Origin: an uncultured Microbacterium sp.
Lineage (GTDB): Bacteria > Actinomycetota > Actinomycetes > Actinomycetales > Microbacteriaceae
Assembly (NCBI GenBank): GCA_913774845.1
Contig: CAJYJO010000002.1
Span: 1 to 64,000, forward strand
Length of the DNA stretch: 64,000 bases
Reading direction: 5' to 3'
Shown: positions 1-64,000 of the stretch, piece after piece
Layout of the letters: each line of letters starts with the position of its first letter
How positions within the stretch are numbered: position 1 is the first letter of the stretch
Position numbers and translations under genes: made by a program
Notes under the pieces: generated by a model
Told to the model about the DNA's origin: nothing
Seen by the model: only the letters and a program-made list of their open reading frames with translations
Database searches by the model: none

Positions 1-53
1 GACCCGCTCGATAGGATGGGGTGTACCGCCGGAATCAGACGCGAGGAGCGCAC

Positions 54-1340
54 ATGCCCGGAATCGTGATCGTCGGCGTCCAGTGGGGCGACGAAGGCAA
101 GGGCAAGGCCACCGACCTGCTCGGTGAGCGCACCGACTGGGTGGTGAAGTTCAACGGCGGCAACAACGCCGGGCACACCGTCGTCATCGGCGACGAGAAG
201 TACGCGCTGCACCTGCTGCCCAGCGGCATCCTGTCGCCCGGCGTCAACGCGGTGATCGGCAACGGCGTGGTCGTCGACCTCGAGGTGCTCTTCTACGAGC
301 TCGAGGCCCTCAACGCCCGCGGCCTCGACACCAGCCGCCTGAAGATCAGCGCGAACGCGCACATCATCACGCAGTACCACCGCACTCTCGACAAGGTCAC
401 GGAGCGCTTCCTCGGCAAGCGCATGATCGGCACGACCGGTCGCGGGATCGGCCCCGCCTACGCCGACAAGATCAACCGCGTCGGCATCCGCGTGCAAGAC
501 CTCTTCGACGAGAACATCCTGCGCCAGAAGGTCGAGGGTGCTCTCGACCAGAAGAACCACCTGCTGGTCAAGGTCTTCAACCGTCGCGCGATCACCGTCG
601 ACGAGATCGTCGACGACCTGCTGTCCTACGCCGAGCGCGTGCGTCCGATGGTCGCCGACACCTCGCTCCTGCTCAACGACGCCCTCGACGCCGGCGACGT
701 CGTCGTCTTCGAGGGCGGCCAGGCGACCATGCTCGACGTCGACCACGGCACCTACCCGTTCGTCACCTCGTCGTCGGCGACCGCCGGCGGCGCCGCGACC
801 GGCGCGGGCGTCGGCCCCAACCGTCTCGACCGGATCGTCGGCATCGTCAAGGCGTACACGACCCGTGTCGGTTCGGGGCCCTTCCCCACCGAGCTCTTCG
901 ACGAGAAGGGCGACTGGCTGCGCTCGCGCGGCTTCGAGTTCGGCACCACCACGGGCCGTCCGCGCCGCGTCGGCTGGTACGACGCCCCCATCACCCGCTA
1001 CGCGACGCGCGTCAACGGCATCACCGACCTCGTGCTGACCAAGCTCGACATCCTCGGCGGTCTCGAGCAGATCCCCGTGTGCGTCGCGTACGACGTCGAC
1101 GGTGAGCGGTTCGACGAGTTGCCCATCAATCAGACGGACTTCCACCATGCGAAGCCGATCCTCGAGTACCTGCCGGGGTGGAGCGAAGACATCTCCACCG
1201 CCCGCACCTTCGACGACCTGCCGCAGACGGCACAGGACTACGTGCTGGCGCTCGAGAAGATGAGCGGCACGCGCATCTCGGTCATCGGCGTGGGGCCCGC
1301 CCGCGACCAGGTGATCGTGCGCCACGACCTGATCGGCTGA
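54..1340 (+). CDS. purA: Adenylosuccinate synthetase
   Basis: Condenses IMP with aspartate using GTP to give adenylosuccinate, the first committed step from IMP to AMP in the cytosol. The N-terminus carries the GTP-binding P-loop (WGDEGKGK, about residues 12-19) and the protein is 428 residues, the normal length. Later family motifs are present, such as [11 protein letters not shown] in the first half and TTTGRPRR near residue 305. An in-frame GTG exists at 21, but the ATG at 54 is preceded by GAGGAG five bases upstream and gives the conserved start MPGIVIVG. A -10-like TAGGAT at 13-18 would place transcription start near 25, also excluding the GTG. The lactonase gene follows after one base. 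Confidence 0.97.
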
Positions 1341-1341
1341 C

Positions 1342-2541
1342 GTGCGGTTCTGGGTCGGCGCCTACGCGCCCGACACCGGCGCAGCGGAGGGCATCGGCAT
1401 CCTCCAAGCCGGTGAGACCGACGCCCCCGGCGCGAGCGGCCCGCTCGGCATGGTCGCGACGGCGGCGCCGGCTCCCGGCTCGCCGTCGTGGATCGCCGCG
1501 CACCCGACCCACGACGTGATCTACGCGGCGCTCGAGTTCGACGGCACGGTGCAGGCCTACCGCCGCACCGGCGACACGCGGCTGGCACCGCTCGGTGCGC
1601 CCGTCGCCGCGGGAGAGGCGGTCTGCCACGTCGCCGTCGCCCCCGACGCCTCGCACCTGCTCGCCAGCTGCTGGGGCGACGGGCGGGTCGTACGCATCGA
1701 CCTGGATGCCGCGGGCCGACCGTCGAACCCGATGATCGCCCCCGAAGCCCGCGATCCCTACGGCCCCTCGTCGTCCGAGGGCGCCGTGTCCACCGGCGCG
1801 AAGGTGTCGGGCGCCGTCGTCCCCGATCTCGCGGCGGCCGCGCGGGCGCTGCGCGAGGCGGCGGGCGCCGAGTTCGGCCACCTCGTCCCGGCGTACGACG
1901 ACGTCCCCGAGACCGACGCCGAGTCGGAGGAGGCCGCCGCCGGTGCTCGCGTCTCGCGCGCGCACCAGGCGATCTACCTGCCCGGCGGTCTCGTCGCGAC
2001 GACCGACATGGGGCTCGACCTCGTGCGCATCTGGCGGGTGAACGGGGCGGGCCTGCGGTCGCTCCAGGACGTGGTGCTCCCGAGGGGCAGCGGGCCGCGC
2101 CACGGGCTCTGGCATCCGTCCGGCCACCTCTACGTCGTCACCGAACTGAGCTGCGAGGTCTTCGTGCTCGCACCCGATCGCGAGGGACGGTGGCACGTGA
2201 TCTCCGGGGAGCCGTTGCTCGGCACGCTCGAGACCGACACGGCCGCCGAGCTGTGCACCGACCGCCACAGCGCGACGCTGTACGCGGGCGTGCGCGGCAG
2301 CGACACCGTGGCCGTGCTCTCGGTGCGCGGCTCCGGCGAATCGCTGCAGCTCACGGCGCTCGCCGAGACCGGCACGCACTGGCCGCGCCACCACGTCGTC
2401 TTCGACGACACGCTGCTCGTGGCGGGGCAGCTCGCGCACGAGATCGTGTCGCTCCCACTCGACCCGCGCACCGGCATCCCCGGTCGCGTCCGACACCGCA
2501 CGGCGTCGCCGTCGCCGACGCGGCTGCTCCCGATGCGCTGA
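1342..2541 (+). CDS. Lactonase-family beta-propeller protein (6-phosphogluconolactonase-like)
   Basis: This 399-residue protein resembles the seven-bladed beta-propeller lactonase family (Pgl type, PF10282). It has repeated blade-like segments such as WIAAHPTHDVIYAA, CHVAVAPDASHLLAS and SGPRHGLWHPSGHLYVV, the last with the conserved His-containing motif. Family members hydrolyse 6-phosphogluconolactone or other lactones; the substrate here is not shown by the sequence. An acidic, alanine-rich insertion around residues 150-205 lies between blades and is longer than I would expect. The start is GTG one base after the purA stop, so it is probably cotranslated with purA. It ends three bases from the convergent membrane protein gene. 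Confidence 0.8.
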   Translation: MRFWVGAYAPDTGAAEGIGILQAGETDAPGASGPLGMVATAAPAPGSPSWIAAHPTHDVIYAALEFDGTVQAYRRTGDTRLAPLGAPVAAGEAVCHVAVAPDASHLLASCWGDGRVVRIDLDAAGRPSNPMIAPEARDPYGPSSSEGAVSTGAKVSGAVVPDLAAAARALREAAGAEFGHLVPAYDDVPETDAESEEAAAGARVSRAHQAIYLPGGLVATTDMGLDLVRIWRVNGAGLRSLQDVVLPRGSGPRHGLWHPSGHLYVVTELSCEVFVLAPDREGRWHVISGEPLLGTLETDTAAELCTDRHSATLYAGVRGSDTVAVLSVRGSGESLQLTALAETGTHWPRHHVVFDDTLLVAGQLAHEIVSLPLDPRTGIPGRVRHRTASPSPTRLLPMR

Positions 2542-2544
2542 GCC

Positions 2545-3669
2545 CTACTTTTTGGCATCCTGTCGCGGGATGACGATCTGCTTGATGATGAGCAGCACCG
2601 AGGCGGTCACGGGGATCGCGACGAGCGCGCCGAGCAGGCCCAGGAGCGTGCCGCCGACCAGCGCTCCGATGACGACGAGGGCGCCGGGGATCGAGATGGT
2701 GCGGTTCATCACGCGCGGCGTCAGGAGATATGCCTCGATCTGCATGTAGACGAGGTAGACGATCGCGAAGATCAGTCCGGCGGTCGGGCTGACGATGAGG
2801 GTGAAGATCGTAGCGGTGGCCCAGAACAGCACCGAACCGACGAGCGGGATCAGCGTGATGCCGAAGGCCAATGCTGCGAGCAACGCCGCGAAAGGCTGAC
2901 CGAGGATCGTCAGCACGATGAACGCGAAGACCGCGTTGCACAGCGCCAGCACGACCATTCCGGCGAGGTACCCGCCCACCGAGTCGGTGATCTGACCGGT
3001 CATGTCGGCCACGGTCTCGCGACTGCGTGCGGGGGTGAGGCGCACCAGCGAGTTCTTCATCTTCGGCAGGGATGCCAAGAAGTACAGGCTCAGGACGAGC
3101 ACGATGATCGCACCCGAGATGAAGGTGCCGATGTCGATTCCGACCTGGAGCAGCCCGCCGCCGATCGCGGCGATGTTCGCGGGGTTGGTGACGAAGCCCT
3201 GCACCTCCTTCAGGACGTCGCCCAGGCTGTCGCCGAAGTTGGTCTCGACCCAGCGCACGGCCTCACTGTCGACCAGGTCGTTCACGAAGGTGGGGATGTC
3301 GCCGACGAACTGTTCGACCTGACGCACGACCGGAGGGATGAGCAACCAGAGGGATCCGGCGAGCACCACGGCGAGCCCGCCGAACACGATGACGATCGAC
3401 CACGCGCGGGAGAGCCCGCGACGCACGAGGAAGCGAACGAGCGGGTCGAGGGCGAGAGCCACGAAGAGCGCGATCGCGATGTAGATGAGCACCGTCGACA
3501 GGTTCGACAGGGCGAGGCCGAGCAGGATCGCCGTCAAGCCGCCGAGGGTGAGGAAGAAGCCCGCCGCGTACGGGCGGGAGATGGCCGACCAGACGGGCTT
3601 GTCGCGCGAGGTGGGGGCGCCCGCCTCGGCACCTACGGCGGTGGGGTCGGGGCGCGTGGATCGGCTCAT
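2545..3669 (-). CDS. AI-2E family transporter (membrane permease)
   Basis: A 374-residue polytopic membrane protein of the AI-2E/PerM family. Members export varied small molecules or act as Na+/H+ antiporters, so the substrate cannot be given. Two hydrophobic helices near residues 35-80 are followed by a soluble segment rich in V and D, then five or more helices ending in a conserved block GGTLLGLLGALVAIPVTASVLLI. A GTG at 3675 could extend it by two codons, but the hexamer TACAGT at 3681-3676 sits exactly 6 nt upstream of ATG 3669, matching the leaderless spacing seen elsewhere in this window, so the ATG is preferred. It is convergent with the lactonase gene, with almost no intervening sequence. 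Confidence 0.85.
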   Translation of the reverse strand: MSRSTRPDPTAVGAEAGAPTSRDKPVWSAISRPYAAGFFLTLGGLTAILLGLALSNLSTVLIYIAIALFVALALDPLVRFLVRRGLSRAWSIVIVFGGLAVVLAGSLWLLIPPVVRQVEQFVGDIPTFVNDLVDSEAVRWVETNFGDSLGDVLKEVQGFVTNPANIAAIGGGLLQVGIDIGTFISGAIIVLVLSLYFLASLPKMKNSLVRLTPARSRETVADMTGQITDSVGGYLAGMVVLALCNAVFAFIVLTILGQPFAALLAALAFGITLIPLVGSVLFWATATIFTLIVSPTAGLIFAIVYLVYMQIEAYLLTPRVMNRTISIPGALVVIGALVGGTLLGLLGALVAIPVTASVLLIIKQIVIPRQDAKK

Positions 3670-3749
3670 CCTCACACTGTAGGACTCCGTCTCCCCGAGC
3701 GATCGGGCCCCGTCGGGCGCGGTAGGGTCGGATCGATCTGGGAGGACAC

Positions 3750-4055
3750 ATGACCGACGCCGATCCCTCGACCATCCTGCAGGGGCTGCGCGGCAGCATC
3801 GACAACATCGACGCCGCGCTCATCTTCCTGCTCGCCGAGCGGTTCCGCTGCACGAAGCAGGTCGGCGTGCTCAAGGCGAAGCACGGGATGCCGGCTTCCG
3901 ACCCGGCCCGCGAGGAGCAGCAGATCGCCCGGCTCGTGCAGCTGGCCGAGCAGGCCGATCTCGACCCGGTGTTCGCCGAGAAATGGTTCAACTTCGTCGT
4001 GGCCGAGGTCATCCGCCACCACCGTTCCGCCGCCGCGGAGGCACCCGCGGACTGA
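3750..4055 (+). CDS. Chorismate mutase (AroQ-type, monofunctional)
   Basis: A 101-residue all-helical AroQ-class protein that rearranges chorismate to prephenate for phenylalanine and tyrosine synthesis. Family features are visible: LRGSIDNID near residue 13, the LLAERFRCTKQVGVLKAKHG segment supplying an active-site Arg and Lys, and the DPAREEQQI helix start. There is no signal peptide, so it is cytosolic, and no fused dehydratase or dehydrogenase. GGGAGGA lies a few bases upstream of the ATG, and a -10-like TAGGGT lies at 3722-3727. Confidence 0.9.
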   Translation: MTDADPSTILQGLRGSIDNIDAALIFLLAERFRCTKQVGVLKAKHGMPASDPAREEQQIARLVQLAEQADLDPVFAEKWFNFVVAEVIRHHRSAAAEAPAD

Positions 4056-4462
4056 CGTCCTCGGGTGGCGGCGCGCGGGCGGAACCGCACGCGGTGTCGA
4101 GCGCCGTTCGCTCGGCGACACGCCCGGGCTGACACGCGACGTGCCCTCCACGCTGACCCGCGGAGGAGGGAGCACACGCGCGCGCGTGTGCCACGCGGCA
4201 TCCCGGAATGCAAGGCGTGAGGCGATTTGCCAGGCGATCCATCGCCGTGAAACGTTGGTGGAGGCCCGTTGACGGGCCGCCCACTCGACCAGTCCGCGGT
4301 CGCCGGTGCCGACTCGGGGGAGTCCGCGCCGCGAGCGTACGGTCGGCGGCCTGGGCGACGGATCCGATATCCGGCGTCGACGCGCTCCACCCCCGGAGAG
4401 CGCCGAGGGCTGCCACCCGGGCGTGACCGCTGCGGCCACCCGAGGCCGCCGAGGTGCACACA
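4056..4462. promoter_or_regulatory. Non-coding region upstream of proV with a 20-bp perfect palindrome
   Basis: About 400 bp carry no convincing gene in either direction. At 4172-4191 there is a perfect 20-bp palindrome made of GCACACGCGC and its complement. A short hairpin (GGCCCG, loop TTGA, CGGGCC) occupies 4263-4278. The GC-rich open frames crossing the region have no ribosome-binding sites or family motifs. The position suggests a regulatory region for the osmoprotectant operon, but no regulator is identified. Confidence 0.4.
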
Positions 4463-5773
4463 GTGACACATCCGCCTGCCCTCGCGGCGAAGAACCTGTT
4501 CAAGGTCTTCGGCCGCGCCCCCCAGGCCGCCGTCGACCGGCTCCGCTCCGGAGCCCGTCGAGACGAGATCGCCGACCACGGGACCGCCGCCGTCATCGAC
4601 GCGAGCTTCGAGGTCCAGCCCGGCGAGATCTTCGTCATCATGGGGCTGTCCGGCTCCGGCAAGTCCACGATCATCCGCATGCTCAACGGCCTGCACGAGG
4701 CGACCGCCGGCACCGTCGAGGTGCAGGGCGACGCCCTCACCGGCGTCGGCGCGGCGCGCCTGCGCACCCTCCGCCGCGAGCGTCTGGCGATGGTGTTCCA
4801 GCACTTCGCGCTGCTCCCGCACCGCACCGTGGCCGCGAACGTCGCCTACCCGCTCGAGCTGCGCGGCGTCGGCAAGGCCGAGCGGCTCGCGAAGGCCGAG
4901 GAGATCCTCGCGCTCGTGGGCCTCGAGGGCTGGGGCGAGAAGCTGCCCTCCGCCCTCTCCGGAGGAATGCAGCAGCGCGTCGGCATCGCCCGCGCGCTCG
5001 CCGCCGACACCGACATCCTGCTGATGGACGAGGCGTTCAGCGCTCTCGACCCGCTGATCCGCCGCGAGATGCAGGAGCAGCTGCTCGACCTGCAGCGGAC
5101 GCTGAAGAAGACCATCGTGTTCATCACCCACGACCTCAACGAGGCGATGTTCCTCGGCGACCGCATCGCGGTCATGCGCGACGGGCGCATCGTGCAGATC
5201 GGCACCCCCGAGGACATCCTCACCGACCCCGCGAACGACTACGTCGAGCAGTTCGTACAGGACGTCGACCGGGCACGGGTGCTGACCGCCGGCAACGTCA
5301 TGGAGCGTCCGCGTCCGCGCGTCGACGCCTCCGCCGGCCCTCGCACCGCGCTGCGTCAGATGCGCGACGCCTACATGTCGGCCGTCTACGTCACCGACCG
5401 CGACCGCAGGCCGGTCGGCATCATCACCGATCGCGACGCGATGAAGCTCGTCCGCGCCGGCGAGAGCTCGTTGCGCAGCAAGCTCAAGCCCGTGCCGCAG
5501 AGCGTGCGCGAGGACGAGGTGCTGATGAACCTCTTCGTCCCCTCGGTCGAGTCGCCGCTGCCGCTGGCCGTGCTCGACGCCGAGGGCCGCCTGACCGGCG
5601 TGATCCCCCGCGTGACCCTGCTCGCCGCTCTCGGGCCCGGGCCGACCTCGACCGAGGAGTTGACCGTGCTTCCGCAGCCTCTGCCGTCGGCCGAGATCGA
5701 CGCCGTGCTCGAGGGCACGCCCGTGGCGGATGCCGTCGGCCCCGACGCCCGCGAGAGCGAGGCGGTGCGCTGA
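4463..5773 (+). CDS. proV: Glycine betaine/proline ABC transporter ATP-binding protein
   Basis: ATPase subunit of a ProVWX/OpuA-type osmoprotectant importer, acting on the inner face of the membrane. It has Walker A GLSGSGKST, signature LSGGMQQRVGIARAL, Walker B ILLMDEAFSALDP and the H-loop FITHDLNEAMF. A pair of CBS domains follows (about residues 270-400, with VTDRDRRPVGIITDRDAMKLV), which in this family sense ionic strength. The start is GTG at 4463, eight bases after GAGG; a GTG at 4454 in the same frame would add three residues but lacks room for that site. An unusual segment between the first strand and Walker A (DRLRSGARRDEIADHGTA) is typical of the ProV subfamily. It overlaps proW by 1 bp. 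Confidence 0.93.
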   Translation: MTHPPALAAKNLFKVFGRAPQAAVDRLRSGARRDEIADHGTAAVIDASFEVQPGEIFVIMGLSGSGKSTIIRMLNGLHEATAGTVEVQGDALTGVGAARLRTLRRERLAMVFQHFALLPHRTVAANVAYPLELRGVGKAERLAKAEEILALVGLEGWGEKLPSALSGGMQQRVGIARALAADTDILLMDEAFSALDPLIRREMQEQLLDLQRTLKKTIVFITHDLNEAMFLGDRIAVMRDGRIVQIGTPEDILTDPANDYVEQFVQDVDRARVLTAGNVMERPRPRVDASAGPRTALRQMRDAYMSAVYVTDRDRRPVGIITDRDAMKLVRAGESSLRSKLKPVPQSVREDEVLMNLFVPSVESPLPLAVLDAEGRLTGVIPRVTLLAALGPGPTSTEELTVLPQPLPSAEIDAVLEGTPVADAVGPDARESEAVR

Positions 5774-6765
5774 TGGACGGTTTCCGTATCCCCGTCGGCG
5801 CGTGGGTCGACAGCGCCGTGGACTGGGTCCGCGACAACCTCTCGGGCTTCTTCGACGTCGTCTCCGTGGTCGTGCGATTCCTCGTGGGCGGGCTGAGCGA
5901 CGTGCTCCTGTCGGCGCCCATCATCGCCGTGATCGTCGTCGCGGCGCTGCTCGCCTGGCTGCTGCGCTCGTGGAGGCTCGCGCTCGGCACGGCCATCGGT
6001 TTCGCCCTGATCCTCGCGATGGGCCAATGGGTCACCGCGATGCAGACGCTGGCCCTCGTGCTGGTGGCGACCGTCGTGGCCGTGGCGATCGCGGTGCCCC
6101 TCGGCATCTGGTCGGCGCGCAACGCCACCGTGCGCGCGGTCCTGAAGCCGATCCTCGACTTCATGCAGACGATGCCGGCGTTCGTCTACCTGATCCCGGC
6201 GATCACGTTCTTCAGCATCGGCGTGGTGCCCGGCGTCGTCTCGACCGTGATCTTCGCCCTGCCCCCCGGCGTGCGCCTGACCGAGCTCGGCATCCGCGGG
6301 GTCGACTCCGAGACGGTGGAGGCCGGACACGCGTTCGGCGCGACCCCCGGGCAGATCCTCCGCGGCATCCAGCTGCCGCTGGCGATGCCCACGATCATGG
6401 CGGGCGTCAACCAGGTCATCATGCTGGCGCTGTCGATGGCGGTCGTCGCGGGCATCGTCGGGGCCGACGGCCTCGGCAAGGAGGTCGTGCAGTCGATCTC
6501 CACCGTCAACCTGCCCAAGGGCGTCGAGGCCGGCCTCAGCGTTGTCATCCTCGCGGTCTACCTCGACCGGCTCACCGCCGCCCTCGGCAACCGCGCCGAC
6601 AACCGCGGGTCGCTGCTGGGCGTGATCGCCCGTCGTCGCGCCGCGCGCTCCGCGCCCACCGTGGCGGCCGGCCCCGCCGCGGCCCCGCGCGTCGACACGT
6701 CTTCGTCGGATGCTGAGCGCGAGAAGGCCTCGCCGCGTCGAGCGCCGGTCTCGACGGGGCACTGA
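5773..6765 (+). CDS. proW: Glycine betaine/proline ABC transporter permease
   Basis: A 330-residue inner-membrane permease of the BPD transport family, partner of ProV. The N-terminal segment (MDGFRIPVGAWVDSAVDWV) precedes about six hydrophobic helices. The ATPase-coupling EAA region is seen as DSETVEAGHAFGATPGQILRGIQLP near residues 178-203. The C-terminal 60 residues are hydrophilic and Arg/Ala-rich and probably cytoplasmic. The start ATG overlaps the proV stop by one base, implying coupled translation. The next gene is the binding protein after a structured 135-bp gap. Confidence 0.93.
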   Translation: MDGFRIPVGAWVDSAVDWVRDNLSGFFDVVSVVVRFLVGGLSDVLLSAPIIAVIVVAALLAWLLRSWRLALGTAIGFALILAMGQWVTAMQTLALVLVATVVAVAIAVPLGIWSARNATVRAVLKPILDFMQTMPAFVYLIPAITFFSIGVVPGVVSTVIFALPPGVRLTELGIRGVDSETVEAGHAFGATPGQILRGIQLPLAMPTIMAGVNQVIMLALSMAVVAGIVGADGLGKEVVQSISTVNLPKGVEAGLSVVILAVYLDRLTAALGNRADNRGSLLGVIARRRAARSAPTVAAGPAAAPRVDTSSSDAEREKASPRRAPVSTGH

Positions 6766-6789
6766 GTCCCGGCATCCCTCCCTCCTCCT

Positions 6790-6856
6790 CCGCGTGAGGG
6801 GTCGCTTTCCGTCGCTTCGGCGTGCGCCAGGCGACAGGAGAAGACCCCTCACGCGG
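6790..6856 (+). promoter_or_regulatory. Long hairpin between proW and proX
   Basis: A perfect 14-bp stem (CCGCGTGAGGGGTC at 6790-6803 with GACCCCTCACGCGG at 6843-6856) encloses 39 nt, which themselves contain a GTCGC/GCGAC pair. It has no T-run, so it is not a classic terminator. Its place between a permease and a binding protein fits an mRNA-stabilising or processing structure that allows more ProX than ProW to be made. Confidence 0.5.
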
Positions 6857-6900
6857 GAAGGCACCACGGAATCACATACGAAAAGGAAGAGAACACAGCA

Positions 6901-7803
6901 ATGAACACGCGACACCTCACCTCCGCCCTCGCCCTCGGCGCGGCGGGAACCCTGCTGCTCGCCGGCTGCGCGAGCGGCAACATGGCGGAAGGCGGCTCCG
7001 GCGACGGCGGCGAGAAGGGCACGATCACGCTCGGCTTCCTGCCCTCGTGGACCGACGGCCTCAGCACCGCGTACCTGCTCGAGGACCAGCTCGGCAAGCT
7101 CGGCTACAACGTCGAGATGCAGACCCTCACCGAGGCGGGCCCGCTGTACACCGGTCTCGCGCAGGGCGACGTCGACATCTACCCCTCGGCCTGGCCCGAG
7201 CTGACGCACAAGTCGTACATGGACCGCTACGGCGACCAGATCGACGACCTCGGCGCGTACTACGACAACGCCAAGCTCACGATCGCGGTGCCGAGCTACG
7301 TCGACATCGACTCGATCGACCAGCTCCAGGCGAACGCCGCGCGCTTCGACGGCAAGATCTACGGCATCGAGCCGGGGGCGGGTCTGACCACGCAGACGCA
7401 GGAGGTCGCGATGCCCGGTTACGGCCTGGACGGCCTCGAGCTCGTCACGTCCTCGACTGCGGCGATGCTCACCGAGCTCGACAACGCCATCGCGGCGCAG
7501 AAGGACATCGCGGTCACCCTGTGGCGACCGTTCTGGGCGAACGACGCATACGACGTCAAGGACCTCGCAGACCCGCAGGGCCTGATGGGCGACCCCGAGG
7601 CGCTGCACTTCCTTGGCACCTCCGGCTTCGCCGAGAAGTACCCGGATGCCGCCGAGCTCATCGCCGGGATCCAGCTGGACGACGAGCAGTACGGCGCGCT
7701 CGAAGACCTCGTGGTCAACGAGTACGGAGAGGGCCGCGAGGCCGAGGCCGTGGACGCCTGGCTCGAGAAGAACCCCTCGGCGTTCTCGACGCAGCGCGAC
7801 TGA
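6901..7803 (+). CDS. proX: Glycine betaine-binding lipoprotein (OpuAC/ProX-like)
   Basis: A 300-residue substrate-binding lipoprotein of the glycine betaine ABC importer. The signal peptide ends in a lipobox LLAGC with the lipidated Cys at residue 23. The mature domain begins with ITLGFLPSWTDGLSTAYLLE and contains the tryptophans expected for a quaternary-amine cage (PSAWPE, VTLWRPFWAN). It completes the ProVWX set. A purine-rich tract (AAAAGGAAGAG) lies upstream of the ATG. A strong bidirectional hairpin follows the stop. Confidence 0.93.
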   Translation: MNTRHLTSALALGAAGTLLLAGCASGNMAEGGSGDGGEKGTITLGFLPSWTDGLSTAYLLEDQLGKLGYNVEMQTLTEAGPLYTGLAQGDVDIYPSAWPELTHKSYMDRYGDQIDDLGAYYDNAKLTIAVPSYVDIDSIDQLQANAARFDGKIYGIEPGAGLTTQTQEVAMPGYGLDGLELVTSSTAAMLTELDNAIAAQKDIAVTLWRPFWANDAYDVKDLADPQGLMGDPEALHFLGTSGFAEKYPDAAELIAGIQLDDEQYGALEDLVVNEYGEGREAEAVDAWLEKNPSAFSTQRD

Positions 7804-7813
7804 CGCCCCGCTC

Positions 7814-7853
7814 GATGATGCCCCCTTCGCCTCGAGGCGGAGGGGGCATCATC
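7814..7853. terminator. Bidirectional hairpin terminator between proX and the DUF2071 gene
   Basis: An 18-bp stem (GATGATGCCCCCTTCGCC with GGCGGAGGGGGCATCATC, one G-T wobble position) closes a 4-nt TCGA loop. It lies between two convergent genes, so it can serve both strands, although neither side has a long T-run. Confidence 0.75.
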
Positions 7854-7856
7854 GTG

Positions 7857-8588
7857 TCAGGCGATCGCGTGCGCGCCCGTGAACCGCGTGATGAAGCCCG
7901 GGTGATCAGCGGGCATCGCCAGCACGGAGTCGGGCGTGCGGCCGGCGAGCTGGGGGAAGCCGGAGTCGGCGACCAGGTCGTCGTCGAGCGCATCGAGCTC
8001 CGCGCTCACGAGCGGCCATGGCTCGTGCGCGTTCGCCGCCCAGATCGTGCGACCGAGGTGCCGCTCGTGGAAGCCCCACCGCGCGGTGAGGAAGCGCGAC
8101 AGCGGGGTGTCGACCGTCTCGGTGCCGAGGGTGGCCCGCACGCGCGTTCCCGGATGCCGACCCCCGTGGCGCCGCGACCGGTACTCGATGCGCGCACCGT
8201 CGGTGCGCACGCCTGCGCGCGCCCACCGGTAGGGCAGGCCGAACAGCGCCTGGGCCGCGAGCACCGGCGCGAGATGCTCGGCCTCGAGCGTGCGGAACAC
8301 CACGCCCCGGCGCCCCTCCTCGTCGATCGCGTACGTGCGGACGTTGATCTCGGTGAACGTCCCGACGAACGGCACCGGTGGCAGCGGCAGGAAGCGGAAC
8401 TCGCTGAGCACGAACGGCACCAGGCCCACCCACGCCGAGCCGTCGTGCACGTCGGGTCGCGTCCCGGGCGGCAGCAGCGGCGCGACATCGGCGGGGTCCA
8501 CCCGCCAGTGGACGAAGACCGCGCGGTTCCACCGCTGCGCGATGACGGCGCGTCCGGGCAGGTCGGGGGCGTGGCGCTCGGTGATCAC
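7857..8588 (-). CDS. DUF2071 (YqjF-like) family protein
   Basis: A 243-residue cytosolic protein of unknown biochemical role. Family markers include FVHWRVDPADVAPLLPPG near the start, AWVGLVPFVLSEFRFLP, and FTEINVRTYA. An upstream in-frame extension exists to 8675, but it would overlap the divergent DUF3253 gene. GTG at 8588 has a -10-like CAGAAT 6 nt upstream at 8600-8595 and starts the conserved region, so it is chosen. Confidence 0.8.
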   Translation of the reverse strand: MITERHAPDLPGRAVIAQRWNRAVFVHWRVDPADVAPLLPPGTRPDVHDGSAWVGLVPFVLSEFRFLPLPPVPFVGTFTEINVRTYAIDEEGRRGVVFRTLEAEHLAPVLAAQALFGLPYRWARAGVRTDGARIEYRSRRHGGRHPGTRVRATLGTETVDTPLSRFLTARWGFHERHLGRTIWAANAHEPWPLVSAELDALDDDLVADSGFPQLAGRTPDSVLAMPADHPGFITRFTGAHAIA

Positions 8589-8635
8589 CGGGTCATTCTG
8601 ACCCCGACGCCGTAGCGCGGGGGGAGACTGGACAG

Positions 8636-8896
8636 ATGACCCCGTCGTCTGGTGCGGATCCCCGGCTCGTGGCATCCATTCGCGAACTCCTCGCGGCCCG
8701 TGATGCCGGCAAGACGATCTGCCCGTCCGAGGCCGCCCGAGCCGTCGGGGGCGACGAGTGGCGCGACCTCATGCAGCCGGCGCGCGACGCGGCCCACGAG
8801 CTGGTCGAGCGCGGCGAGGTCGACGTGACCCAGAAGGGCGAGGTGGTCGACGTGACCACCGCGCGGGGGCCCGTGCGTATCCGGCGCCGGCCCTGA
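8636..8896 (+). CDS. DUF3253 domain protein
   Basis: An 86-residue protein matching the small DUF3253 family, with the typical order: helix VASIRELLAARDAGKTICPSEAAR, then GGDEWRDLMQPARDAAHELVERGEVDVTQKG and a short basic tail PVRIRRRP. The fold looks like a winged helix, so nucleic-acid binding is possible but unproven. GGGGGAGAC lies upstream of the ATG. It is divergent from the DUF2071 gene with a 47-bp gap. Confidence 0.8.
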   Translation: MTPSSGADPRLVASIRELLAARDAGKTICPSEAARAVGGDEWRDLMQPARDAAHELVERGEVDVTQKGEVVDVTTARGPVRIRRRP

Positions 8897-8902
8897 CCCC
8901 GG

Positions 8903-9619
8903 TCAGACGGCGGGATCGGGCGGGGTCGGCGAGGAACGCGGCCCGGGCAGCTCGAGGGCGACCTTCTTCTCGAGCTCGTCGACCGCTTCGTCGCTGAGCC
9001 AGATCAGACCGTCGAGCTCTTCACGCACGCGGCGGTAGGCGAGCTGCCGTTCGTTGGGCGTCGCGGCCTGATCCGTGGCGACGGTGAGCAGTTGCTTGGC
9101 GGTGTCGAGGCGCTTGCGCTCGTCGGGCGAGAAGGCGGCGTCCTTGACGCGGCGCGCGTCCCGCTCGGCGACCTCGAAGGCCACCTCGTAGTCGGTGACC
9201 GCGTCGCGGTACTCGCGTAGGCGGTCGGCCGGGAGCGTCTCGTCCGGGCGGGGACGCAGGTTGTCGGCGACCTTCTTCGCGCGCAGAAAGGCCGCGGTCA
9301 GGGGCTGACGGCCGTCGCTCATCGCCGGGTACGTGATCAGCTTCGTCGCGTCGAGTTCGTAGTCGAGCCAGCGGTGCGTGACCTCGTCGTGCGCCTGCTC
9401 GGCGCGTTGCTGCGCGTCGCCCGCCTCGACGGCCCGCGGTGCCTCCGCGGCGGAGGGTGAGCCGCCCTGCGCGGCCAGCAGCTCGAGCTGTTCCTTGTGA
9501 CGGCGGCGCGCGGTGACCTCACGGTGCTTCACGCGGGCGTTGATCGCGCCCATCGTCATCCCGAAGAGGGGGAAGACGAGCCACCAGTAGTGGCCGGCGA
9601 AGTTCCAGAAGTCCTGCAC
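8903..9619 (-). CDS. Membrane-anchored coiled-coil protein, paralogue of the next gene
   Basis: A 238-residue protein I do not recognise. It opens with one hydrophobic helix (WWLVFPLFGMTMGAI, residues 11-25) followed by a basic, Glu/Lys/Arg-rich helical cytoplasmic region. The central segment WLDYELDATKLITYPAMSDG and the following FLRAKK and YRDAVTDYE are shared with the protein encoded at 9652-10635, so the two are paralogues. The GTG start has TAGCAT at 9631-9626, 6 nt upstream, suggesting a leaderless transcript. The gene ends six bases from the DUF3253 stop. Confidence 0.7.
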   Translation of the reverse strand: MQDFWNFAGHYWWLVFPLFGMTMGAINARVKHREVTARRRHKEQLELLAAQGGSPSAAEAPRAVEAGDAQQRAEQAHDEVTHRWLDYELDATKLITYPAMSDGRQPLTAAFLRAKKVADNLRPRPDETLPADRLREYRDAVTDYEVAFEVAERDARRVKDAAFSPDERKRLDTAKQLLTVATDQAATPNERQLAYRRVREELDGLIWLSDEAVDELEKKVALELPGPRSSPTPPDPAV

Positions 9620-9651
9620 GGCGCCATGCTACGCGCTCGCGCGGCGGCCGA

Positions 9652-10635
9652 TCAGGGGCGCGGCGGCTCGGGGCGATCCCGTGCGGGCGGCGGCCAGGGG
9701 GTGCGTCCTGGAGTCGGCGGGGTGGACTCCCGAGCACCCTTGGACGCGCGCTTCGCGGCGCGCTCGCTCCAGCTGCGCGCCGCCGCGCGACCCATCGACT
9801 CCATCGAGCGGGCGAGCGCCCGCTGGGCGGTCTCGGCGAGGTCGGATGCCACCCGACTCCACGCATCGCCCCCCTCGATGCCCGGTGGTGGACCGCCCCG
9901 GGCCGCGCGCTCGGCCCGATCGAAGGCGTGGGCGGTGCGCCGCACCGCGTCGCGGTAGGCGAGGTAGTCGGCGGGCGCGAGGCGCGTCTGCACCGAGGCG
10001 GGACGCACCCACTGCGCCCGCTCGTGCGCCCGCAGGAAGTCGGCCAGCAGAGGGGAGCGCGAGTCGCTCATCGCCGGGTACTCGATCGCCAGGGCGGGGT
10101 CGGTCTCGTAGGCCATCCATCGCGCGAGGATCGCGTCGTGCTCGGCGAGCAGACGAGCGACCGGCAGGGGCGCGCTGCCGGTGCGGATCGCGGGCAGCAT
10201 CGCCTTGGCGGCCTTGAGCCCGGCTCGACGCGCACGCACCTCGGCGACGGCGGCCCGCAGATCGCGTTGCGCGTCCACCAATCGTGTGCGCGCGGCGGCG
10301 ACCGCGTCGCTCGAGACACGGGATGCCGCCCGCTCCGCCTGAGCGCGCACCACTTCGGCGTCGGCGACCTTGACGTCGGCCCGCCCGCGGGTGACGGCGT
10401 TGCGCGCCATGTGCAGGTCGAGGATGGCGGCATCGACCTCGAGGCGACGCGCGGCGCTCTTGCCCATCGGACGCGAAGCCCAGACGCGGACCGCGCGGTC
10501 ACCCGTGGTCGTCACACCGGCCGGCAGCGCGCGTCGGCGGGAACGGCGCACGCCGACCCAGCCGACGGTGCCCGCACCGGCCGCTGCCGGGCCGATCCAC
10601 CACCACTCGGCGAACAGGGCCAGGAGCGGTTCCAC
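9652..10635 (-). CDS. Membrane-anchored coiled-coil protein, longer paralogue
   Basis: A 327-residue unrecognised protein with an N-terminal hydrophobic helix (residues 1-30), a long Ala/Arg/Val coiled-coil-like stretch (about residues 60-165), and then the block WMAYETDPALAIEYPAMSDS with FLRAHERAQ and YRDAVRRTAHAFDRAE that matches the downstream gene. The C-terminus is Pro/Arg-rich. The GTG start is 6 nt from TAGCAT (10647-10642), the same arrangement as in its paralogue, so each gene seems to have its own leaderless promoter. Function unknown; the anchored helical design would suit a scaffold or envelope role. Confidence 0.7.
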   Translation of the reverse strand: MEPLLALFAEWWWIGPAAAGAGTVGWVGVRRSRRRALPAGVTTTGDRAVRVWASRPMGKSAARRLEVDAAILDLHMARNAVTRGRADVKVADAEVVRAQAERAASRVSSDAVAAARTRLVDAQRDLRAAVAEVRARRAGLKAAKAMLPAIRTGSAPLPVARLLAEHDAILARWMAYETDPALAIEYPAMSDSRSPLLADFLRAHERAQWVRPASVQTRLAPADYLAYRDAVRRTAHAFDRAERAARGGPPPGIEGGDAWSRVASDLAETAQRALARSMESMGRAAARSWSERAAKRASKGARESTPPTPGRTPWPPPARDRPEPPRP

Positions 10636-10784
10636 GCCCCCATGCTACGTCGGGGCTCCGACAGCGCGCTGGGCGTCGGGTCGGAATCCGCAGCGGCGAT
10701 ATCGATTCGCGACGCTGGCCCGAGGGCCTTGCCCGCCCGTTCGATTGCGAGGAGGCTGACCACGACGCGAAGGGGGAGGTCGCC

Positions 10785-11105
10785 ATGAAGGTCATGCTCG
10801 TGATGTGGTCCGACGGGTCGTACGAGGGTGGTGACGCGGAGGAGGACTTCGCGGCGTGGATGCGCTACGAGGACTCGCTGCGCGCTGACGGGGTCATGCT
10901 CGACTCGGGGCGGTTCGCCGAGGTCGATGGGGCGCGCGCGGTGGTCACGGCGATCTCGAGAGCTCCGGATGCCGAGCCTCAGCCGTCACGTGCGTTGTCG
11001 GGGTACTACGTGCTCGAGGTCGACGATGCGGACGCGGCGACGGCGTATGCGCGACGGGCTCCGCTGTACGGCACCGTCGAGGTGCGCCCCCTCGTCGAGT
11101 ACTGA
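10785..11105 (+). CDS. YciI family protein
   Basis: A 106-residue protein of the YCII-related (dimeric alpha-beta barrel) family. It begins MKVMLVMWSDGS, contains the WMRYEDSLRADGVMLDSGRF helix-turn region, and ends in SGYYVLEVDDADAATAYARRAPLYGTVEVRPL, the hallmark of DGPF-type members often linked to ECF sigma factors. No sigma factor is adjacent. GGGGGAGG occurs upstream of the ATG. Enzymatic activity cannot be predicted. Confidence 0.85.
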   Translation: MKVMLVMWSDGSYEGGDAEEDFAAWMRYEDSLRADGVMLDSGRFAEVDGARAVVTAISRAPDAEPQPSRALSGYYVLEVDDADAATAYARRAPLYGTVEVRPLVEY

Positions 11106-11142
11106 TCCGGGGCTGAGCGGCAGGCGCGCGCGCCTTTCGTCG

Positions 11143-11280
11143 TCAGCCGAGGATCAGCGAGATCACCGTGGCACCGCCGCCGGTGAGCACGAGGGCGGCG
11201 ATCACCACCCACGCGGTGATCTTGACGCGCTTCTGACGTTTGTCGCTGAACACGGTCATGTCGTCGTCGTCATCGGTCAT
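11143..11280 (-). CDS. Small single-pass membrane protein
   Basis: A 45-residue protein: an acidic N-terminus (MTDDDDDM), a basic hinge (DKRQKRVK), then one transmembrane helix of about 22 residues ending ILG. The ATG is preceded by GAGAGGAGA with good spacing. It lies 52 bp downstream of purL on the same strand and could be cotranscribed with it. No family recognised. Confidence 0.65.
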   Translation of the reverse strand: MTDDDDDMTVFSDKRQKRVKITAWVVIAALVLTGGGATVISLILG

Positions 11281-11332
11281 CGCGCGTCTCCTCTCGTCGG
11301 CGGGGGCGGTGGGTGGGGCCGGAGCCCGGGCC

Positions 11333-13672
11333 TCAGGCCACCGGCTCCGAGACGGTGGGACCGAAGACGGCGGGCAGCGTCTCGTTCGACAGGCGGCGCA
11401 GCTCGGCGACGGGGACCGTGAACACATCCTGGATCTCGAGGGATGCCTCGGTGCCCGGCTCGACGTCGGTGACGCCGATGCGCAGCACCGGGTACCCGCG
11501 CCCGTCGCACAGCCCGCGGAACTTCACGTCTTCTTCGCGGGGGACGCTGACCAGCACGCGACCGGTGGATTCGCTGAACAGGGCGGCGGTGGCATCCACG
11601 CCGTCGCGCTCCATGAGCTCGGTGAGCCAGACGCGCGCGCCGATGCCGAAGCGCATGACGCCCTCGGCGAGGGCCTGCGCGAGACCGCCCGACGACAGGT
11701 CGTGGGCGCTGGAGACGAGCGACTGCGAGCCCGCGGCCTGCAGCAGCTCGGCGAGCTTGCGCTCCTGCGCGAGATCGACCTTCGGCGGGCGGCCACCGAG
11801 GTGGTCGTGGATGGTCCCCGCCCACTGCGAACCGTCGAGCTCGTCGGCGGTGGTGCCGAGCAGGTAGAGGTTCTCACCGGCATCCTGCCAGCCGCTCGGG
11901 ATGCGCGCGGCGACGTCGTCGATGATGCCCAGGACGCCCACCACCGGGGTCGGGTGGATCGGCTGGTCACCGGTCTGGTTGTAGAACGACACGTTGCCGC
12001 CCGTGACCGGGATGCCGAGCTCGAGGCAGCCGTCGCTCAGGCCCTCGACGGCCTGGCTGAACTGCCACATGACCTCGGGGTTCTCGGGGCTGCCGAAGTT
12101 GAGGCAGTCGGTGACGGCCGTGGGCACGGCACCCGTGACGGCGACGTTGCGGTACGCCTCGGCGAGGGCCAGCTTCGCACCGTTGTACGGGTCGAGCTGG
12201 TTGTACCGGCCGTTGCAGTCGGTCGCGATGGCGAAGCCGAGTCCGGTCTCTTCATCGACGCGGATCATGCCGGCGTCGTCGGGGAAGCTCAGCGCGGTGT
12301 TGCCCAGCACGTAGTAGTCGTACTGGTTCGTGATCCACGAGGTGTCGGCGAGGTTGGGGCTCGCGACGAGGGTCGTGAACTGCTCGCGGAGGATGTCGGC
12401 ATCCGTCGCCCGGGGCAGCTTCGCGGCGGAGTCGGCCTGGAGCGCGTCGATCCACGTCGGGTGGGCGACCGGACGCTCGTAGACGGGGCCGTCGACCGCG
12501 ACGGTCGAGGGGTCGACGTCGACGATGCGCTCGCCGTACCAGTCGATGACGAGGCGTCCGTCGCCCGTGACCTCGCCGAGGACGCTCGTCTCGACGTCCC
12601 ACTTGCCGACGACGGCGAGGAACGCGTCGAGCTTCTCGGGCGCGACGATCGCCATCATGCGCTCCTGCGACTCCGACATGAGGATCTCTTCGGGCGTGAG
12701 CGACGGGTCGCGCAGCAGCACCTTCGACAGCTCGACCTTCATACCGCTGTCGCCGTTGGCGGCGAGCTCGCTCGTGGCGCACGAGATGCCCGCGGCGCCG
12801 AGGTCTTGGATGGCCTCGACGAGATCGTCGCGGTAGAGCTCGAGGCAGCACTCGATGAGCACCTTCTCGGCGAACGGGTCGCCCACCTGCACCGCGGGAC
12901 GCTTGGTGGGTCCGCCGTCGGCGAAGGTGTCGGATGCCAGGATGCTCGCGCCGCCGATGCCGTCGCCGCCCGTGCGGGCGCCGAACAGCACGACCTTGTT
13001 GCCCACGCCCGTGGCGTTGGCGAGCTTGATGTCTTCGTGACGCATGACGCCGACCGCGAGGGCGTTGACGAGCGGGTTGCCCTGGTAGACGGCGTCGAAC
13101 ACCGTCTCGCCGCCGATGTTGGGCAGGCCGAGGCAATTGCCGTAGAACGAGATGCCGCTGGTGACGCCGTGCACGACGCGCGGGGTGTCGGGGTGGTCGA
13201 TCGCGCCGAAGCGCAGCTGGTCCATGACCGCGACGGGGCGCGCGCCCATCGAGATGATGTCGCGCACGATGCCGCCGACCCCGGTGGCCGCGCCCTGGAA
13301 GGGCTCGATGTAGCTGGGGTGGTTGTGCGACTCGACCTTGAAGGTGACCGCCCAGCCCTCGCCCACGTCGACGACGCCGGCGTTCTGCCCCATGCCGACC
13401 ATGAGACGCGTCTTCATCTCGTCGCTGACCTTCTGGCCGAACTGGCGCAGGTAGATCTTGCTCGACTTGTAGGAGCAGTGCTCGCTCCACATGACCGAGT
13501 ACATCGCCAGCTCACCGCTGGTGGGGCGGCGGCCCAGGATCTCGCGGATCTTGGCGTACTCGTCGCTCTTGAGGCCCAGGGCGCCGTACGGCTGCTCCTT
13601 CTCGGGCGTGGCGATCGCGTTCTCGACCGTGTCGGCGAGGGCGGTACGGGCGGCGGGGTTCGGGGTGGTCAC
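11333..13672 (-). CDS. purL: Phosphoribosylformylglycinamidine synthase subunit II
   Basis: Converts FGAR to FGAM in purine synthesis with ATP and ammonia delivered by PurQ/PurS. This is the small PurL type, about 779 residues. Markers are [15 protein letters not shown] with the catalytic His, [29 protein letters not shown], and MSESQERMM. The frame is open to 13735, but a -10-like TAGACT at 13718-13713 lies inside that extension. GTG at 13672, with GGAG nine bases upstream, gives the usual N-terminus. purS and purQ are not in the window. Confidence 0.96.
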
Positions 13673-13925
13673 GCGGCTGAGCTCCAAGAATCGCAGGGGC
13701 CGGACGGGGGACAGTCTAGTTGGGTGGTCCGACATCGCCGGGGCCGTCGCGATCTGGGATGCCGACGCTCACGGAGCCCTCGAGCGGAGGCGGATCGAGG
13801 AAGCGGAATCGGATGCCACGGGCCTGGCCGTCCGAATCCGTTGCGGCGATCCGCGTCCGTTGCGCGCGCGGCGACCCGCGCCCGCTGCGCCGACCCGCGC
13901 CGACCCGGCCCCGGACCGCCCCGGC

Positions 13926-16247
13926 TCAGGCCGTCTTCGCGATGCGCACGCGGATGTCCTTCATCAGCGGCTGGTCGCTCTGGCGGCTGTAGTCGTCGGG
14001 GCCGAGCAGCACGTTCATCTCGGGGAAGTAGCCGGCGGCACTGCCGCGCGGGGTGTCGTACTCCAGCGCGCGGAACGCCGTGACACTGCGCACCGAGCCG
14101 TCGCGCGAGGTGGCGACGATGTCGACGAGGTCGCCCTCGGCGATGCCGCGCTCCTTCATGTCGCGCCGGTTCATGAACACGAGCTCGCGGATGTTGCGCA
14201 CGCCCCGGTAGCGATCGTCGGCCGAGTAGATCGTGGTGTTCCACTGGTCGTGCGAGCGCATCGTCTGCAGCACGAGCACGTCGGCCTCCTCGGGGATGAC
14301 GTTGGGCAGCTCGGCATCCGAGAACTCCGCCTTGCCGGAGGGCGTACGGAAGTCGCGCTCGCGCGCCGGCTGGGGGATGCGGAAGCCGTAGTGCTGACGG
14401 ACGAGCTCGTTGAAGCCCTCGAAGCCGGGCAGCACCTTCGCCATCGTGTCGCGGATGCGGTCGTAGTCGCCGACGTACCACTCCCACGGCGTGGCCGAGT
14501 CCGGCATGGTGGCGCGGGCGAGGCGCGCGATGATCTCGGGCTCGCTGAGCAGGTGGGGCGAGGCCGGCTTGCGGGAACCGAGCGAGAGCATGACGGAGCT
14601 CATGGCGTCCTCGGTCGAGATCGACTGGGGGCCGGACTCCTGCTCGTCGCGCTCGGTGCGACCGAGGCACGGCAGGATCAGCGCCTTCTTGCCGTGCGTG
14701 AGGTGGCTCCGGTTGAGCTTGGTACTCACGTGCGCGGTCAGCTCGCACCGGCTCATGCCCTCGGCGGTGAGCGCGGTGTCGGGAGCGGCGCGCACGAAGT
14801 TGCCGCCCATGCCGAGGAAGACCTTCAGGTCGCCGCGGTGCAGAGCCGCCACCGTGTGCACGGTGTCGAGGCCGGGCTCGCGGGGAGAGGTGATGCCGCA
14901 CACCTCGTCGAGCTTCGCGAGCCACTCCTCGGTGGGCTTGTGGTTGATGCCGCAGGTGCGGTTGCCCTGCACGTTGCTGTGGCCGCGCACGGGCGAGGGG
15001 CCGGTGCCCTTGCGCCCGACGTTGCCGCGCAGCAGCAGCAGGTTGACGATCTCGCGCACGGTGTCGACGCCGTGCTGGTGCTGGCTCACGCCCAGGCACC
15101 AGCTGATGACGCAGGCCTTCGAGGCGAGGTAGACGTCGGCGGCCGCGCGGATCTCGGCCTCGGTGAGGCCCGCCTGCTCGACCAGCTCGTCCCAGGTCGT
15201 GGCCTCGACCAGCGCGCGGTAGGCGTCGAGTCCGGTCGTGTACCGGTCGAGGAACGCCTGGTCGAGGGCGGTCGGGTCGGTCTCGGACGCCTCGAAGACG
15301 ACCTTGGCCATGCCGCGGATCAGCGCGAGGTCACCGCCCGGGCGTACCTGAAGGTTCATCGTGCTGGTCGGGGTCGAGTTGAAGGTCGCCATGTCGACGA
15401 TCTCGTGCGGGACGATCGTGCGGGTGCCGGCGACCTCGCGCAGCGGGTTGACGTGCACGACCTGCGCGCCGCGGTCGATCGCCTCGGCGAGGCTCGTGAG
15501 CATGCGCGGGGCGTTCGAGGCGGCGTTCACGCCGAGCACGAAGAGGGCGTCGCAGGCCTCCCAGTCCTCGAGGTCGGCCGTGCCCTTGCCGGTGGCGAGG
15601 GATGCCGTGAGCCCGCGGCCCGAACCCTCGTGGCACATGTTCGAGCAGTCGGGGAGGTTGTTCGTCCCGAGCTCGCGCGCGAACAGCTGGTAGAGGAAGG
15701 ACGCCTCGTTGCTCAGGCGACCCGAGGTGTAGAAGGCCGCCTGGTCGGGAGAGTCCAACGCCGTGAGCTCCCGGGCGATCAGGCGGAACGCGTCGTTCCA
15801 CGAGATCGGCACGTAGTGGTCGGTGTCGGCGTCGTAGACCATGGGGCCGACCAGGCGACCGGCATCCTCCAGCTCGAAATCGCTCCACTGCGACAGCTCG
15901 GTCACCGAGTGCGCGGCGAAGAACTCCTTGCCGACGCGCTTGTGGGTCATCTCCCACGTGACGTGCTTGATGCCGTTCTCGCAGATGTCGAGGGTCACGC
16001 CCTTGTCGTCGGGCCACGCGCACCCGGGGCAGTCGAAACCGCTCTTCGGGTGGTTCATCGTGAACATCGCCTTGGTGCCGGCGACCGGTTGGCGCTGCTC
16101 GAGCAGCACCTTGCCGACGGTCAGAGCGGCACCCCACCCGGCGGCGGGGTGCTCGTAGGGGCCGGTGCTCGACCAGTCGCCGTCGACCTGTGGGCCGAGG
16201 CCTCCCTGGCGCGGCTCCTCGGTCATCAGTCCGAACGACTCACCCAT
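13926..16247 (-). CDS. FdhF/YdeP family molybdopterin oxidoreductase
   Basis: A 773-residue molybdenum enzyme of the formate-dehydrogenase-like FdhF/YdeP group. Near the N-terminus FDCPGCAWPD provides the two-cysteine signature of this subfamily, and LPDCSNMCHEGSG carries the presumed molybdenum-ligand Cys. The C-terminal third has a molydopterin dinucleotide-binding beta-barrel (VLVLQTMRSHDQWNTT). No TAT signal is seen, so it is cytosolic. The start ATG 16247 follows GGAGGGTGAAC; an upstream ATG frame lacks a site. fdhD is immediately upstream. The true substrate is uncertain, since YdeP homologues have no settled activity. Confidence 0.88.
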   Translation of the reverse strand: MGESFGLMTEEPRQGGLGPQVDGDWSSTGPYEHPAAGWGAALTVGKVLLEQRQPVAGTKAMFTMNHPKSGFDCPGCAWPDDKGVTLDICENGIKHVTWEMTHKRVGKEFFAAHSVTELSQWSDFELEDAGRLVGPMVYDADTDHYVPISWNDAFRLIARELTALDSPDQAAFYTSGRLSNEASFLYQLFARELGTNNLPDCSNMCHEGSGRGLTASLATGKGTADLEDWEACDALFVLGVNAASNAPRMLTSLAEAIDRGAQVVHVNPLREVAGTRTIVPHEIVDMATFNSTPTSTMNLQVRPGGDLALIRGMAKVVFEASETDPTALDQAFLDRYTTGLDAYRALVEATTWDELVEQAGLTEAEIRAAADVYLASKACVISWCLGVSQHQHGVDTVREIVNLLLLRGNVGRKGTGPSPVRGHSNVQGNRTCGINHKPTEEWLAKLDEVCGITSPREPGLDTVHTVAALHRGDLKVFLGMGGNFVRAAPDTALTAEGMSRCELTAHVSTKLNRSHLTHGKKALILPCLGRTERDEQESGPQSISTEDAMSSVMLSLGSRKPASPHLLSEPEIIARLARATMPDSATPWEWYVGDYDRIRDTMAKVLPGFEGFNELVRQHYGFRIPQPARERDFRTPSGKAEFSDAELPNVIPEEADVLVLQTMRSHDQWNTTIYSADDRYRGVRNIRELVFMNRRDMKERGIAEGDLVDIVATSRDGSVRSVTAFRALEYDTPRGSAAGYFPEMNVLLGPDDYSRQSDQPLMKDIRVRIAKTA

Positions 16248-16307
16248 GTTCACCCTCCGTGGATCGCGGCGCCGAGTCGGTGGCATCCACACACCGCGCG
16301 CCCGTGG

Positions 16308-17186
16308 TCAGCGTACGCTCGCGACCTCGTCGGCCGTGGGGGTTGTGGAGGGCGCCTCGATGCGATCCGCCCGTGTGTAGAGGTTCATGCTCGAACCGCG
16401 GACGAAGGCCGCGAGGGTCAGCCCCGCGCGCTCCGCGAGCTCGATCGCGAGCGACGAGGGCGCCGAGACGGCCGAGAGGATCGGGATGCCGGCCATCACC
16501 GCCTTCTGCACGAGCTCGAAGCTCACGCGTCCCGACACCTGCAGCACGGTGCCGCGCAGGGGGAGCCGGTCGTTCAGCAGGGCCCAGCCGACCACCTTGT
16601 CGACGGCGTTGTGGCGGCCGACGTCCTCGCGCGCCACGAGGAGCTCGCCGCTCGCGGCGTCGAAGAGCGCGGCGCCGTGCAGACCGCCGGTCTTGTCGAA
16701 CGTCTTCTGCTGCTCGCGCAACCGGTCGGGGAAGCCGGCCACGTCCACAGCGGACACGTGGATGCCGTCGCCGGCGACGTCGTAGCTCGACACCTTTTCC
16801 ACCGCCTCGATGGATGCCGTTCCGCACACGCCGCACGAACTCGTCGTGTAGAAGGAGCGCGCGATGTCGGGAGAGGGGAGAGCCACGCCCGCGGCGAGCG
16901 TGAGGTCGAGGACGTTGTAGGTGTTGCCGTCCGCGCCGCCGGTGCCGGGGCCGCCGCAGTGGATCGCACGGGCGAAGTGCTCACCGCGGCTGATCACGCC
17001 CTCCGACACCAGGAAACCGGCGGAGAGCTCGACGTCATGGCCCGGCGTCCGCATCGTCACGGCCAAGGGCGTGCCCACGACGCGGATCTCGAGCGGCTCC
17101 TCGACCGCGATGGCATCCGGTCTCTGCCGGACCGCGCCGTCGAGGGTGAGGCGGGTGACGCGGCGGTGGGCGGTGAGGCGACCCAT
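16308..17186 (-). CDS. fdhD: Formate dehydrogenase accessory sulfurtransferase
   Basis: FdhD passes sulfur from a cysteine desulfurase to the molybdenum cofactor so that formate dehydrogenase becomes active. The 292-residue protein has the loop CGVC (Cys118, Cys121) needed for persulfide transfer, [17 protein letters not shown], and [13 protein letters not shown]. The frame extends to 17273, but conserved sequence starts at [10 protein letters not shown], so ATG 17186 is used; no strong ribosome-binding site is visible. The molybdoenzyme lies 60 bp downstream and the Asp23 operon is divergent. Confidence 0.93.
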
Positions 17187-17386
17187 GTCAGGACCGCGCA
17201 CGACGAGAAGGCATGCGTCGAGCGTACGTCCGTTCCGTGCGGGGGTTCTCTCCACGGGCGGTTCGCATCGCATTCGAACGAATTCGAGATTCGGCGTGAC
17301 GAATCCCCGGGTCCTCCCGTCTCAGTCATGTAGGCCAAAGAGCCCACCCCGGAGCTCCCGGGTCGTGACATGTGAAGGGAACCGAC

Positions 17387-17863
17387 ATGGCTGAGAACGC
17401 CCCCACCCCCGCTGCGCAGAACGTCCCGCAGGCCGCTTCGCGCGTGAACCGTCCCCTGGGCGCCCGCGGCGCCGAGACCCACACCGACGGCAAGACGACG
17501 ATCGCCGACGGCGTCGTCGCCAAGGTCGCCGGCATCGCGGCCCGCGAGGTCACCGGCGTGTACGCCCTCGGTGGCGGCGGAGCCCGTGCGCTCGGCGCCA
17601 TCCGTGACGCGATCAACGCCACCGACCTCACGCAGGGCGTGAAGGTCGAGGTCGGCGAGACGCAGGCCGCCGCCGACATCACGATCGTCGTGGAGTACGG
17701 CGCCCCGATCCAGGAGGTCGCCGATCAGGTCCGCGGCCGCGTCGCCGGTGCCATCCACCAGCTCGTGGGTCTCGAGGTCGTCGAGGTGAACGTGGACGTC
17801 AACGACGTGCACATCCCCGGCGACGACGACAACCACGACGACGACGAGAAGCGCGTCCGTTGA
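17387..17863 (+). CDS. Asp23/Gls24 family envelope stress protein
   Basis: A 158-residue Asp23-domain protein. After a low-complexity N-terminus, KTTIADGVVAKVAGIAAREVTGVYALGGG and the block DITIVVEYGAPIQEVADQVRGRVAGAI are classic for the family, and the C-terminus is strongly acidic with His. Asp23 proteins sit under the membrane, tethered by AmaP-like partners, and respond to alkaline or envelope stress. It heads a six-gene run in which most genes overlap by 1-4 bp. A 200-bp region separates it from divergent fdhD. Confidence 0.9.
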   Translation: MAENAPTPAAQNVPQAASRVNRPLGARGAETHTDGKTTIADGVVAKVAGIAAREVTGVYALGGGGARALGAIRDAINATDLTQGVKVEVGETQAAADITIVVEYGAPIQEVADQVRGRVAGAIHQLVGLEVVEVNVDVNDVHIPGDDDNHDDDEKRVR

Positions 17864-18048
17864 GCGCCACGACGAAGGGCGCTCTGGTCGGACTCGTTCT
17901 GGCCCTCAGCGCTCTGATCTTCGGTTTCTGGGGCTTCATCCTCGTCGCCCTGTTCATGGCGATCGGCGTGGTCGTCGCCCGGATCACCGCGGGTGAACTC
18001 GACTTCGGCAACATCGTCAACGCCTTTAAGGGTCGGAGCACATCGTGA
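17860..18048 (+). CDS. Small DUF2273-like membrane protein
   Basis: A 62-residue protein with two hydrophobic helices (about residues 6-23 and 24-42) followed by a short polar tail, similar to DUF2273 proteins of Asp23 clusters. The start is TTG overlapping the previous stop by four bases (TTGA); GAGAAG lies upstream. The overlap on both sides indicates strict translational coupling. Its likely role is in anchoring or organising the complex. Confidence 0.75.
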   Translation: MSATTKGALVGLVLALSALIFGFWGFILVALFMAIGVVVARITAGELDFGNIVNAFKGRSTS

Positions 18049-18437
18049 CCACCGTCACCGCTTCGCCCGGGGTCGGCAACCGCACCGCGGTTGCCGGCCC
18101 CGGCCTCCCCGCCGGCCACGTCAACATCGCCGACCGCGTGCTGCAGAAGACGGCCGAGCGGGCCGCCGCCGACGTCATCGGGGTGGATGCCAAGAGCGTC
18201 CGCGTCGAGATCGTCTCGGCCCGCGACACCGCCGTGGTGCGCGTGACGTCCCCGTTCCCCGTTCCCCGCCTCGACGACACCGCGGCCGTCCGCGCCGCCA
18301 CCCCCGTCCTCGAGGCCGCGCGCAGCGCGCAGAGCGAGCTGCGATCGCGCCTCACCCGTCTGTTCGGCCGCGAGGTGTCGCGCGTCGACCTGACCGTCTC
18401 GGGCGCCTCCGCCCCCCAGCGAAAGCGAGTGCTGTGA
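18045..18437 (+). CDS. Asp23/Gls24-like protein, second copy
   Basis: A 130-residue protein with a reduced Asp23-like domain: GHVNIADRVLQKTAERAAADVIGV, followed by a beta-strand segment and an ARSAQSELRSRLTRLFGREVSRVDLTV C-terminus. The GTG start overlaps the upstream stop by four bases, with GGAG eight bases before it. It is cytosolic by sequence and probably a partner of the first Asp23 protein. Confidence 0.75.
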   Translation: MTTVTASPGVGNRTAVAGPGLPAGHVNIADRVLQKTAERAAADVIGVDAKSVRVEIVSARDTAVVRVTSPFPVPRLDDTAAVRAATPVLEAARSAQSELRSRLTRLFGREVSRVDLTVSGASAPQRKRVL

Positions 18438-19015
18438 TGACCGACACCGTGCTCCGCACCGTCGTGCGCCGCGAGACCCACTCGCCGCGCACCGTGGCCA
18501 TGCTCGTCGTGGTCGTGCTGCTGCTCCTCGTCCTGGCGTACGCTGCGGTCGAGATCATCCTGAACCTCACCGGTGCCCAGCCACTGCTCGTGGCCCCGGG
18601 TGAGGCGCTGAACGCCGTCGTCACCGCGCCCACCGCGCTCATGCCGGTGGCCTTCATCGTCGGCGGCGTCGTCCTCGCGATCCTGGGTCTGATCGTGCTC
18701 ATCCTGGCGCTCAAGCCCGGGCGACTTTCCAAGCACGAGATGGCCTGGGGAGAGCGCGCCGTCGTCGTCGACAACGGCGTCGTGGCTTCCGCCCTGGCGC
18801 AGCACCTCAGCAACGAGTCCGGCATCGCCCGCGACGACATCGTCGTCGGCGTCGCCCACCGCTCGGTCGACGTGACCGTGCGGCCCCCGGTCGGCATCCC
18901 GGTCGACGAGGCGCAGCTGCGCCGCATCGTCGACGAAGAGGTGACCGCCTACAAGCTCACGCCCTCCGTCCGCACGCACCTGCGGGTGCAGCGCCCCGAC
19001 ACCAAGGAGTCCTGA
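18437..19015 (+). CDS. DUF6286-like membrane protein of the Asp23 cluster
   Basis: A 192-residue protein with two transmembrane helices (about residues 22-45 and 68-93) enclosing an external loop, then a cytoplasmic AmaP-like C-terminal domain (WGERAVVVDNGVVASALAQHLS, VDVTVRPPVGIPVDEAQLRR). This topology matches anchors for Asp23 proteins. Start and stop overlap the neighbours by one base each. Confidence 0.75.
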   Translation: MTDTVLRTVVRRETHSPRTVAMLVVVVLLLLVLAYAAVEIILNLTGAQPLLVAPGEALNAVVTAPTALMPVAFIVGGVVLAILGLIVLILALKPGRLSKHEMAWGERAVVVDNGVVASALAQHLSNESGIARDDIVVGVAHRSVDVTVRPPVGIPVDEAQLRRIVDEEVTAYKLTPSVRTHLRVQRPDTKES

Positions 19016-19602
19016 TGAATGCGACACGTCGCGGTCTGAACCGCTTCGTCCTCTTCCTGGTCGCCGTCGTGCTGCTGGCGGCGGGAGCCCTCGCCCTCGC
19101 CGTCGGTCTGCTCCCGGGCGGGACCGACACCTGGACCTCCGTCATGGGCGGATTCCAGGGGTGGCTCGAGTCACTGGGCCGTGAGTCCGCCGGTTGGGGC
19201 GCCGTCGCCGCCTTCGTGGTGCTGGCCGTCATCCTCATCGTGATCGCCTCGGCCGCCGTCCGTGGTCGTCGCCAGGCGCCGCTGCAATCCACCGGGAGCG
19301 CGAACGCCGAGGGACGCATCACCGTCACCGACGGCTTCGCCTCGGAGGCTCTCAAGAACGCGCTCGGCGAGCGCGACGAGATCCTCTCCTCGCGCATCAG
19401 CGCCGGTGAGGTCGGACACGAGTCGGTGCTGCACGTCGCGGTGACCCCGCGGCAGAACACCTCGCCCCGTCAGGTGGCCGAGCACGTCGACACGCTCGTG
19501 ACCAACCTGGCCGCGCTCACCGGACAGAACCTGCGCGCGTACATCTCGATCCACTCGGGTCTGCGTGCCAAGCTCGCACGCGACAACACCCGCGTGCACT
19601 GA
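19015..19602 (+). CDS. AmaP-like alkaline shock membrane anchor
   Basis: A 195-residue protein with two transmembrane helices (about residues 10-30 and 60-82) and a C-terminal cytoplasmic domain with VTDGFASEALKNALGERDEILSSRISAG and VLHVAVTPRQNTSPRQVAEHVDTLVTNLAAL. The layout parallels the preceding gene, so the operon carries two related anchors. The ATG overlaps the previous stop by one base. Confidence 0.75.
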   Translation: MNATRRGLNRFVLFLVAVVLLAAGALALAVGLLPGGTDTWTSVMGGFQGWLESLGRESAGWGAVAAFVVLAVILIVIASAAVRGRRQAPLQSTGSANAEGRITVTDGFASEALKNALGERDEILSSRISAGEVGHESVLHVAVTPRQNTSPRQVAEHVDTLVTNLAALTGQNLRAYISIHSGLRAKLARDNTRVH

Positions 19603-19621
19603 CACCCCACGAGGAGACGTC

Positions 19622-20497
19622 ATGACCAGCATCGATCCCCACATCGACCCGCCGGCACTCGACGCGGCGGCGGAACTGGCCGCCACGGCTGCGAGCTCGG
19701 TCGACGGCGTGCACGCCCTGGGCAGCCTGCTCGAGCGCGCGTCCGACTCCGTGCGCGAACGCGTCGGGCTCGCCAGCACGGTCCCCGGCGTCAAGATCGA
19801 CACCGACCGCGCCGACTCGGTCGCCGCGACCGTGTCGCTCGTCGTCGACTACCCGCACAAGCTGCACCAGGTGTCCGACGCGGTGCGCGCTGCCGTCCGC
19901 TCGGCCCTCGAGCCGCTCGGTCGCGGCCGGATCGACGTGAACGTCATCGTGACGGGCGTCTTCGGGCCCTTCGACCGCGACGTCGTGGCGGAGGCGGAGG
20001 AGAAGGCGGATGCCGTTTCGGCCCGCGCCTCGGAGATCGTCGACGACGCGAAGGCTCGCGCCTCGGCGGCGGCCGGGGATGCCAAGGCCGCGGCGAAGGA
20101 CGTGGCGGACCGTGCGTCGGCGGCTGCCGACGATGCGCGGGAGAAGTCGCGGGATCTCGCGGCCAGCGCCGCCGAGACCGTCGACGCCGCCGTCGCGAAG
20201 ACGAAGGACGTCGCGGCGGGCGCTTCGGCGGCCGTCGAGGAGACGGTGCGTCAGGCGCGCGAGCGCGTGGTCGCCGCCGACGCGGAGTCCGACATCGATG
20301 CCGCGGATCGCGTCACCGAGGGCCTCGAGCCCGCGCCGGCGGAGGACCGCGGAGACGTGCGCGACGTCGTCGCCTCGGCCCTCGAGGATGCGGCGATCGA
20401 CATCGCGATCGCCGCCGACGAGGTGCGCACAGACGACAAGACCCCCGCGGTCGACGACGTGCAGTCGGTCGTCGAGGACGAGCGCCCGCGTCCCTGA
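19622..20497 (+). CDS. Asp23/Gls24-domain protein with a long Ala-rich helical tail
   Basis: A 291-residue protein. Residues 1-125 form an Asp23-like domain (AAELAATAASSVDGVHALGS, VSLVVDYPHKLHQVSDAVR, GRIDVNVIVTGVF). Residues about 125-240 are a charged alanine-rich amphipathic repeat (KADAVSARASEIVDDAKARA, AAKDVADRASAAADDAREKS) resembling apolipoprotein or LEA-type 11-mer helices. The rest is acidic. GAGGAG lies nine bases before the ATG. A membrane-surface or cell-wall-associated stress role is inferred. An intrinsic terminator follows, ending the operon. Confidence 0.8.
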   Translation: MTSIDPHIDPPALDAAAELAATAASSVDGVHALGSLLERASDSVRERVGLASTVPGVKIDTDRADSVAATVSLVVDYPHKLHQVSDAVRAAVRSALEPLGRGRIDVNVIVTGVFGPFDRDVVAEAEEKADAVSARASEIVDDAKARASAAAGDAKAAAKDVADRASAAADDAREKSRDLAASAAETVDAAVAKTKDVAAGASAAVEETVRQARERVVAADAESDIDAADRVTEGLEPAPAEDRGDVRDVVASALEDAAIDIAIAADEVRTDDKTPAVDDVQSVVEDERPRP

Positions 20498-20515
20498 TCC
20501 CGCCTCCCCAGCCCG

Positions 20516-20537
20516 AGGCCCCGCTCCGGCGGGGCCT
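20516..20537 (+). terminator. Intrinsic terminator of the Asp23 operon
   Basis: A 9-bp stem (AGGCCCCGC with GCGGGGCCT), loop TCCG, followed by TT. It lies 19 bases after the last stop of the operon. Confidence 0.8.
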
Positions 20538-20631
20538 TCGGCGTTCCTGCGGGGTGCCGGTCAGTGGCCGAACTCCCGAGGAACGGCCGCTCGACGCCGT
20601 CCGGGCCGGGTCGCGCACGCGTCGGCTCGCG

Positions 20632-21996
20632 TCAGCCCGCCGTCGCGTTGTCGTACGCGCGCTGCGCGGCCTGCTGCGCGTCGGCCAGGGCCTGCTCGGT
20701 CGTCTTGTCGCCCAGGAGCACGGCGGTGATGGCGTTGTTCAGCTCGTTCTGAATGTCCTGTCCCGCCGGCGACGAGCCGAACGACTTCCCGCTCTCGACC
20801 ACGTCGTAGTACGTCGAGATCACCTGGTCGAAGCCGGCATCGCCGGTCGGCACCACGAACTGGTCGCGGATCATCTCGTCGGCCTCGGGCGAACCGGTGA
20901 ACAGCCCGGTGTTGAGGCCGCCCTTGCTCTCGATGGTCGCGGCGCGCGCCGCTCCCGCCGCCATCCAGGCGTCCGTCGAGGTGAGCTCCGTCATCCACGC
21001 GCACGCCGCGGCGGGGTTCTTCGCCCCGGCGGGGATGACGAACGCGGTTCCCGAGGCGAGCGAGAACGGCTGGCCCTCGGCATCCCGGAACGGAACCGCC
21101 TGCAGCGAGATCTGGTCGCGGTAGGCACCGAGCACGTTCGGGTACCACTGGTTCGCCACCTGCGCCCCCACCTGGTTCTGCACGAACTGGTTGACGTCGC
21201 CGAAGGTGTCGAAGGAGTCGGTGAAGCTCTTCACCGCGGCGTACCCGCCCTGCGCGTCGGTGATCTGCTTCAGCGCGTCGATGCCCGCGGCGTTCGCGGG
21301 GTCGTCGAGCGTCGGAGCACCTCCCGCGTCCGTGAGCTGCCCGCCCATGCCGAGCACCCACAGCCCGCCCTGACCGGTGGCGACGGGGTCGAACCCGAGA
21401 CGCGTCGGGGTGGAGCCGGAGGCCTGATAGATCTTGCCGATCGCGGCGAGCAGGCCGTCCATGTCGGACGTGTCGAACTGCTCGGGAGCGACCCCCGCCT
21501 CGTTCAGTACGTTCATGTTCAGCAGGATCGCCGGCGGCTGGTAGAACTGCGACACCGCGTAGACGGCATCCTGATAGGTGACGTCGTCGACGACGTTCTG
21601 GTACCACCGCTCCGTGGGGTTCACGTCCTTCGCCTCGAAGCATGCGTCGAGCGGCATGAGCAGTCCCTGGGCGGCATACGTCGTGACGTAGCGACGATCC
21701 ATCTGCACGACGTCGGGCACGTCGCCGCCGGCGATGCGGGTCGTGAACTTCTGGGCGTCGAAGGCCGTGGCATCCAGGGTCACCTCCACATCGCCGAGCT
21801 GTTCGGCGGCGTAGTCGAGACGGGACTGACCGACGTCGTCGGCGTTCTCGAAGCCCCACGCGGCGAGGGCGCCGGTCGGGGTGGCCGAGAAATCGACGTC
21901 GGCGGCCTGTTCCTCGGCGCCTCCGCCGCTGCACGAGGTGAGCAGAGCGAGGGATGCCACGCCGGCGACGACACCGGCGAGTGAACGTGTGCGCAT
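20632..21996 (-). CDS. Sugar ABC transporter substrate-binding lipoprotein
   Basis: A 454-residue extracellular solute-binding protein of family 1 (sugar/oligosaccharide). The signal peptide ends in LLTSC (Cys22). IAGGDVPDVVQMDRRYVTTYAAQGLLMPLD is the typical first-lobe ligand segment, and GAKNPAAACAWMTELTSTDAW is the conserved C-terminal region. It is the last gene of an operon with two permeases and, as is usual for actinobacterial sugar importers, no local ATPase, so a shared MsiK-like ATPase is expected elsewhere. AAAGGAC precedes the ATG. The sugar is not identifiable. Confidence 0.9.
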   Translation of the reverse strand: MRTRSLAGVVAGVASLALLTSCSGGGAEEQAADVDFSATPTGALAAWGFENADDVGQSRLDYAAEQLGDVEVTLDATAFDAQKFTTRIAGGDVPDVVQMDRRYVTTYAAQGLLMPLDACFEAKDVNPTERWYQNVVDDVTYQDAVYAVSQFYQPPAILLNMNVLNEAGVAPEQFDTSDMDGLLAAIGKIYQASGSTPTRLGFDPVATGQGGLWVLGMGGQLTDAGGAPTLDDPANAAGIDALKQITDAQGGYAAVKSFTDSFDTFGDVNQFVQNQVGAQVANQWYPNVLGAYRDQISLQAVPFRDAEGQPFSLASGTAFVIPAGAKNPAAACAWMTELTSTDAWMAAGAARAATIESKGGLNTGLFTGSPEADEMIRDQFVVPTGDAGFDQVISTYYDVVESGKSFGSSPAGQDIQNELNNAITAVLLGDKTTEQALADAQQAAQRAYDNATAG

Positions 21997-22026
21997 GATC
22001 GGGTCCTTTCGGGACGGGGGGAGGGG

Positions 22027-22968
22027 TCAGCCTTTGCGGCCCTGGGTGGCGACGCCTTCGACGAAGTACCGCTGGCCGAAGGCGAAGATGATGAGCATCG
22101 GGAGGGTCACCAGCAGCGAAGCGACCATCACGTACTGGTAGTCGCCCTGACCGCCGGCGCTGGGGCTGTACTTGGTCATCGCGTAGGCGATGCCGAGGGG
22201 GGCGGTGAACTCCTCGACGCTGCCCGCGTTCAGGTAGATCAGGGCGGCCTGCAGGTTGTTCCAGCTCGCCTGGAACTCGAACAGGAACACGATGATGAAC
22301 GAGGGGATCGACAGCGGCATCGCGATGCGCCAGAACAGTCCCCAGGCGCTGCAGCCGTCGAGCCGGGCCGCTTCGAACAGCTCCCGCGGCACGCCGAGGA
22401 AGAACTGACGCTGCAGGAAGATGTAGAAGGCGCTGCCGAAGAGGTTCATGCCCCACAGCGGCACCCACGTGCCGAGCAGCCCGGTTTCCTTCCAGATCAG
22501 GTAGATCGGGATCATCGTCACCGCGCCCGGCAGCATCATCGTCGCGAGCACCAGGCCGAACAGCAGCCCGCGGCCCGGGAAGCGGAAGTACGCGAAGCCG
22601 AAGGCAACGACCGAGCTCATGACGGCGACGGTGGTCGCCGCGAGCAGCGCGATCGCGACGCTGTTGAACATCCAGCTCAGCAGAGGGAGCTGCGTCCACA
22701 CCTCGGCGTAGTTGCCCGGCGTGAACGTCTTCGGGATGAGGGCGTTGTCGAACACCTCGCCGCGCGGTTTGAGGCTCGCCGCGAGCAGCCACGCGAAGGG
22801 GTAGAGGAACAGCAGCGCGAACAGCACCAGCACCGCCGCGAGGACGACCCGGCCGGCGAGCGTCTTCGGCTGTTTCAGTGCCCGGCGCCACCGGGGCGGC
22901 CGGGCGGCGGAGGCCGCGAGCTCGGGGCGGGCCTGGGCGACGCCCGGGGTCTGCAGGGTGTTCGTCAT
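22027..22968 (-). CDS. Sugar ABC transporter permease (MalG-like)
   Basis: A 313-residue carbohydrate permease with six transmembrane helices. The EAA coupling loop is seen as VPRELFEAARLDGCSAWGLFWRIAMPLS near residues 193-220. The C-terminus YFVEGVATQGRKG is the usual ending of MalG-type subunits. The start ATG overlaps the stop of the upstream permease (ATGA), so the two are coupled. Confidence 0.92.
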   Translation of the reverse strand: MTNTLQTPGVAQARPELAASAARPPRWRRALKQPKTLAGRVVLAAVLVLFALLFLYPFAWLLAASLKPRGEVFDNALIPKTFTPGNYAEVWTQLPLLSWMFNSVAIALLAATTVAVMSSVVAFGFAYFRFPGRGLLFGLVLATMMLPGAVTMIPIYLIWKETGLLGTWVPLWGMNLFGSAFYIFLQRQFFLGVPRELFEAARLDGCSAWGLFWRIAMPLSIPSFIIVFLFEFQASWNNLQAALIYLNAGSVEEFTAPLGIAYAMTKYSPSAGGQGDYQYVMVASLLVTLPMLIIFAFGQRYFVEGVATQGRKG

Positions 22969-23921
22969 CAGCGGTCCCCCTCGTAGTAGACGAAGCGGTT
23001 GCCGAGCCGCACCTGCACCAGGGTGATGAGCAGGATGATCACGAACAGCAGCCACGCCATCGCGGCGGCGAATCCGAAGTTGAACTGCCGGAAAGCCTGC
23101 TGGAACAGGTAGATCGCGTAGAAGAGGGATGCTTCGGGCGAGGCGTTGCTCTGATCACGCCAGAACAGCAGGTAGGCCTGGTCGAACACCTGGAACGCGG
23201 CGATCGTCAGCACGATGACGTTGAAGAACATCGCGCCCGAGATCATCGGCAGCGTGATCGAGAAGAACCGGCGGATGGGTCCCGCGCCGTCGATCTGCGC
23301 GACCTCGTACAGGTCGACGGGCACGTTCTTGATCGCCGCGAGGAAGATGACCATGGTGCCGCTGACGGTCCACAGCGCCATGATGACGATGCTCGGCTTG
23401 ACCCAGGCGGGATCGACCAGCCACTGCGGACCCTGGATGCCGATGGCCCCGAGCGCCTGATTGATCGCTCCCGAGTTGCCGTTGAGCAGGAGGAAGAACA
23501 CCGCCGCGGTCGCCACGGCCGGAGTCATCTTGGGCAGGTAGTAGAGCGTCCGGAAGATCCCCGCGCCCCGGCCGACGCGGCTGAGCAGCAGCGCGAGGAA
23601 CAAAGCGAAGGCGATCTCGAGCGGCACCGCCATGATCGCGTAGAACAGGGTGTTGCCGAGCGACACGGCCACGCGGGGATCCTCGAACAGCTGCGCGTAG
23701 TTCGTCGCGCCGACCGGACGAGCGGCACCCGTGGCGAGGTTGTAGCTCGAGAACGAGATGACGAGGCTGTAGATCATCGCCCCGGCTGTGAAGACGAGGA
23801 AGCCGATGATCCACGGCGAGATGAACAGGTACCCGGCGATCGCCTCGCGGCGGTTGTACTTGACCTTCTGTCGGCGTTTCCTCGGGGGGTCGGTCGTTGC
23901 CGGTGCGGGAGAGACGGTCAC
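22968..23921 (-). CDS. Sugar ABC transporter permease (MalF-like)
   Basis: A 317-residue carbohydrate permease. A basic N-terminus (RKRRQKVKYNRREAIAGYLFISPWIIGFLVF) leads into six helices, with the EAA loop VPVDLYEVAQIDGAGPIRRFFSITLP. The best start is GTG 23921: it has no clear ribosome-binding site of its own, but it overlaps the stop of a 13-codon upstream frame that has a strong one, which points to translational coupling. A much longer in-frame extension upstream shows no family similarity. Confidence 0.88.
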   Translation of the reverse strand: MTVSPAPATTDPPRKRRQKVKYNRREAIAGYLFISPWIIGFLVFTAGAMIYSLVISFSSYNLATGAARPVGATNYAQLFEDPRVAVSLGNTLFYAIMAVPLEIAFALFLALLLSRVGRGAGIFRTLYYLPKMTPAVATAAVFFLLLNGNSGAINQALGAIGIQGPQWLVDPAWVKPSIVIMALWTVSGTMVIFLAAIKNVPVDLYEVAQIDGAGPIRRFFSITLPMISGAMFFNVIVLTIAAFQVFDQAYLLFWRDQSNASPEASLFYAIYLFQQAFRQFNFGFAAAMAWLLFVIILLITLVQVRLGNRFVYYEGDR

Positions 23922-23959
23922 CGGAAGGACCGGTCGAGGGCGGTGGTCTCGATGCGCAT
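23918..23959 (-). CDS. 13-codon leader ORF coupled to the sugar permease gene
   Basis: ATG at 23959 is preceded by GAGAGGAGA seven bases away, the best ribosome-binding site in this operon. It encodes MRIETTALDRSFR and stops at a TGA that shares four bases with the GTG start of the permease (GTGA). It may only load ribosomes for the permease or may act as a leader peptide. Nothing shows that the peptide itself is functional. Confidence 0.5.
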   Translation of the reverse strand: MRIETTALDRSFR

Positions 23960-23993
23960 CAGGGTCTCCTCTCGCGCGCTCCCTCGACATCGA

Positions 23994-24003
23994 GAAGCGC
24001 TTC
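23994..24003. promoter_or_regulatory. LacI-type operator, proximal to the sugar ABC operon
   Basis: Perfect palindrome GAAGCGCTTC with the central CG typical of LacI-family operators, 35 bases upstream of the leader ATG. It shares the core AAGCGCTT with a second site nearby and with the site in front of the alpha-glucosidase gene. Confidence 0.65.
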
Positions 24004-24066
24004 GCCAGAGTCGAGAAGGGGGCAGAAGAGTTCCAGGGCGTTGCCAAGCGGTCGGGAACGTGGCAT

Positions 24067-24074
24067 AAGCGCTT
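24067..24074. promoter_or_regulatory. LacI-type operator, distal to the sugar ABC operon
   Basis: Core palindrome AAGCGCTT in the context ATAAGCGCTTCT. It lies 72 bp centre to centre from the proximal operator, about seven helical turns, a spacing that would allow looping between the sites. Confidence 0.5.
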
Positions 24075-24178
24075 CTCCGCCGCGAGATCATCCGATCGGC
24101 ACGAGAGCACACGCCGTTCGCGGCGCGGATCGCGTGATCTCGTGCGGATCGTGTGATCTCGGCGGGGATGCCCCCGGG

Positions 24179-24673
24179 TCAGCGCGCGTCGAGCGCGCGC
24201 AGGTAGCGCTGCGTCATCCGGGCCTGCACCACTCGGCTGATCGGCGCGCCGACGCGGGTGAACCACCGCCCCGGTGAGGAGAACGCGGCGATGTCGAAGA
24301 CGACCTCGCCGGTCGGGAGCATCGTGAGCGTGAACCGCTCCTCCCCGCGTTCGGGGTGGCCCGGGAGCGTTCCGTAGGCGAAACCCGCCGTCGTCTCGGA
24401 CCGTTCGACCCAGACGACCAGACACGGGATGCGAAAGCTCAGGATGCCGAGCCCCAGCCGCATCGTGACGCGCGAGCCCTCGCGCATCGGGGTGCTGGAG
24501 AGCTCGACGCGGGCGCCGGCCCGGCGCTGCACCTCGCCGGCGAGCAGCAGATCCGCGGCCCGCTCGAAGTGCTCGCGTCCGCGGCCGATCACGCGACGCG
24601 CGCGGACGTGGTGGTACCCCGGCGGCATCGGCCCGGCGGTCGCGCCGACCTCGTCGTACGTCAGGCCGTCCAT
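24179..24673 (-). CDS. DUF1990 family protein
   Basis: A 164-residue protein of the DUF1990 family (plant and actinobacterial UPF0548-like). Family marks are GYHHVRARRVIGRG near residue 19, FAYGTLPGHPERGEERFTL in the middle, and RVVQARMTQRYLRAL at the end. Function unknown; likely cytosolic. TACCGT at 24685-24680 lies 6 nt before the ATG, indicating a leaderless start. Confidence 0.85.
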   Translation of the reverse strand: MDGLTYDEVGATAGPMPPGYHHVRARRVIGRGREHFERAADLLLAGEVQRRAGARVELSSTPMREGSRVTMRLGLGILSFRIPCLVVWVERSETTAGFAYGTLPGHPERGEERFTLTMLPTGEVVFDIAAFSSPGRWFTRVGAPISRVVQARMTQRYLRALDAR

Positions 24674-24734
24674 GGCTTCACGGTAGCGGGCGGGAGGTCG
24701 GGGCGCCCCGGGTTGCGCGTCCGCGGGGAGGTCC

Positions 24735-24925
24735 GGGAGGGGGGCGGTGCGGGATGGGGCTGCGCGGTGCGGTGCGGGAGGGGGCGGCGCGGTGCGGGAG
24801 GGGGCGGCGGTGCGGGAGGGGGGCGGTGCGGGATGGGGCTGCGCGGTGCGGTGCGGGAGGGGGCGTCGCGGTGCGGGAGGGGGCGGCGGTGCGGGAGGGG
24901 GCTGCCGCGGTGCGGTTCGGGAGGG
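24735..24925. repeat. G-rich tandem repeat tract with a 79-bp duplication
   Basis: The gap between DUF1990 and moeA (24674-25067, 394 bp) has no supportable gene. Within it, units close to GGTGCGGGAGGGGGCGGC recur about eight times. A 79-bp block starting at GGGATGGGGCTGCGCGG (24751) is repeated at 24830 with one substitution in the compared part. The plus strand has many runs of four or more G, so quadruplex formation is possible. Long frames through it translate to Gly/Arg/Ala repeats and are not credible proteins. Confidence 0.85.
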
Positions 24926-25067
24926 GTCGGGCGGTACGGGAGCGGAGGTGAATCGGGGAGGGGAGGATGCCGTGCCGGGTTCCGGTCCTCCGCAGGACGC
25001 TTCTCCTCCCGTGCAGCCGGTGCCCCGCGCGACGTGGCCGGGCCGGACCCGCGCCTACGCTGAGATC

Positions 25068-26267
25068 ATGTCCGACTCCCGCGCGATCGACGTCGCCGAG
25101 CACCTCGCTGCGATCCTCGAGCGGGTCGTTCCGATCGACGCCGAGCAGCGCGACGTCGCCGCGGCGCGCGGCCGCGTGCTGCGGCATCCGGTCTTCGCCG
25201 CCGTCGACGTGCCGGGCTTCAACAGCTCCGCGATGGACGGCTTCGCGGTGCGCGACCTCGCCGAACCGGCGACGCTGCGCGTGATCGCCGATCTGCCCGC
25301 GGGCACCGAGCTGGACCCCCGAATGGATGCCGGCGACGCCGCCCGCATCATGACGGGGGCGCCCGTGCCGACCGACGCGACCGCCGTCGTCCCGTTCGAG
25401 GACACCGAGAGCGGGCTCGCCGGGGGGCTCGACCCGGTCGTGGTGCTCGCCGCACCGCGCCCCGGTGCCCACATCCGCCGTCGGGGTTCGGACGTCGAAC
25501 GCGGCGCCCTCGTGGCGGAAGAGGGTGTACGTCTGACCGCCGCCCGGCTCGGTGCGATCGCCGCTGCGGGCGTGGGGAGCGTCTCCGTTTCGCGCGCGCC
25601 GCGCGTCGCGGTGGTGTCGACGGGTTCGGAGCTGCAGCCCGCGGGTGCCTCCCTCCGACACGGGCAGATCCCCGAGTCGAACAGCGTGCTTCTCGCCGGT
25701 CTCGCGGAGGAGGCGGGCGCCGAGGTCGTCCTGCGTAGGAGTGTCGGCGACGACGGAGACGGACCCCGGCAGGCGATCGTCGCCGCCGAATCCGCCGGTG
25801 CCGATGTCGTGGTGTTCTCGGGCGGTGTCAGTGCGGGCGCCTACGAGGTCGTGAAGAATACCCTCGGCGATCTCATGCGGTTCGACCGCGTGCGCATGCA
25901 GCCTGGGAAGCCGCAGGGGTTCGGGCGGAGTCCGGCGGGCACGCTGCTGTTCGGCCTGCCCGGCAATCCCGTGAGCGCCGCGGTGTCGTTCGAACTGTTC
26001 GTGCGCCCCGCCCTCCGTGTTCTCGAGGCCGACGCCGAGCCGGGACGTGAGACGCTGCGCGTCGCGCTCGCCGAAGGCCGCCGTGCTCGACCCGGGCGCG
26101 TGCAGTACGTGCCGGTACGCCTCGATCGCACCGATCCCGCCCGGTGGACGGCCGCGCCGACCGCGCACGGAACCCGGGGGCTCGGTGACGCTGACGGACT
26201 CGCGATCATCCCGCCGAGCGACCGCGATCTCGTCGCCGGAGACCCGGTCTCGGTCACCCGATGGTGA
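25068..26267 (+). CDS. moeA: Molybdopterin molybdotransferase
   Basis: MoeA inserts molybdate into adenylylated molybdopterin, the final step of molybdenum cofactor assembly. The 399-residue protein shows VPGFNSSAMDGFAVR near residue 46, IMTGAPVPTDATAVVPFEDTE, RVAVVSTGSEL, and the MoeA/MogA motif SGGVSAGAYEVVK followed by PGKPQGFGR and LFGLPGNPVSA. A longer frame upstream runs into the repeat tract and is artefactual. TACGCT at 25056-25061 is 6 nt from the ATG, a leaderless arrangement. It overlaps mobA by 7 bp. Confidence 0.95.
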   Translation: MSDSRAIDVAEHLAAILERVVPIDAEQRDVAAARGRVLRHPVFAAVDVPGFNSSAMDGFAVRDLAEPATLRVIADLPAGTELDPRMDAGDAARIMTGAPVPTDATAVVPFEDTESGLAGGLDPVVVLAAPRPGAHIRRRGSDVERGALVAEEGVRLTAARLGAIAAAGVGSVSVSRAPRVAVVSTGSELQPAGASLRHGQIPESNSVLLAGLAEEAGAEVVLRRSVGDDGDGPRQAIVAAESAGADVVVFSGGVSAGAYEVVKNTLGDLMRFDRVRMQPGKPQGFGRSPAGTLLFGLPGNPVSAAVSFELFVRPALRVLEADAEPGRETLRVALAEGRRARPGRVQYVPVRLDRTDPARWTAAPTAHGTRGLGDADGLAIIPPSDRDLVAGDPVSVTRW

Positions 26268-27091
26268 GCGTCGACGCGATCCTGCTCGCCGGCGGCCGCG
26301 CGTCCCGGGTGGGCGGCGCCGTGAAGCCGCTGTTCGAGGTGGGCGGCCGCACCCTGTTGCGCGCGGGAGTCGACGCGGTGCGATCCGCCGGCGCCCGACG
26401 GATCGTGGTCGCGGGTCCCGTCCTGGTCGACGACCTCGACGTCGGATGGGTGCGCGAGGACCCGCCCTTCGGTGGCCCGGTCGCCGCGATCGTCGCCGCC
26501 CTCGGTCATGTGGATGCCGACGAGATGTTCGTCCTCGCGTGCGACCTGCCCACGGCCGGCCCGGCGGTGGCGCTCCTGCCCCCGCACCTTCCCGAGGGCA
26601 CGGACGGGGCGTGCCTCGACGACGGCCGACGCCAGTGGCTCATCGGGCGGTACCGCACGGCGGCGCTGCGGGCAGCGGCATCCGCTCTGCCCGACAGCGG
26701 GCGCGATGCCTCGATGCGCGCGCTGCTGGGCGGGCTGACCGTGGCCTCGGTGTCGGCGGATGCCGCGCTGACGCGCGATATCGACACGTGGGACGATCTC
26801 ACGAGAGCTCGAGGAGGAATCATGACCGAATCCCGCACCCTGCCGCCCGAGGCGCTGAACGAGTGGAGCGCCACCCTGGCGCAGCGCTTCGGCCTGGCCG
26901 AGGGCGACATCCCCATCTCGCTCATCCTCGACCTGGCGCGCGACGTCGCGAACGGCGTCGCTCGTCCGGCCGCGCCGCTCAGCGCGTTCGTCGCGGGACT
27001 CGCCGCCGGTCGCGCCGGTGGCTCGCCCGCCGACACCGAAGCCGCGGTCGCGGCCGTCGTCGAGATGGCCCGCGGGTGGGAGCAGCGCTGA
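26261..27091 (+). CDS. mobA: MobA-like molybdenum cofactor guanylyltransferase fused to DUF6457
   Basis: The first 185 residues form a MobA nucleotidyltransferase: ILLAGGRASRVGGAVKPLFEVGG is the GTP-binding loop, and VLACDLPTAGP holds the metal-binding Asp. It attaches GMP to molybdopterin. Residues 188-276 (TLPPEALNEWSATLAQRFGL, ISLILDLARDVANGVARPAAPLSAFVAGLAAG) match the small DUF6457 family, often a separate gene after mobA. The junction codes R-G-G-I-M and contains AGGAGG four bases before an in-frame ATG at 26822, so a separate DUF6457 product is possible. It overlaps moeA. Confidence 0.88.
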   Translation: MVSVDAILLAGGRASRVGGAVKPLFEVGGRTLLRAGVDAVRSAGARRIVVAGPVLVDDLDVGWVREDPPFGGPVAAIVAALGHVDADEMFVLACDLPTAGPAVALLPPHLPEGTDGACLDDGRRQWLIGRYRTAALRAAASALPDSGRDASMRALLGGLTVASVSADAALTRDIDTWDDLTRARGGIMTESRTLPPEALNEWSATLAQRFGLAEGDIPISLILDLARDVANGVARPAAPLSAFVAGLAAGRAGGSPADTEAAVAAVVEMARGWEQR

Positions 27092-27098
27092 GCGGGTC

Positions 27099-27515
27099 AT
27101 GCCCGATTGGCTGATCGTCGTGGCCGGCGTCGCCGGGGGCCTCGTGCTGATCTGGGTGGTGCTGATCGCGGTGCTCTGGTGGCAGCAACGACGCGCGGGA
27201 AACGACGTCGATTGGCGCTCGGTGCTGCGGCTCGCGCCCGACGTCGTCCGCCTGGTGCGCCGCCTGGCGGCCGACCCGGCCGTGCCGAGGTCGACCCGGT
27301 GGTGGCTCGTCGGCCTGCTGGCGTACCTTCTGTCGCCGATCGACCTCGTGCCCGACTTCCTCCCCGTTATCGGTTACGCCGACGACGCGATCGTGGTCGC
27401 GATCGCCCTGCGCTTCGCCATCCGTCATGCCGGGATGCCGGCCATCGAGCGCCACTGGCCGGGAACCCTGGAGGGGTTGCGGAGCGTGCTGGCCCTGGTC
27501 GGCGCTCGGCGCTGA
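27099..27515 (+). CDS. YkvA family (DUF1232) membrane protein
   Basis: A 138-residue protein with an N-terminal transmembrane helix (residues 4-27) and a C-terminal YkvA/DUF1232 domain marked by LLAYLLSPIDLVPDFLPVIGYADDAIVV. Family function is unknown. The ATG is seven bases after the mobA stop, so it is probably in the moeA-mobA operon, although no molybdenum role is known for YkvA. Confidence 0.85.
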   Translation: MPDWLIVVAGVAGGLVLIWVVLIAVLWWQQRRAGNDVDWRSVLRLAPDVVRLVRRLAADPAVPRSTRWWLVGLLAYLLSPIDLVPDFLPVIGYADDAIVVAIALRFAIRHAGMPAIERHWPGTLEGLRSVLALVGARR

Positions 27516-27519
27516 CACG

Positions 27520-27678
27520 CTACTCGAACACCCCCGACAGGACGACCGTGCGCGTCTGCGGGTCGATGGCCACCGTCGCGCGGTAGGTGCCGGACGAGAA
27601 CAGATCATCGAAGGTCGGGCCGCCCTCGAAAGGGCCGCTCGGCAGCAGAGGGCTTTGCCCGGGCCTGCGGTCAATCTC
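27520..27678 (-). pseudogene. C-terminal gene remnant beside the toxin-antitoxin module
   Basis: On the minus strand, an open frame with no start codon runs from about 27678 to a TAG at 27522-27520. It encodes GPFEGGPTFDDLFSSGTYRA and then TVAIDPQTRTVVLSGVFE, which looks like the end of a real protein with alternating beta-strand hydrophobicity. Its 5' side is cut off by the vapC stop, in another frame. I do not recognise the parent family. Confidence 0.35.
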
Positions 27679-28066
27679 GATCGATCGGACACACCACGAA
27701 TTCTGGCGCGATCGCGGCGAAGCGGGAGTCGTTCGTCCACAGCTCGGTGCATCCGGCCCCTCGAGCCGCCGCGAGGTGAAGAGAGTCCGCCAGCTTCAGC
27801 CCGCGGTGGCGAGCGCGCAGCGACGATGCCCGGACGAAGTCGTCGGGCGAGATCGCGACGAGATCGAAGGCACTCGCCGCGGATTCTATGCGGGCGACGA
27901 GTGCCGCGTCGCCGCGGCGGAAGGGCATGACGAGGAGTTCGTGGATGACGAGCGGGCTGATGGCGAGCGGCGCATGCGCAGTAGACAGCGCAGTCCGGGC
28001 GTCGGCTCCGGTCGGCCCCTCATCTTCAAGGGCGTAGACGAGCAGGCAGGTATCGACATAGATCAC
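27671..28066 (-). CDS. PIN-domain toxin (VapC-type ribonuclease)
   Basis: A 131-residue PIN-domain protein with the four acidic active-site positions: Asp5 (YVDTC), Glu43 (IHELL), Asp94 (KLADSLHLAAA) and Asp113 (TNDSRF). Such toxins cleave tRNA or rRNA with Mg2+ and are neutralised by the cotranscribed antitoxin. The GTG start shares four bases with the antitoxin stop (GTGA), so the pair is translationally coupled. Confidence 0.88.
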   Translation of the reverse strand: MIYVDTCLLVYALEDEGPTGADARTALSTAHAPLAISPLVIHELLVMPFRRGDAALVARIESAASAFDLVAISPDDFVRASSLRARHRGLKLADSLHLAAARGAGCTELWTNDSRFAAIAPEFVVCPIDRD

Positions 28067-28314
28067 TCGCCGTCCTCGCGCAGCTCCCGTAGCTCGGCCT
28101 CGATCTCGTAGGCGGGGCGGACAGTCCCGGCATCGAGCGGGTTCTCTTCGAGCCATCGGCCGAATGCGTTGAGCGGAGGGTTCGGCGCGTCTTGGATGGG
28201 CACGATGCGGGCGACGGGAACCCCGCGGCGGGCGATCGTCACTTCGACACCGGATTCGACGTCGGCGATGAGCTTCGACAGGTTGTTCCGCGCCTCCAAG
28301 ACGTTGTACATCAT
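28063..28314 (-). CDS. Phd/YefM family antitoxin
   Basis: An 83-residue antitoxin. Residues 1-45 (MMYNVLEARNNLSKLIADVES, then VTIARRGVPVARIVP) are the Phd/YefM DNA-binding fold; the rest is a Glu/Arg-rich tail expected to wrap the toxin. TAGAAT at 28326-28321 sits 6 nt before the ATG. Two direct copies of CTAGCCAGG (28324-28332, 28336-28344) overlap that promoter and are a plausible autoregulatory operator. Confidence 0.88.
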   Translation of the reverse strand: MMYNVLEARNNLSKLIADVESGVEVTIARRGVPVARIVPIQDAPNPPLNAFGRWLEENPLDAGTVRPAYEIEAELRELREDGE

Positions 28315-28351
28315 GGCGCCATTCTAGCCAGGTACCTAGCCAGGAGGAAGG

Positions 28352-29533
28352 TCAGTCCCCCACGTACTCCCCGCGCGGGCGCAGCCGCATCGGCGGTTCG
28401 GCGTACTCCGCGGCGATGTGTGCGATCCACCCGGCGACGCGGCCGAGCACGAACACGGTGCTCGCGGCGTCCTCGGGCAGCCGGGCAGCCGACACCAGCC
28501 CCGCGAGCGCGAGATCGACGTTCGGACGCAGCCCCGTGCGATCGGCGACGACCGTGGACAGTCGGTGCACGGCATCCATCGTCCGTTCCCCGTCGGGCAG
28601 GGCGGCGAGAAGGGGGAACAGCGCGTCGGCGCGGTCGTCGATCCCGACGTAGAGCGGGTGACCGAAGCCCGGGATGCCGTTGCCCTCCTGCAGCGACTCG
28701 GTGAGCGCCCGTTCGGGCTCCTGTCCGCGGCGCACCCGCGTGAGCAAGCGGGCGGTGCGGGTCGCGGCCGAGATGTGCAGGGGGGAGTCGGCCGCCCCGA
28801 GCGCGGCGCTCACCGCGGCGTAGCCGTCGGCGCGTGCGGAGGCGGCCACGCGCGCGGCGAAGGTCGAGACCGCCAGGTCGTGGTCCATGAGCAGGACGAG
28901 GGCGGCGTTGACGGCACGGACGGTCGCGACGTCGGCGGGTCCTCCCCACGCGCCGACGAGGGAGCGGGCGAGATCGGCGTCGGCGTGGCCGCCGAGCGCG
29001 ACGGGGAGGCCCGTGAGCAGCGTCCAACCGATCCGGTGCACGCTCGCCGTCGAGGCCTCGTAACGGATCGGATCGTCGGCGGCGAAGCCGGTCACCGCCG
29101 CACGCAGCCGGTCCATCGCTCCGGCGCTCAGGGGGAGCGCCTCGACCATCGCCCGCGCGCTGCCGATGGCGGGCGCGGGGGCATCGACGCGCTCCGCGTC
29201 CCACAGCCACGCCACGATGTCGGCGAACGGGCGGTCGATCAGGTCGCGGGCCCGGCGGCCCCGGTAGAGCAGCTCGTCGTCCTCGATGTCGGCGATGTCG
29301 GTGCGCACGACCCCGAGGGGCATGCCGGTCGTCGGGTGCGACGGCGTGCGAACGGCGACGCGACGGCGCCCGGCCGCGAACGCCTCGACCTCGAGAGCAT
29401 CGAACGTCGAGCCGCGGGCGTCCCGCTCGCGCCGGAGGAGCCCGCGCGAGACGTAGGCGTAGACGGTCTCGGCTTTGACGCCGAGGCGCGCGGCCACCTG
29501 GGCGGCGGAGAGACGGGGAAGGGACGCGCTCAT
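28352..29533 (-). CDS. Citrate synthase-family protein with N-terminal helix-turn-helix
   Basis: A 393-residue protein. Residues 5-55 form an excisionase/MerR-like DNA-binding domain (LSAAQVAARLGVKAETVYAY, then VSRGLLRRERDARGSTFD). The rest is a citrate synthase fold with both histidine motifs (SPLHISA and GIPGFGHPLY), but the second-domain sequence is diverged (MDHDLAVSTFAARVAA), so catalysis is uncertain. It is divergent from a second citrate synthase; a palindrome between them suggests that this protein may regulate the pair. ATG 29533 begins the HTH; a longer frame to 29647 overlaps the neighbour. Confidence 0.82.
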   Translation of the reverse strand: MSASLPRLSAAQVAARLGVKAETVYAYVSRGLLRRERDARGSTFDALEVEAFAAGRRRVAVRTPSHPTTGMPLGVVRTDIADIEDDELLYRGRRARDLIDRPFADIVAWLWDAERVDAPAPAIGSARAMVEALPLSAGAMDRLRAAVTGFAADDPIRYEASTASVHRIGWTLLTGLPVALGGHADADLARSLVGAWGGPADVATVRAVNAALVLLMDHDLAVSTFAARVAASARADGYAAVSAALGAADSPLHISAATRTARLLTRVRRGQEPERALTESLQEGNGIPGFGHPLYVGIDDRADALFPLLAALPDGERTMDAVHRLSTVVADRTGLRPNVDLALAGLVSAARLPEDAASTVFVLGRVAGWIAHIAAEYAEPPMRLRPRGEYVGD

Positions 29534-29534
29534 C

Positions 29535-29547
29535 TTGATCCGATCAA
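29535..29547. promoter_or_regulatory. Palindromic operator between the divergent citrate synthase genes
   Basis: TTGATC-C-GATCAA is a perfect 13-bp inverted repeat two bases from the HTH-citrate synthase start codon; CAACGTTG overlaps it at 29545-29552. The whole gap is only 52 bp, so one bound regulator could control both genes. Confidence 0.55.
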
Positions 29548-29585
29548 CGTTGACGCTCGAATCGTCATGTTCGCACACTGAGCGC

Positions 29586-30668
29586 ATGAGCGACCTGATC
29601 GATGTACCGCGCGGCCTGAACGGCGTCGTCGCGGCCGAGACGACCATCAGCGACGTCGACGGCGAAGCCGGCGTCTACCACTACCGCGGCTTCTCGGCGG
29701 TGGAGCTCGCGCGCTCGCGGTCGTTCGAGGACGTCTGGCATCTGCTGGTGGTGGGGGAGCTCCCGGATGCCACGACCCGGGCCGCCTTCGCCGCTCGTGT
29801 TCGCGCAGCCCAGGGCGAACCGGCATGGTGCGAGCTGATCGCCGCGGTGGCGGCGCGCACCGGCCAGCCGCTCGCGGTGCTCCGCGCGGTGTGGACGCTC
29901 GCGGCATCCGCCCGTTCCTCCGCCCCGCTGTACGACCTCGAGCCCGACGCGCGGCTCGACGAGGCGATCGCCTTCGCCGCCATCGCCCCGTTCGCTCTCG
30001 CTCCGGGGGCCTCGAGCGGACGCGGCATCGTGGTCGACTATCTCGAGCGTGTGACCGGGGCATTCCCCGGCGACGCCCACGTGCGGGCGCTGTCGGCCTA
30101 TCTCGTGGCGGCGATGGACCACGGCTTCAACGCCTCGACCTTCACGGCCCGGGTCATCGCGTCGACGGGGGCCGACATGGCATCCTGTCTCACCGGTGCG
30201 CTCGGAGCGCTGACCGGTCCCCTTCACGGCGGAGCGCCCGCTCGCGCTCTCGACGGCCTCGATCGCGCGGGCGACGATCCCGCCTCCTGGATCGCGGCGG
30301 AGCTTGCCGCCGGACGCCGCCTCATGGGCTTCGGACACGCGGTGTACCGCACGGCCGACCCCCGCTCCGAACTGCTGCGCGAGGTCGCTCGCAGCCTTGG
30401 AGGTGCCCGCGTGACCCAGGCGCTGGCGTTCCAGGAGGAGGCCGAGCGTCAGCTGGCGGAGCGCCGACCCGAGCGGCCGCTGCACGCCAACGTCGAGTTC
30501 TACGCCGCCGTGGTGATGGAGCAGTGCGGCATCCCGCGGGCGATGTTCACCCCCACCTTCGCCCTCGCCCGCACGATCGGTTGGACCGCGCACGTGCTGG
30601 AGCAGGCCCGCGACCCGAAGATCATCCGGCCGTCAGCGCGGTACGTGGGGCCGGCCTACCGGGGGTGA
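29586..30668 (+). CDS. Citrate synthase / 2-methylcitrate synthase
   Basis: A 360-residue citrate synthase-family enzyme condensing acetyl- or propionyl-CoA with oxaloacetate. Active-site motifs are intact: MDHGFNASTFTARV, GPLHGGAP (first His) and MGFGHAVYRTADPRS (second His). It is shorter than the about 430-residue gltA type and closer to methylcitrate-type enzymes, but prpB and prpD are not nearby, so specificity is open. The ATG has CACACT 6 nt upstream. A 13-bp stem terminator follows. Confidence 0.88.
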   Translation: MSDLIDVPRGLNGVVAAETTISDVDGEAGVYHYRGFSAVELARSRSFEDVWHLLVVGELPDATTRAAFAARVRAAQGEPAWCELIAAVAARTGQPLAVLRAVWTLAASARSSAPLYDLEPDARLDEAIAFAAIAPFALAPGASSGRGIVVDYLERVTGAFPGDAHVRALSAYLVAAMDHGFNASTFTARVIASTGADMASCLTGALGALTGPLHGGAPARALDGLDRAGDDPASWIAAELAAGRRLMGFGHAVYRTADPRSELLREVARSLGGARVTQALAFQEEAERQLAERRPERPLHANVEFYAAVVMEQCGIPRAMFTPTFALARTIGWTAHVLEQARDPKIIRPSARYVGPAYRG

Positions 30669-30684
30669 GGCAACTGCCGACGGA

Positions 30685-30719
30685 GACGGGCGAGAGCTCG
30701 ACCGCGGCTCTCGCCCGTC
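30685..30719. terminator. Hairpin between citrate synthase and convergent secreted-protein gene
   Basis: Perfect 13-bp stem GACGGGCGAGAGC / GCTCTCGCCCGTC with a 9-nt loop. There is no strong T-run, but the convergent location fits a shared terminator. Confidence 0.6.
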
Positions 30720-30726
30720 GTCCGCG

Positions 30727-31146
30727 TCAGTCTTCGCTGACGGAGCCCTCCGAGGGGCTGATGACGAACTCGCCGATCACCGTGATTCCGTCCTGGGCAT
30801 ACACGGCAACGGTCCGCTGCGGGTTCGCCGATCGAGATGCGGCGAGCGCCTCGTGCGGGTTCGCCGCCATATCGGCATCCAAGTCCTGCTTCAGCGCGTA
30901 GCCCTCGACCCCATTGCTTGCCAGGACGCGGATGAGTTCGGGCTCGTTCGCGGGGTCGGACACGGCCGCGGCGGATCCGTAGGTCTGCCCCGCCGCATTC
31001 AGGGGGAACTCCACGCTTGCGGGCGGCGTCACGACGTCGATCGCACCTGCGGCAACCGACGTTCCGGCGATGGATCCCACAGCGATTCCCGCGACGACGG
31101 CGGAAAGAGCGCCTGCCCCGAGGATGATCGTTCTCGTTTTCTTCAT
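30727..31146 (-). CDS. Secreted protein of unknown function
   Basis: A 139-residue protein with a Sec signal peptide (MKKTRTIILGAGALSAVVAG, cleavage probably near residue 30-34). The mature part has TPPASVEFPLNAAGQTYGSA, ELIRVLASNGVEGYALKQDL and RTVAVYAQDGITVIGEFVIS. I have a weak memory of similar secreted actinobacterial proteins with a '(E/D)LIRV.A.NG..GY' motif but cannot name a family. It follows the other secreted protein by 8 bp, so they form an operon. The region is visibly less GC-rich than its surroundings. Confidence 0.7.
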   Translation of the reverse strand: MKKTRTIILGAGALSAVVAGIAVGSIAGTSVAAGAIDVVTPPASVEFPLNAAGQTYGSAAAVSDPANEPELIRVLASNGVEGYALKQDLDADMAANPHEALAASRSANPQRTVAVYAQDGITVIGEFVISPSEGSVSED

Positions 31147-31154
31147 GACTGCCC

Positions 31155-31607
31155 CTACCCGATGGTCTGGTTGGTGGTGCGAGGAGCGGTCACGGTGGTG
31201 TAGCGCCCATTGGTCCAGTACTGCACGGCACCCTGCGAGTAGTACGAGCCCTTACCGCTGAAGGATGTCGTGCCGCCCCACCGGGCGCCGACATTGAGCG
31301 GCTGATTGCTGTACGACCAGGCGCTCTGGTTCACGAGCGCACCCGAGCTGTTAAACGCGCGCCCCATCCCGCCGACCTCGCCCGCGGCGCGGGTGGAGCT
31401 CGTCGGGCCGGCCTCGGACCGCGCCGTACCTGACTGACTGTTCGTCGTCACGATCGAGCGGTGCTCGATATTCGGACCGGCTTGGAAGGGCGAGGAGGCG
31501 GTGCCGGCAAACGCCGGCAGCGCGCCGGCCGTGAAAAGAGCGCCGGCAAGAGTTGCCGCCGCGCCGGCTTTCATCAACCGCTCGGAGATCTTCCTCGATC
31601 TCTTCAT
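31155..31607 (-). CDS. Secreted Ser/Gly/Thr-rich protein of unknown function
   Basis: A 150-residue protein with a clear signal peptide (basic MKRSRKISERLMK, hydrophobic core, probable cleavage after ALPAFA near residue 34). The mature protein is rich in Ser, Thr, Gly, Asn and aromatic residues (AWSYSNQPLNVGARWGG, GSYYSQGAVQYWTNGRY) with no cysteine. Its size and composition recall small secreted bacteriocins such as the lactococcin 972 group, but I see no convincing motif match. ATG 31607 has GGGATG upstream; an in-frame ATG at 31616 is an alternative. Confidence 0.65.
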   Translation of the reverse strand: MKRSRKISERLMKAGAAATLAGALFTAGALPAFAGTASSPFQAGPNIEHRSIVTTNSQSGTARSEAGPTSSTRAAGEVGGMGRAFNSSGALVNQSAWSYSNQPLNVGARWGGTTSFSGKGSYYSQGAVQYWTNGRYTTVTAPRTTNQTIG

Positions 31608-31698
31608 ATCGTTCATCCCATCCGGGGGGCATATGCGGAACGAACCGAGGTCTCGGCCCGTTGTGAGACTCGCGCCTCGCCGCCAGTCTCCGAATAAG

Positions 31699-31841
31699 CA
31701 TGTGCACATGTCAAGGATGAAACATTGCGGCGTGGGTTTCTCCCGACTCGGCGGATCGGGTCGGCCTGTGTCGCCACGTCGAGAAGGCGGGTTTTATGAC
31801 TTCAAGCAAGAACTCATAAAAAAAGGGCGGGCAGTTATGAG
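31699..31841. promoter_or_regulatory. AT-richer upstream region with two inverted repeats
   Basis: Upstream of the secreted-protein pair there is a 12-bp palindrome CATGTGCACATG (31699-31710) and a 7-bp inverted repeat CTCATAA/TTATGAG (31813-31819, 31835-31841) around an A-run. Such AT-rich sequence is rare in this window. Probable promoter and operator region; no regulator is encoded next to it. Confidence 0.45.
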
Positions 31842-31899
31842 ATTCCGCTCGGAGCACGGTCCCGTCCAAAGGTCCGCGCAACGAGGTTCGAAGCCCCGC

Positions 31900-32271
31900 T
31901 CAGCCCAACAGCTCCAGCCCGCTGAAGAACCCGATCGAGATCGACAGCAGTCCCGCGGCCACGCCGGCGATGAATCCCGCCGCGGCGAGCTCGCGGGCCA
32001 TGCGGGCGTTCAGACTCAGGATGCCGCACACGAACGACACCAGAGCCAGCACCCACATGCCGATCTGGATGTACGGCAGCCGGTCGAGCTCGGAGATGGC
32101 ACTCGCCGTCGCGACGAACAGGTACCACGCGATGACGATCACGCCGGTGACGATCGCGATGATCGAGACCGCGCGCAGGTCGCCCTTCGGCGTGGGAGGC
32201 GCCGGCGGTTCCTCGCGCGGCGGCACGTCGATCGCCGGTTCCAGCGAATCGGGGAGATCGTCGTCAGCCAT
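31900..32271 (-). CDS. Small integral membrane protein
   Basis: A 123-residue protein with an acidic/proline-rich N-terminus (about 30 residues) and three transmembrane helices (around residues 35-56, 64-84, 92-120). GGGAGGATCGGGGC precedes ATG 32271; the frame continues upstream but overlaps the divergent DUF429 gene. No family recognised. Confidence 0.7.
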   Translation of the reverse strand: MADDDLPDSLEPAIDVPPREEPPAPPTPKGDLRAVSIIAIVTGVIVIAWYLFVATASAISELDRLPYIQIGMWVLALVSFVCGILSLNARMARELAAAGFIAGVAAGLLSISIGFFSGLELLG

Positions 32272-32362
32272 GCCCCGATCCTCCCAGGTCGGCGGGGAGA
32301 TCGGCAGGGAGTTGCCCCGGAGCCGCGACCGCGTCCCCGCGCTGCGGCCTAGGCTCCTTCCG

Positions 32363-33124
32363 ATGAGAACCATCGGAGTCGACCTCGCCGCCGGCGCGCC
32401 CGGCACGGCGCTCGCCGAGATCGTCTGGGCCGACGGCGGGGCACGCCTGACGCGGCTCGACGTGGGTGTGCAGGATGCCGACATCGTGGCATCCGTCACC
32501 TCCGGCGACGCGTGGCTCGGGGTCGACTGTCCGCTCGGCTGGCCCGACGCGTTCGTCGATTTCGTGGGGGCTCACCATGCGGAGCGCGAGCCCGCGCTCG
32601 GACCCGTCGAGGGGCATGCCGACTGGCGGCGGTCGCTCGTCTACCGCGTCACCGACCACGTCGTGAAGGAGCGGATCGGGCGCTGGCCGCTGAGCGTGTC
32701 GACCGACCGCCTCGGGGTGACGGCGTTGCGCGGTGCGGGCCTGCTCCGACGTCTCGTCGCCGCGGGGTTCCCCCTCGACCGCGCCGCGACGGAACGGCTG
32801 TTCGAGGTGTATCCCGGCGGCTCATTGCGGCTCTGGGGATTCGACACCACGGGGTATCGCGTGGATGCCACCCGCCGGGCGCTCCTGCTAGACGAGCTCT
32901 GCTCACGGGTGCCGTGGCTCGACCTCGGCGACTTCTCCGCCCGCGCCATCGCGAAGGCCGACGCCTTCGACGCGGTGATCGCGGCGCTGTCGACGCGGGC
33001 CGGGGCGCTCGGGCGGTTCGAGCGGCCCGGTGCCGACGCGATCGAGGTCGCGCGCCGGGAGGGATGGGTCGTCCTCCCGGAGGGGACGGTGGAGGGCCTC
33101 GCGGTGGAGGCCGCGGCGCTTTAG
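32363..33124 (+). CDS. DUF429 domain protein
   Basis: A 253-residue protein of the DUF429 family, predicted to have an RNase H-like/actin-like fold with an N-terminal acidic motif (IGVDLAAG, residues 4-11) and a second acidic strand (WLGVDCPLGWP). C-terminal KADAFDAVIAALSTRA is also typical. Biochemical function unknown. TAGGCT at 32350-32355 lies 7 nt before the ATG. The stop overlaps the convergent 57-residue gene by a few bases. Confidence 0.82.
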   Translation: MRTIGVDLAAGAPGTALAEIVWADGGARLTRLDVGVQDADIVASVTSGDAWLGVDCPLGWPDAFVDFVGAHHAEREPALGPVEGHADWRRSLVYRVTDHVVKERIGRWPLSVSTDRLGVTALRGAGLLRRLVAAGFPLDRAATERLFEVYPGGSLRLWGFDTTGYRVDATRRALLLDELCSRVPWLDLGDFSARAIAKADAFDAVIAALSTRAGALGRFERPGADAIEVARREGWVVLPEGTVEGLAVEAAAL

Positions 33125-33294
33125 GCCCGGATCGAGATCTCGCGGGTGTCGAAGAGCCCGCGTCGCGCGCGCACCATCGTGAACCCCTCGCGACGCAACT
33201 CTGCCGCGGCATCCGCGGTCAGTCGGCGGCGGGGGACCTTCCGCCAGCCGCCGTCGAGTCGGTAGGCGTGGGTCACAGTGCGTTCGCTGGCCAT
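33121..33294 (-). CDS. Small basic hypothetical protein
   Basis: A 57-residue, Arg-rich protein (TVTHAYRLDGGWRKVPRRRL, DAAAELRREGFTMVRARRGL). CGGAGGAAC lies nine bases before ATG 33294. No family is recognised; it is probably real because its codon bias and ribosome-binding site are good and the convergent overlap is only 4 bp. Confidence 0.55.
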   Translation of the reverse strand: MASERTVTHAYRLDGGWRKVPRRRLTADAAAELRREGFTMVRARRGLFDTREISIRA

Positions 33295-33772
33295 ACTGAT
33301 GCTGTTCCTCCGGTGACGCGGGCGAGTCGAGGGGGATCCGGGGGTGGTGACCTGCGAAGCGGCCCCTGCCCGGGTGCCGCTTCGCACGAGCAGGATATTG
33401 CTGATTCGCCGCGCGCGCGACCTCCGCGGTTCTCGCGCCTCGCGACACACCCGCGGGCTCGAGGTGCAGGGCCCGGCTGGCCGCTTACCGCAGGCATGAC
33501 ATAGCGTAGATGGGCGGTTCGGGCAGTCGGCGGTTCCGTGGACGGCTTGCCTGCTTTCGAGCGGCGCCGCCTCGCCCCCGGATCGCAGCCGACGGCGACC
33601 TCCGCAAGGGGAGGTCGCCGTCGGTCTTCTCGGCGGATCGGCGCGCGCGGGATGTCGCGCGGGTCAGGCCGGGCGCATCTTCAGCGATTCGCGCGTTCTC
33701 AGCCCGAATCAGTGGATGCCGACGGAGCTTGTGCGGATCGCTGAGGTTGTGCGGCGGCGCGAGCCGGCGCGC
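33295..33772. other. Gene-poor interval with two hairpins
   Basis: Nearly 480 bp without a convincing protein gene. It holds an 11-bp stem (TGCGAAGCGGC / GCCGCTTCGCA at 33353-33363 and 33376-33386) and a strong terminator-like hairpin at 33589-33630. A -10-like TAGCGT lies near 33502. The interval could encode a small RNA; otherwise I see nothing in it. Confidence 0.4.
33589..33630 (+). terminator. Strong intrinsic terminator without an obvious upstream plus-strand gene
   Basis: Perfect 15-bp stem CCGACGGCGACCTCC (33589-33603) with its complement at 33610-33624, a 6-nt loop, and the tail TCTTCT on the plus strand. On the minus strand the tail is not T-rich. The nearest plus-strand gene ends at 33124. 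Confidence 0.7.
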
Positions 33773-35562
<1,790 letters not shown>

Positions 35563-35679
35563 CTACGCGGCGCGGCTGCGGGGCGGCCTCGCGAGTGAAC
35601 AGTGAGGAAGCGGCGCGCGCCCGTTCGTGAACCGTGAGGGCCGCCGCCGTCTCGTGTCCGGGAGCGTAGACCGGATGCC

Positions 35680-36156
35680 ATGACCCTCACGGCCCTCCTC
35701 CCCACCCTCCGCTCCAGCATCCCGGCGCCTTTCGACGCGACGGCCTGGCCGGCCGGTTCCGCGCCCACCGTCGACGACGTCACCGTGCGGGCGATGTCGG
35801 TCGGCCGCTTCGCCGAGATCTGCGGCACGCCCTGCGTCTGCACGGGTCCGGCGGTGATCCCGGCGTCGGGTGGGGTGGCATCCACGACCCTGTCGACCAC
35901 CGTGGTGGTGGCCACGGTGACGGATGCCGGCCCCGACACGCTGCGCCTCGACGCCTGCGTCGCGGGGCTCGCGGCCGTGTGGCGGGAGGCGCGGCTCATC
36001 GGCCGGGTGTCCCACGCCTACGACGAACCCTTCGCGGTCGTCGACGCGCACGGCGAGGAACCGTGCGGCACGGTCGTGCTGCCCGGGGACGTGCGCGTCG
36101 GCGATCGCATCGCGTTCCCCTGCCCCGGATGCCGCACCGTCGGCGAGGTCCGCTGA
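35680..36156 (+). CDS. Hypothetical protein with cysteine motifs
   Basis: A 158-residue protein I cannot assign. The middle is Thr/Val-rich and beta-strand-like (TTLSTTVVVATVTDAG). Two cysteine clusters stand out: EICGTPCVCTG near residue 47 and FPCPGC near residue 149, which could bind a metal or form disulfides. It lacks a signal peptide. It is divergent from sufS with a 126-bp gap; the link to Fe-S assembly is positional only. TAGACC is 7 nt before the ATG. Confidence 0.6.
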   Translation: MTLTALLPTLRSSIPAPFDATAWPAGSAPTVDDVTVRAMSVGRFAEICGTPCVCTGPAVIPASGGVASTTLSTTVVVATVTDAGPDTLRLDACVAGLAAVWREARLIGRVSHAYDEPFAVVDAHGEEPCGTVVLPGDVRVGDRIAFPCPGCRTVGEVR

Positions 36157-36275
36157 TGCTGCTGCACTCGATCGTCTACGCCTGCCGTTGCGCCCGGGTG
36201 CAGGCGGAGTTCGAGGCGTTGGAGGCTGAGGGCTTGGAGGCCGAGGGCGCGGGGGCGGGGTCGCCGAACTCCTGA
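36156..36275 (+). CDS. Possible 39-residue ORF coupled to the preceding gene
   Basis: ATG overlaps the previous stop by one base (TGATG). It encodes MLLHSIVYACRCARVQAEFE and then a Glu/Ala/Gly repeat ending GAGSPNS. The end falls inside an inverted repeat, so the coding potential is doubtful. Confidence 0.25.
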   Translation: MLLHSIVYACRCARVQAEFEALEAEGLEAEGAGAGSPNS

Positions 36276-36558
36276 GTGCAGGGCAACCGGGGCGGCGGGC
36301 GGCTGCGCGGCGGGCGATTGGGTGGTGCCGAATTCCGGTGCTTCGGGCCGTGCGCGCGGGGCGGCCGGGCGCCACGGGGATGGCCGGTTTGGGCGGTGCC
36401 GAACTCCGGAGATGTGCGGCTGTTAGGGGCTTCAGGGGCGCTGTGTCGCCCGAAGGCAGCGGTTTCTCCGGAGTTCGGCGAGCCGCGGCGGAGGCGGGTC
36501 GCCGCACGCGGGGCGCAGAAGCAGCGGGGCGGGGCAGCAGCACTCAGGAGTTTCGGCG
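36262..36558. repeat. Nested inverted repeats filling the interval before kdpE
   Basis: The 458-bp gap 36276-36733 has no supportable gene. Its outer repeat pairs CGCCGAACTCCTGAGTGC (36262-36279) with GCACTCAGGAGTTTCGGCG (36540-36558), which differs by one extra T. Inside lies an 86-bp element (36396-36481), and another half-site (TGCCGAATTCCGG) begins at 36326. All arms share the sequence GCCGAA(C/T)TCC. Confidence 0.75.
36396..36481. repeat. 86-bp inverted-repeat element, copy A
   Basis: Begins GTGCCGAACTCCGGA and ends TCCGGAGTTCGGCGA. The arms GCCGAACTCCGGAGA and TCTCCGGAGTTCGGC are a perfect 15-bp inverted repeat. The length is identical to copies B and C in this window. Confidence 0.75.
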
Positions 36559-36733
36559 AGCGGCGTCGCCGGCCGAGCGCGGCGGGGCGTCCCGCGCTCC
36601 GGTGATCTCGGCGTTCCAGCGGAGCACCAGCAGGTCGACGAGACCCCGGCGTGCGTGTTCTCCGGAGCCCGGCACACGCGGTGAGCTCAGCCCGGCTGCG
36701 GCGGCGGTACCCGGGAGAGCGGCAGCCCCCGGC

Positions 36734-37405
36734 TCACACCACCAGCCGATACCCCATCCCCTGCTCGGTCAGCAGGTGCACCGGGTTCGACGGGTCGGCC
36801 TCGAGCTTTTTGCGCAGCTGCGACATGTAGAGCCGCAGGTATCCGCTGTCGGCGACCTGCTCGCTCGCCCAGATCTCCTTGAGGAGGGTCTGCCGCGTCA
36901 CCAACGAGCCGGGATTGCGGGCGAGGAACTCGAGCATCCGCCACTCCGTCGGGGTGAGGTGCACACGGGCACCGCCGCGCAGCACGGCCTTGGCCGACAG
37001 GTCGACCTCGACGTCTCCGAAGCGCACCACCGCGTCGCCCGAGGCGGGGACCGACCGCCGCGCGTGCACACGCAGACGCGCGAGCAGCTCGTCGATCTGG
37101 AACGGCTTGGTGACGTAGTCGTCGGCGCCGGCGTCGAGGGCCTCGACCTTGTCGCCCGAGCCCGTGCGGCCCGAGACGACGATGATCGGAGCCGTCGTCC
37201 ACCCGCGCAGGGCGTGGATCACCTGTACGCCGTCGAGGTGCGGCATACCGAGATCCAGCAGCACGATGTCGGGATGCGCCTGAGCGGCGAGCGTGATCGC
37301 CGCGGCGCCGTCGGCCGCCGCCACCACGTCGTAGCCGTGGGCTGCGAGCGTGATGCGCAGCGCCCGCACCAACTGCGGGTCGTCGTCGGCGATGAGCACC
37401 TTCAC
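36734..37405 (-). CDS. kdpE: KDP operon response regulator
   Basis: A 223-residue OmpR/PhoB-type regulator. The receiver domain has the acidic pocket (LIADDDPQ) and phospho-acceptor Asp51 (DIVLLDLGMPHLDG); the C-terminal winged helix includes HLTPTEWRMLEFLARNPGSLV. It should activate kdpFABC when potassium is limiting. The ATG overlaps the kdpD stop by four bases. Unusually for some bacteria but common here, the sensor and regulator follow kdpC on the same strand. Confidence 0.95.
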   Translation of the reverse strand: MKVLIADDDPQLVRALRITLAAHGYDVVAAADGAAAITLAAQAHPDIVLLDLGMPHLDGVQVIHALRGWTTAPIIVVSGRTGSGDKVEALDAGADDYVTKPFQIDELLARLRVHARRSVPASGDAVVRFGDVEVDLSAKAVLRGGARVHLTPTEWRMLEFLARNPGSLVTRQTLLKEIWASEQVADSGYLRLYMSQLRKKLEADPSNPVHLLTEQGMGYRLVV

Positions 37406-39924
37406 GGCGTCCTCCTCGAGATTCCGGATGCCACGGCCCCCGCTTCAGCGACCGGCAGTGCCACCACCATGGTGAGGCCGCCGCCCGGGGTGTCCTCGGG
37501 GGTGAGGGTGCCGCCCATGCCCTCGGCGAAGCCGCGCGAGAGGGCGAGGCCCAGCCCGAGGCCGGCGGTGTTGTCGGTGTCGCCGAGGCGCTGGAAGGGC
37601 GAGAACATGTCCTCGCGGCGGTCGGCGGCGATGCCCGGGCCGTGGTCGATCACGCGGATCTCGGCGGTGCCGCCGAGGCGGCTCGTCGCGACGCGGACGC
37701 GCTCGCCGTCGGGCGAGTAGCGCTGGGCGTTGGCGAGGACGTTGACGAGGATGCGCTGCAGCAGCACCGGGTCGGCACTCACCATCGGCAGGTCGGGGTC
37801 GAGGGCGAGTTCGACGTCGTCGGGGCCGAGATCGAGTTCGTCGAGGGCGGAGAGCACGACGCCCGCGGCATCGGTCGCCGCGAGCGACACGGCGAGCACC
37901 CCCGCCTGCACGCGGCTCACATCGAGCAGGTCGGTGACCAGCACGGAGAGGGTCGCGAGGCTCTCGTCGGCGGTCTCGAGCAGTACCCGACGATCGTCGT
38001 CGGAGAGCTGATCGCCGGCGGCGCGCAGGCCCCCGAGCGAGGCGACGGCGGCGGCGAGCGGGCGGCGCAGGTCGTGGCTGACCGCCGAGAGCAGGGCGGT
38101 GCGCACCTGGTCGGTCTCGGCCAGGGCGCCCGCCTCGGCGGCGGTCTCGGCGAGGTCGGTGCGCTCGAGGGCGGCGGCGAGCTGCGCGACGACCACGTCG
38201 AGCAGGCGGCGCTCCGAGGCGTCGAGGTCGCCGCCGTGCAGTTCGAGGGTGGCGCGTCCGTCGCCGACGGGCAGCGCCACCCGGCGGTCGTCGCGCACGG
38301 GTTCCCCGTCGGTGGCGAGCACCGCGCCGTCGGCGGCGACGAGACGCACCCCGGCGAGCCCGAACGCCTCGCGGGCGCGACTGACGAGAGCGGGGACCGC
38401 GGTCTCGCCGCGCAGCACACTGCCCGCGACGGTCGCGAGCATCTCGGCCTCGGCGGCGGCGCGGCGCGCGGCCCGGGCGCGCCGGGCGGCCTGGTCGACG
38501 ACGATGCTCACGAGCATCGCGATGACGACGTACAGCACGAGCGCGATCGCGTGGACGGGGTCGCTGATCGTGACGGTGTACAGCGGGGCGATGAAGAGGA
38601 AGTCGAGGGTGACCCCCGACAGGACGGCCGCGAACACGGCGGGCCAGATGCCGCCGATCAGCGCGACGACGACGACGAGCAACTGGTAGGCCAGCACGTC
38701 GGTCGTGATCGATTCGTCGGACCCGGTCGACAGCAGGAGCAGCGACACCAGCGGCCCGCCGAGGAGGGCCGTGACGAAGCCGAGGATCCGCCTCTTCGCG
38801 CTCAGCGCGGGACCGGTGAGCCGGGGGAGGGCGAAACGGCCGCCCGCGCGGGCGTGGTTGACGATGTGCACGTCGATGTCGCCGGAGGCGCGGATCACGG
38901 TCGCGCCGATGCCCGGGCCGGTCAGGGCGGCCCCGAGACGCCCGCGCCGGCTCACCCCGATCACGAGCTGCGAGGCGTTGACCGAGCGCGCGAACTCGAC
39001 CAGGGCGGTGGCCACGTCGTCGCCGACGACCTGGTGGTAGGTGCCGCCCAGGGTCTCGACGAGGGCGCGCTGTTCGGCGAGGGCGCCGGGGGCGCTCGCG
39101 CGCAGACCGTCCTGCGTCGACACGTGCACCGCGAGCAGCTCGCCGCCGGCCGAGCGTGCCGCGATGCGCGCGCCGCGCCGCAGCAGGGTCTCGCCCTCGG
39201 AACCGCCGGTGAGGGCCACGACGACGCGTTCGCGCGCCTGCCACGAGCCCTCGATCCCGTGCTCGGTGCGGTAGCGCTGCAGCGCGGAGTCGACCTCGTC
39301 GGCGAGCCACAGCAACGCCAGTTCGCGCAGCGCCGTGAGGTTGCCGAGGCGGAAGTAGTTCGACAGGGCGGCGTCGATGCGCTCCGCGGGGTACACCGAC
39401 CCGGCCGCCAGACGGTCGCGCAGGGACTGCGGTGCCAGGTCGACGACCTCGATCTGGTCGGCCGCGCGGACCACGGCATCCGGGACCGTCTCACGCTGCA
39501 CGACGCCGGTGATCTTCTCGACCACGTCGTTGAGCGATTCGATGTGCTGCACGTTCACGGTCGTGATCACGTCGACGCCTGCCTCGAGCAGCTCCTCGAC
39601 GTCCATCCAGCGCTTGTCGTTGCGCGAGCCGGGGACGTTGGTGTGCGCCAACTCGTCGACCAGGGCGATCCTCGGATGCCGTTGCCGCACGGCATCCAGA
39701 TCCATCTCGTCGAGCGCGACCCCGCGGTGCGCCACGGCCCGCCGCGGGACCACCTCGAGGCCCTCGGCCTGCGCCGCGGTGGCGGCGCGCCCGTGCGTCT
39801 CGACGATCGCGATGACCACGTCGTGGCCCTCGTCGCGGAGCCGGCGGCCCTCCTCGAGCATCTCGTACGTCTTGCCCACGCCGGGGGCCATGCCCAGCAG
39901 CACGCGCAGCCGCCCGCGCTTCAT
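37402..39924 (-). CDS. kdpD: KDP operon sensor histidine kinase
   Basis: An 840-residue membrane kinase that detects potassium limitation. Domains in order: KdpD domain with a P-loop (GMAPGVGKT, residues 11-19), a universal-stress-protein-like domain (residues about 230-360), four DUF4118 transmembrane helices (about 390-500), a GAF-like region, HisKA with the phospho-His (SHDLRRPLAA), and HATPase (NVLANAQRYSPDG, DHGPGIAAD, GLGLGLALS). The universal-stress domain is the known site of c-di-AMP binding in Gram-positive KdpD. The start follows two REP-type palindromes in the kdpC-kdpD gap. Confidence 0.95.
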   Translation of the reverse strand: MKRGRLRVLLGMAPGVGKTYEMLEEGRRLRDEGHDVVIAIVETHGRAATAAQAEGLEVVPRRAVAHRGVALDEMDLDAVRQRHPRIALVDELAHTNVPGSRNDKRWMDVEELLEAGVDVITTVNVQHIESLNDVVEKITGVVQRETVPDAVVRAADQIEVVDLAPQSLRDRLAAGSVYPAERIDAALSNYFRLGNLTALRELALLWLADEVDSALQRYRTEHGIEGSWQARERVVVALTGGSEGETLLRRGARIAARSAGGELLAVHVSTQDGLRASAPGALAEQRALVETLGGTYHQVVGDDVATALVEFARSVNASQLVIGVSRRGRLGAALTGPGIGATVIRASGDIDVHIVNHARAGGRFALPRLTGPALSAKRRILGFVTALLGGPLVSLLLLSTGSDESITTDVLAYQLLVVVVALIGGIWPAVFAAVLSGVTLDFLFIAPLYTVTISDPVHAIALVLYVVIAMLVSIVVDQAARRARAARRAAAEAEMLATVAGSVLRGETAVPALVSRAREAFGLAGVRLVAADGAVLATDGEPVRDDRRVALPVGDGRATLELHGGDLDASERRLLDVVVAQLAAALERTDLAETAAEAGALAETDQVRTALLSAVSHDLRRPLAAAVASLGGLRAAGDQLSDDDRRVLLETADESLATLSVLVTDLLDVSRVQAGVLAVSLAATDAAGVVLSALDELDLGPDDVELALDPDLPMVSADPVLLQRILVNVLANAQRYSPDGERVRVATSRLGGTAEIRVIDHGPGIAADRREDMFSPFQRLGDTDNTAGLGLGLALSRGFAEGMGGTLTPEDTPGGGLTMVVALPVAEAGAVASGISRRTP

Positions 39925-39953
39925 TGCGCGCCCCCCGCACTCGTACGGCGGGA

Positions 39954-40020
39954 GGTCCCTGAGCCCGTCGAAGGGACCGGTGCCGAGGGGGTTCCCGTGG
40001 CTTCGACGGGCTCAGCCACC
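39954..40020. repeat. Two REP-like palindromes in the kdpC-kdpD gap
   Basis: Two 25-bp palindromic copies occupy 39954-39978 (GGTCCCTGAGCCCGTCGAAG followed by GGACC) and 39996-40020 (arms GTGGCTTCGAC / GGGCTCAGCCAC). They belong to the same family as the copies inside kdpB, and both carry a G in the loop where other copies have A or T. Confidence 0.85.
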
Positions 40021-40145
40021 TCGCTTGTGGGCTCAGCCACGTGGCTCGCGGGCTCTGCCGCCGGTTCCGGCACACAGCGCCGCCGCCGCACGGAGGGTGC
40101 GACGGCGGCGGGGGGCGACAGGGTCATGACAGTGATTCTCGCCTC

Positions 40146-40730
40146 TCAGCGGGCGTCGAGCGCGCGGTTGAGCTCCACGACGTTCACGCGCGGGTCGCCG
40201 AGGTATCCGAGATCGCGGGGGAGCGTGTGCTCGGCGACGAGGGCCGAGACCTCCGACGAGGGGATGCCGCGGACCTCCGCGACCCGCTCGACCTGGCGCT
40301 CGGCGTTCGCCACGGAGATGTCGGGGTCGAGGCCCGAGCCCGAGGAGGTGACGGCGTCGGCCGGGACCGAGCCCGAGCCGTTCAGCGACTCGAACGCGGT
40401 CCGACCCTCCTCGATCGAGGCGACGAGATCGCTGTTCTCGGGGCCCAGGTTCGATCCCGTCGAGGCCGAGGAGTCGTAGCCCGCGGCGGACGGACGCGAC
40501 TGGAAGTACTGCGGGAGCGCCTGGCCGTCGGCATCCTGGAACGACTGGCCGATGAGCTCGGAGCCGGACACGGTCCCGTCGGCGGTCGTGATCAGCGATC
40601 CGTTCGCCTGGAACGGGAGGGCGACCTGTCCGATCGCGGTGATGAGCAGCATGTAGCCGACGCCGAGGACGGCGGTGAAGACGAGCATCGCGCGGACGGC
40701 GACGCCGGTGGTACGCAGGGTGGTGCGCAT
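40146..40730 (-). CDS. kdpC: Potassium-transporting ATPase KdpC subunit
   Basis: A 194-residue protein with one N-terminal transmembrane helix (residues about 14-38) and an extracytoplasmic domain with the KdpC signatures YFQSRPSAAGYD, LGPENSDL and SSGSGLDPDISVANAERQVERVA. It stabilises KdpA-KdpB and promotes potassium binding. It starts 11 bp after kdpB. Confidence 0.95.
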   Translation of the reverse strand: MRTTLRTTGVAVRAMLVFTAVLGVGYMLLITAIGQVALPFQANGSLITTADGTVSGSELIGQSFQDADGQALPQYFQSRPSAAGYDSSASTGSNLGPENSDLVASIEEGRTAFESLNGSGSVPADAVTSSGSGLDPDISVANAERQVERVAEVRGIPSSEVSALVAEHTLPRDLGYLGDPRVNVVELNRALDAR

Positions 40731-40741
40731 GTCAGGGCCTT

Positions 40742-43192
40742 TCAGAAACCCGGGAGCAGGCTCACGACGAGGTCGATGAGCTTGATGCCGATGAAGGGGA
40801 CGAGGACGCCGCCGAGCCCGTAGACGAGCAGGTTGCGGCTGAGGATGCTCGACGCGCTCGCCGCGCGGTACTTCACACCGCGCAGGGCGAGGGGGATGAG
40901 CACGATGATCACGATCGCGTTGAAGATGATCGCGCTGAGCACGGCGGATGCCGGCGACGACAGCTGCATGACGTTCAGCACCGCGAGCCCCGGGAACACC
41001 CCCATGAACATCGCCGGGATGATCGCGAAGTACTTCGCGATGTCGTTGGCGAGCGAGAACGTCGTGAGCGCGCCGCGCGTGATGAGCAGCTGCTTGCCGA
41101 TGCGCACGATGTCGATGAGCTTGGTCGGGTCGGAATCGAGGTCGACCATGTTGCCGGCCTCTTTCGCGGCCGAGGTGCCCGTGTTCATCGCCACGCCGAC
41201 GTCGGCCTGGGCCAGGGCGGGGGCGTCGTTCGTGCCGTCGCCGGTCATGGCGACGAGGTTGCCGCCCTCCTGCTCGCGCTGGATGAGGGCGAGCTTGTCT
41301 TCGGGCGTGGCCTCGGCGAGGTAGTCGTCGACGCCGGCCTCGGCCGCGATGGCCTTCGCCGTGAGGGGGTTGTCGCCCGTGATCATCACGGTGCGGATGC
41401 CCATCGCCCGCAGCTCGCCGAAGCGCTCGCGCAGGCCGTCCTTCACGACGTCCTTCAGGTGGATGACGCCGAGCAGGCGGCCGACGCCGGCGGGGGTTGC
41501 GGCGGAGGTGGCTGAGCCTGTCGAAGCCACCGCGGGCTGCGGGGCGCCGGTCCCTTCGACAGGCTCAGGGACCTCGGTTGCGCGCTGAGCGACCTCGGTT
41601 GCGGAGGTGGCTGAGCCTGTCGAAGCTACCGGGGGCTGCGGGGTGCCGGTCCCTTCGACAGGCTCAGGGACCTCGGTTGCAGGCTCGGGGACCTCGGTTG
41701 CGCGCTCGGGGACCACGGTTGCGGCGGAGGTGGCTGAGCCTGTCGAAGCCACCGGGAGCCCCGCGGGCGTCCACGTCGCCACGACCAGGGGCGTGCCGCC
41801 GGACTGGGAGATGGCATCCGTCTCGCCCTGCAGCTGCGCGCGAAGCGCCTCGGGAACGGGCGAACCGGATGCCGCGAGCCAGGCCACGACGGCCGACGCG
41901 GCGCCCTTGCGCACCTGCGTGCCGTCGGCGAGGTCGAGCCCCGACATGCGGGTCTGGGCCGTGAAGGGCACGGGCTCCGCACCCCGGGGCATCTCGGCGA
42001 CGATGCCCTGGGACGCTGCCAGCTCGACCACCGAGACGCCCTCGGGCGTGGGGTCGGCCTGCGACGACAGCGACGCGTACTCGGCCACGAGCGGCGCCCC
42101 GACACCGGACATCGGGACGAATGCCGACGCCCGCCGGTTGCCGTAGGTGATGGTGCCGGTCTTATCCAGCAGCAGGGTCGTGACGTCTCCCGCGGCCTCG
42201 ACCGCGCGCCCCGACATGGCGAGGACGTTGCGCTGCACGAGCCGGTCCATGCCGGCGATGCCGATCGCGCTCAGCAGAGCGCCGATGGTGGTCGGGATGA
42301 GGCACACGAGCAGCGCCACGAGCACGGGGATCGAGACGGGGGACCCTTCGACAGGCTCAGGGACCACCGCGGATGCGATCGGGTTCAGCACCAGCACGAC
42401 CACGACGAAGACGATCGACAGGCTCGCGAGCAGGATGTTCAGCGCGATCTCGTTGGGCGTGCGCTGGCGCGATGCTCCCTCGACGAGGGCGATCATGCGG
42501 TCGACGAAGGTCTCGCCGGGCTTCGACGTGATCTTCACGACGATCCGGTCGCTGAGCACGCGGGTACCGCCGGTGACGGCGCTGCGGTCGCCGCCCGACT
42601 CGCGCACGACCGGGGCGGACTCGCCCGTGATCGCCGACTCGTCGACGGTCGCGATGCCGTGCACGATGTCGCCGTCGCCCGGGATCAGCTCGCCCGTCTC
42701 GACGAGCACGATGTCACCGACGAGCAGGTCGCCCGAGGGGATGGCCTCGACCGCGACGTTCGAGGCGGCGGGGTCGTCGGGCGAGTACGCGACCACGCGA
42801 CGGGCCGAGGTCGTCGTGCGGGTCTTGCGCAGGGTCGCGGCCTGCGCCTTGCCGCGGCCCTCGGCCACCGACTCGGCGATGTTCGCGAAGAACACCGTGA
42901 GCCACAGCCAGACGGCGATGCCGGCGGTGAAGCCGAAGGGGAGGCCCGCGTCGCCGCCGTCGAGGAACGGCTCGGCGACCGCGATCAGCGTCGTCAGGGC
43001 CGCCCCGACCCAGACGAGGAACATCACGGGGTTGCGCCACTGGGCGGCGGGGTTGAGCTTCTTCGCGGCACCCGGAAGGGCGGCGACGATCTGCGCGGCG
43101 CTGAAGGCGCGGCGCGGGGCACTGCTCGGGGCACCGGACCCGTCGACAGGCTTAGGGGCCGGCTGATGGGAAGCGTGGGTGAGCGTGGACAT
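40742..43192 (-). CDS. kdpB: Potassium-transporting ATPase KdpB subunit with REP-derived insertions
   Basis: The P-type ATPase subunit that energises KdpA. Core motifs are intact: the TGES loop ([12 protein letters not shown]), the phosphorylated Asp343 ([13 protein letters not shown]), [18 protein letters not shown] and [22 protein letters not shown]. It is 816 residues, more than 100 longer than usual (about 680-700). The excess includes about 88 residues (roughly 479-566) between TPLVVA and [10 protein letters not shown] in the nucleotide-binding domain, made of alternating [10 protein letters not shown] and [10 protein letters not shown] short [10 protein letters not shown] insert lies in a membrane loop and PKPVDGSG near the N-terminus. 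All are translations of 25-bp palindromes. ATG overlaps the kdpA stop by one base. Confidence 0.95.
41507..41753. repeat. Five REP-like palindromes inside kdpB (nucleotide-binding domain)
   Basis: Copies at 41507-41531, 41549-41573, 41606-41630, 41648-41672 and 41729-41753. Two variants alternate: arms GGTGGCT/AGCCACC and arms GGTCCCT/AGGGACC, sharing the centre TTCGACAGGCTCA. On the kdpB coding strand the first type reads PVASTGSAT and the second VPEPVEGT. Confidence 0.95.
42341..42365. repeat. REP-like palindrome in a kdpB membrane loop
   Basis: One copy (one change from the GGTCCCT-type consensus) that codes [10 protein letters not shown] between two transmembrane helices of KdpB. Confidence 0.9.
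43136..43160. repeat. Degenerate REP-like palindrome at the kdpB N-terminus
   Basis: Four differences in 25 positions from the GGTCCCT-type copy. It codes PKPVDGSG about 12 residues from the start of KdpB, suggesting an older insertion. Confidence 0.6.
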
Positions 43193-44877
43193 CAGAGCGC
43201 AAGTCCTTCGGCGAGGGGTCCGAGGGTGAGGACCGGGAAGTAGGTGAGGGCCGTCACGATCACGACGACGCCGGCGAGCAGGCCCGCGAACTGCGGACGG
43301 TGCGTCGGCAGGGTTCCGGCCGTCGAGGGCACGGCATCCTGGGCCGCGAGCGACCCGGCCAGGGCCAGCACGAACACGATCGGCAGGAACCGGCCGAGCA
43401 GCATCGCCGCACCCAGCGCCGTGTTGAACCACGGGGTATTCGCGGTGAGCCCGGCGAAGGCGGAACCGTTGTTGTTCGCGGCGGAGGTGAAGGCGTAAAG
43501 CACCTCGCTCAGGCCGTGGACGCCCGGGTTGAGGATCGAGGTGCTCTCCACGTCGTCCCGGATGCCGGGAACCCCGAAGCTCAGGGCGGTTCCGGCCAGC
43601 ACGAGCGTGGGCGTGACGAGGATGTACAGGCTCGCGAGCTTGATCTCCTTCGGCCCGATCTTCTTGCCGAGGTACTCGGGCGTGCGGCCGATGAGGAGCC
43701 CACCGACGAACACCGCGATCACCGCTAGGACGAGCATGCCGTACAGGCCCGAGCCGACACCGCCGGGGGCGATCTCGCCGAGCATCATGTTGAGCATCGG
43801 CATCCCGCCGCCCAGCGCCGTGTAGCTGTCGTGCATCGAGTTGACCGCACCGGTCGAGGTGAGTGTGCTCGTGGAGCCGAAGAGCGTCGAGCCGAAGATG
43901 CCGAAGCGCACCTCCTTGCCCTCCATGGCGCCGCCGGCGAGCTGAGGAGCGGTGCCGGACCCGGCCATCTCCGCCCAGGTCAGAAGGGCGGTGGATGCCA
44001 CGAAGATCACGCCCATGACGCTGACGATCGCGTAGCCCTGGCGGTCGTCGCCGACGATCCGACCGAAGGCGCGGGGGAGCGAGAACGGGATCACCAGCAT
44101 GAGGAAGATCTCGAAGAGGTTCGTCCAGGGTGTCGGGTTCTCGAACGGGTGCGCGGAGTTCGTGTTGAAGATGCCGCCCCCGTTGGTGCCGAGGAGCTTG
44201 ATCGCCTCCTGCGAGGCCACCGGTCCACCGGGGATGGACTGGGCGGCGCCGGCCACCGTCGTGGCATCCGTGAAGCCCGAGAGGTTCTGGATGACGCCGC
44301 CCGCGAGCAGGACGACCGCCGCGACGATCGAGAACGGCAGCAGCAGGCGGTAGGTGCCACGCACGAGATCGACCCAGAAGTTGCCGATCACGCCGCTGCG
44401 GCGGTACGCGAAGCCGCGCACGAGGGCGACGGCCACGGCGATGCCGACGGCGGCGCTGACGAAGTTCTGCACGGTGAGGGCCGCGAACTGCACGGTGTAG
44501 CCCAGGGTGGTCTCTCCGCCGTAGGACTGCCAGTTCGTGTTGGTGACGAACGAGACCGCGGTGTTGAACGACAGCGCCTCGCTGGGGGCGCCGAAGCCGA
44601 GCGAGAGCGGCAGCACCGCCTGCAGGCGCATGATCGCGTAGACGAACACCACCCCGACGAACGAGAACAGCAGCACCGAGCGCAGGTAGGCCTGCCACGT
44701 CTGCGCGCTGCGGGGGTCGACGCCGATCAGGCGGTAGGTGCCGCGTTCGACGGCGAGATCGCGCTCGCCGGTGTAGATGCGGGCGATGTAGTCACCGAGG
44801 GGGCGGTAGGTCAGGCCCAGGGCGACGAGAAGGGTGAGGCTGGTCAGGACGATCGACCAGATGGTTCCGCTGTCCAT
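43192..44877 (-). CDS. kdpA: Potassium-transporting ATPase KdpA subunit
   Basis: A 561-residue potassium channel-like subunit with about ten transmembrane helices. The four pore loops are visible, including [32 protein letters not shown] and [10 protein letters not shown]. The opening ([24 protein letters not shown]) and the [15 protein letters not shown] region are typical. It follows kdpF after three bases and overlaps kdpB by one base. Confidence 0.96.
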
Positions 44878-44880
44878 GGG

Positions 44881-44970
44881 TCAGAACTTCTCCGGTCGGA
44901 CGAGCGCGACCACGAGGTACACGACGGCGGCGACCGCGAGGACCGCGGCGAGGATCGAGAAGAAGATCAC
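44881..44970 (-). CDS. kdpF: Potassium-transporting ATPase KdpF subunit
   Basis: A 29-residue single-helix protein starting at GTG 44970: hydrophobic FFSILAAVLAVAAVVYLVVA followed by LVRPEKF, the conserved KdpF ending. It stabilises the Kdp complex in the membrane. Its start shares four bases (GTGA) with the stop of the upstream small gene. Confidence 0.9.
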   Translation of the reverse strand: MIFFSILAAVLAVAAVVYLVVALVRPEKF

Positions 44971-45107
44971 GGGCGCTCGCCCCCTCGTCCGGTGGTGCGG
45001 GAGGGGGTGGGCCGGGCCTCCGGGCCCAGCTTCTCGACCCCCTTCGCGACGAGGGCGACCAGCGCGAAGAGCGCGACGGTCGCGACGAGGTAGACGGCAT
45101 CCAGCAC
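44967..45107 (-). CDS. Small membrane protein leading the kdp operon
   Basis: A 46-residue protein from GTG 45107 (TGGAG six bases upstream): a transmembrane helix VYLVATVALFALVALVAKGV, then a polar Arg/Pro/Thr tail ending GGERP. It overlaps kdpF, so it is cotranslated with the Kdp pump. Position suggests an additional accessory subunit or regulator; no name is known to me. Confidence 0.7.
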   Translation of the reverse strand: MLDAVYLVATVALFALVALVAKGVEKLGPEARPTPSRTTGRGGERP

Positions 45108-45257
45108 GACGACTCCAGGTTCGGGACGAGTCCGCGGCGGACCGCGGGCGCCGCGGGGCGGCACGTGTGTCGATACAACTCCGCCGGGTGCCGGCATCCG
45201 GGCGTCCTCACGTTTTCCCTACGGGTCGCCGACGGACGCATACGGGGTGCTTACGGG

Positions 45258-45343
45258 GTGCCGGGCTCCGGAGCGCTCGGCCTCCTTCGCGCGAAGGAGA
45301 GCCCGTTCGCGCGTTGCGGCGCGTTCCGTCCGGAGCGCGGCAC
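45258..45343. repeat. 86-bp inverted-repeat element, copy C
   Basis: Begins GTGCCGGGCTCCGGA and ends TCCGGAGCGCGGCAC, 86 bp in all, in the gap between the kdp operon and divergent arfB. Its right arm is identical to that of copy B, and both contain GCCCGTTCGCG inside. Confidence 0.75.
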
Positions 45344-45376
45344 GCCACCGCCCGCCCGCAGACGCATGATGGAGTC

Positions 45377-45814
45377 ATGCGCGCAACCGCCGGCCCCGAC
45401 GTCCGGGTCACGGCCGCGCTCGTGATCCCGGCGGCGGAGCTGTCGTGGCGGTTCTCGCGCTCCTCGGGCCCGGGCGGTCAGGGCGTGAACACCGCCGACT
45501 CCCGCGTGGAGCTGATGTGGGATGCCGCGGCCTCGACCGCTCTGTCACGGGTGCAACGCGAACGCGTGCTCGAGCGGCTGGGCGACCGTCTGGTCGACGG
45601 GGTGCTGACGATCGCGGCATCCGAGCACCGCGCGCAGCTGCGCAACCGCGACGCCGCACGGGCTCGTCTCGCCGCGCTGGTGGCCGAGGCCGTGCGCCCG
45701 CCCGCCACGCCGCGCCGCGCGACCAAGCCGACCCGGGGGTCGACCGAGCGTCGCCTGCAGGCCAAGCAGCGCCGCACCGACGTGAAGAAGATGCGTCGAC
45801 GCCCGACCGACTGA
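45377..45814 (+). CDS. arfB: Alternative ribosome-rescue factor ArfB (peptidyl-tRNA hydrolase)
   Basis: A 145-residue rescue factor that enters stalled ribosomes and hydrolyses peptidyl-tRNA. The catalytic GGQ is residues 33-35 in SSGPGGQGVNTADSRVEL. A basic C-terminal tail (RRLQAKQRRTDVKKMRRR) is the helix that probes the empty mRNA channel. Length fits ArfB and not full release factors. The ATG has CATGAT 6 nt upstream. Confidence 0.94.
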   Translation: MRATAGPDVRVTAALVIPAAELSWRFSRSSGPGGQGVNTADSRVELMWDAAASTALSRVQRERVLERLGDRLVDGVLTIAASEHRAQLRNRDAARARLAALVAEAVRPPATPRRATKPTRGSTERRLQAKQRRTDVKKMRRRPTD

Positions 45815-45830
45815 GCGCCCCCCCGGGGTC

Positions 45831-45885
45831 GAGTGTCCAGAACACCCGGACCCTTCCGGAAAACGTCCGGGTGTTCTGGACACTC
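45831..45885. terminator. Perfect 21-bp hairpin between arfB and the potassium transporter
   Basis: Left arm 45831-45851 (starting GAGTGTCCAGAACACCC) is the exact complement of 45865-45885, with a 13-nt loop holding TTCCGGAA. It lies between convergent genes and can terminate both. The arm sequence recurs at 53076-53137, so it also belongs to a repeat family. Confidence 0.75.
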
Positions 45886-45979
45886 AACAGCTCCGGCAAC
45901 GAGCACGGCCGGGGCGGGGGCGGGCCTCTGCGGGAGACGCCGACGCCCCCACCACGAGGGCGGGGGCGTCGGGCGCGAC

Positions 45980-48070
45980 TCAGGATGCCGAGGGCGGCGT
46001 CTTCTTCTGTTTCTGCGCCGGGATCTCGGCCACCGGCCGGCCGCTGCGCGACTGTCCGGGCAGCGGTCGGGAGCGGCGACCGTAGATGAGCTCGGACGAA
46101 TCGAGCAGCCACGGGACGAGGGTGATCGAGACGCCGTGCACGAGCATGAGCTGCTGCGCGAGACGACGCGAGCGGCGGTTGTGCAGGATCGACTCCCACC
46201 AGTGGCCCACGATGAACTGCGGCAGGTAGACGGTCACCACGGCGGAGCCGTTGTTCTCGCGGTACTTCTTGATGAACGTCGACACCGGCGAGCTGTACGT
46301 GCGGTACGGAGAGTCGATGATGACCAGGGGGAGCGGCATGTCGTGCTCCGCCCACTCCCGCTGTAGTTTCGCGGCGTCCTCGTCGGTGATGGCGACGTGC
46401 ACCGCGAGGGTCTTGTCGTGGTTGGCGGCGAGGGCGTAGTCGATGGCCTTCATCACGGGCTTCTGCAGGCGGTTCACCAGCACGATCGCCACGTCTCCCG
46501 AGGAGCCGAAGTGCACGTCGTCGTCCATGCGGATCTCGTGCTCGACGTCGCGGTAGTAGCGGTTCACGCCGATCATCAGCACCGCCAGGATCGGGATGGC
46601 GATGAAGACCAGCCAGGCGCCGTGCGTGAACTTCGTGATCGTCACGATGACGAGCACGAGCACGGTCATGCCGGCGCCGATCGAGTTGATCCACAGGCCC
46701 GAGATCGCCGAGCGGCGCTCGATCGCCGCGGACTGCTGCTTCGCGGCCTCGGGGGGCAGGTCTTTCAGGCCGCTCAGCACGCGACGCCAGTGCTTGACCA
46801 TGCCGATCTGGCCGAGCGAGAACGACACGAAGACGCCGATGATGTAGAGCTGGATCAGCGTGGTGAGGTTGGCCTGGTACACGATCAGCACGCCGATGGC
46901 GACGATGCCGAGGATGATCATGCCGTTGGAGTACACCAGGCGGTCACCGCGGGTGTTGAGCGCCTTGGGGGCATAGCCGTCGCGAGCGAGCACCGAGCCC
47001 AGCAGCGGGAAGCCGTTGAACGCCGTGTTCGCGGCGAGCAGGAGGACGCACGCCGTGGCCGCCTGGATCACGAAGAAGAAGACGCTGCCCGAGCCGAACG
47101 TCGCCGCCGCGACCTGGGCCATCAGGCTCGGTTGCGGATTGTTGACGCAGTCGAAGCCGATCAGGTGACAGGGGTTCTCGGCGTAGTGCACGTTCGCGAT
47201 GAGAGCCAGCACGGTCAGACCGGCGAACAGCGCGATGGCGATGCCGCCCATCATCGTCAGCGTCGTCTGGGCGTTGCGGATCTTCGGCATCCGGAACGCG
47301 GGCACGCCGTTCGACACGGCCTCGACGCCCGTGAGGGCGGAGCACCCGCTCGAGAACGCGCGCAGGATGAGCAGGATGAGCGCGGCCTGCGTCAGCGTTT
47401 CGGCCTGAACGGCGTAGTCGGCGCTCGCGGCACGGGGGGCATCGCCCAGGAACGTGCGGGCGAGGCCGACGACGATCATCAGCGCGACCGAGCCGATGAA
47501 GACGTAGGTCGGGATCGCGAAGACGCTCGACGCCTCGCGCACGCCGCGCAGGTTGACGATGACGATGAGGATCACGAACCCGACGGCGATCTCGACCCGG
47601 AACGGGTTCAGCTCCGGCAGCGCCGAGATGATGTTGTCGACCCCGGATGCCACCGACACGGCGACCGTGAGCACGTAGTCGACGAGAAGGGCCGCCGCCA
47701 CCACGACACCGGGCACCTCGCCGAGGTTCTTGCTGGCGACCTCGTAGTCGCCGCCGCCCGAGGGGTAGGCCTTGATGAGCTGGCGGTAGCTCAGCACCAC
47801 GACGACCAGCAACACGACGACGGCCACCGCGACCCACGGGCTGAGCGTCAGCAGGGCCGTTCCGCCGATGAGCAGGATCATCAGCAACTCCTGCGGCGCG
47901 TATGCCACGGAGGACAGCGCGTCGGAGGCGAAGATCGGCAACGCCATCTTCTTCGGGAGGAGCTGCTCGTCGAGTTTCTCCGACGTGAGGGGCTCGCCGA
48001 TCAGGATGCGTTTCGCGATCGGCGTCTCTTCGCCGTCAACGCGACTTTCGTCAGTCACGGCGCGCGACAT
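45980..48070 (-). CDS. APC-family potassium uptake protein (KimA-like)
   Basis: A 696-residue transporter of the APC superfamily. The N-terminal LPKKMALPIFASDALSSVAYAPQELLMIL and YRQLIKAYPSGGGDYEVASKNLG are the signature of the KimA/YdaO potassium-proton symporter group. About twelve transmembrane helices are followed by a soluble C-terminal domain (residues about 500-660, DVAIVLVNRLQKPVMKAIDYALAA), the part that binds c-di-AMP in KimA. Start options are GTG 48079, ATG 48070 and GTG 48058; none has a clear ribosome-binding site and ATG is chosen. With Kdp nearby it provides a second potassium route. Confidence 0.87.
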   Translation of the reverse strand: MSRAVTDESRVDGEETPIAKRILIGEPLTSEKLDEQLLPKKMALPIFASDALSSVAYAPQELLMILLIGGTALLTLSPWVAVAVVVLLVVVVLSYRQLIKAYPSGGGDYEVASKNLGEVPGVVVAAALLVDYVLTVAVSVASGVDNIISALPELNPFRVEIAVGFVILIVIVNLRGVREASSVFAIPTYVFIGSVALMIVVGLARTFLGDAPRAASADYAVQAETLTQAALILLILRAFSSGCSALTGVEAVSNGVPAFRMPKIRNAQTTLTMMGGIAIALFAGLTVLALIANVHYAENPCHLIGFDCVNNPQPSLMAQVAAATFGSGSVFFFVIQAATACVLLLAANTAFNGFPLLGSVLARDGYAPKALNTRGDRLVYSNGMIILGIVAIGVLIVYQANLTTLIQLYIIGVFVSFSLGQIGMVKHWRRVLSGLKDLPPEAAKQQSAAIERRSAISGLWINSIGAGMTVLVLVIVTITKFTHGAWLVFIAIPILAVLMIGVNRYYRDVEHEIRMDDDVHFGSSGDVAIVLVNRLQKPVMKAIDYALAANHDKTLAVHVAITDEDAAKLQREWAEHDMPLPLVIIDSPYRTYSSPVSTFIKKYRENNGSAVVTVYLPQFIVGHWWESILHNRRSRRLAQQLMLVHGVSITLVPWLLDSSELIYGRRSRPLPGQSRSGRPVAEIPAQKQKKTPPSAS

Positions 48071-48141
48071 TACGCGCACTGGACGCCGCGCGCAATCCGA
48101 CGCGCACGCTGTTCAACGCATGGTCGCCGGACCGTGATCCG

Positions 48142-48218
48142 GCCGTGCCCTGCTGCAGAGCAGGAAACGCTCCTTCCGCGGCGATATTCCCGCCCCTTCC
48201 CCCGCAGCAGGGCACGGC
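48142..48218. promoter_or_regulatory. Long hairpin upstream of the KimA-like gene
   Basis: Arms GCCGTGCCCTGCTGC (48142-48156) and GCAGCAGGGCACGGC (48204-48218) are a perfect 15-bp inverted repeat around a 47-nt loop. It is 72-148 bp upstream of the transporter start, in a 278-bp divergent intergenic region. A 5' leader element is the obvious idea, but I cannot match it to the c-di-AMP (ydaO) riboswitch consensus. Confidence 0.5.
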
Positions 48219-48357
48219 TGGCGACGGCGAGTAGCGACCACGGTGCCGCGAGCGCCGCGAGGATCGTTTACGTTCCGGCCCCGATCTGCCTCGACGGCGG
48301 AGCACCCGTCGCGGTGGTTGCCACCGGCGCCGCCTAGGCTGGTCGGGGAGGAGCCGG

Positions 48358-48948
48358 ATGTCGTCGAGAGCAGGGCGCGCGCAGCGGGCGGGGCGCGGCG
48401 TGGCCGCAGCCGCGGTCGCGACGTTCGCGGCGACCCTCTCGCACTCCGCGGTCTCGGCCGAGCGCCCGCCGCTCGTCAACATCGTGCTGGCGCTGTGCCT
48501 CGCCGCTCCCGTGTGCGTGCTGCTCGCGGGCCGCGCCATGTCGTGGACCCGGCTCTCGCTCGCGGTGGTGCTCAGCCAGGCGCTCTTCCACGCGCTGCTC
48601 GTGCTCGATCTGCAGGGCGGCCTCCTGCCGGTCGGTCACCACGCGACCACGGCGCTCTTCAGCCCCACGGGTGCACACAGCGCGTCGGCTCACGCGGCGG
48701 AGTCCCCGTGGATGTGGGCGGCGCACGCTCTGGCCGCACTCGTGACGATCGTCGCCCTCGGCCGGGGCGAGCGCGCGGTGCAGGCGATCGTGCACTTCTT
48801 CGTCGCCGCGTTCCGCGCGCTGCGACCTCTCACGGGACTGCCTCCGCGGACGGATGCCGCTCCCGCGGCGCCCGAGGCTCTGCTTCTGACCAGGGCGATG
48901 ACGGTGTTGTCGCCGATGAGGCACCGGGGTCCGCCGCGCGCGGCGTGA
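48358..48948 (+). CDS. Histidine-containing membrane protein of the copper cluster
   Basis: A 196-residue protein with four or so hydrophobic segments and a loop rich in His and Ser (VGHHATTALFSPTGAHSASA, then HAAESPWMWAAHALAAL). It precedes ycnI- and copC-like genes on the same strand, so a copper-related role is plausible. GGGGAGGAG gives good spacing to ATG 48358, and TAGGCT lies at 48335-48340. Confidence 0.65.
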   Translation: MSSRAGRAQRAGRGVAAAAVATFAATLSHSAVSAERPPLVNIVLALCLAAPVCVLLAGRAMSWTRLSLAVVLSQALFHALLVLDLQGGLLPVGHHATTALFSPTGAHSASAHAAESPWMWAAHALAALVTIVALGRGERAVQAIVHFFVAAFRALRPLTGLPPRTDAAPAAPEALLLTRAMTVLSPMRHRGPPRAA

Positions 48949-49011
48949 CTCCTCTTCCTCCCATCGCGCATGAGCGCCGTCTTGGCGTGCGCCTGTTCAG
49001 AAAGCTCATCT

Positions 49012-49758
49012 ATGTCTCGAAACACCCTTCTCCGTCGTGCCCTCGTCGGTCTCGCCGCCGGCGCGGCCCTGGCCATCGCCGTCCCCCTCGCCGCGTCGGC
49101 CCACGTCACCGTGAACCCCAACACCGCCACACCCGGCAGCTACGCGACCGTCAACTTCCGCGTCCCGACCGAGTCCGAGACGGCCTCGACCGTCAAGCTC
49201 GAGGTCAGCCTGCCCACCGACACCCCGCTGAGTGCCGTGCTCGTGCAGCCCGTTCCGGGGTGGACCGCCACGGTCGAGAAGGGCGCGCTGCCCGCACCGG
49301 TCGAGGTGGAGGGCAACACCATCAGCGAGGCCCCGCTGAAGATCGTCTGGCAGGCCGACCCGGGCGTGGGCATCGGTCAGGACCAGTTCCAGATCTTCTC
49401 GGCCGTGCTCGGTCCCGTGCCCGACACCGGACACCTCGTGCTGCCGGCCGCCCAGTCCTACTCCGACGGCTCGGTGGTCGACTGGGCCGCCACTCCTGAC
49501 GAGGTCGCCGCGGACGACACGCTCGAGCCCGCGCCGGTGCTCTACATCAACGACACCCCGCCCTCGGGGGAGCACAGCCACAGCCACGGCTCGGCCACGG
49601 CCGCTCCGGCGGAGGAGGATCACTCGGCCATGGCCGCGAGCTCCACGTCGGACTCCTCGGGAGTCGCGCTCGGTCTGAGCATCGCCGCGCTCGTGGTCGC
49701 CGCAGCGGGTGCCGTTCTCGGTGCCCTCGCCTTCGCTCGTCGCCCGAAGCGCGGCTGA
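49012..49758 (+). CDS. YcnI family copper-binding protein
   Basis: A 248-residue secreted, membrane-anchored protein. The signal peptide is cleaved after ASA, leaving His31 (HVTVNPNTA) at the mature N-terminus, the position that binds copper in YcnI (DUF1775). A His/Ser-rich linker (SGEHSHSHGS) and a C-terminal helix followed by RRPKRG anchor it on the cell surface. CopC follows after one base. Confidence 0.9.
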   Translation: MSRNTLLRRALVGLAAGAALAIAVPLAASAHVTVNPNTATPGSYATVNFRVPTESETASTVKLEVSLPTDTPLSAVLVQPVPGWTATVEKGALPAPVEVEGNTISEAPLKIVWQADPGVGIGQDQFQIFSAVLGPVPDTGHLVLPAAQSYSDGSVVDWAATPDEVAADDTLEPAPVLYINDTPPSGEHSHSHGSATAAPAEEDHSAMAASSTSDSSGVALGLSIAALVVAAAGAVLGALAFARRPKRG

Positions 49759-49759
49759 C

Positions 49760-50347
49760 ATGCGCACCCCGTCCGTACGGACCAGGGTCCTGGCCGCGGC
49801 GGCGTTCCTCGTCGCCGCGGCCGGGGCCGCCCTGGGTGGCGCTCAGGCCGCCTCGGCGCACGACAGCCTCGTCTCGTCGTCACCCGCTTCGGGGGACAGC
49901 GTCTCCTCGCTGTCCGAGGTGACGCTGGACTTCAGCGCGAACCTGCTCGGCTACGACGGCGGCAACATCGTGATCGTCCTCGGGCCCGACGGGCGGCACT
50001 ACGAGACGGAGTGCGTCGCCCTGGCCGGTCCGACCCTGACGCTCCCGGTCGCCCTCGGGCAGCCCGGGGAGTACTCGGTCGAGTGGCGTGCCGTCTCGTC
50101 CGACGGCCACCCCGTCTCCGGTGTCATCCCGTTCACGTACACCGGAGCGAGCACCTCGGAGGGCGCGAGCACCTCTCCCTGCGCCGCGGCCGTCGGAGCC
50201 GACGAGGCAGCGTCGACGACCGACGATTCGCCGGAGTCCGGCGGGCTCTCGGGCCTGACACTCGGCCTGCTCGTGGGCGGTGGAGCGGTGGTCGTGGTCG
50301 GCATCCTGGTGGTCGTCATCCTCCGCACCCGCTCGCGGGAGGACTGA
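49760..50347 (+). CDS. copC: CopC-domain copper resistance protein
   Basis: A 195-residue protein with signal peptide and mature N-terminal His34 (HDSLVSSSPASGDSVSSLSE). The CopC beta-sandwich ends with the conserved VEWRAVSSDGHPVSGVIPFTYTG. A Ser/Glu linker precedes a C-terminal transmembrane helix and basic stop-transfer. Start ATG is one base after the YcnI stop. There is no fused CopD domain. Likely a periplasm-side copper carrier in the cell envelope. Confidence 0.9.
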   Translation: MRTPSVRTRVLAAAAFLVAAAGAALGGAQAASAHDSLVSSSPASGDSVSSLSEVTLDFSANLLGYDGGNIVIVLGPDGRHYETECVALAGPTLTLPVALGQPGEYSVEWRAVSSDGHPVSGVIPFTYTGASTSEGASTSPCAAAVGADEAASTTDDSPESGGLSGLTLGLLVGGGAVVVVGILVVVILRTRSRED

Positions 50348-50430
50348 GCGGCGCGGCCGGGGAGGTCGCTCGCCGGTCGCGCGACCGCTGCCCCGTCCGT
50401 GCCCGGTGCGCCGTCGGGGCCGGATGCCGC

Positions 50431-50640
50431 GGATGCGGACCGGCGCGCCGGATGCGGACGTGCCGGGTCTTGGCATCCGCATCCGTGGTCCGGGTCCGAA
50501 TTCGCTGCAGTCGTTGCGCCCGGCGGTACCGCGCGGGCAGTCGCCGCGTCCGCGCCATGGATGCGGACCGGTGCACCGGATGCGGATGTGCCGGGTCGCG
50601 GCATCCGCATCCGTTGTGCGGGCCCGAATCCGTCGCAGCC
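50431..50640. repeat. Duplicated hairpin-forming repeat downstream of copC
   Basis: The 315-bp gap 50348-50662 carries no gene. Two copies of an about 82-bp block lie at 50431-50512 and 50559-50640 (period 128). Each contains GGATGCGGAC(C) twice and GGCATCCGCATCCG once, so each can fold on itself. Confidence 0.8.
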
Positions 50641-50662
50641 CGCGCCGTCCGCGGGCCCCGCG

Positions 50663-51538
50663 CTACAGCTGCGAGCCCGACACCGCGAAGGTGTCGCAGG
50701 CGTTCACGCCACCGTCGCGCCCGGCGTCGAACCACCGCTGACGCTGCTCGCTCGAGCCGTGCGTGAAGCTCTCGGGATTGACGACCCCGCCCGACTCGGC
50801 CTGGATGTGGTCGTCGCCGACGGCCGCGGCCGCGGCCAGCGCGTCGCTGATCTGCGTCTGCGTGGGCGGCTGCAGGTACGGCGTGCCGTTCTCGTCGACC
50901 TGTTCGCCGGCGGCGGCGACCCACGCCCCGGCGTAGCAGTCTGCCTGCAGCTCGGTGCGCACGCCGTTGCTGTCGGGTCCGGTGCCGTTGTTCGGGTACT
51001 CCTGCATCACACCGGTGAGGTTCTGCACGTGGTGGCCGTACTCGTGCGCGAGCACGTAGAGCTGCGCGAGGGGTCCCGCGGTCGTGTCGAACTGCTCGCG
51101 GAGGATCGAGAAGAAGGTCGGATCGACGTACACCGTCTCGTCGGGCGGGCAGTAGAACGGCCCCGTCGCGTTCGAGGCGGTGCCGCACGAGCTCGACGTC
51201 GCCTGGTCCACGATGATGAGCTGCGGGGCGCGATACCCGTCGAGCCGCTCGGCCCAGAACTGATCGATGCTCAACGACGCGGCCGCCAGGCGGCAGGAGT
51301 CGTCGGTGTTGGCATCCTGACCGGTCTCGCAGTTCGCGATCTCCTCGCCGCCGCTCTGCGGACCGACCGGTGCCGCCCCGCCGCCGAGCAGCGGCGTCAG
51401 GTCGGTGCCGGTGAAGGCCGAGAACAGCAGCACGATGATCGCGCCGAGACCGACCGTGCCGCCGCCGATGGCCGCCACGGTGCCGCCGCGACGTTTGGCG
51501 GTGTTCCCGCCGACGCGGGCGTTGTCGTTGAAAGTCAC
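50663..51538 (-). CDS. Neutral zinc metallopeptidase (YpfJ family)
   Basis: A 291-residue membrane-anchored protein. A short cytoplasmic N-terminus rich in Arg/Asn is followed by one transmembrane helix (residues about 22-42). The extracytoplasmic domain has the zinc motif HEYGHH near residue 168 and the ELQADCYAGAW segment that supplies the third ligand. PPDETVYVDPTFF is also typical. GTG 51538 is selected because family similarity starts at TFNDNARVGG; its ribosome-binding site (GAGGAG) is rather distant. Confidence 0.87.
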   Translation of the reverse strand: MTFNDNARVGGNTAKRRGGTVAAIGGGTVGLGAIIVLLFSAFTGTDLTPLLGGGAAPVGPQSGGEEIANCETGQDANTDDSCRLAAASLSIDQFWAERLDGYRAPQLIIVDQATSSSCGTASNATGPFYCPPDETVYVDPTFFSILREQFDTTAGPLAQLYVLAHEYGHHVQNLTGVMQEYPNNGTGPDSNGVRTELQADCYAGAWVAAAGEQVDENGTPYLQPPTQTQISDALAAAAAVGDDHIQAESGGVVNPESFTHGSSEQRQRWFDAGRDGGVNACDTFAVSGSQL

Positions 51539-51744
51539 GGCCGTGACGGTACTCCTCCGTCCTCCCGGTGTTGAGGGGGTGGATTTCTCGCTGCGATCGG
51601 GTCGCGGTTTCACGGTTGCCCCGCCCGTGCAAGCCCTCGCTTCGGCGACGGTCCTCGCATAGCTTCGCGGCCGAGAAGCAACGCGGCCCCGGGCCCATCG
51701 GGGGTCGCCGGTTGTGTCGAGGGGCTCAGCCACCTCGGATCGGA

Positions 51745-51769
51745 GGTCCCTGAGCCTGTCGAAGGGACC
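51745..51769. repeat. REP-like palindrome between peptidase and amidohydrolase genes
   Basis: A perfect GGTCCCT-type 25-bp copy, the same sequence as those inside kdpB, with a degenerate half-copy of the GGTGGCT type (GGGGCTCAGCCACC) just before it at 51720-51733. Confidence 0.9.
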
Positions 51770-51793
51770 GGAACCATCCCGCGCCCGGCAGCC

Positions 51794-53008
51794 TCAGCCG
51801 AGGAACTCCCGCGCCGCCACGACGAGGTTCTCGACACCGCGATCGATCGTCGGCTGCATCACGGGCGCGAAATACGGCGAGTGGTTCGTCGGGATGTCGC
51901 GTTCGATCGTTCCGCCGGCGAGGGCGTCGGCGAAGATCTGCGGGTCGACGCCGCCCCAGAACCAGAAGACCAGCGGGGCGCCCGACTCCCGCGCGAACCA
52001 CGACACGTCCTCGCTGCCGGTGAACATGCCGGGGTCGACGACCGACGTCTCGCCGAACGCGCCGCGGAAGGCGGCGGTGAGGCGGGCCGTGGCATCCGGG
52101 TCGTTGATCGTCGGCGGCAGCGAGTGATCGGTGGTGATGGTGGGCGTCTGCTCGGCGCCCGACGCCTCGGCCTCGGCACGGACGATGCGCTCGACCTTGT
52201 TCATCACGCGCTCGCGTGCGACGTCGTCGGGGTAGCGCAGGCTCAGCTCGAGCTTCGCCTCGGCGGGGATGATGTTGTTCTTCAGGCCCGCGTGGATCGA
52301 GCCGACCGTGACGACGGCGACATCGCGCGGGTCGACCTCGCGCGAGACGACGGTCTGCAGGCGCATGACGGTGGCGGCCGCCATCACGACCGGGTCGATC
52401 GTGGAGTGCGGGCGCGAGCCGTGACCGCCGCGACCGTGCAGCACGACGGTGAGCCCGTCGGATGCCGCCATCTGCGTGCCCGGGCGCACCCCGATCATCC
52501 CGGCGGGCAGGGGCGTGACGTGCTGGCCCAGCACGACGTCGGGCTTCGGGTACCGGTCGAGGACGCCGTCGGCGATCATCGCCTGCGAGCCGGCGCCGTA
52601 CTCCTCGGCCGGCTGGAACACGGCGACGACCGTGCCCGACCACTCCTCGCGCGTGGCGGCGAGACGCTCGAGCGCGCCGATGAGGGCGGTGACGTGCATG
52701 TCGTGCCCGCAGGCGTGCATGACGGGCACGGCGTTCCCGGCCGGGTCGGTGCCGCGCGCGGTGCTGGCGTAGGCCAGGCCGGTCTGCTCCTCGACCGGGA
52801 GGCCGTCCATGTCGGCGCGCAACCACACCACCGGCCCGTCGCCGTTGCGGATGGTCGTGACCACGCCCGTGCGGCCGACGCCCTCCTCGACCTCGAGCCC
52901 GAGATCGGCGAGGTGGCGGGCGATGACGCCCGCCGTCCGCGTCTCCTGGAACGACAGTTCGGGGTGGGAGTGCAGGTCGGTGTAGAGGCTTTCGAGGTCG
53001 ACGCTCAT
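51794..53008 (-). CDS. M20D family amidohydrolase
   Basis: A 404-residue metal-dependent amidohydrolase of the IAA-amino acid hydrolase / hippurate hydrolase / N-acyl amino acid deacetylase group. Metal motifs: LRADMDGLPV, MHACGHDMHV and QPAEEYGAG. Dimerisation insert GLTVVLHGRGGHGSRPH is present. The substrate is not predictable. ATG 53008 is preceded by TAGGCT (53021-53016) at 7 nt and by GGAGG, so the start is clear. Confidence 0.9.
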   Translation of the reverse strand: MSVDLESLYTDLHSHPELSFQETRTAGVIARHLADLGLEVEEGVGRTGVVTTIRNGDGPVVWLRADMDGLPVEEQTGLAYASTARGTDPAGNAVPVMHACGHDMHVTALIGALERLAATREEWSGTVVAVFQPAEEYGAGSQAMIADGVLDRYPKPDVVLGQHVTPLPAGMIGVRPGTQMAASDGLTVVLHGRGGHGSRPHSTIDPVVMAAATVMRLQTVVSREVDPRDVAVVTVGSIHAGLKNNIIPAEAKLELSLRYPDDVARERVMNKVERIVRAEAEASGAEQTPTITTDHSLPPTINDPDATARLTAAFRGAFGETSVVDPGMFTGSEDVSWFARESGAPLVFWFWGGVDPQIFADALAGGTIERDIPTNHSPYFAPVMQPTIDRGVENLVVAAREFLG

Positions 53009-53075
53009 GCCTCCGAGCCTAGTTCGCCGCGCCGCCCGGCGGTCGGGGTGCCTCCGCGGCATCCGCTGCACGTCC

Positions 53076-53137
53076 GTCGAGTGTCCAGAACACCCGGACG
53101 CCTCGGAGCCTCGTCCCGGGTGTCGTGGACACTCGAC
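53076..53137. repeat. Second copy of the GTGTCCAGAACACCC hairpin repeat
   Basis: Left arm 53076-53099 matches the left arm at 45831-45851 and extends it by three bases on the 5' side; the right arm 53113-53137 is an imperfect complement (one extra base and two changes). It lies between divergent genes, where no terminator is needed. Confidence 0.75.
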
Positions 53138-53230
53138 GAGAGGCGACGACGCGGCCACGGGCGGTACCGGATGCCGAGCACCCGCGCAACCCATCCGTTC
53201 CGGTCAGGTCGGGCGACCACGCTTCTGCGC

Positions 53231-54424
53231 ATGACCACGACACACTTCGACTACCTCATCGTCGGCGGCGGGATGGTCGCCGACACCGCCGCGCGCGGCA
53301 TCCGCGAGATCGACTCGGACGGGTCGATCGGCATCCTGAGCGACGACGTCGACGAGCCCTACACGCGTCCGGCCCTGAGCAAGAAGCTGTGGACCGACGA
53401 GGAGTTCACGTGGGAGAAGGTGCCGCTCGGCACCGCCGAGGACACCGGCGCCGACGTGCGCCTGCGCACCCGTGCGACGGCCATCCGTCCCGACGAGAAG
53501 GAAGTGGATGCCGGCGACGAGACGTTCTCGTTCGGCAAGCTCCTCCTCGCGACCGGCGGAAAGCCCGTCGCCCTGCCGATCGAGGACCACTCCGACGGAG
53601 AGCGGGCGCTGTCGTTCCGCACCGCCGAGGACTACCGGCGCCTGCGCGCCCTCGCGAAGGACGTCGACCGCATCGCCGTCGTGGGCGGCGGGTACATCGG
53701 CTCCGAGCTCGCCGCCGCGCTCGTGCAGAACGGTGTCGACACGGTGCTGATCCACACCGGTGCCGTCCTGGGCGACGCCGTCTTCCCCGCGGCTCTCGCC
53801 GAGCGGTTCGAGAAGCTGTTCCGCGACGCGGGCGTCGAGATCGTCGCTGGTTCGAAGGTCGCGGGCGGTCGGGCGGATGCCGAGGGCGTCCGGCTCGAAC
53901 TCGAGAACGGCGACGAGGTGCGCGCCGACGCGGTCGTCAGCGGCCTCGGCATCGACGTCGCGACCGACCTCGCCGAGCAGGCCGGTCTGACCGTCGAGGA
54001 CGGCGTCGTGGTCGACGCGCAGCTGCGGACCTCGTCCGATCGCGTCTGGGCCGCCGGCGACGTCGCGAACTACCCCGACCGGCTGCTCGGGCGCCGCCGG
54101 GTGGAGCACGTCGACAACGCCAACGAGCAGGGCAAGGCCGCGGGCCGCAACCTCGCGGGCGCCGCCGAGGCGTACACGCACACGCCTTACTACTACTCCG
54201 CCGTCTTCGGCATCCGGTACGAGGCCGTCGGCACGCTCGACTCCTCGCTAGAGACCGTGGAGGACTGGATCGACGCCGAGCGCGGCGTCGTCTACTACCT
54301 CGACGACGGCCGCGTGGTGGGTGTGCTGCTGTGGAACGTCGAAGATGCCCGCGACGCCGCTCGCGCGGTCCTCGCGGACGCCGACACCCTCACGCGCGAC
54401 GACCTCGCGGGGCGCATCCGCTGA
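53231..54424 (+). CDS. FAD/NAD(P)-dependent ferredoxin reductase-like oxidoreductase
   Basis: A 397-residue flavoprotein of the rubredoxin/ferredoxin reductase type. The FAD fingerprint is YLIVGGGMVADTAARGI at the start, the NAD(P) Rossmann motif is IAVVGGGYIGSELAAAL near residue 153, and RVWAAGDVANYPD is the second FAD site. The C-terminal reductase domain contains YEAVGTLD and a tail with LLWNVEDARDAARA. The electron-carrier partner is not encoded nearby. Confidence 0.88.
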   Translation: MTTTHFDYLIVGGGMVADTAARGIREIDSDGSIGILSDDVDEPYTRPALSKKLWTDEEFTWEKVPLGTAEDTGADVRLRTRATAIRPDEKEVDAGDETFSFGKLLLATGGKPVALPIEDHSDGERALSFRTAEDYRRLRALAKDVDRIAVVGGGYIGSELAAALVQNGVDTVLIHTGAVLGDAVFPAALAERFEKLFRDAGVEIVAGSKVAGGRADAEGVRLELENGDEVRADAVVSGLGIDVATDLAEQAGLTVEDGVVVDAQLRTSSDRVWAAGDVANYPDRLLGRRRVEHVDNANEQGKAAGRNLAGAAEAYTHTPYYYSAVFGIRYEAVGTLDSSLETVEDWIDAERGVVYYLDDGRVVGVLLWNVEDARDAARAVLADADTLTRDDLAGRIR

Positions 54425-54498
54425 CGACGGGCTCTTGACGTGCGGGCTACCCTGGATCGAAACCGCGAGTGTCGTGGTGTGTGAACACAGGAGCTCGC

Positions 54499-55647
54499 AT
54501 GGCATCGGCTGAACTGCGTCTGGCCCTACCCGTCGACCCGGCGCGCGACGCCGTCGCGGCGGCGCTGGCGGACCAGGGATTCGAGACGCGGGCGACGGAC
54601 AGCGGTTCGCTCGAGGTGACCCGCGGTGCGGCCGACGACGAGACGGGCTCTCCCGGGAGCCCGGCGCGGTTCGACGTGCACGTCTCGGAGGTCTCGGAGG
54701 GCACGCTCGTCGTCTTCGAGAACGCCGAGCCGGTCGCCCCGGTCCCGGGGGTCGCGGGCGGTGACGACGTCCGGGAGGCCGCGCGCCTGGCCGGCGCGCG
54801 GCTGGCGCAGCAGGGCCTCCTCGCCGTGGCCGAACCCGTGGTCGGGGCTATCGCCCCGATCCCGCCGGCTCCGATGTACACGGGTCTGGCGGCCTCCGCC
54901 GCCCCGGGATACCCGGGCTCCGCGCCCGGCCCCGTCGCGCCTCCTTACGGCGCGCCCGCGTACGGCACTGCGCCCGCCGGTGCGGTGACGCCCGGCTCCG
55001 AGCGCACGAACCCGCTGTCGATCGTGGCGATCATCACCGGCTTCCTCTTCCCGGTGGCCGGGATCATCACGGGCGCGGTCGCGCTCGCGCAGATCAAGCG
55101 TTCCGGTGAGAAGGGCCGCGGTCTCGCGCTCGGCGGCCTCATCGCCGGCAGCGTGCTCACCGCTCTCACGTTCATCGGGTCGCTCGTCTTCGTCATCGCC
55201 GTCTTCATCGGCGTCGCCCAGGGCGAGACCGCCGACCCCTACGGTCAGCAGGAGGGCGGGGTCACCGTCGCTCCCGACGAGCAGGCCCCGGTCGACCCCT
55301 CGGCGATCGCGCTCGGCGCCTGTCTCGACAGCCTGCCGGGCGGTGTCATCGGCACCGACAACGTCGTCGACTGCGCCCAGCCGCACGCCTACGAGATCTT
55401 CCACACCTTCGACGTCGCCGACGCGGCCTTCCCGGGCGACGAGGGGATCGTGGATGCCGCGTACACCGGCTGCGAGGCGGCGTTCCCCGCTTTCGTCGGG
55501 GTCGAGTACCAGGACTCGACGCTCGACTACTACTTCGTCGGTCCGACCGAGCAGACGTGGGCCGGGGGAGACCGCGAGATCGCCTGCCTGCTGTACGACC
55601 CGTCGACCGAGGAGAGCGTCGGCTCGCTGCAGGGCTCCGGCCTCTGA
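54499..55647 (+). CDS. DUF4190 / septum-formation-like membrane protein
   Basis: A 382-residue protein in four parts: a soluble N-terminal domain (residues 1-110), a Pro/Ala/Gly/Tyr-rich linker (GAPAYGTAPAGAV), a DUF4190 unit with two transmembrane helices (SIVAIITGFLFPVAGIITGAVAL and a second after KGRGLALGG), and an extracytoplasmic C-terminus with cysteines (GACLDSLPG, VDCAQPHAYEIF, YTGCEAAF) as in actinobacterial septum-formation family proteins. Function is not established. ACAGGAG lies six bases before the ATG. Confidence 0.8.
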   Translation: MASAELRLALPVDPARDAVAAALADQGFETRATDSGSLEVTRGAADDETGSPGSPARFDVHVSEVSEGTLVVFENAEPVAPVPGVAGGDDVREAARLAGARLAQQGLLAVAEPVVGAIAPIPPAPMYTGLAASAAPGYPGSAPGPVAPPYGAPAYGTAPAGAVTPGSERTNPLSIVAIITGFLFPVAGIITGAVALAQIKRSGEKGRGLALGGLIAGSVLTALTFIGSLVFVIAVFIGVAQGETADPYGQQEGGVTVAPDEQAPVDPSAIALGACLDSLPGGVIGTDNVVDCAQPHAYEIFHTFDVADAAFPGDEGIVDAAYTGCEAAFPAFVGVEYQDSTLDYYFVGPTEQTWAGGDREIACLLYDPSTEESVGSLQGSGL

Positions 55648-55687
55648 GCCGCTGAGCGCGCGGCCTCCGGACGACCGGGCGCGGGGT

Positions 55688-55702
55688 GCCCGGCTTCCGG
55701 GC
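55688..55702. terminator. Short hairpin between convergent genes
   Basis: GCCCGG-CTT-CCGGGC between the DUF4190 gene and the LacI regulator. A weak terminator candidate with no T-run. Confidence 0.35.
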
Positions 55703-55720
55703 CACCCGGTGCGGGGTGCG

Positions 55721-56719
55721 TCAGCGTGGGGGCGCCGTCGACCCGCGATCGACCAGCTCGAACGGCAGCGTCCCGCGTCCGTGGGCGGGCTCTGCTCCAT
55801 CGAGCTCGCTGAGCACCGCGGCGGCCGCGCGCTCACCCTGACCGCGCGCGAACTGATCGACGGTCGTCAGCCCGAACCAGCGGCCCAGCTCGTGCCCGTC
55901 GACACCGATGACCGACACGTCCTCGGGCACCCGCAGCCCCAGCTCGCGTGCCGCGAGGATCGCGCCGATGGCCATCTCGTCGGAGGCGGCGAAAAGGGCG
56001 GTCGGCGCCTCCCGGTCGCGCAGCAGGCGGGTCGCCGCGAGCGATCCGCCCTCGATGGTGAAGTCGGCGGGTTCGACGCGCGCTTCGGCCACGCCCACCT
56101 CGGCGAGGCTGCCGACGAAGCCGCGGCGACGCAGCCCCGGCACGGTCGACGCGGCGCCGGTGGTGGCATCCGCTCCGATGTGGGCGATCCGCCGATGCCC
56201 GAGCCGCAGCAGGTGCTCGGTGGCGAGGCGGCCGACCGCGAGGTCGTCGACGGTCAGCGTCGTCAGCAGCGGGTTGGGTCCGGCGATCGCCACGATCGGC
56301 ACGCCGAGTCCTCGCAGCGACGTCGACTCCTCGGCATCCAGTTCGAGGGCGATGGTGATGACACCGTCGATGCGGCGGCGCCGCAGGTGATCGTCGAAGA
56401 CGCGGCGGCGCTCGCCGGGGTCGGAGCTGACGCTGTAGAGCGTGATGTCGAAGCCGCGGCGCACCAGCTCGTCGGAGATCCCCGCGAGGACGGTGCTGAA
56501 GAACCACCGGTCGAGGAACGGCACGACCACGCCGACCGCGCGCGTCCGCCCCGTCGCGAGGCTCGACGCGGCCGCCGAGACGACGTAGCCGAGCCGGTCC
56601 GCTGCGGCGAGTACGCGGTCGCGCGTCGCGGTCGACACCGGCCCGCGACCGCTCAGCGCCCGCGAGACCGTGGCCGTCGACACTCCCGCCGCGCGCGCGA
56701 CGTCGTCGATACCGGCCAC
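55721..56719 (-). CDS. LacI-family transcriptional regulator
   Basis: A 332-residue regulator. The helix-turn-helix is at residues 2-25 (IDDVARAAGVSTATVSRALS) and the hinge is SLATGRTRAVGVVVP. The sugar-binding domain follows (WFFSTVLAGISDELVRRGFDI, ASDEMAIGAILAARELGLRVP). GTG 56719 places the HTH at the N-terminus. It lies 29 bp downstream of the alpha-glucosidase gene on the same strand and probably represses it through the palindrome at 58443-58456. Confidence 0.92.
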   Translation of the reverse strand: MAGIDDVARAAGVSTATVSRALSGRGPVSTATRDRVLAAADRLGYVVSAAASSLATGRTRAVGVVVPFLDRWFFSTVLAGISDELVRRGFDITLYSVSSDPGERRRVFDDHLRRRRIDGVITIALELDAEESTSLRGLGVPIVAIAGPNPLLTTLTVDDLAVGRLATEHLLRLGHRRIAHIGADATTGAASTVPGLRRRGFVGSLAEVGVAEARVEPADFTIEGGSLAATRLLRDREAPTALFAASDEMAIGAILAARELGLRVPEDVSVIGVDGHELGRWFGLTTVDQFARGQGERAAAAVLSELDGAEPAHGRGTLPFELVDRGSTAPPR

Positions 56720-56748
56720 GGTCTCGTCCGGACGAGGGATGCCGCGGC

Positions 56749-58428
56749 TCAGGCCGCCGCGATCCAGACGGTCGTGTCGGTCGGCAGGCGCTCGCCGTCG
56801 AGGGGGCCGCTCGCGACGAGCACCTCCCCGGCGGGGAGCTCGACGGCGTCGTCGCCGAGGTTGGTCACGACCAGCAGGGAGCCGTTGCGGAACGCCACCA
56901 CCTCGTCGCCGTACTGATCGAGCCACTCGAGGTGGCCCGCGCCGAGGGTGCGGGCACGGCGCTCGGCGAGCAGCGAGCGATAGAGGGTGAGCGTCGACGA
57001 GGGATCGTCGACCTGCACGTCGTGGGCGAGCTCGGCCCACTCCGCGGGCTGGGGCAGCCACGACTCGCCCGTGTCGTTGAACCCGTAGGCGGGGCCGTCG
57101 GCGGTCCACGGGAGCGGCACGCGGCAGCCGTCGCGGCCGTAGCGCTCGCCGTTCGTGCGGAACCACGTGGGGTCCTGGCGGGCGTCGTCGGGCAGGTCGA
57201 TGACCTCGGGCAGACCGAGCTCCTCGCCCTGGTAGAGGTACGACGAGCCGGGCAGGGCGAGCATCATCGACGTCGCCGCGCGAGCCCGTCGCAGACCCTT
57301 CACGGGGTCGGGCTTGCCGGGCGACCGGGGGCCGATGCCGGCGCCCTGCGGGTTCTCGGCCGTGAGCGCGAGACGCGAGGCGTGCCGCACCACGTCGTGG
57401 TTCGACAGGACCCACGTGCTGGGAGCGCCGACCTCGCCGTACGCGCGCAGCGACTCGGTGATCACGTCACGGAGGGCCGTGGCATCCCACTCGGTCTCGA
57501 GGTAGTGGAAGTTGAACGCCTGGTGCATCTCGTCGGGGCGCACCCAGAGCGCCGTCTGAGCGACCGTCGGCAGCCACGCCTCGGCGCACAGCGCGCGGTC
57601 ACCGTCGTACTCGGCGAGCACCTGGTGCCACTCGCGCCACACGTCGTGCACGCCGGGCTGGCCCCAGTACGGCACCTCTTCGGCGTCGCCGCCCATCGAG
57701 CCGCCGTCGGGGTCGGGCGTGAAGTCGGGGAGACCCTCGGCCTTGACGAGGCCGTGCGCCACGTCGACGCGGAAGCCGTCGACGCCCCGGTCGAGCCAGA
57801 AGCGCAGGATGTCGCGGAACTCCGCGCGCACCTCGGGGTTGGTCCAGTCGAAGTCGGGCTGGCTCTCGTCGAAGATGTGCAGGTACCACTGGCCGGGCGT
57901 GCCGTCGGCCTCGGTCACGCGCTTCCACATGCCGCCGCCGAAGACGCTCTCCCAGTTGTTGGGGGGCAGTTCGCCGTTCTCGCCCTTGCCGTCGCGGAAG
58001 ATGTAGCGCGCGCGCTCCGGGCTGCCGGGCGCGGCCTTCAGCGCCTCTTGGAACCACATGTGCTGATCGCTGGAGTGGTTCGGGACGAGGTCGACGATGA
58101 CCCGGATGCCGCGCTTGTGCGCATCCGCGAGCATCGCGTCGAAGTCGGCGAGGGTGCCGAAGATCGGGTCGACGTCGCGGTAGTCGGCGACGTCGTAGCC
58201 GGCGTCCTTCTGCGGTGAGGTCTGGAAGGGGCTGAGCCAGATGGCATCCACCCCCAGCTGCTGCAGGTCGTCGAGGTGCGCGGTGACGCCGGGGAGGTCG
58301 CCCAGCCCGTCGCCCGAGGCGTCGGCGAAGGAGCGCGGGTAGATCTGGTAGATGACGGCGGTGCGCCACCACTCGGAGCCGGGAGCGGCGACGAGATCGG
58401 CGCGCGCGTCTTCCTGCGTGAAAGCCAT
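56749..58428 (-). CDS. Alpha-glucosidase (glycoside hydrolase family 13)
   Basis: A 559-residue cytosolic GH13 enzyme (oligo-1,6-/alpha-1,4-glucosidase type). Conserved regions: DLVPNHSSDQH, DGFRVDVAHGLVK with the nucleophile Asp, CAEAWLP with the acid/base Glu, and VLSNHDVVRH. WWRTAVIYQIYPRSFADASGDGLGDLPG is the usual opening. It releases glucose from maltose-like sugars imported by ABC transporters. ATG 58428 is 14 bases from a LacI-type palindrome. Confidence 0.93.
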   Translation of the reverse strand: MAFTQEDARADLVAAPGSEWWRTAVIYQIYPRSFADASGDGLGDLPGVTAHLDDLQQLGVDAIWLSPFQTSPQKDAGYDVADYRDVDPIFGTLADFDAMLADAHKRGIRVIVDLVPNHSSDQHMWFQEALKAAPGSPERARYIFRDGKGENGELPPNNWESVFGGGMWKRVTEADGTPGQWYLHIFDESQPDFDWTNPEVRAEFRDILRFWLDRGVDGFRVDVAHGLVKAEGLPDFTPDPDGGSMGGDAEEVPYWGQPGVHDVWREWHQVLAEYDGDRALCAEAWLPTVAQTALWVRPDEMHQAFNFHYLETEWDATALRDVITESLRAYGEVGAPSTWVLSNHDVVRHASRLALTAENPQGAGIGPRSPGKPDPVKGLRRARAATSMMLALPGSSYLYQGEELGLPEVIDLPDDARQDPTWFRTNGERYGRDGCRVPLPWTADGPAYGFNDTGESWLPQPAEWAELAHDVQVDDPSSTLTLYRSLLAERRARTLGAGHLEWLDQYGDEVVAFRNGSLLVVTNLGDDAVELPAGEVLVASGPLDGERLPTDTTVWIAAA

Positions 58429-58442
58429 GCCGTCCACGTTAG

Positions 58443-58456
58443 TGCAAGCGCTTGCA
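58443..58456. promoter_or_regulatory. LacI-type operator upstream of the alpha-glucosidase gene
   Basis: Perfect 14-bp palindrome TGCAAGCGCTTGCA with central CG, immediately upstream of the alpha-glucosidase start and 24 bp before the apt -10 box. Confidence 0.8.
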
Positions 58457-58491
58457 GTGGGGCGCCGGGAGCGCGCGATTAGGCTGGGGCG

Positions 58492-59016
58492 GTGCTCGAC
58501 GCCTCCGCCCTCTCTCGCGCTGAATCGCTCATCACCAGCATCCCCGACTACCCCCAGCCGGGGATCGTCTTCCGCGACATCACGCCCCTCCTGATGGATG
58601 CCGCGGCCCTGCGCACCGTCGTCGAGGCGCTCATCGAGCCCTTCGCGGGCCGTTTCGACGCCGTCGCGGGAGTCGAGGCGCGCGGGTTCCTGCTGGCCGG
58701 GGCCGTGTCGATCGCCGCGAACGTGGGACTCATGCCGATCCGCAAGGCGGGCAAGCTGCCCCGCCCCGCCGCGACCGTCTCGTACGACCTCGAGTACGGG
58801 TCGGCGCAGATCGAGATGCACGACGACGACGCCGCCGGAGCGCGGGTGCTGCTGCTCGACGACGTGCTCGCCACGGGTGGCACGCTGGCCGCCGGTCGTG
58901 AGCTCCTGCAGACGGTCGGCAGCGAGGTCGTGGGCATCGCGACGCTGCTCGAGATCGACGGTCTCGGCGGTCGCGAGGTGCTCGGCGGCGACGTGCACTC
59001 GGTGTTCCACGTCTGA
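58492..59016 (+). CDS. apt: Adenine phosphoribosyltransferase
   Basis: A 174-residue purine salvage enzyme that makes AMP from adenine and PRPP. The PRPP-binding motif VLLLDDVLATGGTL is at about residues 121-134; VAGVEARGFLLAGAVS and RKAGKLPRPA are typical of Apt. GTG 58492 has TAGGCT at 58480-58485, 6 nt upstream, so it is probably leaderless. It is divergent from the alpha-glucosidase gene. Confidence 0.94.
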   Translation: MLDASALSRAESLITSIPDYPQPGIVFRDITPLLMDAAALRTVVEALIEPFAGRFDAVAGVEARGFLLAGAVSIAANVGLMPIRKAGKLPRPAATVSYDLEYGSAQIEMHDDDAAGARVLLLDDVLATGGTLAAGRELLQTVGSEVVGIATLLEIDGLGGREVLGGDVHSVFHV

Positions 59017-59173
59017 CCCCGCTGATTCTCGGGGCATCCGCCGGGCCCTCTCCGCGTGCCGCCGACGGGGACGCCCCGGCCGCGGAGGGCGAGCGTCGCT
59101 GCGCTCGTCGAAATCGGGCCGCGAGGCGAGTGACCCGCAGCCCCGAGCGACCCGCGTCGGGAAGAATCATCCC

Positions 59174-60031
59174 GTGACCCCGCTCCCCGGCATCCTGCAC
59201 CTGCTCGCCTTCGCCGCGGAGCCGGGAGGCGGCAATCCCGCGGGTGTGGTCCTGGATGCCGACGGCCTCGACGACGCGCTGATGCAAGAGATCGCGGCGG
59301 ACCTCGCCTACCCCGAGACCGCCTTCGTCACGGGGCGCGAGGGGCGTCGCCTCGCGGTGCGCTACTTCTCGCCCGGCGCGGAGGTGCCCTTCTGCGGGCA
59401 CGCGACCATCGCCACCGCCGTCGCGCTCGCCGAGGCGGAGGGGCCGGGCGACTTCGTCTTCGACACCGCCGCGGGCGAGATCGCCCTCGAGACCACCCGC
59501 GACGCGCAGGGCCGTATGACCGCGGGCTTCACCAGCGTCGACCCCGTGCAGAGCGACCTCGAGCCCGAGGTGGGGCGGCGGCTGCTCGGCATCCTGGGTC
59601 TGTCCGAGAGCGACCTCGACGACCGGCTCCCGCTCGCGCAGTCGTTCGCAGGCAATACGCACCCGGTCGTGGCGGTGGCCTCGAGAGAGCGCTTCGACGC
59701 GTTCTCCTTCGACCCGGAGGCGTTGCGCGCGCTCATGGACGCGTGCGGCTGGGCGGGCACCGTGATCGTCCTGCACGCGGAGAGCCCGGATGCCGACGTC
59801 TTCGAGGCCCGCAATCTCTTCCCCGTGGGTGACATCACCGAGGATCCCGCGACGGGCTCGGCAGCGGCGTCGCTCGGGGCGTACCTGCGCGACCGCGTGG
59901 GACGAGCGGCACCCTTCTCGTTCACCGTCCACCAGGGACGGCACGTGGGGCGGCCGAGCGCGCTGCGCGTCGACGTCCCGGTGAGCGGTGGCGTGCGGGT
60001 CAGCGGGACGGCGACGACGCTCGAGCGCTGA
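59174..60031 (+). CDS. PhzF family isomerase-like protein
   Basis: A 285-residue member of the PhzF/YddE family. Markers: GGNPAGVVLDADGL, the catalytic Glu in LAYPETAFV, FCGHATIATAVAL and DITEDPATGSAAASLGAYL. No other phenazine genes are present, so phenazine synthesis is not implied; substrate unknown. GTG 59174 has AAGAAT 6 nt upstream. Confidence 0.88.
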   Translation: MTPLPGILHLLAFAAEPGGGNPAGVVLDADGLDDALMQEIAADLAYPETAFVTGREGRRLAVRYFSPGAEVPFCGHATIATAVALAEAEGPGDFVFDTAAGEIALETTRDAQGRMTAGFTSVDPVQSDLEPEVGRRLLGILGLSESDLDDRLPLAQSFAGNTHPVVAVASRERFDAFSFDPEALRALMDACGWAGTVIVLHAESPDADVFEARNLFPVGDITEDPATGSAAASLGAYLRDRVGRAAPFSFTVHQGRHVGRPSALRVDVPVSGGVRVSGTATTLER

Positions 60032-60077
60032 ACCGCGATCCGGCGAACGCCCCCGGGGATGCCCGTGCGGACGGGGC

Positions 60078-60800
60078 TCAGGCCGGCGTTCGCACCGCGG
60101 CGAACCTGTTCCGGCGACGCAGTGCGAAGCCGAGGCGCTCGTACGCGGCGATCGCGCCGGTGTTGGTGGCGGCGGCGTGCATCATCGCGCGGTCTCCGCG
60201 CTGCTGGATGTGGAAGGCCACGTCGAGCACGAGCCGCGAGGCGAGGCCCTGGCGTCGGTGGTCGGCGTCGACGGCGACCGCGCTGATCTCGGTCCAGCCG
60301 GTGGGGTGCAGGCGCTCTCCGGCCATCGCGACGAGCCGCCCCTGACGACGGATGCCGATGTACCGGCCGAGCTCGTACGTGCGGGGCCGGAACGGGCCGG
60401 GCTGGTTGCGCGCGACGATGTCGATCATCTCGGCCGCGTCATCGGCGCCCAGCTCGATCGCCTCATCGTCGGGCCGGGTCCGCAGGGCGTCGGTCTCGAC
60501 GAGCTGCACGCCCTCTCCGCCGCCGACGAACTCCCAGCCCGCGGGCACGGAACCCTCGTACCCCGACAGCCCGACATCGGCCCCGGGGCCCACCAGCTCG
60601 CGGAGTGCGTCCCATACGGCGGGGTCGTCCCAGGTGCGCACCGCGACGAAGGGCGCGACGTCCTCGGGATAGCGCGTGACCAGGTCACCGCCGATCGCGA
60701 AGCGCGCGTGCGGTCCGGCGAGGGAATGCCAGGCCGCGTTGTCGAGCACGGTGGCGTCCGCGTGCGGTGCGGGCAGGGACAGGGCGGCGGTGGGGGTCAT
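60078..60800 (-). CDS. GNAT family N-acetyltransferase
   Basis: A 240-residue acetyltransferase. The C-terminal GNAT domain has the acetyl-CoA loop AVDADHRRQGLASRLVLDVA and the strand/helix MMHAAATNTGAIAAYERLGFALRRR. The N-terminal half is a diverged, possibly second GNAT-like domain. ATG 60800 is chosen from several; no strong ribosome-binding site is seen. The acceptor is unknown. Confidence 0.85.
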   Translation of the reverse strand: MTPTAALSLPAPHADATVLDNAAWHSLAGPHARFAIGGDLVTRYPEDVAPFVAVRTWDDPAVWDALRELVGPGADVGLSGYEGSVPAGWEFVGGGEGVQLVETDALRTRPDDEAIELGADDAAEMIDIVARNQPGPFRPRTYELGRYIGIRRQGRLVAMAGERLHPTGWTEISAVAVDADHRRQGLASRLVLDVAFHIQQRGDRAMMHAAATNTGAIAAYERLGFALRRRNRFAAVRTPA

Positions 60801-61109
60801 GGCATCCGTTCTGGGGGAGGTGCAGGAAGGACAACAGCGTCGGCCGTCGGGCATTCCGCGGATAGCCGACGTGTTGCGGAGCCGGGCGCCGGTGTGTCGC
60901 CGATCTCTGGAGATCCGGGCACGCGCACCGCGGCCGTGTGCCGAACTCCGGAAAAACCTCCGGCGCAGGCGGCGCGGGGGCCCGTTCGCGGCCTTCTGCC
61001 CCGGTTTCTCCGGAGCGCGGCACGCCCGTCCGGTCCGCGCGGGGACCGAGCCACCGGACCGACGTGCCCGACAGGTCGGTGAGCCCGGCGGAGCGACCGG
61101 AACTCGCGA
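60801..61109. other. Intergenic region between the GNAT and M20 peptidase genes
   Basis: About 310 bp without a gene. It contains copy B of the 86-bp inverted-repeat element; nothing else was recognised. Confidence 0.5.
60938..61023. repeat. 86-bp inverted-repeat element, copy B
   Basis: Begins GTGCCGAACTCCGGA (identical to copy A) and ends TCCGGAGCGCGGCAC (identical to copy C), total 86 bp. The interior shares CGGTTTCTCCGGAG with copy A and GCCCGTTCGCG with copy C. Confidence 0.8.
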
Positions 61110-62435
61110 CTACGCGTCCCGCAGGATCCGCGCCGTCACCCTCGTGCCGAAGAACAGCGCCTCCACCGGCACGCACTCGTCGGCCGTGTGGAACTGCCCG
61201 AACACGTCGAAGTCGGCGGGGACGCGCAGCGGCACGAAGCCGTAGCCCCGGATGCCGAGCCGGGCCAGGTGCTTGTTGTCGGTGCTGGCGGGCAGCAGGT
61301 ACGGCACGACGGTGCCGTCGGGGTCCTCGGCGGTCACGGCATCCTGGAGCACGTCCACCAACCTCCCCTCGGCGGGGGCCTCGATCGCCGGGATCTCCCG
61401 CGCCCAGGCGACCTCGACATCGTCGCCGACCACGGCTGCCAGTTGCTCTCGCAGCGCATCGGCCTGCCCCGGCACGACGCGCACGTCGAGCGTCGCGCTC
61501 GCCGAGGCGGGGATGACGTTGATCTTGCCGCCGGCGGACAAGACGGTCGGTGAGGCGGTATTGCGGCTTCCCGCGTCGATGAGGGATGCCGAGAACCCCA
61601 GGTCGTCGATATCGCCGCCGGCTCGCGCGTACACGTCGAGGAACCGCTCGAGGGCGGCCGTGCGCACGACGGGGAATTCGTGGGCGCCGACCGCGGCGAC
61701 CGCCTGCGCGAGGCGGACGACCGCGTTGTCGGCGGTGGGCCGCGAGCCGTGCGCCGCGGATCCGCGCGCGGTGAGCGTCGCGACCGTCACGCCCTTCTCG
61801 GCCGTCGCCACGAGGTAGGCGCGGCGGTCCTCCGGGAGCGGGATGGAGAAGCCGCCGACCTCGCTCAGCGCTTCGGTCGCGCCGGCGAAGAGTTCCGGGC
61901 GGTTCTCGACCATCCACCGCGCGCCCCACACGCCCCCGGCCTCTTCGTCGGCGAAGAACGCGAAGATGAGGTCGCGCCGCGGCACGACGCCCTCGCGTCG
62001 GAACGCCCGCGCGATCGCGAGCAGCATCCCGGCGAAGTCCTTCATGTCGACCGCGCCGCGCCCGTACAGGATGCCGTCGTGGATCTCCGCCCCGAAGGGC
62101 GGGTGGGTCCAGTCCTCGGCGTCGACCGGCACGACGTCGAGGTGGGCATGGGCGACGAGGGCGCCGGCATCCGGATCCGAACCGGTCAGACGCGCGACGA
62201 CGCTCGCGCGTCCTGCACGGGGTTCGACCACGACCGTGTCGTAGCCGACCTCGTCGAGCCGCTCCTTGACGTAGAGCGCGGCGCGCGTCTCGCCGTCGCC
62301 GATCGTCGCGGGATCACCCGTGTTGACGCTGTCGATGCGGATGAGGGCTCGGATGTGCTCGAGCGCCTCGGCCTCGAGCGAGCCCGGCTCCGGCGCGTCG
62401 GGGCCTTCGGGCAGGGGCGAGGGCGCGTCGGTCAT
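61110..62435 (-). CDS. M20 family (ArgE/DapE/ACY1) metallopeptidase
   Basis: A 441-residue zinc-dependent peptidase/deacylase. Metal motifs: VAHAHLDVVPVD, GRGAVDMKDFAGM (bridging Asp), FFADEEAGGVWGA (catalytic Glu pair) and a C-terminal His in FGQFHTADECVP. It belongs to the Xaa-His/carboxypeptidase-like branch with unknown substrate. It starts four bases downstream of the AhpD-like gene stop, so the two are one operon. Confidence 0.9.
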   Translation of the reverse strand: MTDAPSPLPEGPDAPEPGSLEAEALEHIRALIRIDSVNTGDPATIGDGETRAALYVKERLDEVGYDTVVVEPRAGRASVVARLTGSDPDAGALVAHAHLDVVPVDAEDWTHPPFGAEIHDGILYGRGAVDMKDFAGMLLAIARAFRREGVVPRRDLIFAFFADEEAGGVWGARWMVENRPELFAGATEALSEVGGFSIPLPEDRRAYLVATAEKGVTVATLTARGSAAHGSRPTADNAVVRLAQAVAAVGAHEFPVVRTAALERFLDVYARAGGDIDDLGFSASLIDAGSRNTASPTVLSAGGKINVIPASASATLDVRVVPGQADALREQLAAVVGDDVEVAWAREIPAIEAPAEGRLVDVLQDAVTAEDPDGTVVPYLLPASTDNKHLARLGIRGYGFVPLRVPADFDVFGQFHTADECVPVEALFFGTRVTARILRDA

Positions 62436-62439
62436 GGGG

Positions 62440-62790
62440 TCAGTGCTGGTGGGGGCGGGCGTCGTCGGCCAGCTTGAAGGCGAGGCGTCCGTGGGCGTAG
62501 CCCCCGCCCGCGCGGATCGCGGTGGCGACCCACGCGGCCTCGGCGAGCTCGGCCTCGGTCGCGCCGGCCTTGACCGCGTTCTGCGAGTGGCCGTCGATGC
62601 AGTACACGCACTGCGTCGTGATGCCCACGGCCAGGGCGATGAGCTCGCGGTACTTCAGCGGGATCGCGCGACCCTCGGGGGCGAACACGGCCTGATCGAA
62701 CGCGGCGAACGCGGCGAGGATGTCGGGCGTCTCGGCCTTGTAGACCTTCGTGTAGGTCTTGTCGGCGGTGCGGTCGAAGTACTCGGACAT
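62440..62790 (-). CDS. Carboxymuconolactone decarboxylase/AhpD-like protein
   Basis: A 116-residue CMD-family protein. The redox motif CVYCIDGH (Cys61, Cys64, His68) marks an AhpD-like alkylhydroperoxidase rather than a decarboxylase. GYAHGRLAFKL and a His tail (DARPHQH) end the protein. GGGAGGC is close to the ATG. Probable role: thiol-dependent peroxide detoxification. Confidence 0.88.
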   Translation of the reverse strand: MSEYFDRTADKTYTKVYKAETPDILAAFAAFDQAVFAPEGRAIPLKYRELIALAVGITTQCVYCIDGHSQNAVKAGATEAELAEAAWVATAIRAGGGYAHGRLAFKLADDARPHQH

Positions 62791-62922
62791 GGTGCCTCCC
62801 GGCGGCGTGGATGTGTCCGTCCCACGGTGTCACGGGCGACCGGAGGGGCCGGCCGGTCCGCGTCACGCGAGGTCACACGCCCGGCCCTGCCGGCGCGCCC
62901 GCATCTCCGTTCGCGCAGACCA

Positions 62923-63098
62923 TGTCCCACTTTGTGCAGGCCCTGTCCCACTTTGTGCAGGCCCTGTCCCACATTGTGCGGGCTGGCACCCGCGGGACCA
63001 GCCAGAAGTGGGACACGGCGCATCGCGGCGCCGCCCAAGGCCAACCAGAAGTGGGACAAGGGTGCAGCGCCGCTCGCGCAGGTGGCCTGAAGCGGGAC
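62923..63098. repeat. Three 21-bp direct repeats followed by inverted partners
   Basis: The 327-bp gap 62791-63117 contains no gene. TGTCCCACTTTGTGCAGGCC recurs at 62923, 62944 and 62965 (period 21, the third copy diverged). The complement AAGTGGGACA follows at 63006-63015 and 63049-63058, with a degenerate GAAGCGGGAC at 63089. The arms can form alternative hairpins. Confidence 0.85.
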
Positions 63099-63117
63099 GA
63101 GGTTGGAAGCGCCGCCC

Positions 63118-64000
63118 TCAGCGCAGCACGCTCGCCCCCAGCTCGACCGGGCTCCCCTCGATGTTGCCGACGATGCCGCGGATCACGCCCGTGCCGTCCT
63201 CGCGGCGGAGGCCCTCGTACCAGGCCTGGGTCGCGGCGACGTCGAAGGCATGCGTCTCGTGGGCGCGCTTGCGGGCGCGCAGCACGAGGTCGCCCGCCCG
63301 CTCGGTGCGGATGCGCTCGTAGCGCTTCAGGGAGTCCTCGACGCCGAGGGTCGAGGTGGCGAAGACGATGCCGAGCGCGAAGCTGTCCTCGAGCGCCGAG
63401 CAGGCGCCCTGACCGATGTCGGGGGCGGTGTTGTGCGCGGCATCCCCGAGGATCGCGACGCGCCCTCGCACCCAGGTGTCGAAGGGGTCGATGTCCCAGA
63501 TCTCGACCCGGTTGAGCGACTCGTCGGGGTCGATGCCGTCGAGCAGCGCCCGCACTCCGGGTGCGCCCCACGATCCGAAGGCGTGCTCGAGGGCGGCCAT
63601 GCGATCCTCGACCACGCCGGACGGCCCGGGCACGTCGACGAAGAAGTAGAAGCGGTCGCCCGCGACGGGCATGACGGCGCAGCGCTTGCCGTCGCCGACG
63701 TAGGTGGTCCACTGATCGAGCGGCCCGATGCGCTCGTCGGCGGCGACGAGACCGTTGTAGTTGACGTATCCCGAGTAGGAACGTTCGGGGCGGATGCCGG
63801 TCGGCTCGGTGACGTAGTCCCGCACGAGCGACCGCGCCCCGTCGGCGCCGATCAGGAGATCGGCGCTGTCGGTGGACCCATCGGCGAAGGTCGCGGTGAC
63901 GACGCCGTCGGCCTCGGAGACACCGGTCAGCTGCGTGCCGAGGTGGATGCTCGCCGGGCCGACGGCATCCATCATCAGCTGCTGCAGGTCGGCGCGGGCG
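63118..64000 (-). CDS. FAD-dependent monooxygenase (5' end outside the window)
   Basis: C-terminal 293 residues of a class A flavin monooxygenase (group with p-hydroxybenzoate hydroxylase and urate hydroxylase HpxO). Visible motifs: ADLQQLMMDAV at the cut edge, the DG motif LLIGADGARSLVRDYV, and the GD motif ILGDAAHNTAPDIGQGACSALEDSFALG. The N-terminal Rossmann motif must lie beyond position 64000. An internal ATG at 63975 is not the real start. Substrate unknown. Confidence 0.87.
   Translation of the reverse strand, partial: ARADLQQLMMDAVGPASIHLGTQLTGVSEADGVVTATFADGSTDSADLLIGADGARSLVRDYVTEPTGIRPERSYSGYVNYNGLVAADERIGPLDQWTTYVGDGKRCAVMPVAGDRFYFFVDVPGPSGVVEDRMAALEHAFGSWGAPGVRALLDGIDPDESLNRVEIWDIDPFDTWVRGRVAILGDAAHNTAPDIGQGACSALEDSFALGIVFATSTLGVEDSLKRYERIRTERAGDLVLRARKRAHETHAFDVAATQAWYEGLRREDGTGVIRGIVGNIEGSPVELGASVLR

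Follow-up and report, generated by a model that had tools for sequence, protein, structure and literature searches.

How do copies of a short palindrome that is scattered over a bacterial genome come to be read as part of a conserved protein, and why do they gather in one loop of it? The question is raised by the kdpB gene of an uncultured Microbacterium sp., which lies within the 64,000-nucleotide stretch of DNA analysed here (the window). Its source is a draft assembly of 3.37 Mb in 55 contigs (G000). The repeat, family A, is a 25-bp palindrome consisting of the core CTTCGACAGGCTCAG flanked by 5-bp arms. With up to two mismatches allowed, the core matches the window 10 times, against 0.19 matches expected. 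Exact cores start at 41512(-), 41554(+), 41611(-), 41653(+), 41734(-), 42346(+), and 51750(-). One-mismatch cores start at 39959(-) and 40001(+), both within the kdpC-kdpD gap, and a two-mismatch core starts at 43141(+). Palindrome coordinates, taken as the core start minus the 5-bp arm, recover all the positions in kdpB, in the kdpC-kdpD gap, and at 51745 that had been listed in an earlier reading of this DNA (the original prediction). The copy at 51745 is probably intergenic because its flanks have different best coding frames. The features are as follows.

39954..39978, minus strand: one-mismatch REP copy between kdpC and kdpD, forming with the next copy an inverted dimer whose cores are 42 bp apart (core match)
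39996..40020, plus strand: REP copy with one mismatch, other half of the kdpC-kdpD gap dimer (core match)
40742..43192, minus strand: kdpB, K+-transporting ATPase subunit B, 816 aa, repeats in frame (open frame, NCBIfam match)
41471..41779, minus strand: hairpin loop enlarged to 103 aa (residues 472-574), bounded by TPLVV and GVIHLKD (coordinates by hand from the frame)
41507..41531, minus strand: REP copy in the kdpB loop, GGTGG-arm type, reads VASTGSATS
41549..41573, plus strand: REP copy in the kdpB loop, GGTCC-arm type, translated on the kdpB strand as VPEPVEGTG
41606..41630, minus strand: REP copy in the kdpB loop, one arm mismatch, reads VASTGSATS
41648..41672, plus strand: REP copy in the kdpB loop, reads VPEPVEGTG
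41729..41753, minus strand: REP copy in the kdpB loop, reads VASTGSATS
42341..42365, plus strand: REP copy in a loop joining two predicted membrane helices, net gain of 6 residues, VPEPVEG (core match, alignment, model)
43136..43160, plus strand: degraded REP copy in the N-terminal tail of KdpB, APKPVDGSG (two-mismatch core match)
51745..51769, minus strand: REP copy, probably intergenic (core match; best coding frames of the flanks differ)

The kdpB frame thus contains six exact copies and one degraded copy of the palindrome. It stays open over its 816 residues, its translation matches the NCBIfam kdpB equivalog with an E value of 9e-285, and TGES, DKTGT, TGDN, and GDGTNDAP are all visible, in agreement with the earlier claim that frame and motifs are intact. 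The alignment to E. coli KdpB (6hra_B) is broken between query residues 472 and 571, corresponding to chain residues 434 and 437. In an AlphaFold2 model built with 44 sequences (mean pLDDT 70.6), the strands 467-475 and 570-583 flank residues 485-564, a segment below pLDDT 50, and the 15 best structural matches to the model are solved KdpB chains. As modeled, the KdpB loop is a hairpin with a long, predicted disordered turn, which we take to belong to the nucleotide-binding (N) domain. Among 43 aligned KdpBs, M. testaceum FXH-28 and Microbacterium sp. CSI-V have the closest ones, at 92 and 93% identity. The loop is 103 residues long, compared with 11, 12, and 16 residues in the close relatives G007, G009, and G020 (44 in G006); the resulting 87-92 extra residues match the gain of about 88 estimated before. 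Close relatives do not all share a long insertion, since their loops have 11, 12, 16, 34, 44, 60, or 80 residues.

Family A has the size and abundance of a REP, a short imperfect palindrome of 20-40 bp with tens to hundreds of dispersed copies. The genome-wide count that the original prediction had called for gives 78 exact cores across the draft genome (37 forward, 41 reverse), and the reversed control of the core has none. Although kdpB makes up only 0.07% of the genome, it holds 6 of these 78 copies. The arm positions 1 and 2 beside the core form Watson-Crick pairs in 73 and 77 of the 78 copies, where 38 and 40 are expected, and the base adjoining the core is C/G in 45 copies and G/C in 28. 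Because these two positions pair though their bases vary, the palindrome is kept while the arms change. At the third position covariation is weak (54 pairs against 44.6 expected); the fourth and fifth show plain conservation. Like REPs, family A is mainly extragenic: in a rough test with 240-nt flanks, the best GC3 frame is shared by both flanks, with no inner stop, for 8 of 51 clusters in G000, and two of these 8 apparently intragenic clusters lie in kdpB. The 42-bp core spacing of the inverted dimer in the kdpC-kdpD gap recurs twice within kdpB, and many clusters in the genome are single or same-strand. The five loop copies would probably come from multiplication of an inverted pair.

The same turn is expanded by different repeats in other species. 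Of 149 Microbacterium genomes searched, 104 have a KdpB match at E 1e-70 or better, and loops were obtained for 103 of these, 100 by pattern and three by eye (11 residues in G011, 12 in G095, and 12 in G096); the partial KdpB of G016 gave no loop. Most loops are short, with 11-12 residues in 60 of the 103 and 11-13 in 61, and 24 exceed 20 residues. These 24 carry family A (10), doubtful family A (3), family B (3), family C (4), family D (3), or a 15-bp tandem repeat (1), and three loops of 20 residues or fewer also contain family A. Here family A in loops means the repeat of the window or its CTTCGACAAGCTCAG variant, and the doubtful cases (G019, G114, G151, and G085) were assigned by eye. No stop codon occurs inside any KdpB match listed for the genus genomes.

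Genus-wide, family A has a patchy distribution, present in 85 of the 149 genomes with at most 379 copies per genome, and its reversed control gives one match (G134). Across the bacterial family it was found in 22 of 100 genomes drawn, our own genome included. Family B, CGTTTCG[AT]CTCG..CTCGCTCAACGA, occurs in 77 of the 149 genomes with up to 264 copies (reversed control, 0), and the 89-residue loop of an additional genome, Microbacterium sp. GCS4 (L067), contains family-B repeats by eye. Family C, TGTCGGGAG-N9-ATGNCGG, is rarer, with 45 copies in 13 of the 149 genomes and at most 12 per genome; the reversed control of the strict pattern gives 15 matches, never more than one per genome. Among the 45 listed copies, 18 form inverted pairs 44-45 bp apart, including the loop pairs of G022 and G081. 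Four loops contain family C, three of them by the strict pattern and that of G021 only by a looser 9-base form. Family D consists of TGGCTGA..GATGGCGG pairs in the loops of G139, G140, and G149, assigned by eye. Because D shares the layout of C, the two may be one family, D being defined by eye only. Families A, B, and C, judged by eye, are three different, unrelated sequences. The 15-bp VLESA tandem repeat expands the turn in G089 (L261), and the named record L066 holds the same loop. GTSSGTSVG-like repeats expand the turn of G139 (L268) beside family D. In named genomes outside Microbacterium with pattern-parsed KdpBs, most loops have 7-15 residues, and the long ones have 18 (Pseudoclavibacter), 27 (Streptosporangium), and 53 (an unclassified MAG). 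Arcanobacterium has a longer loop that the pattern did not parse, and two Bradyrhizobium values of 45 are pattern artefacts.

Like the REPs and REPINs associated with RAYT, as far as the consulted parts of PMC3116915, PMC2817692, and PMC8266576 describe them, family A reaches high copy number and forms inverted dimers. Unlike them, it is accompanied by no Y1 transposase match in the genome: PF01797 has 0 matches in G000 and none in 148 of the 149 genus genomes. The same search finds matches in five of 14 control genomes. The one genus genome with a match, G056 (L200), has 0 family-A copies, and mobilisation by RAYT is thus unsupported. No conserved GTAG or CGTC end is seen in the 78 copies read by eye with 12-base flanks, and no viral contig has an exact match to the 25-mer pattern. 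A replication-strand bias was also considered and dropped, as the copies looked one-sided among the matches listed but are mixed along the contig in the full list of the single-contig genome G163 (32 forward, 68 reverse).

The repeats at the turn have changed many times. On a KdpB tree of 102 sequences, with the loop columns removed and the partial G146 left out (quick LG+G4, SH-aLRT support only), family A including doubtful cases changes 14 times, B 3, C 4, and D 2. The strongly supported branches alone force at least 8 changes for strict A, 2 for B, 3 for C, and 1 for D. Each change may reflect a gain, a loss, or an exchange of genes. Strict A requires 11 changes, compared with a mean of 12.4 for shuffled labels, so it is scattered, yet its distribution hardly differs from random. 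Within one supported group (97), G130, G005, and G081 have end branches of 0.023-0.024, and their loops carry A, B, and C, respectively. The loop of G044 contains an inverted family-A pair of which its sister G055 retains only the first few bases, a remnant such as an in-frame deletion would leave.

Presence in the loop follows the abundance of a family in the genome. Family A is in the loop of 13 of the 100 pattern-parsed KdpBs, whose genomes have a median of 50 exact copies, compared with a median of 2 for the remaining genomes (p=6e-7). It occurs in 11 of 22 genomes with at least 20 copies, compared with 2 of 78 others (Fisher p=3e-7). In the other 11 A-rich genomes the loop shows no strict A match; two of these loops hold B and, by eye, four have possible remnants. 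Family B is found in 3 of the 100 parsed loops, in genomes with 35, 67, and 127 copies, which is 3 of 20 parsed genomes with at least 20 copies against 0 of 80 others (p=0.007). Two further B-rich genomes, not parsed by the pattern, have no family B in the loop, and the link to copy number is weaker for B than for A.

We consider it highly probable that the repeats in kdpB belong to a dispersed palindromic family that appears, duplicates, and decays in Microbacterium genomes, and that insertions into genes persist where an open frame is preserved and the protein can bear a flexible extension. The main tolerated site in KdpB would be the hairpin turn (E. coli residues 434-437), with less frequent use of the N-terminal tail and of other loops, and insertion itself would presumably be untargeted. 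A bolder form of this reading, that the turn is an 'insertion port' which repeatedly captures different mobile palindromes, that some of the segments tune the pump, and that the repeats spread without a Y1 transposase, seems to us rather unlikely. If true, new disordered protein segments would regularly arise from repeat invasion.

The recurrence at one turn could also reflect a hot spot at the DNA level, with a mobilisation machinery that prefers this sequence and tolerance as a secondary matter. The excess of exact copies in kdpB would fit this, as would the expansion of the same few codons by several families and by simple tandem repeats such as VLESA in G089. However, families of different sequence would require one common target, the codons of the turn differ among the sister genomes compared, and copies also occur elsewhere in KdpB and in other proteins, so that we regard a hot spot as improbable. 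Slightly harder to defend is a selected regulatory tether, in which the disordered loop would have been domesticated to modulate the pump, for example through N-domain motion. The loop presumably lies in the N domain, and such loops arise repeatedly. According to the consulted part of PMC9651954, this domain is mobile and, in inhibited states, touches the A domain. Nevertheless, loops of 11-12 residues are found in sister genomes of those with 28-60 residues, the loop sequence is unconserved, and the genomic abundance of family A predicts its presence there, all of which speaks against a tether.

Tolerance by the protein is also suggested by the reading phase. In 103 kdpB frames there are 53 family-A copies with at most two mismatches: the hairpin holds 28, the N-terminal tail 12 (some of which may lie upstream of the true kdpB start codon), and other parts of the protein 13. 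Fifty-one of them share one phase, reading P/A-S-T-G-S-G/A or P-E-P-V-E-G, and two read LRQAQ (G144 and G154). The LSLSK and FDRLR phases are absent from the 53, and the phase containing TGA is impossible in an open frame. The peptides found (PSTGSG, ASTGSA, and PEPVEG) are small, polar, and disorder-prone, and the phase would be filtered toward such peptides, presumably by selection on the protein. Loop-mates and clade-mates are non-independent, so the 53 copies are not 53 events, and the bias is a strong tendency rather than 53 independent trials. Selection for frame had originally been argued from a repeat length indivisible by 3; that length alone is no proof, and it is the shared phase that speaks for the claim. 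The spacing of consecutive copies is divisible by 3 in 14 of 15 cases in loops, 6 of 23 elsewhere in G000, and 32 of 50 elsewhere in G163. The last value makes spacing weak as the main proof of frame, partly because some G163 arrays outside the loop are themselves coding.

Repeats also occur in the N-terminal tail of KdpB and in what we take to be membrane-helix loops and an A-domain loop, labels that come from the model and the topology of KdpB. An insert at the site of the 42341 copy is seen elsewhere only in G073 (+5) in the 103-genome alignment. In G155 (L195), kdpB has a 183-residue insert at reference position 23, a very long N-terminal extension of the open frame.

Decorated kdpB genes look functional, judging from their catalytic motifs and substitution rates. 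All 103 KdpBs have DKTGT and GDGTNDAP; TGES is missing only from the partial G146 and TGDN only from G116. Outside the loop, dN/dS is 0.06-0.16 in ten decorated pairs (median 0.110) and 0.05-0.10 in nine undecorated pairs (median 0.058); the pairs were hand-chosen and G087 of the undecorated set has a repeat copy elsewhere in kdpB. The higher values in decorated pairs make a slight relaxation or a clade effect possible. The loop peptide is presumably made, and the pump presumably works. The central idea of the original prediction, that dispersed repeats have been turned into protein sequence, is borne out by in-frame copies within an apparently functional gene.

The phase bias also bears on a role at the RNA level, in which mRNA hairpins would tune KdpB output or protect the message, with the peptide as a by-product. 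The 301-nt repeat segment folds at -163.8 kcal/mol against a shuffle mean of -134.5, better than 100 of 100 shuffles (z -5.6), and the arms covary genome-wide. But any palindrome cluster folds well, a bias of 51 in 53 is unexpected if RNA alone mattered, and presence and family differ between sister genomes; we therefore find an RNA role very improbable as the main explanation. An artefact of short-read assembly or collapse, conceivable in a draft of 55 contigs, is hardly credible, because the frame is intact and in-frame repeat loops of the same kind occur in other assemblies, including the single-contig G163.

Tolerated insertion of palindromes is not new in kind. The consulted portions of the literature describe in-frame palindromes both as Rickettsia palindromic elements (RPEs) and as intragenic GTAG/CGTC REPs. 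RPEs (Ogata et al. 2000, 2002) are palindromic repeats of several families that lie in frame in conserved Rickettsia genes (PMC2229807, PMC10969869), and a guanylate kinase that carries an RPE is translated into an active enzyme whose affinity for its substrate is altered (PMC2229807). The Microbacterium repeats resemble them in occupying conserved genes in frame and in belonging to several families. By description, they differ in being 25-bp units and inverted dimers in Microbacterium, whereas RPEs are longer, about 150 bp (PMC10969869), and reside in obligate intracellular bacteria. GTAG/CGTC REPs are palindromes of 20-40 bp that occur single, paired, or clustered, and their intragenic clusters in genes of Thauera and R. 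conorii encode 43-82 residues (PMC3733652). Different REPs lie at about the same recB site in X. campestris and X. oryzae (PMC3733652), so the reuse of one site by different REPs has a precedent. Family A is likewise short, single, paired, or clustered, with coding clusters. However, its core has no GTAG or CGTC tail, and in Microbacterium several families share a single site across many genomes; Actinobacteria are not among the phyla that the consulted part of PMC3733652 gives for the two superfamilies. Since RepRanger reports candidate REPs in Arthrobacter, Acidipropionibacterium, and Acidimicrobium (PMC12306157), REPs in Actinomycetota are not new. The main text of that paper contains neither 'Microbacteri-' nor 'intragenic', and the likeness drawn here is by description only.

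Among the open-licence papers listed by our searches, we found no report of these families in coding genes of Microbacterium, nor of one turn reused at such scale. Beyond the original prediction, our analysis adds the other repeat families at the same turn in other species, the further proteins affected, and the known kind to which the insertions belong. In closely related Microbacterium genomes, different repeats have changed many times at a single position in an enzyme with solved structures. Therefore, the rate at which mobile DNA becomes protein, the phases that survive, and the functional effect are all measurable, and the KdpB loop is a natural test bed for repetitive DNA turning into protein.

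KdpB is not the only protein affected. In G000, family A also lies in frame in GcvT, a 2-methylcitrate/citrate synthase, and TreY, so that, as with RPEs, in-frame insertions are found in several conserved protein genes. The GcvT site is variable among relatives: of the best 30 of 147 matching genomes, 22 loci were parsed (8 unparsed), and family A is present in 7 of these, our own genome included. The GcvT of G000 (L145:770-2389, contig C22) has a long family-A derived segment. On contig C8 of the same genome, the frame L024:1423-2655 has LRQAQGP and AQGPDA-like repeats near its start and no NCBIfam family match at 1e-10. These are perhaps in-frame copies; the true start possibly lies downstream, in which case the repeats there would be extragenic. 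Ten array regions were inspected (nine in G163, one in G078), and three, all in G163, have continuous coding flanks. A 23-bp-period array in G163 (L309) lies outside a continuous coding frame. The tandem arrays at L304, L306, and L307 of G163, mostly of 24- or 36-bp period, are coding and read PSTGSG​TQ-type repeats in the same phase. Of the three array-bearing frames in G163, one looks like an ABC-type ATPase and one helicase-like, judging by their motifs.
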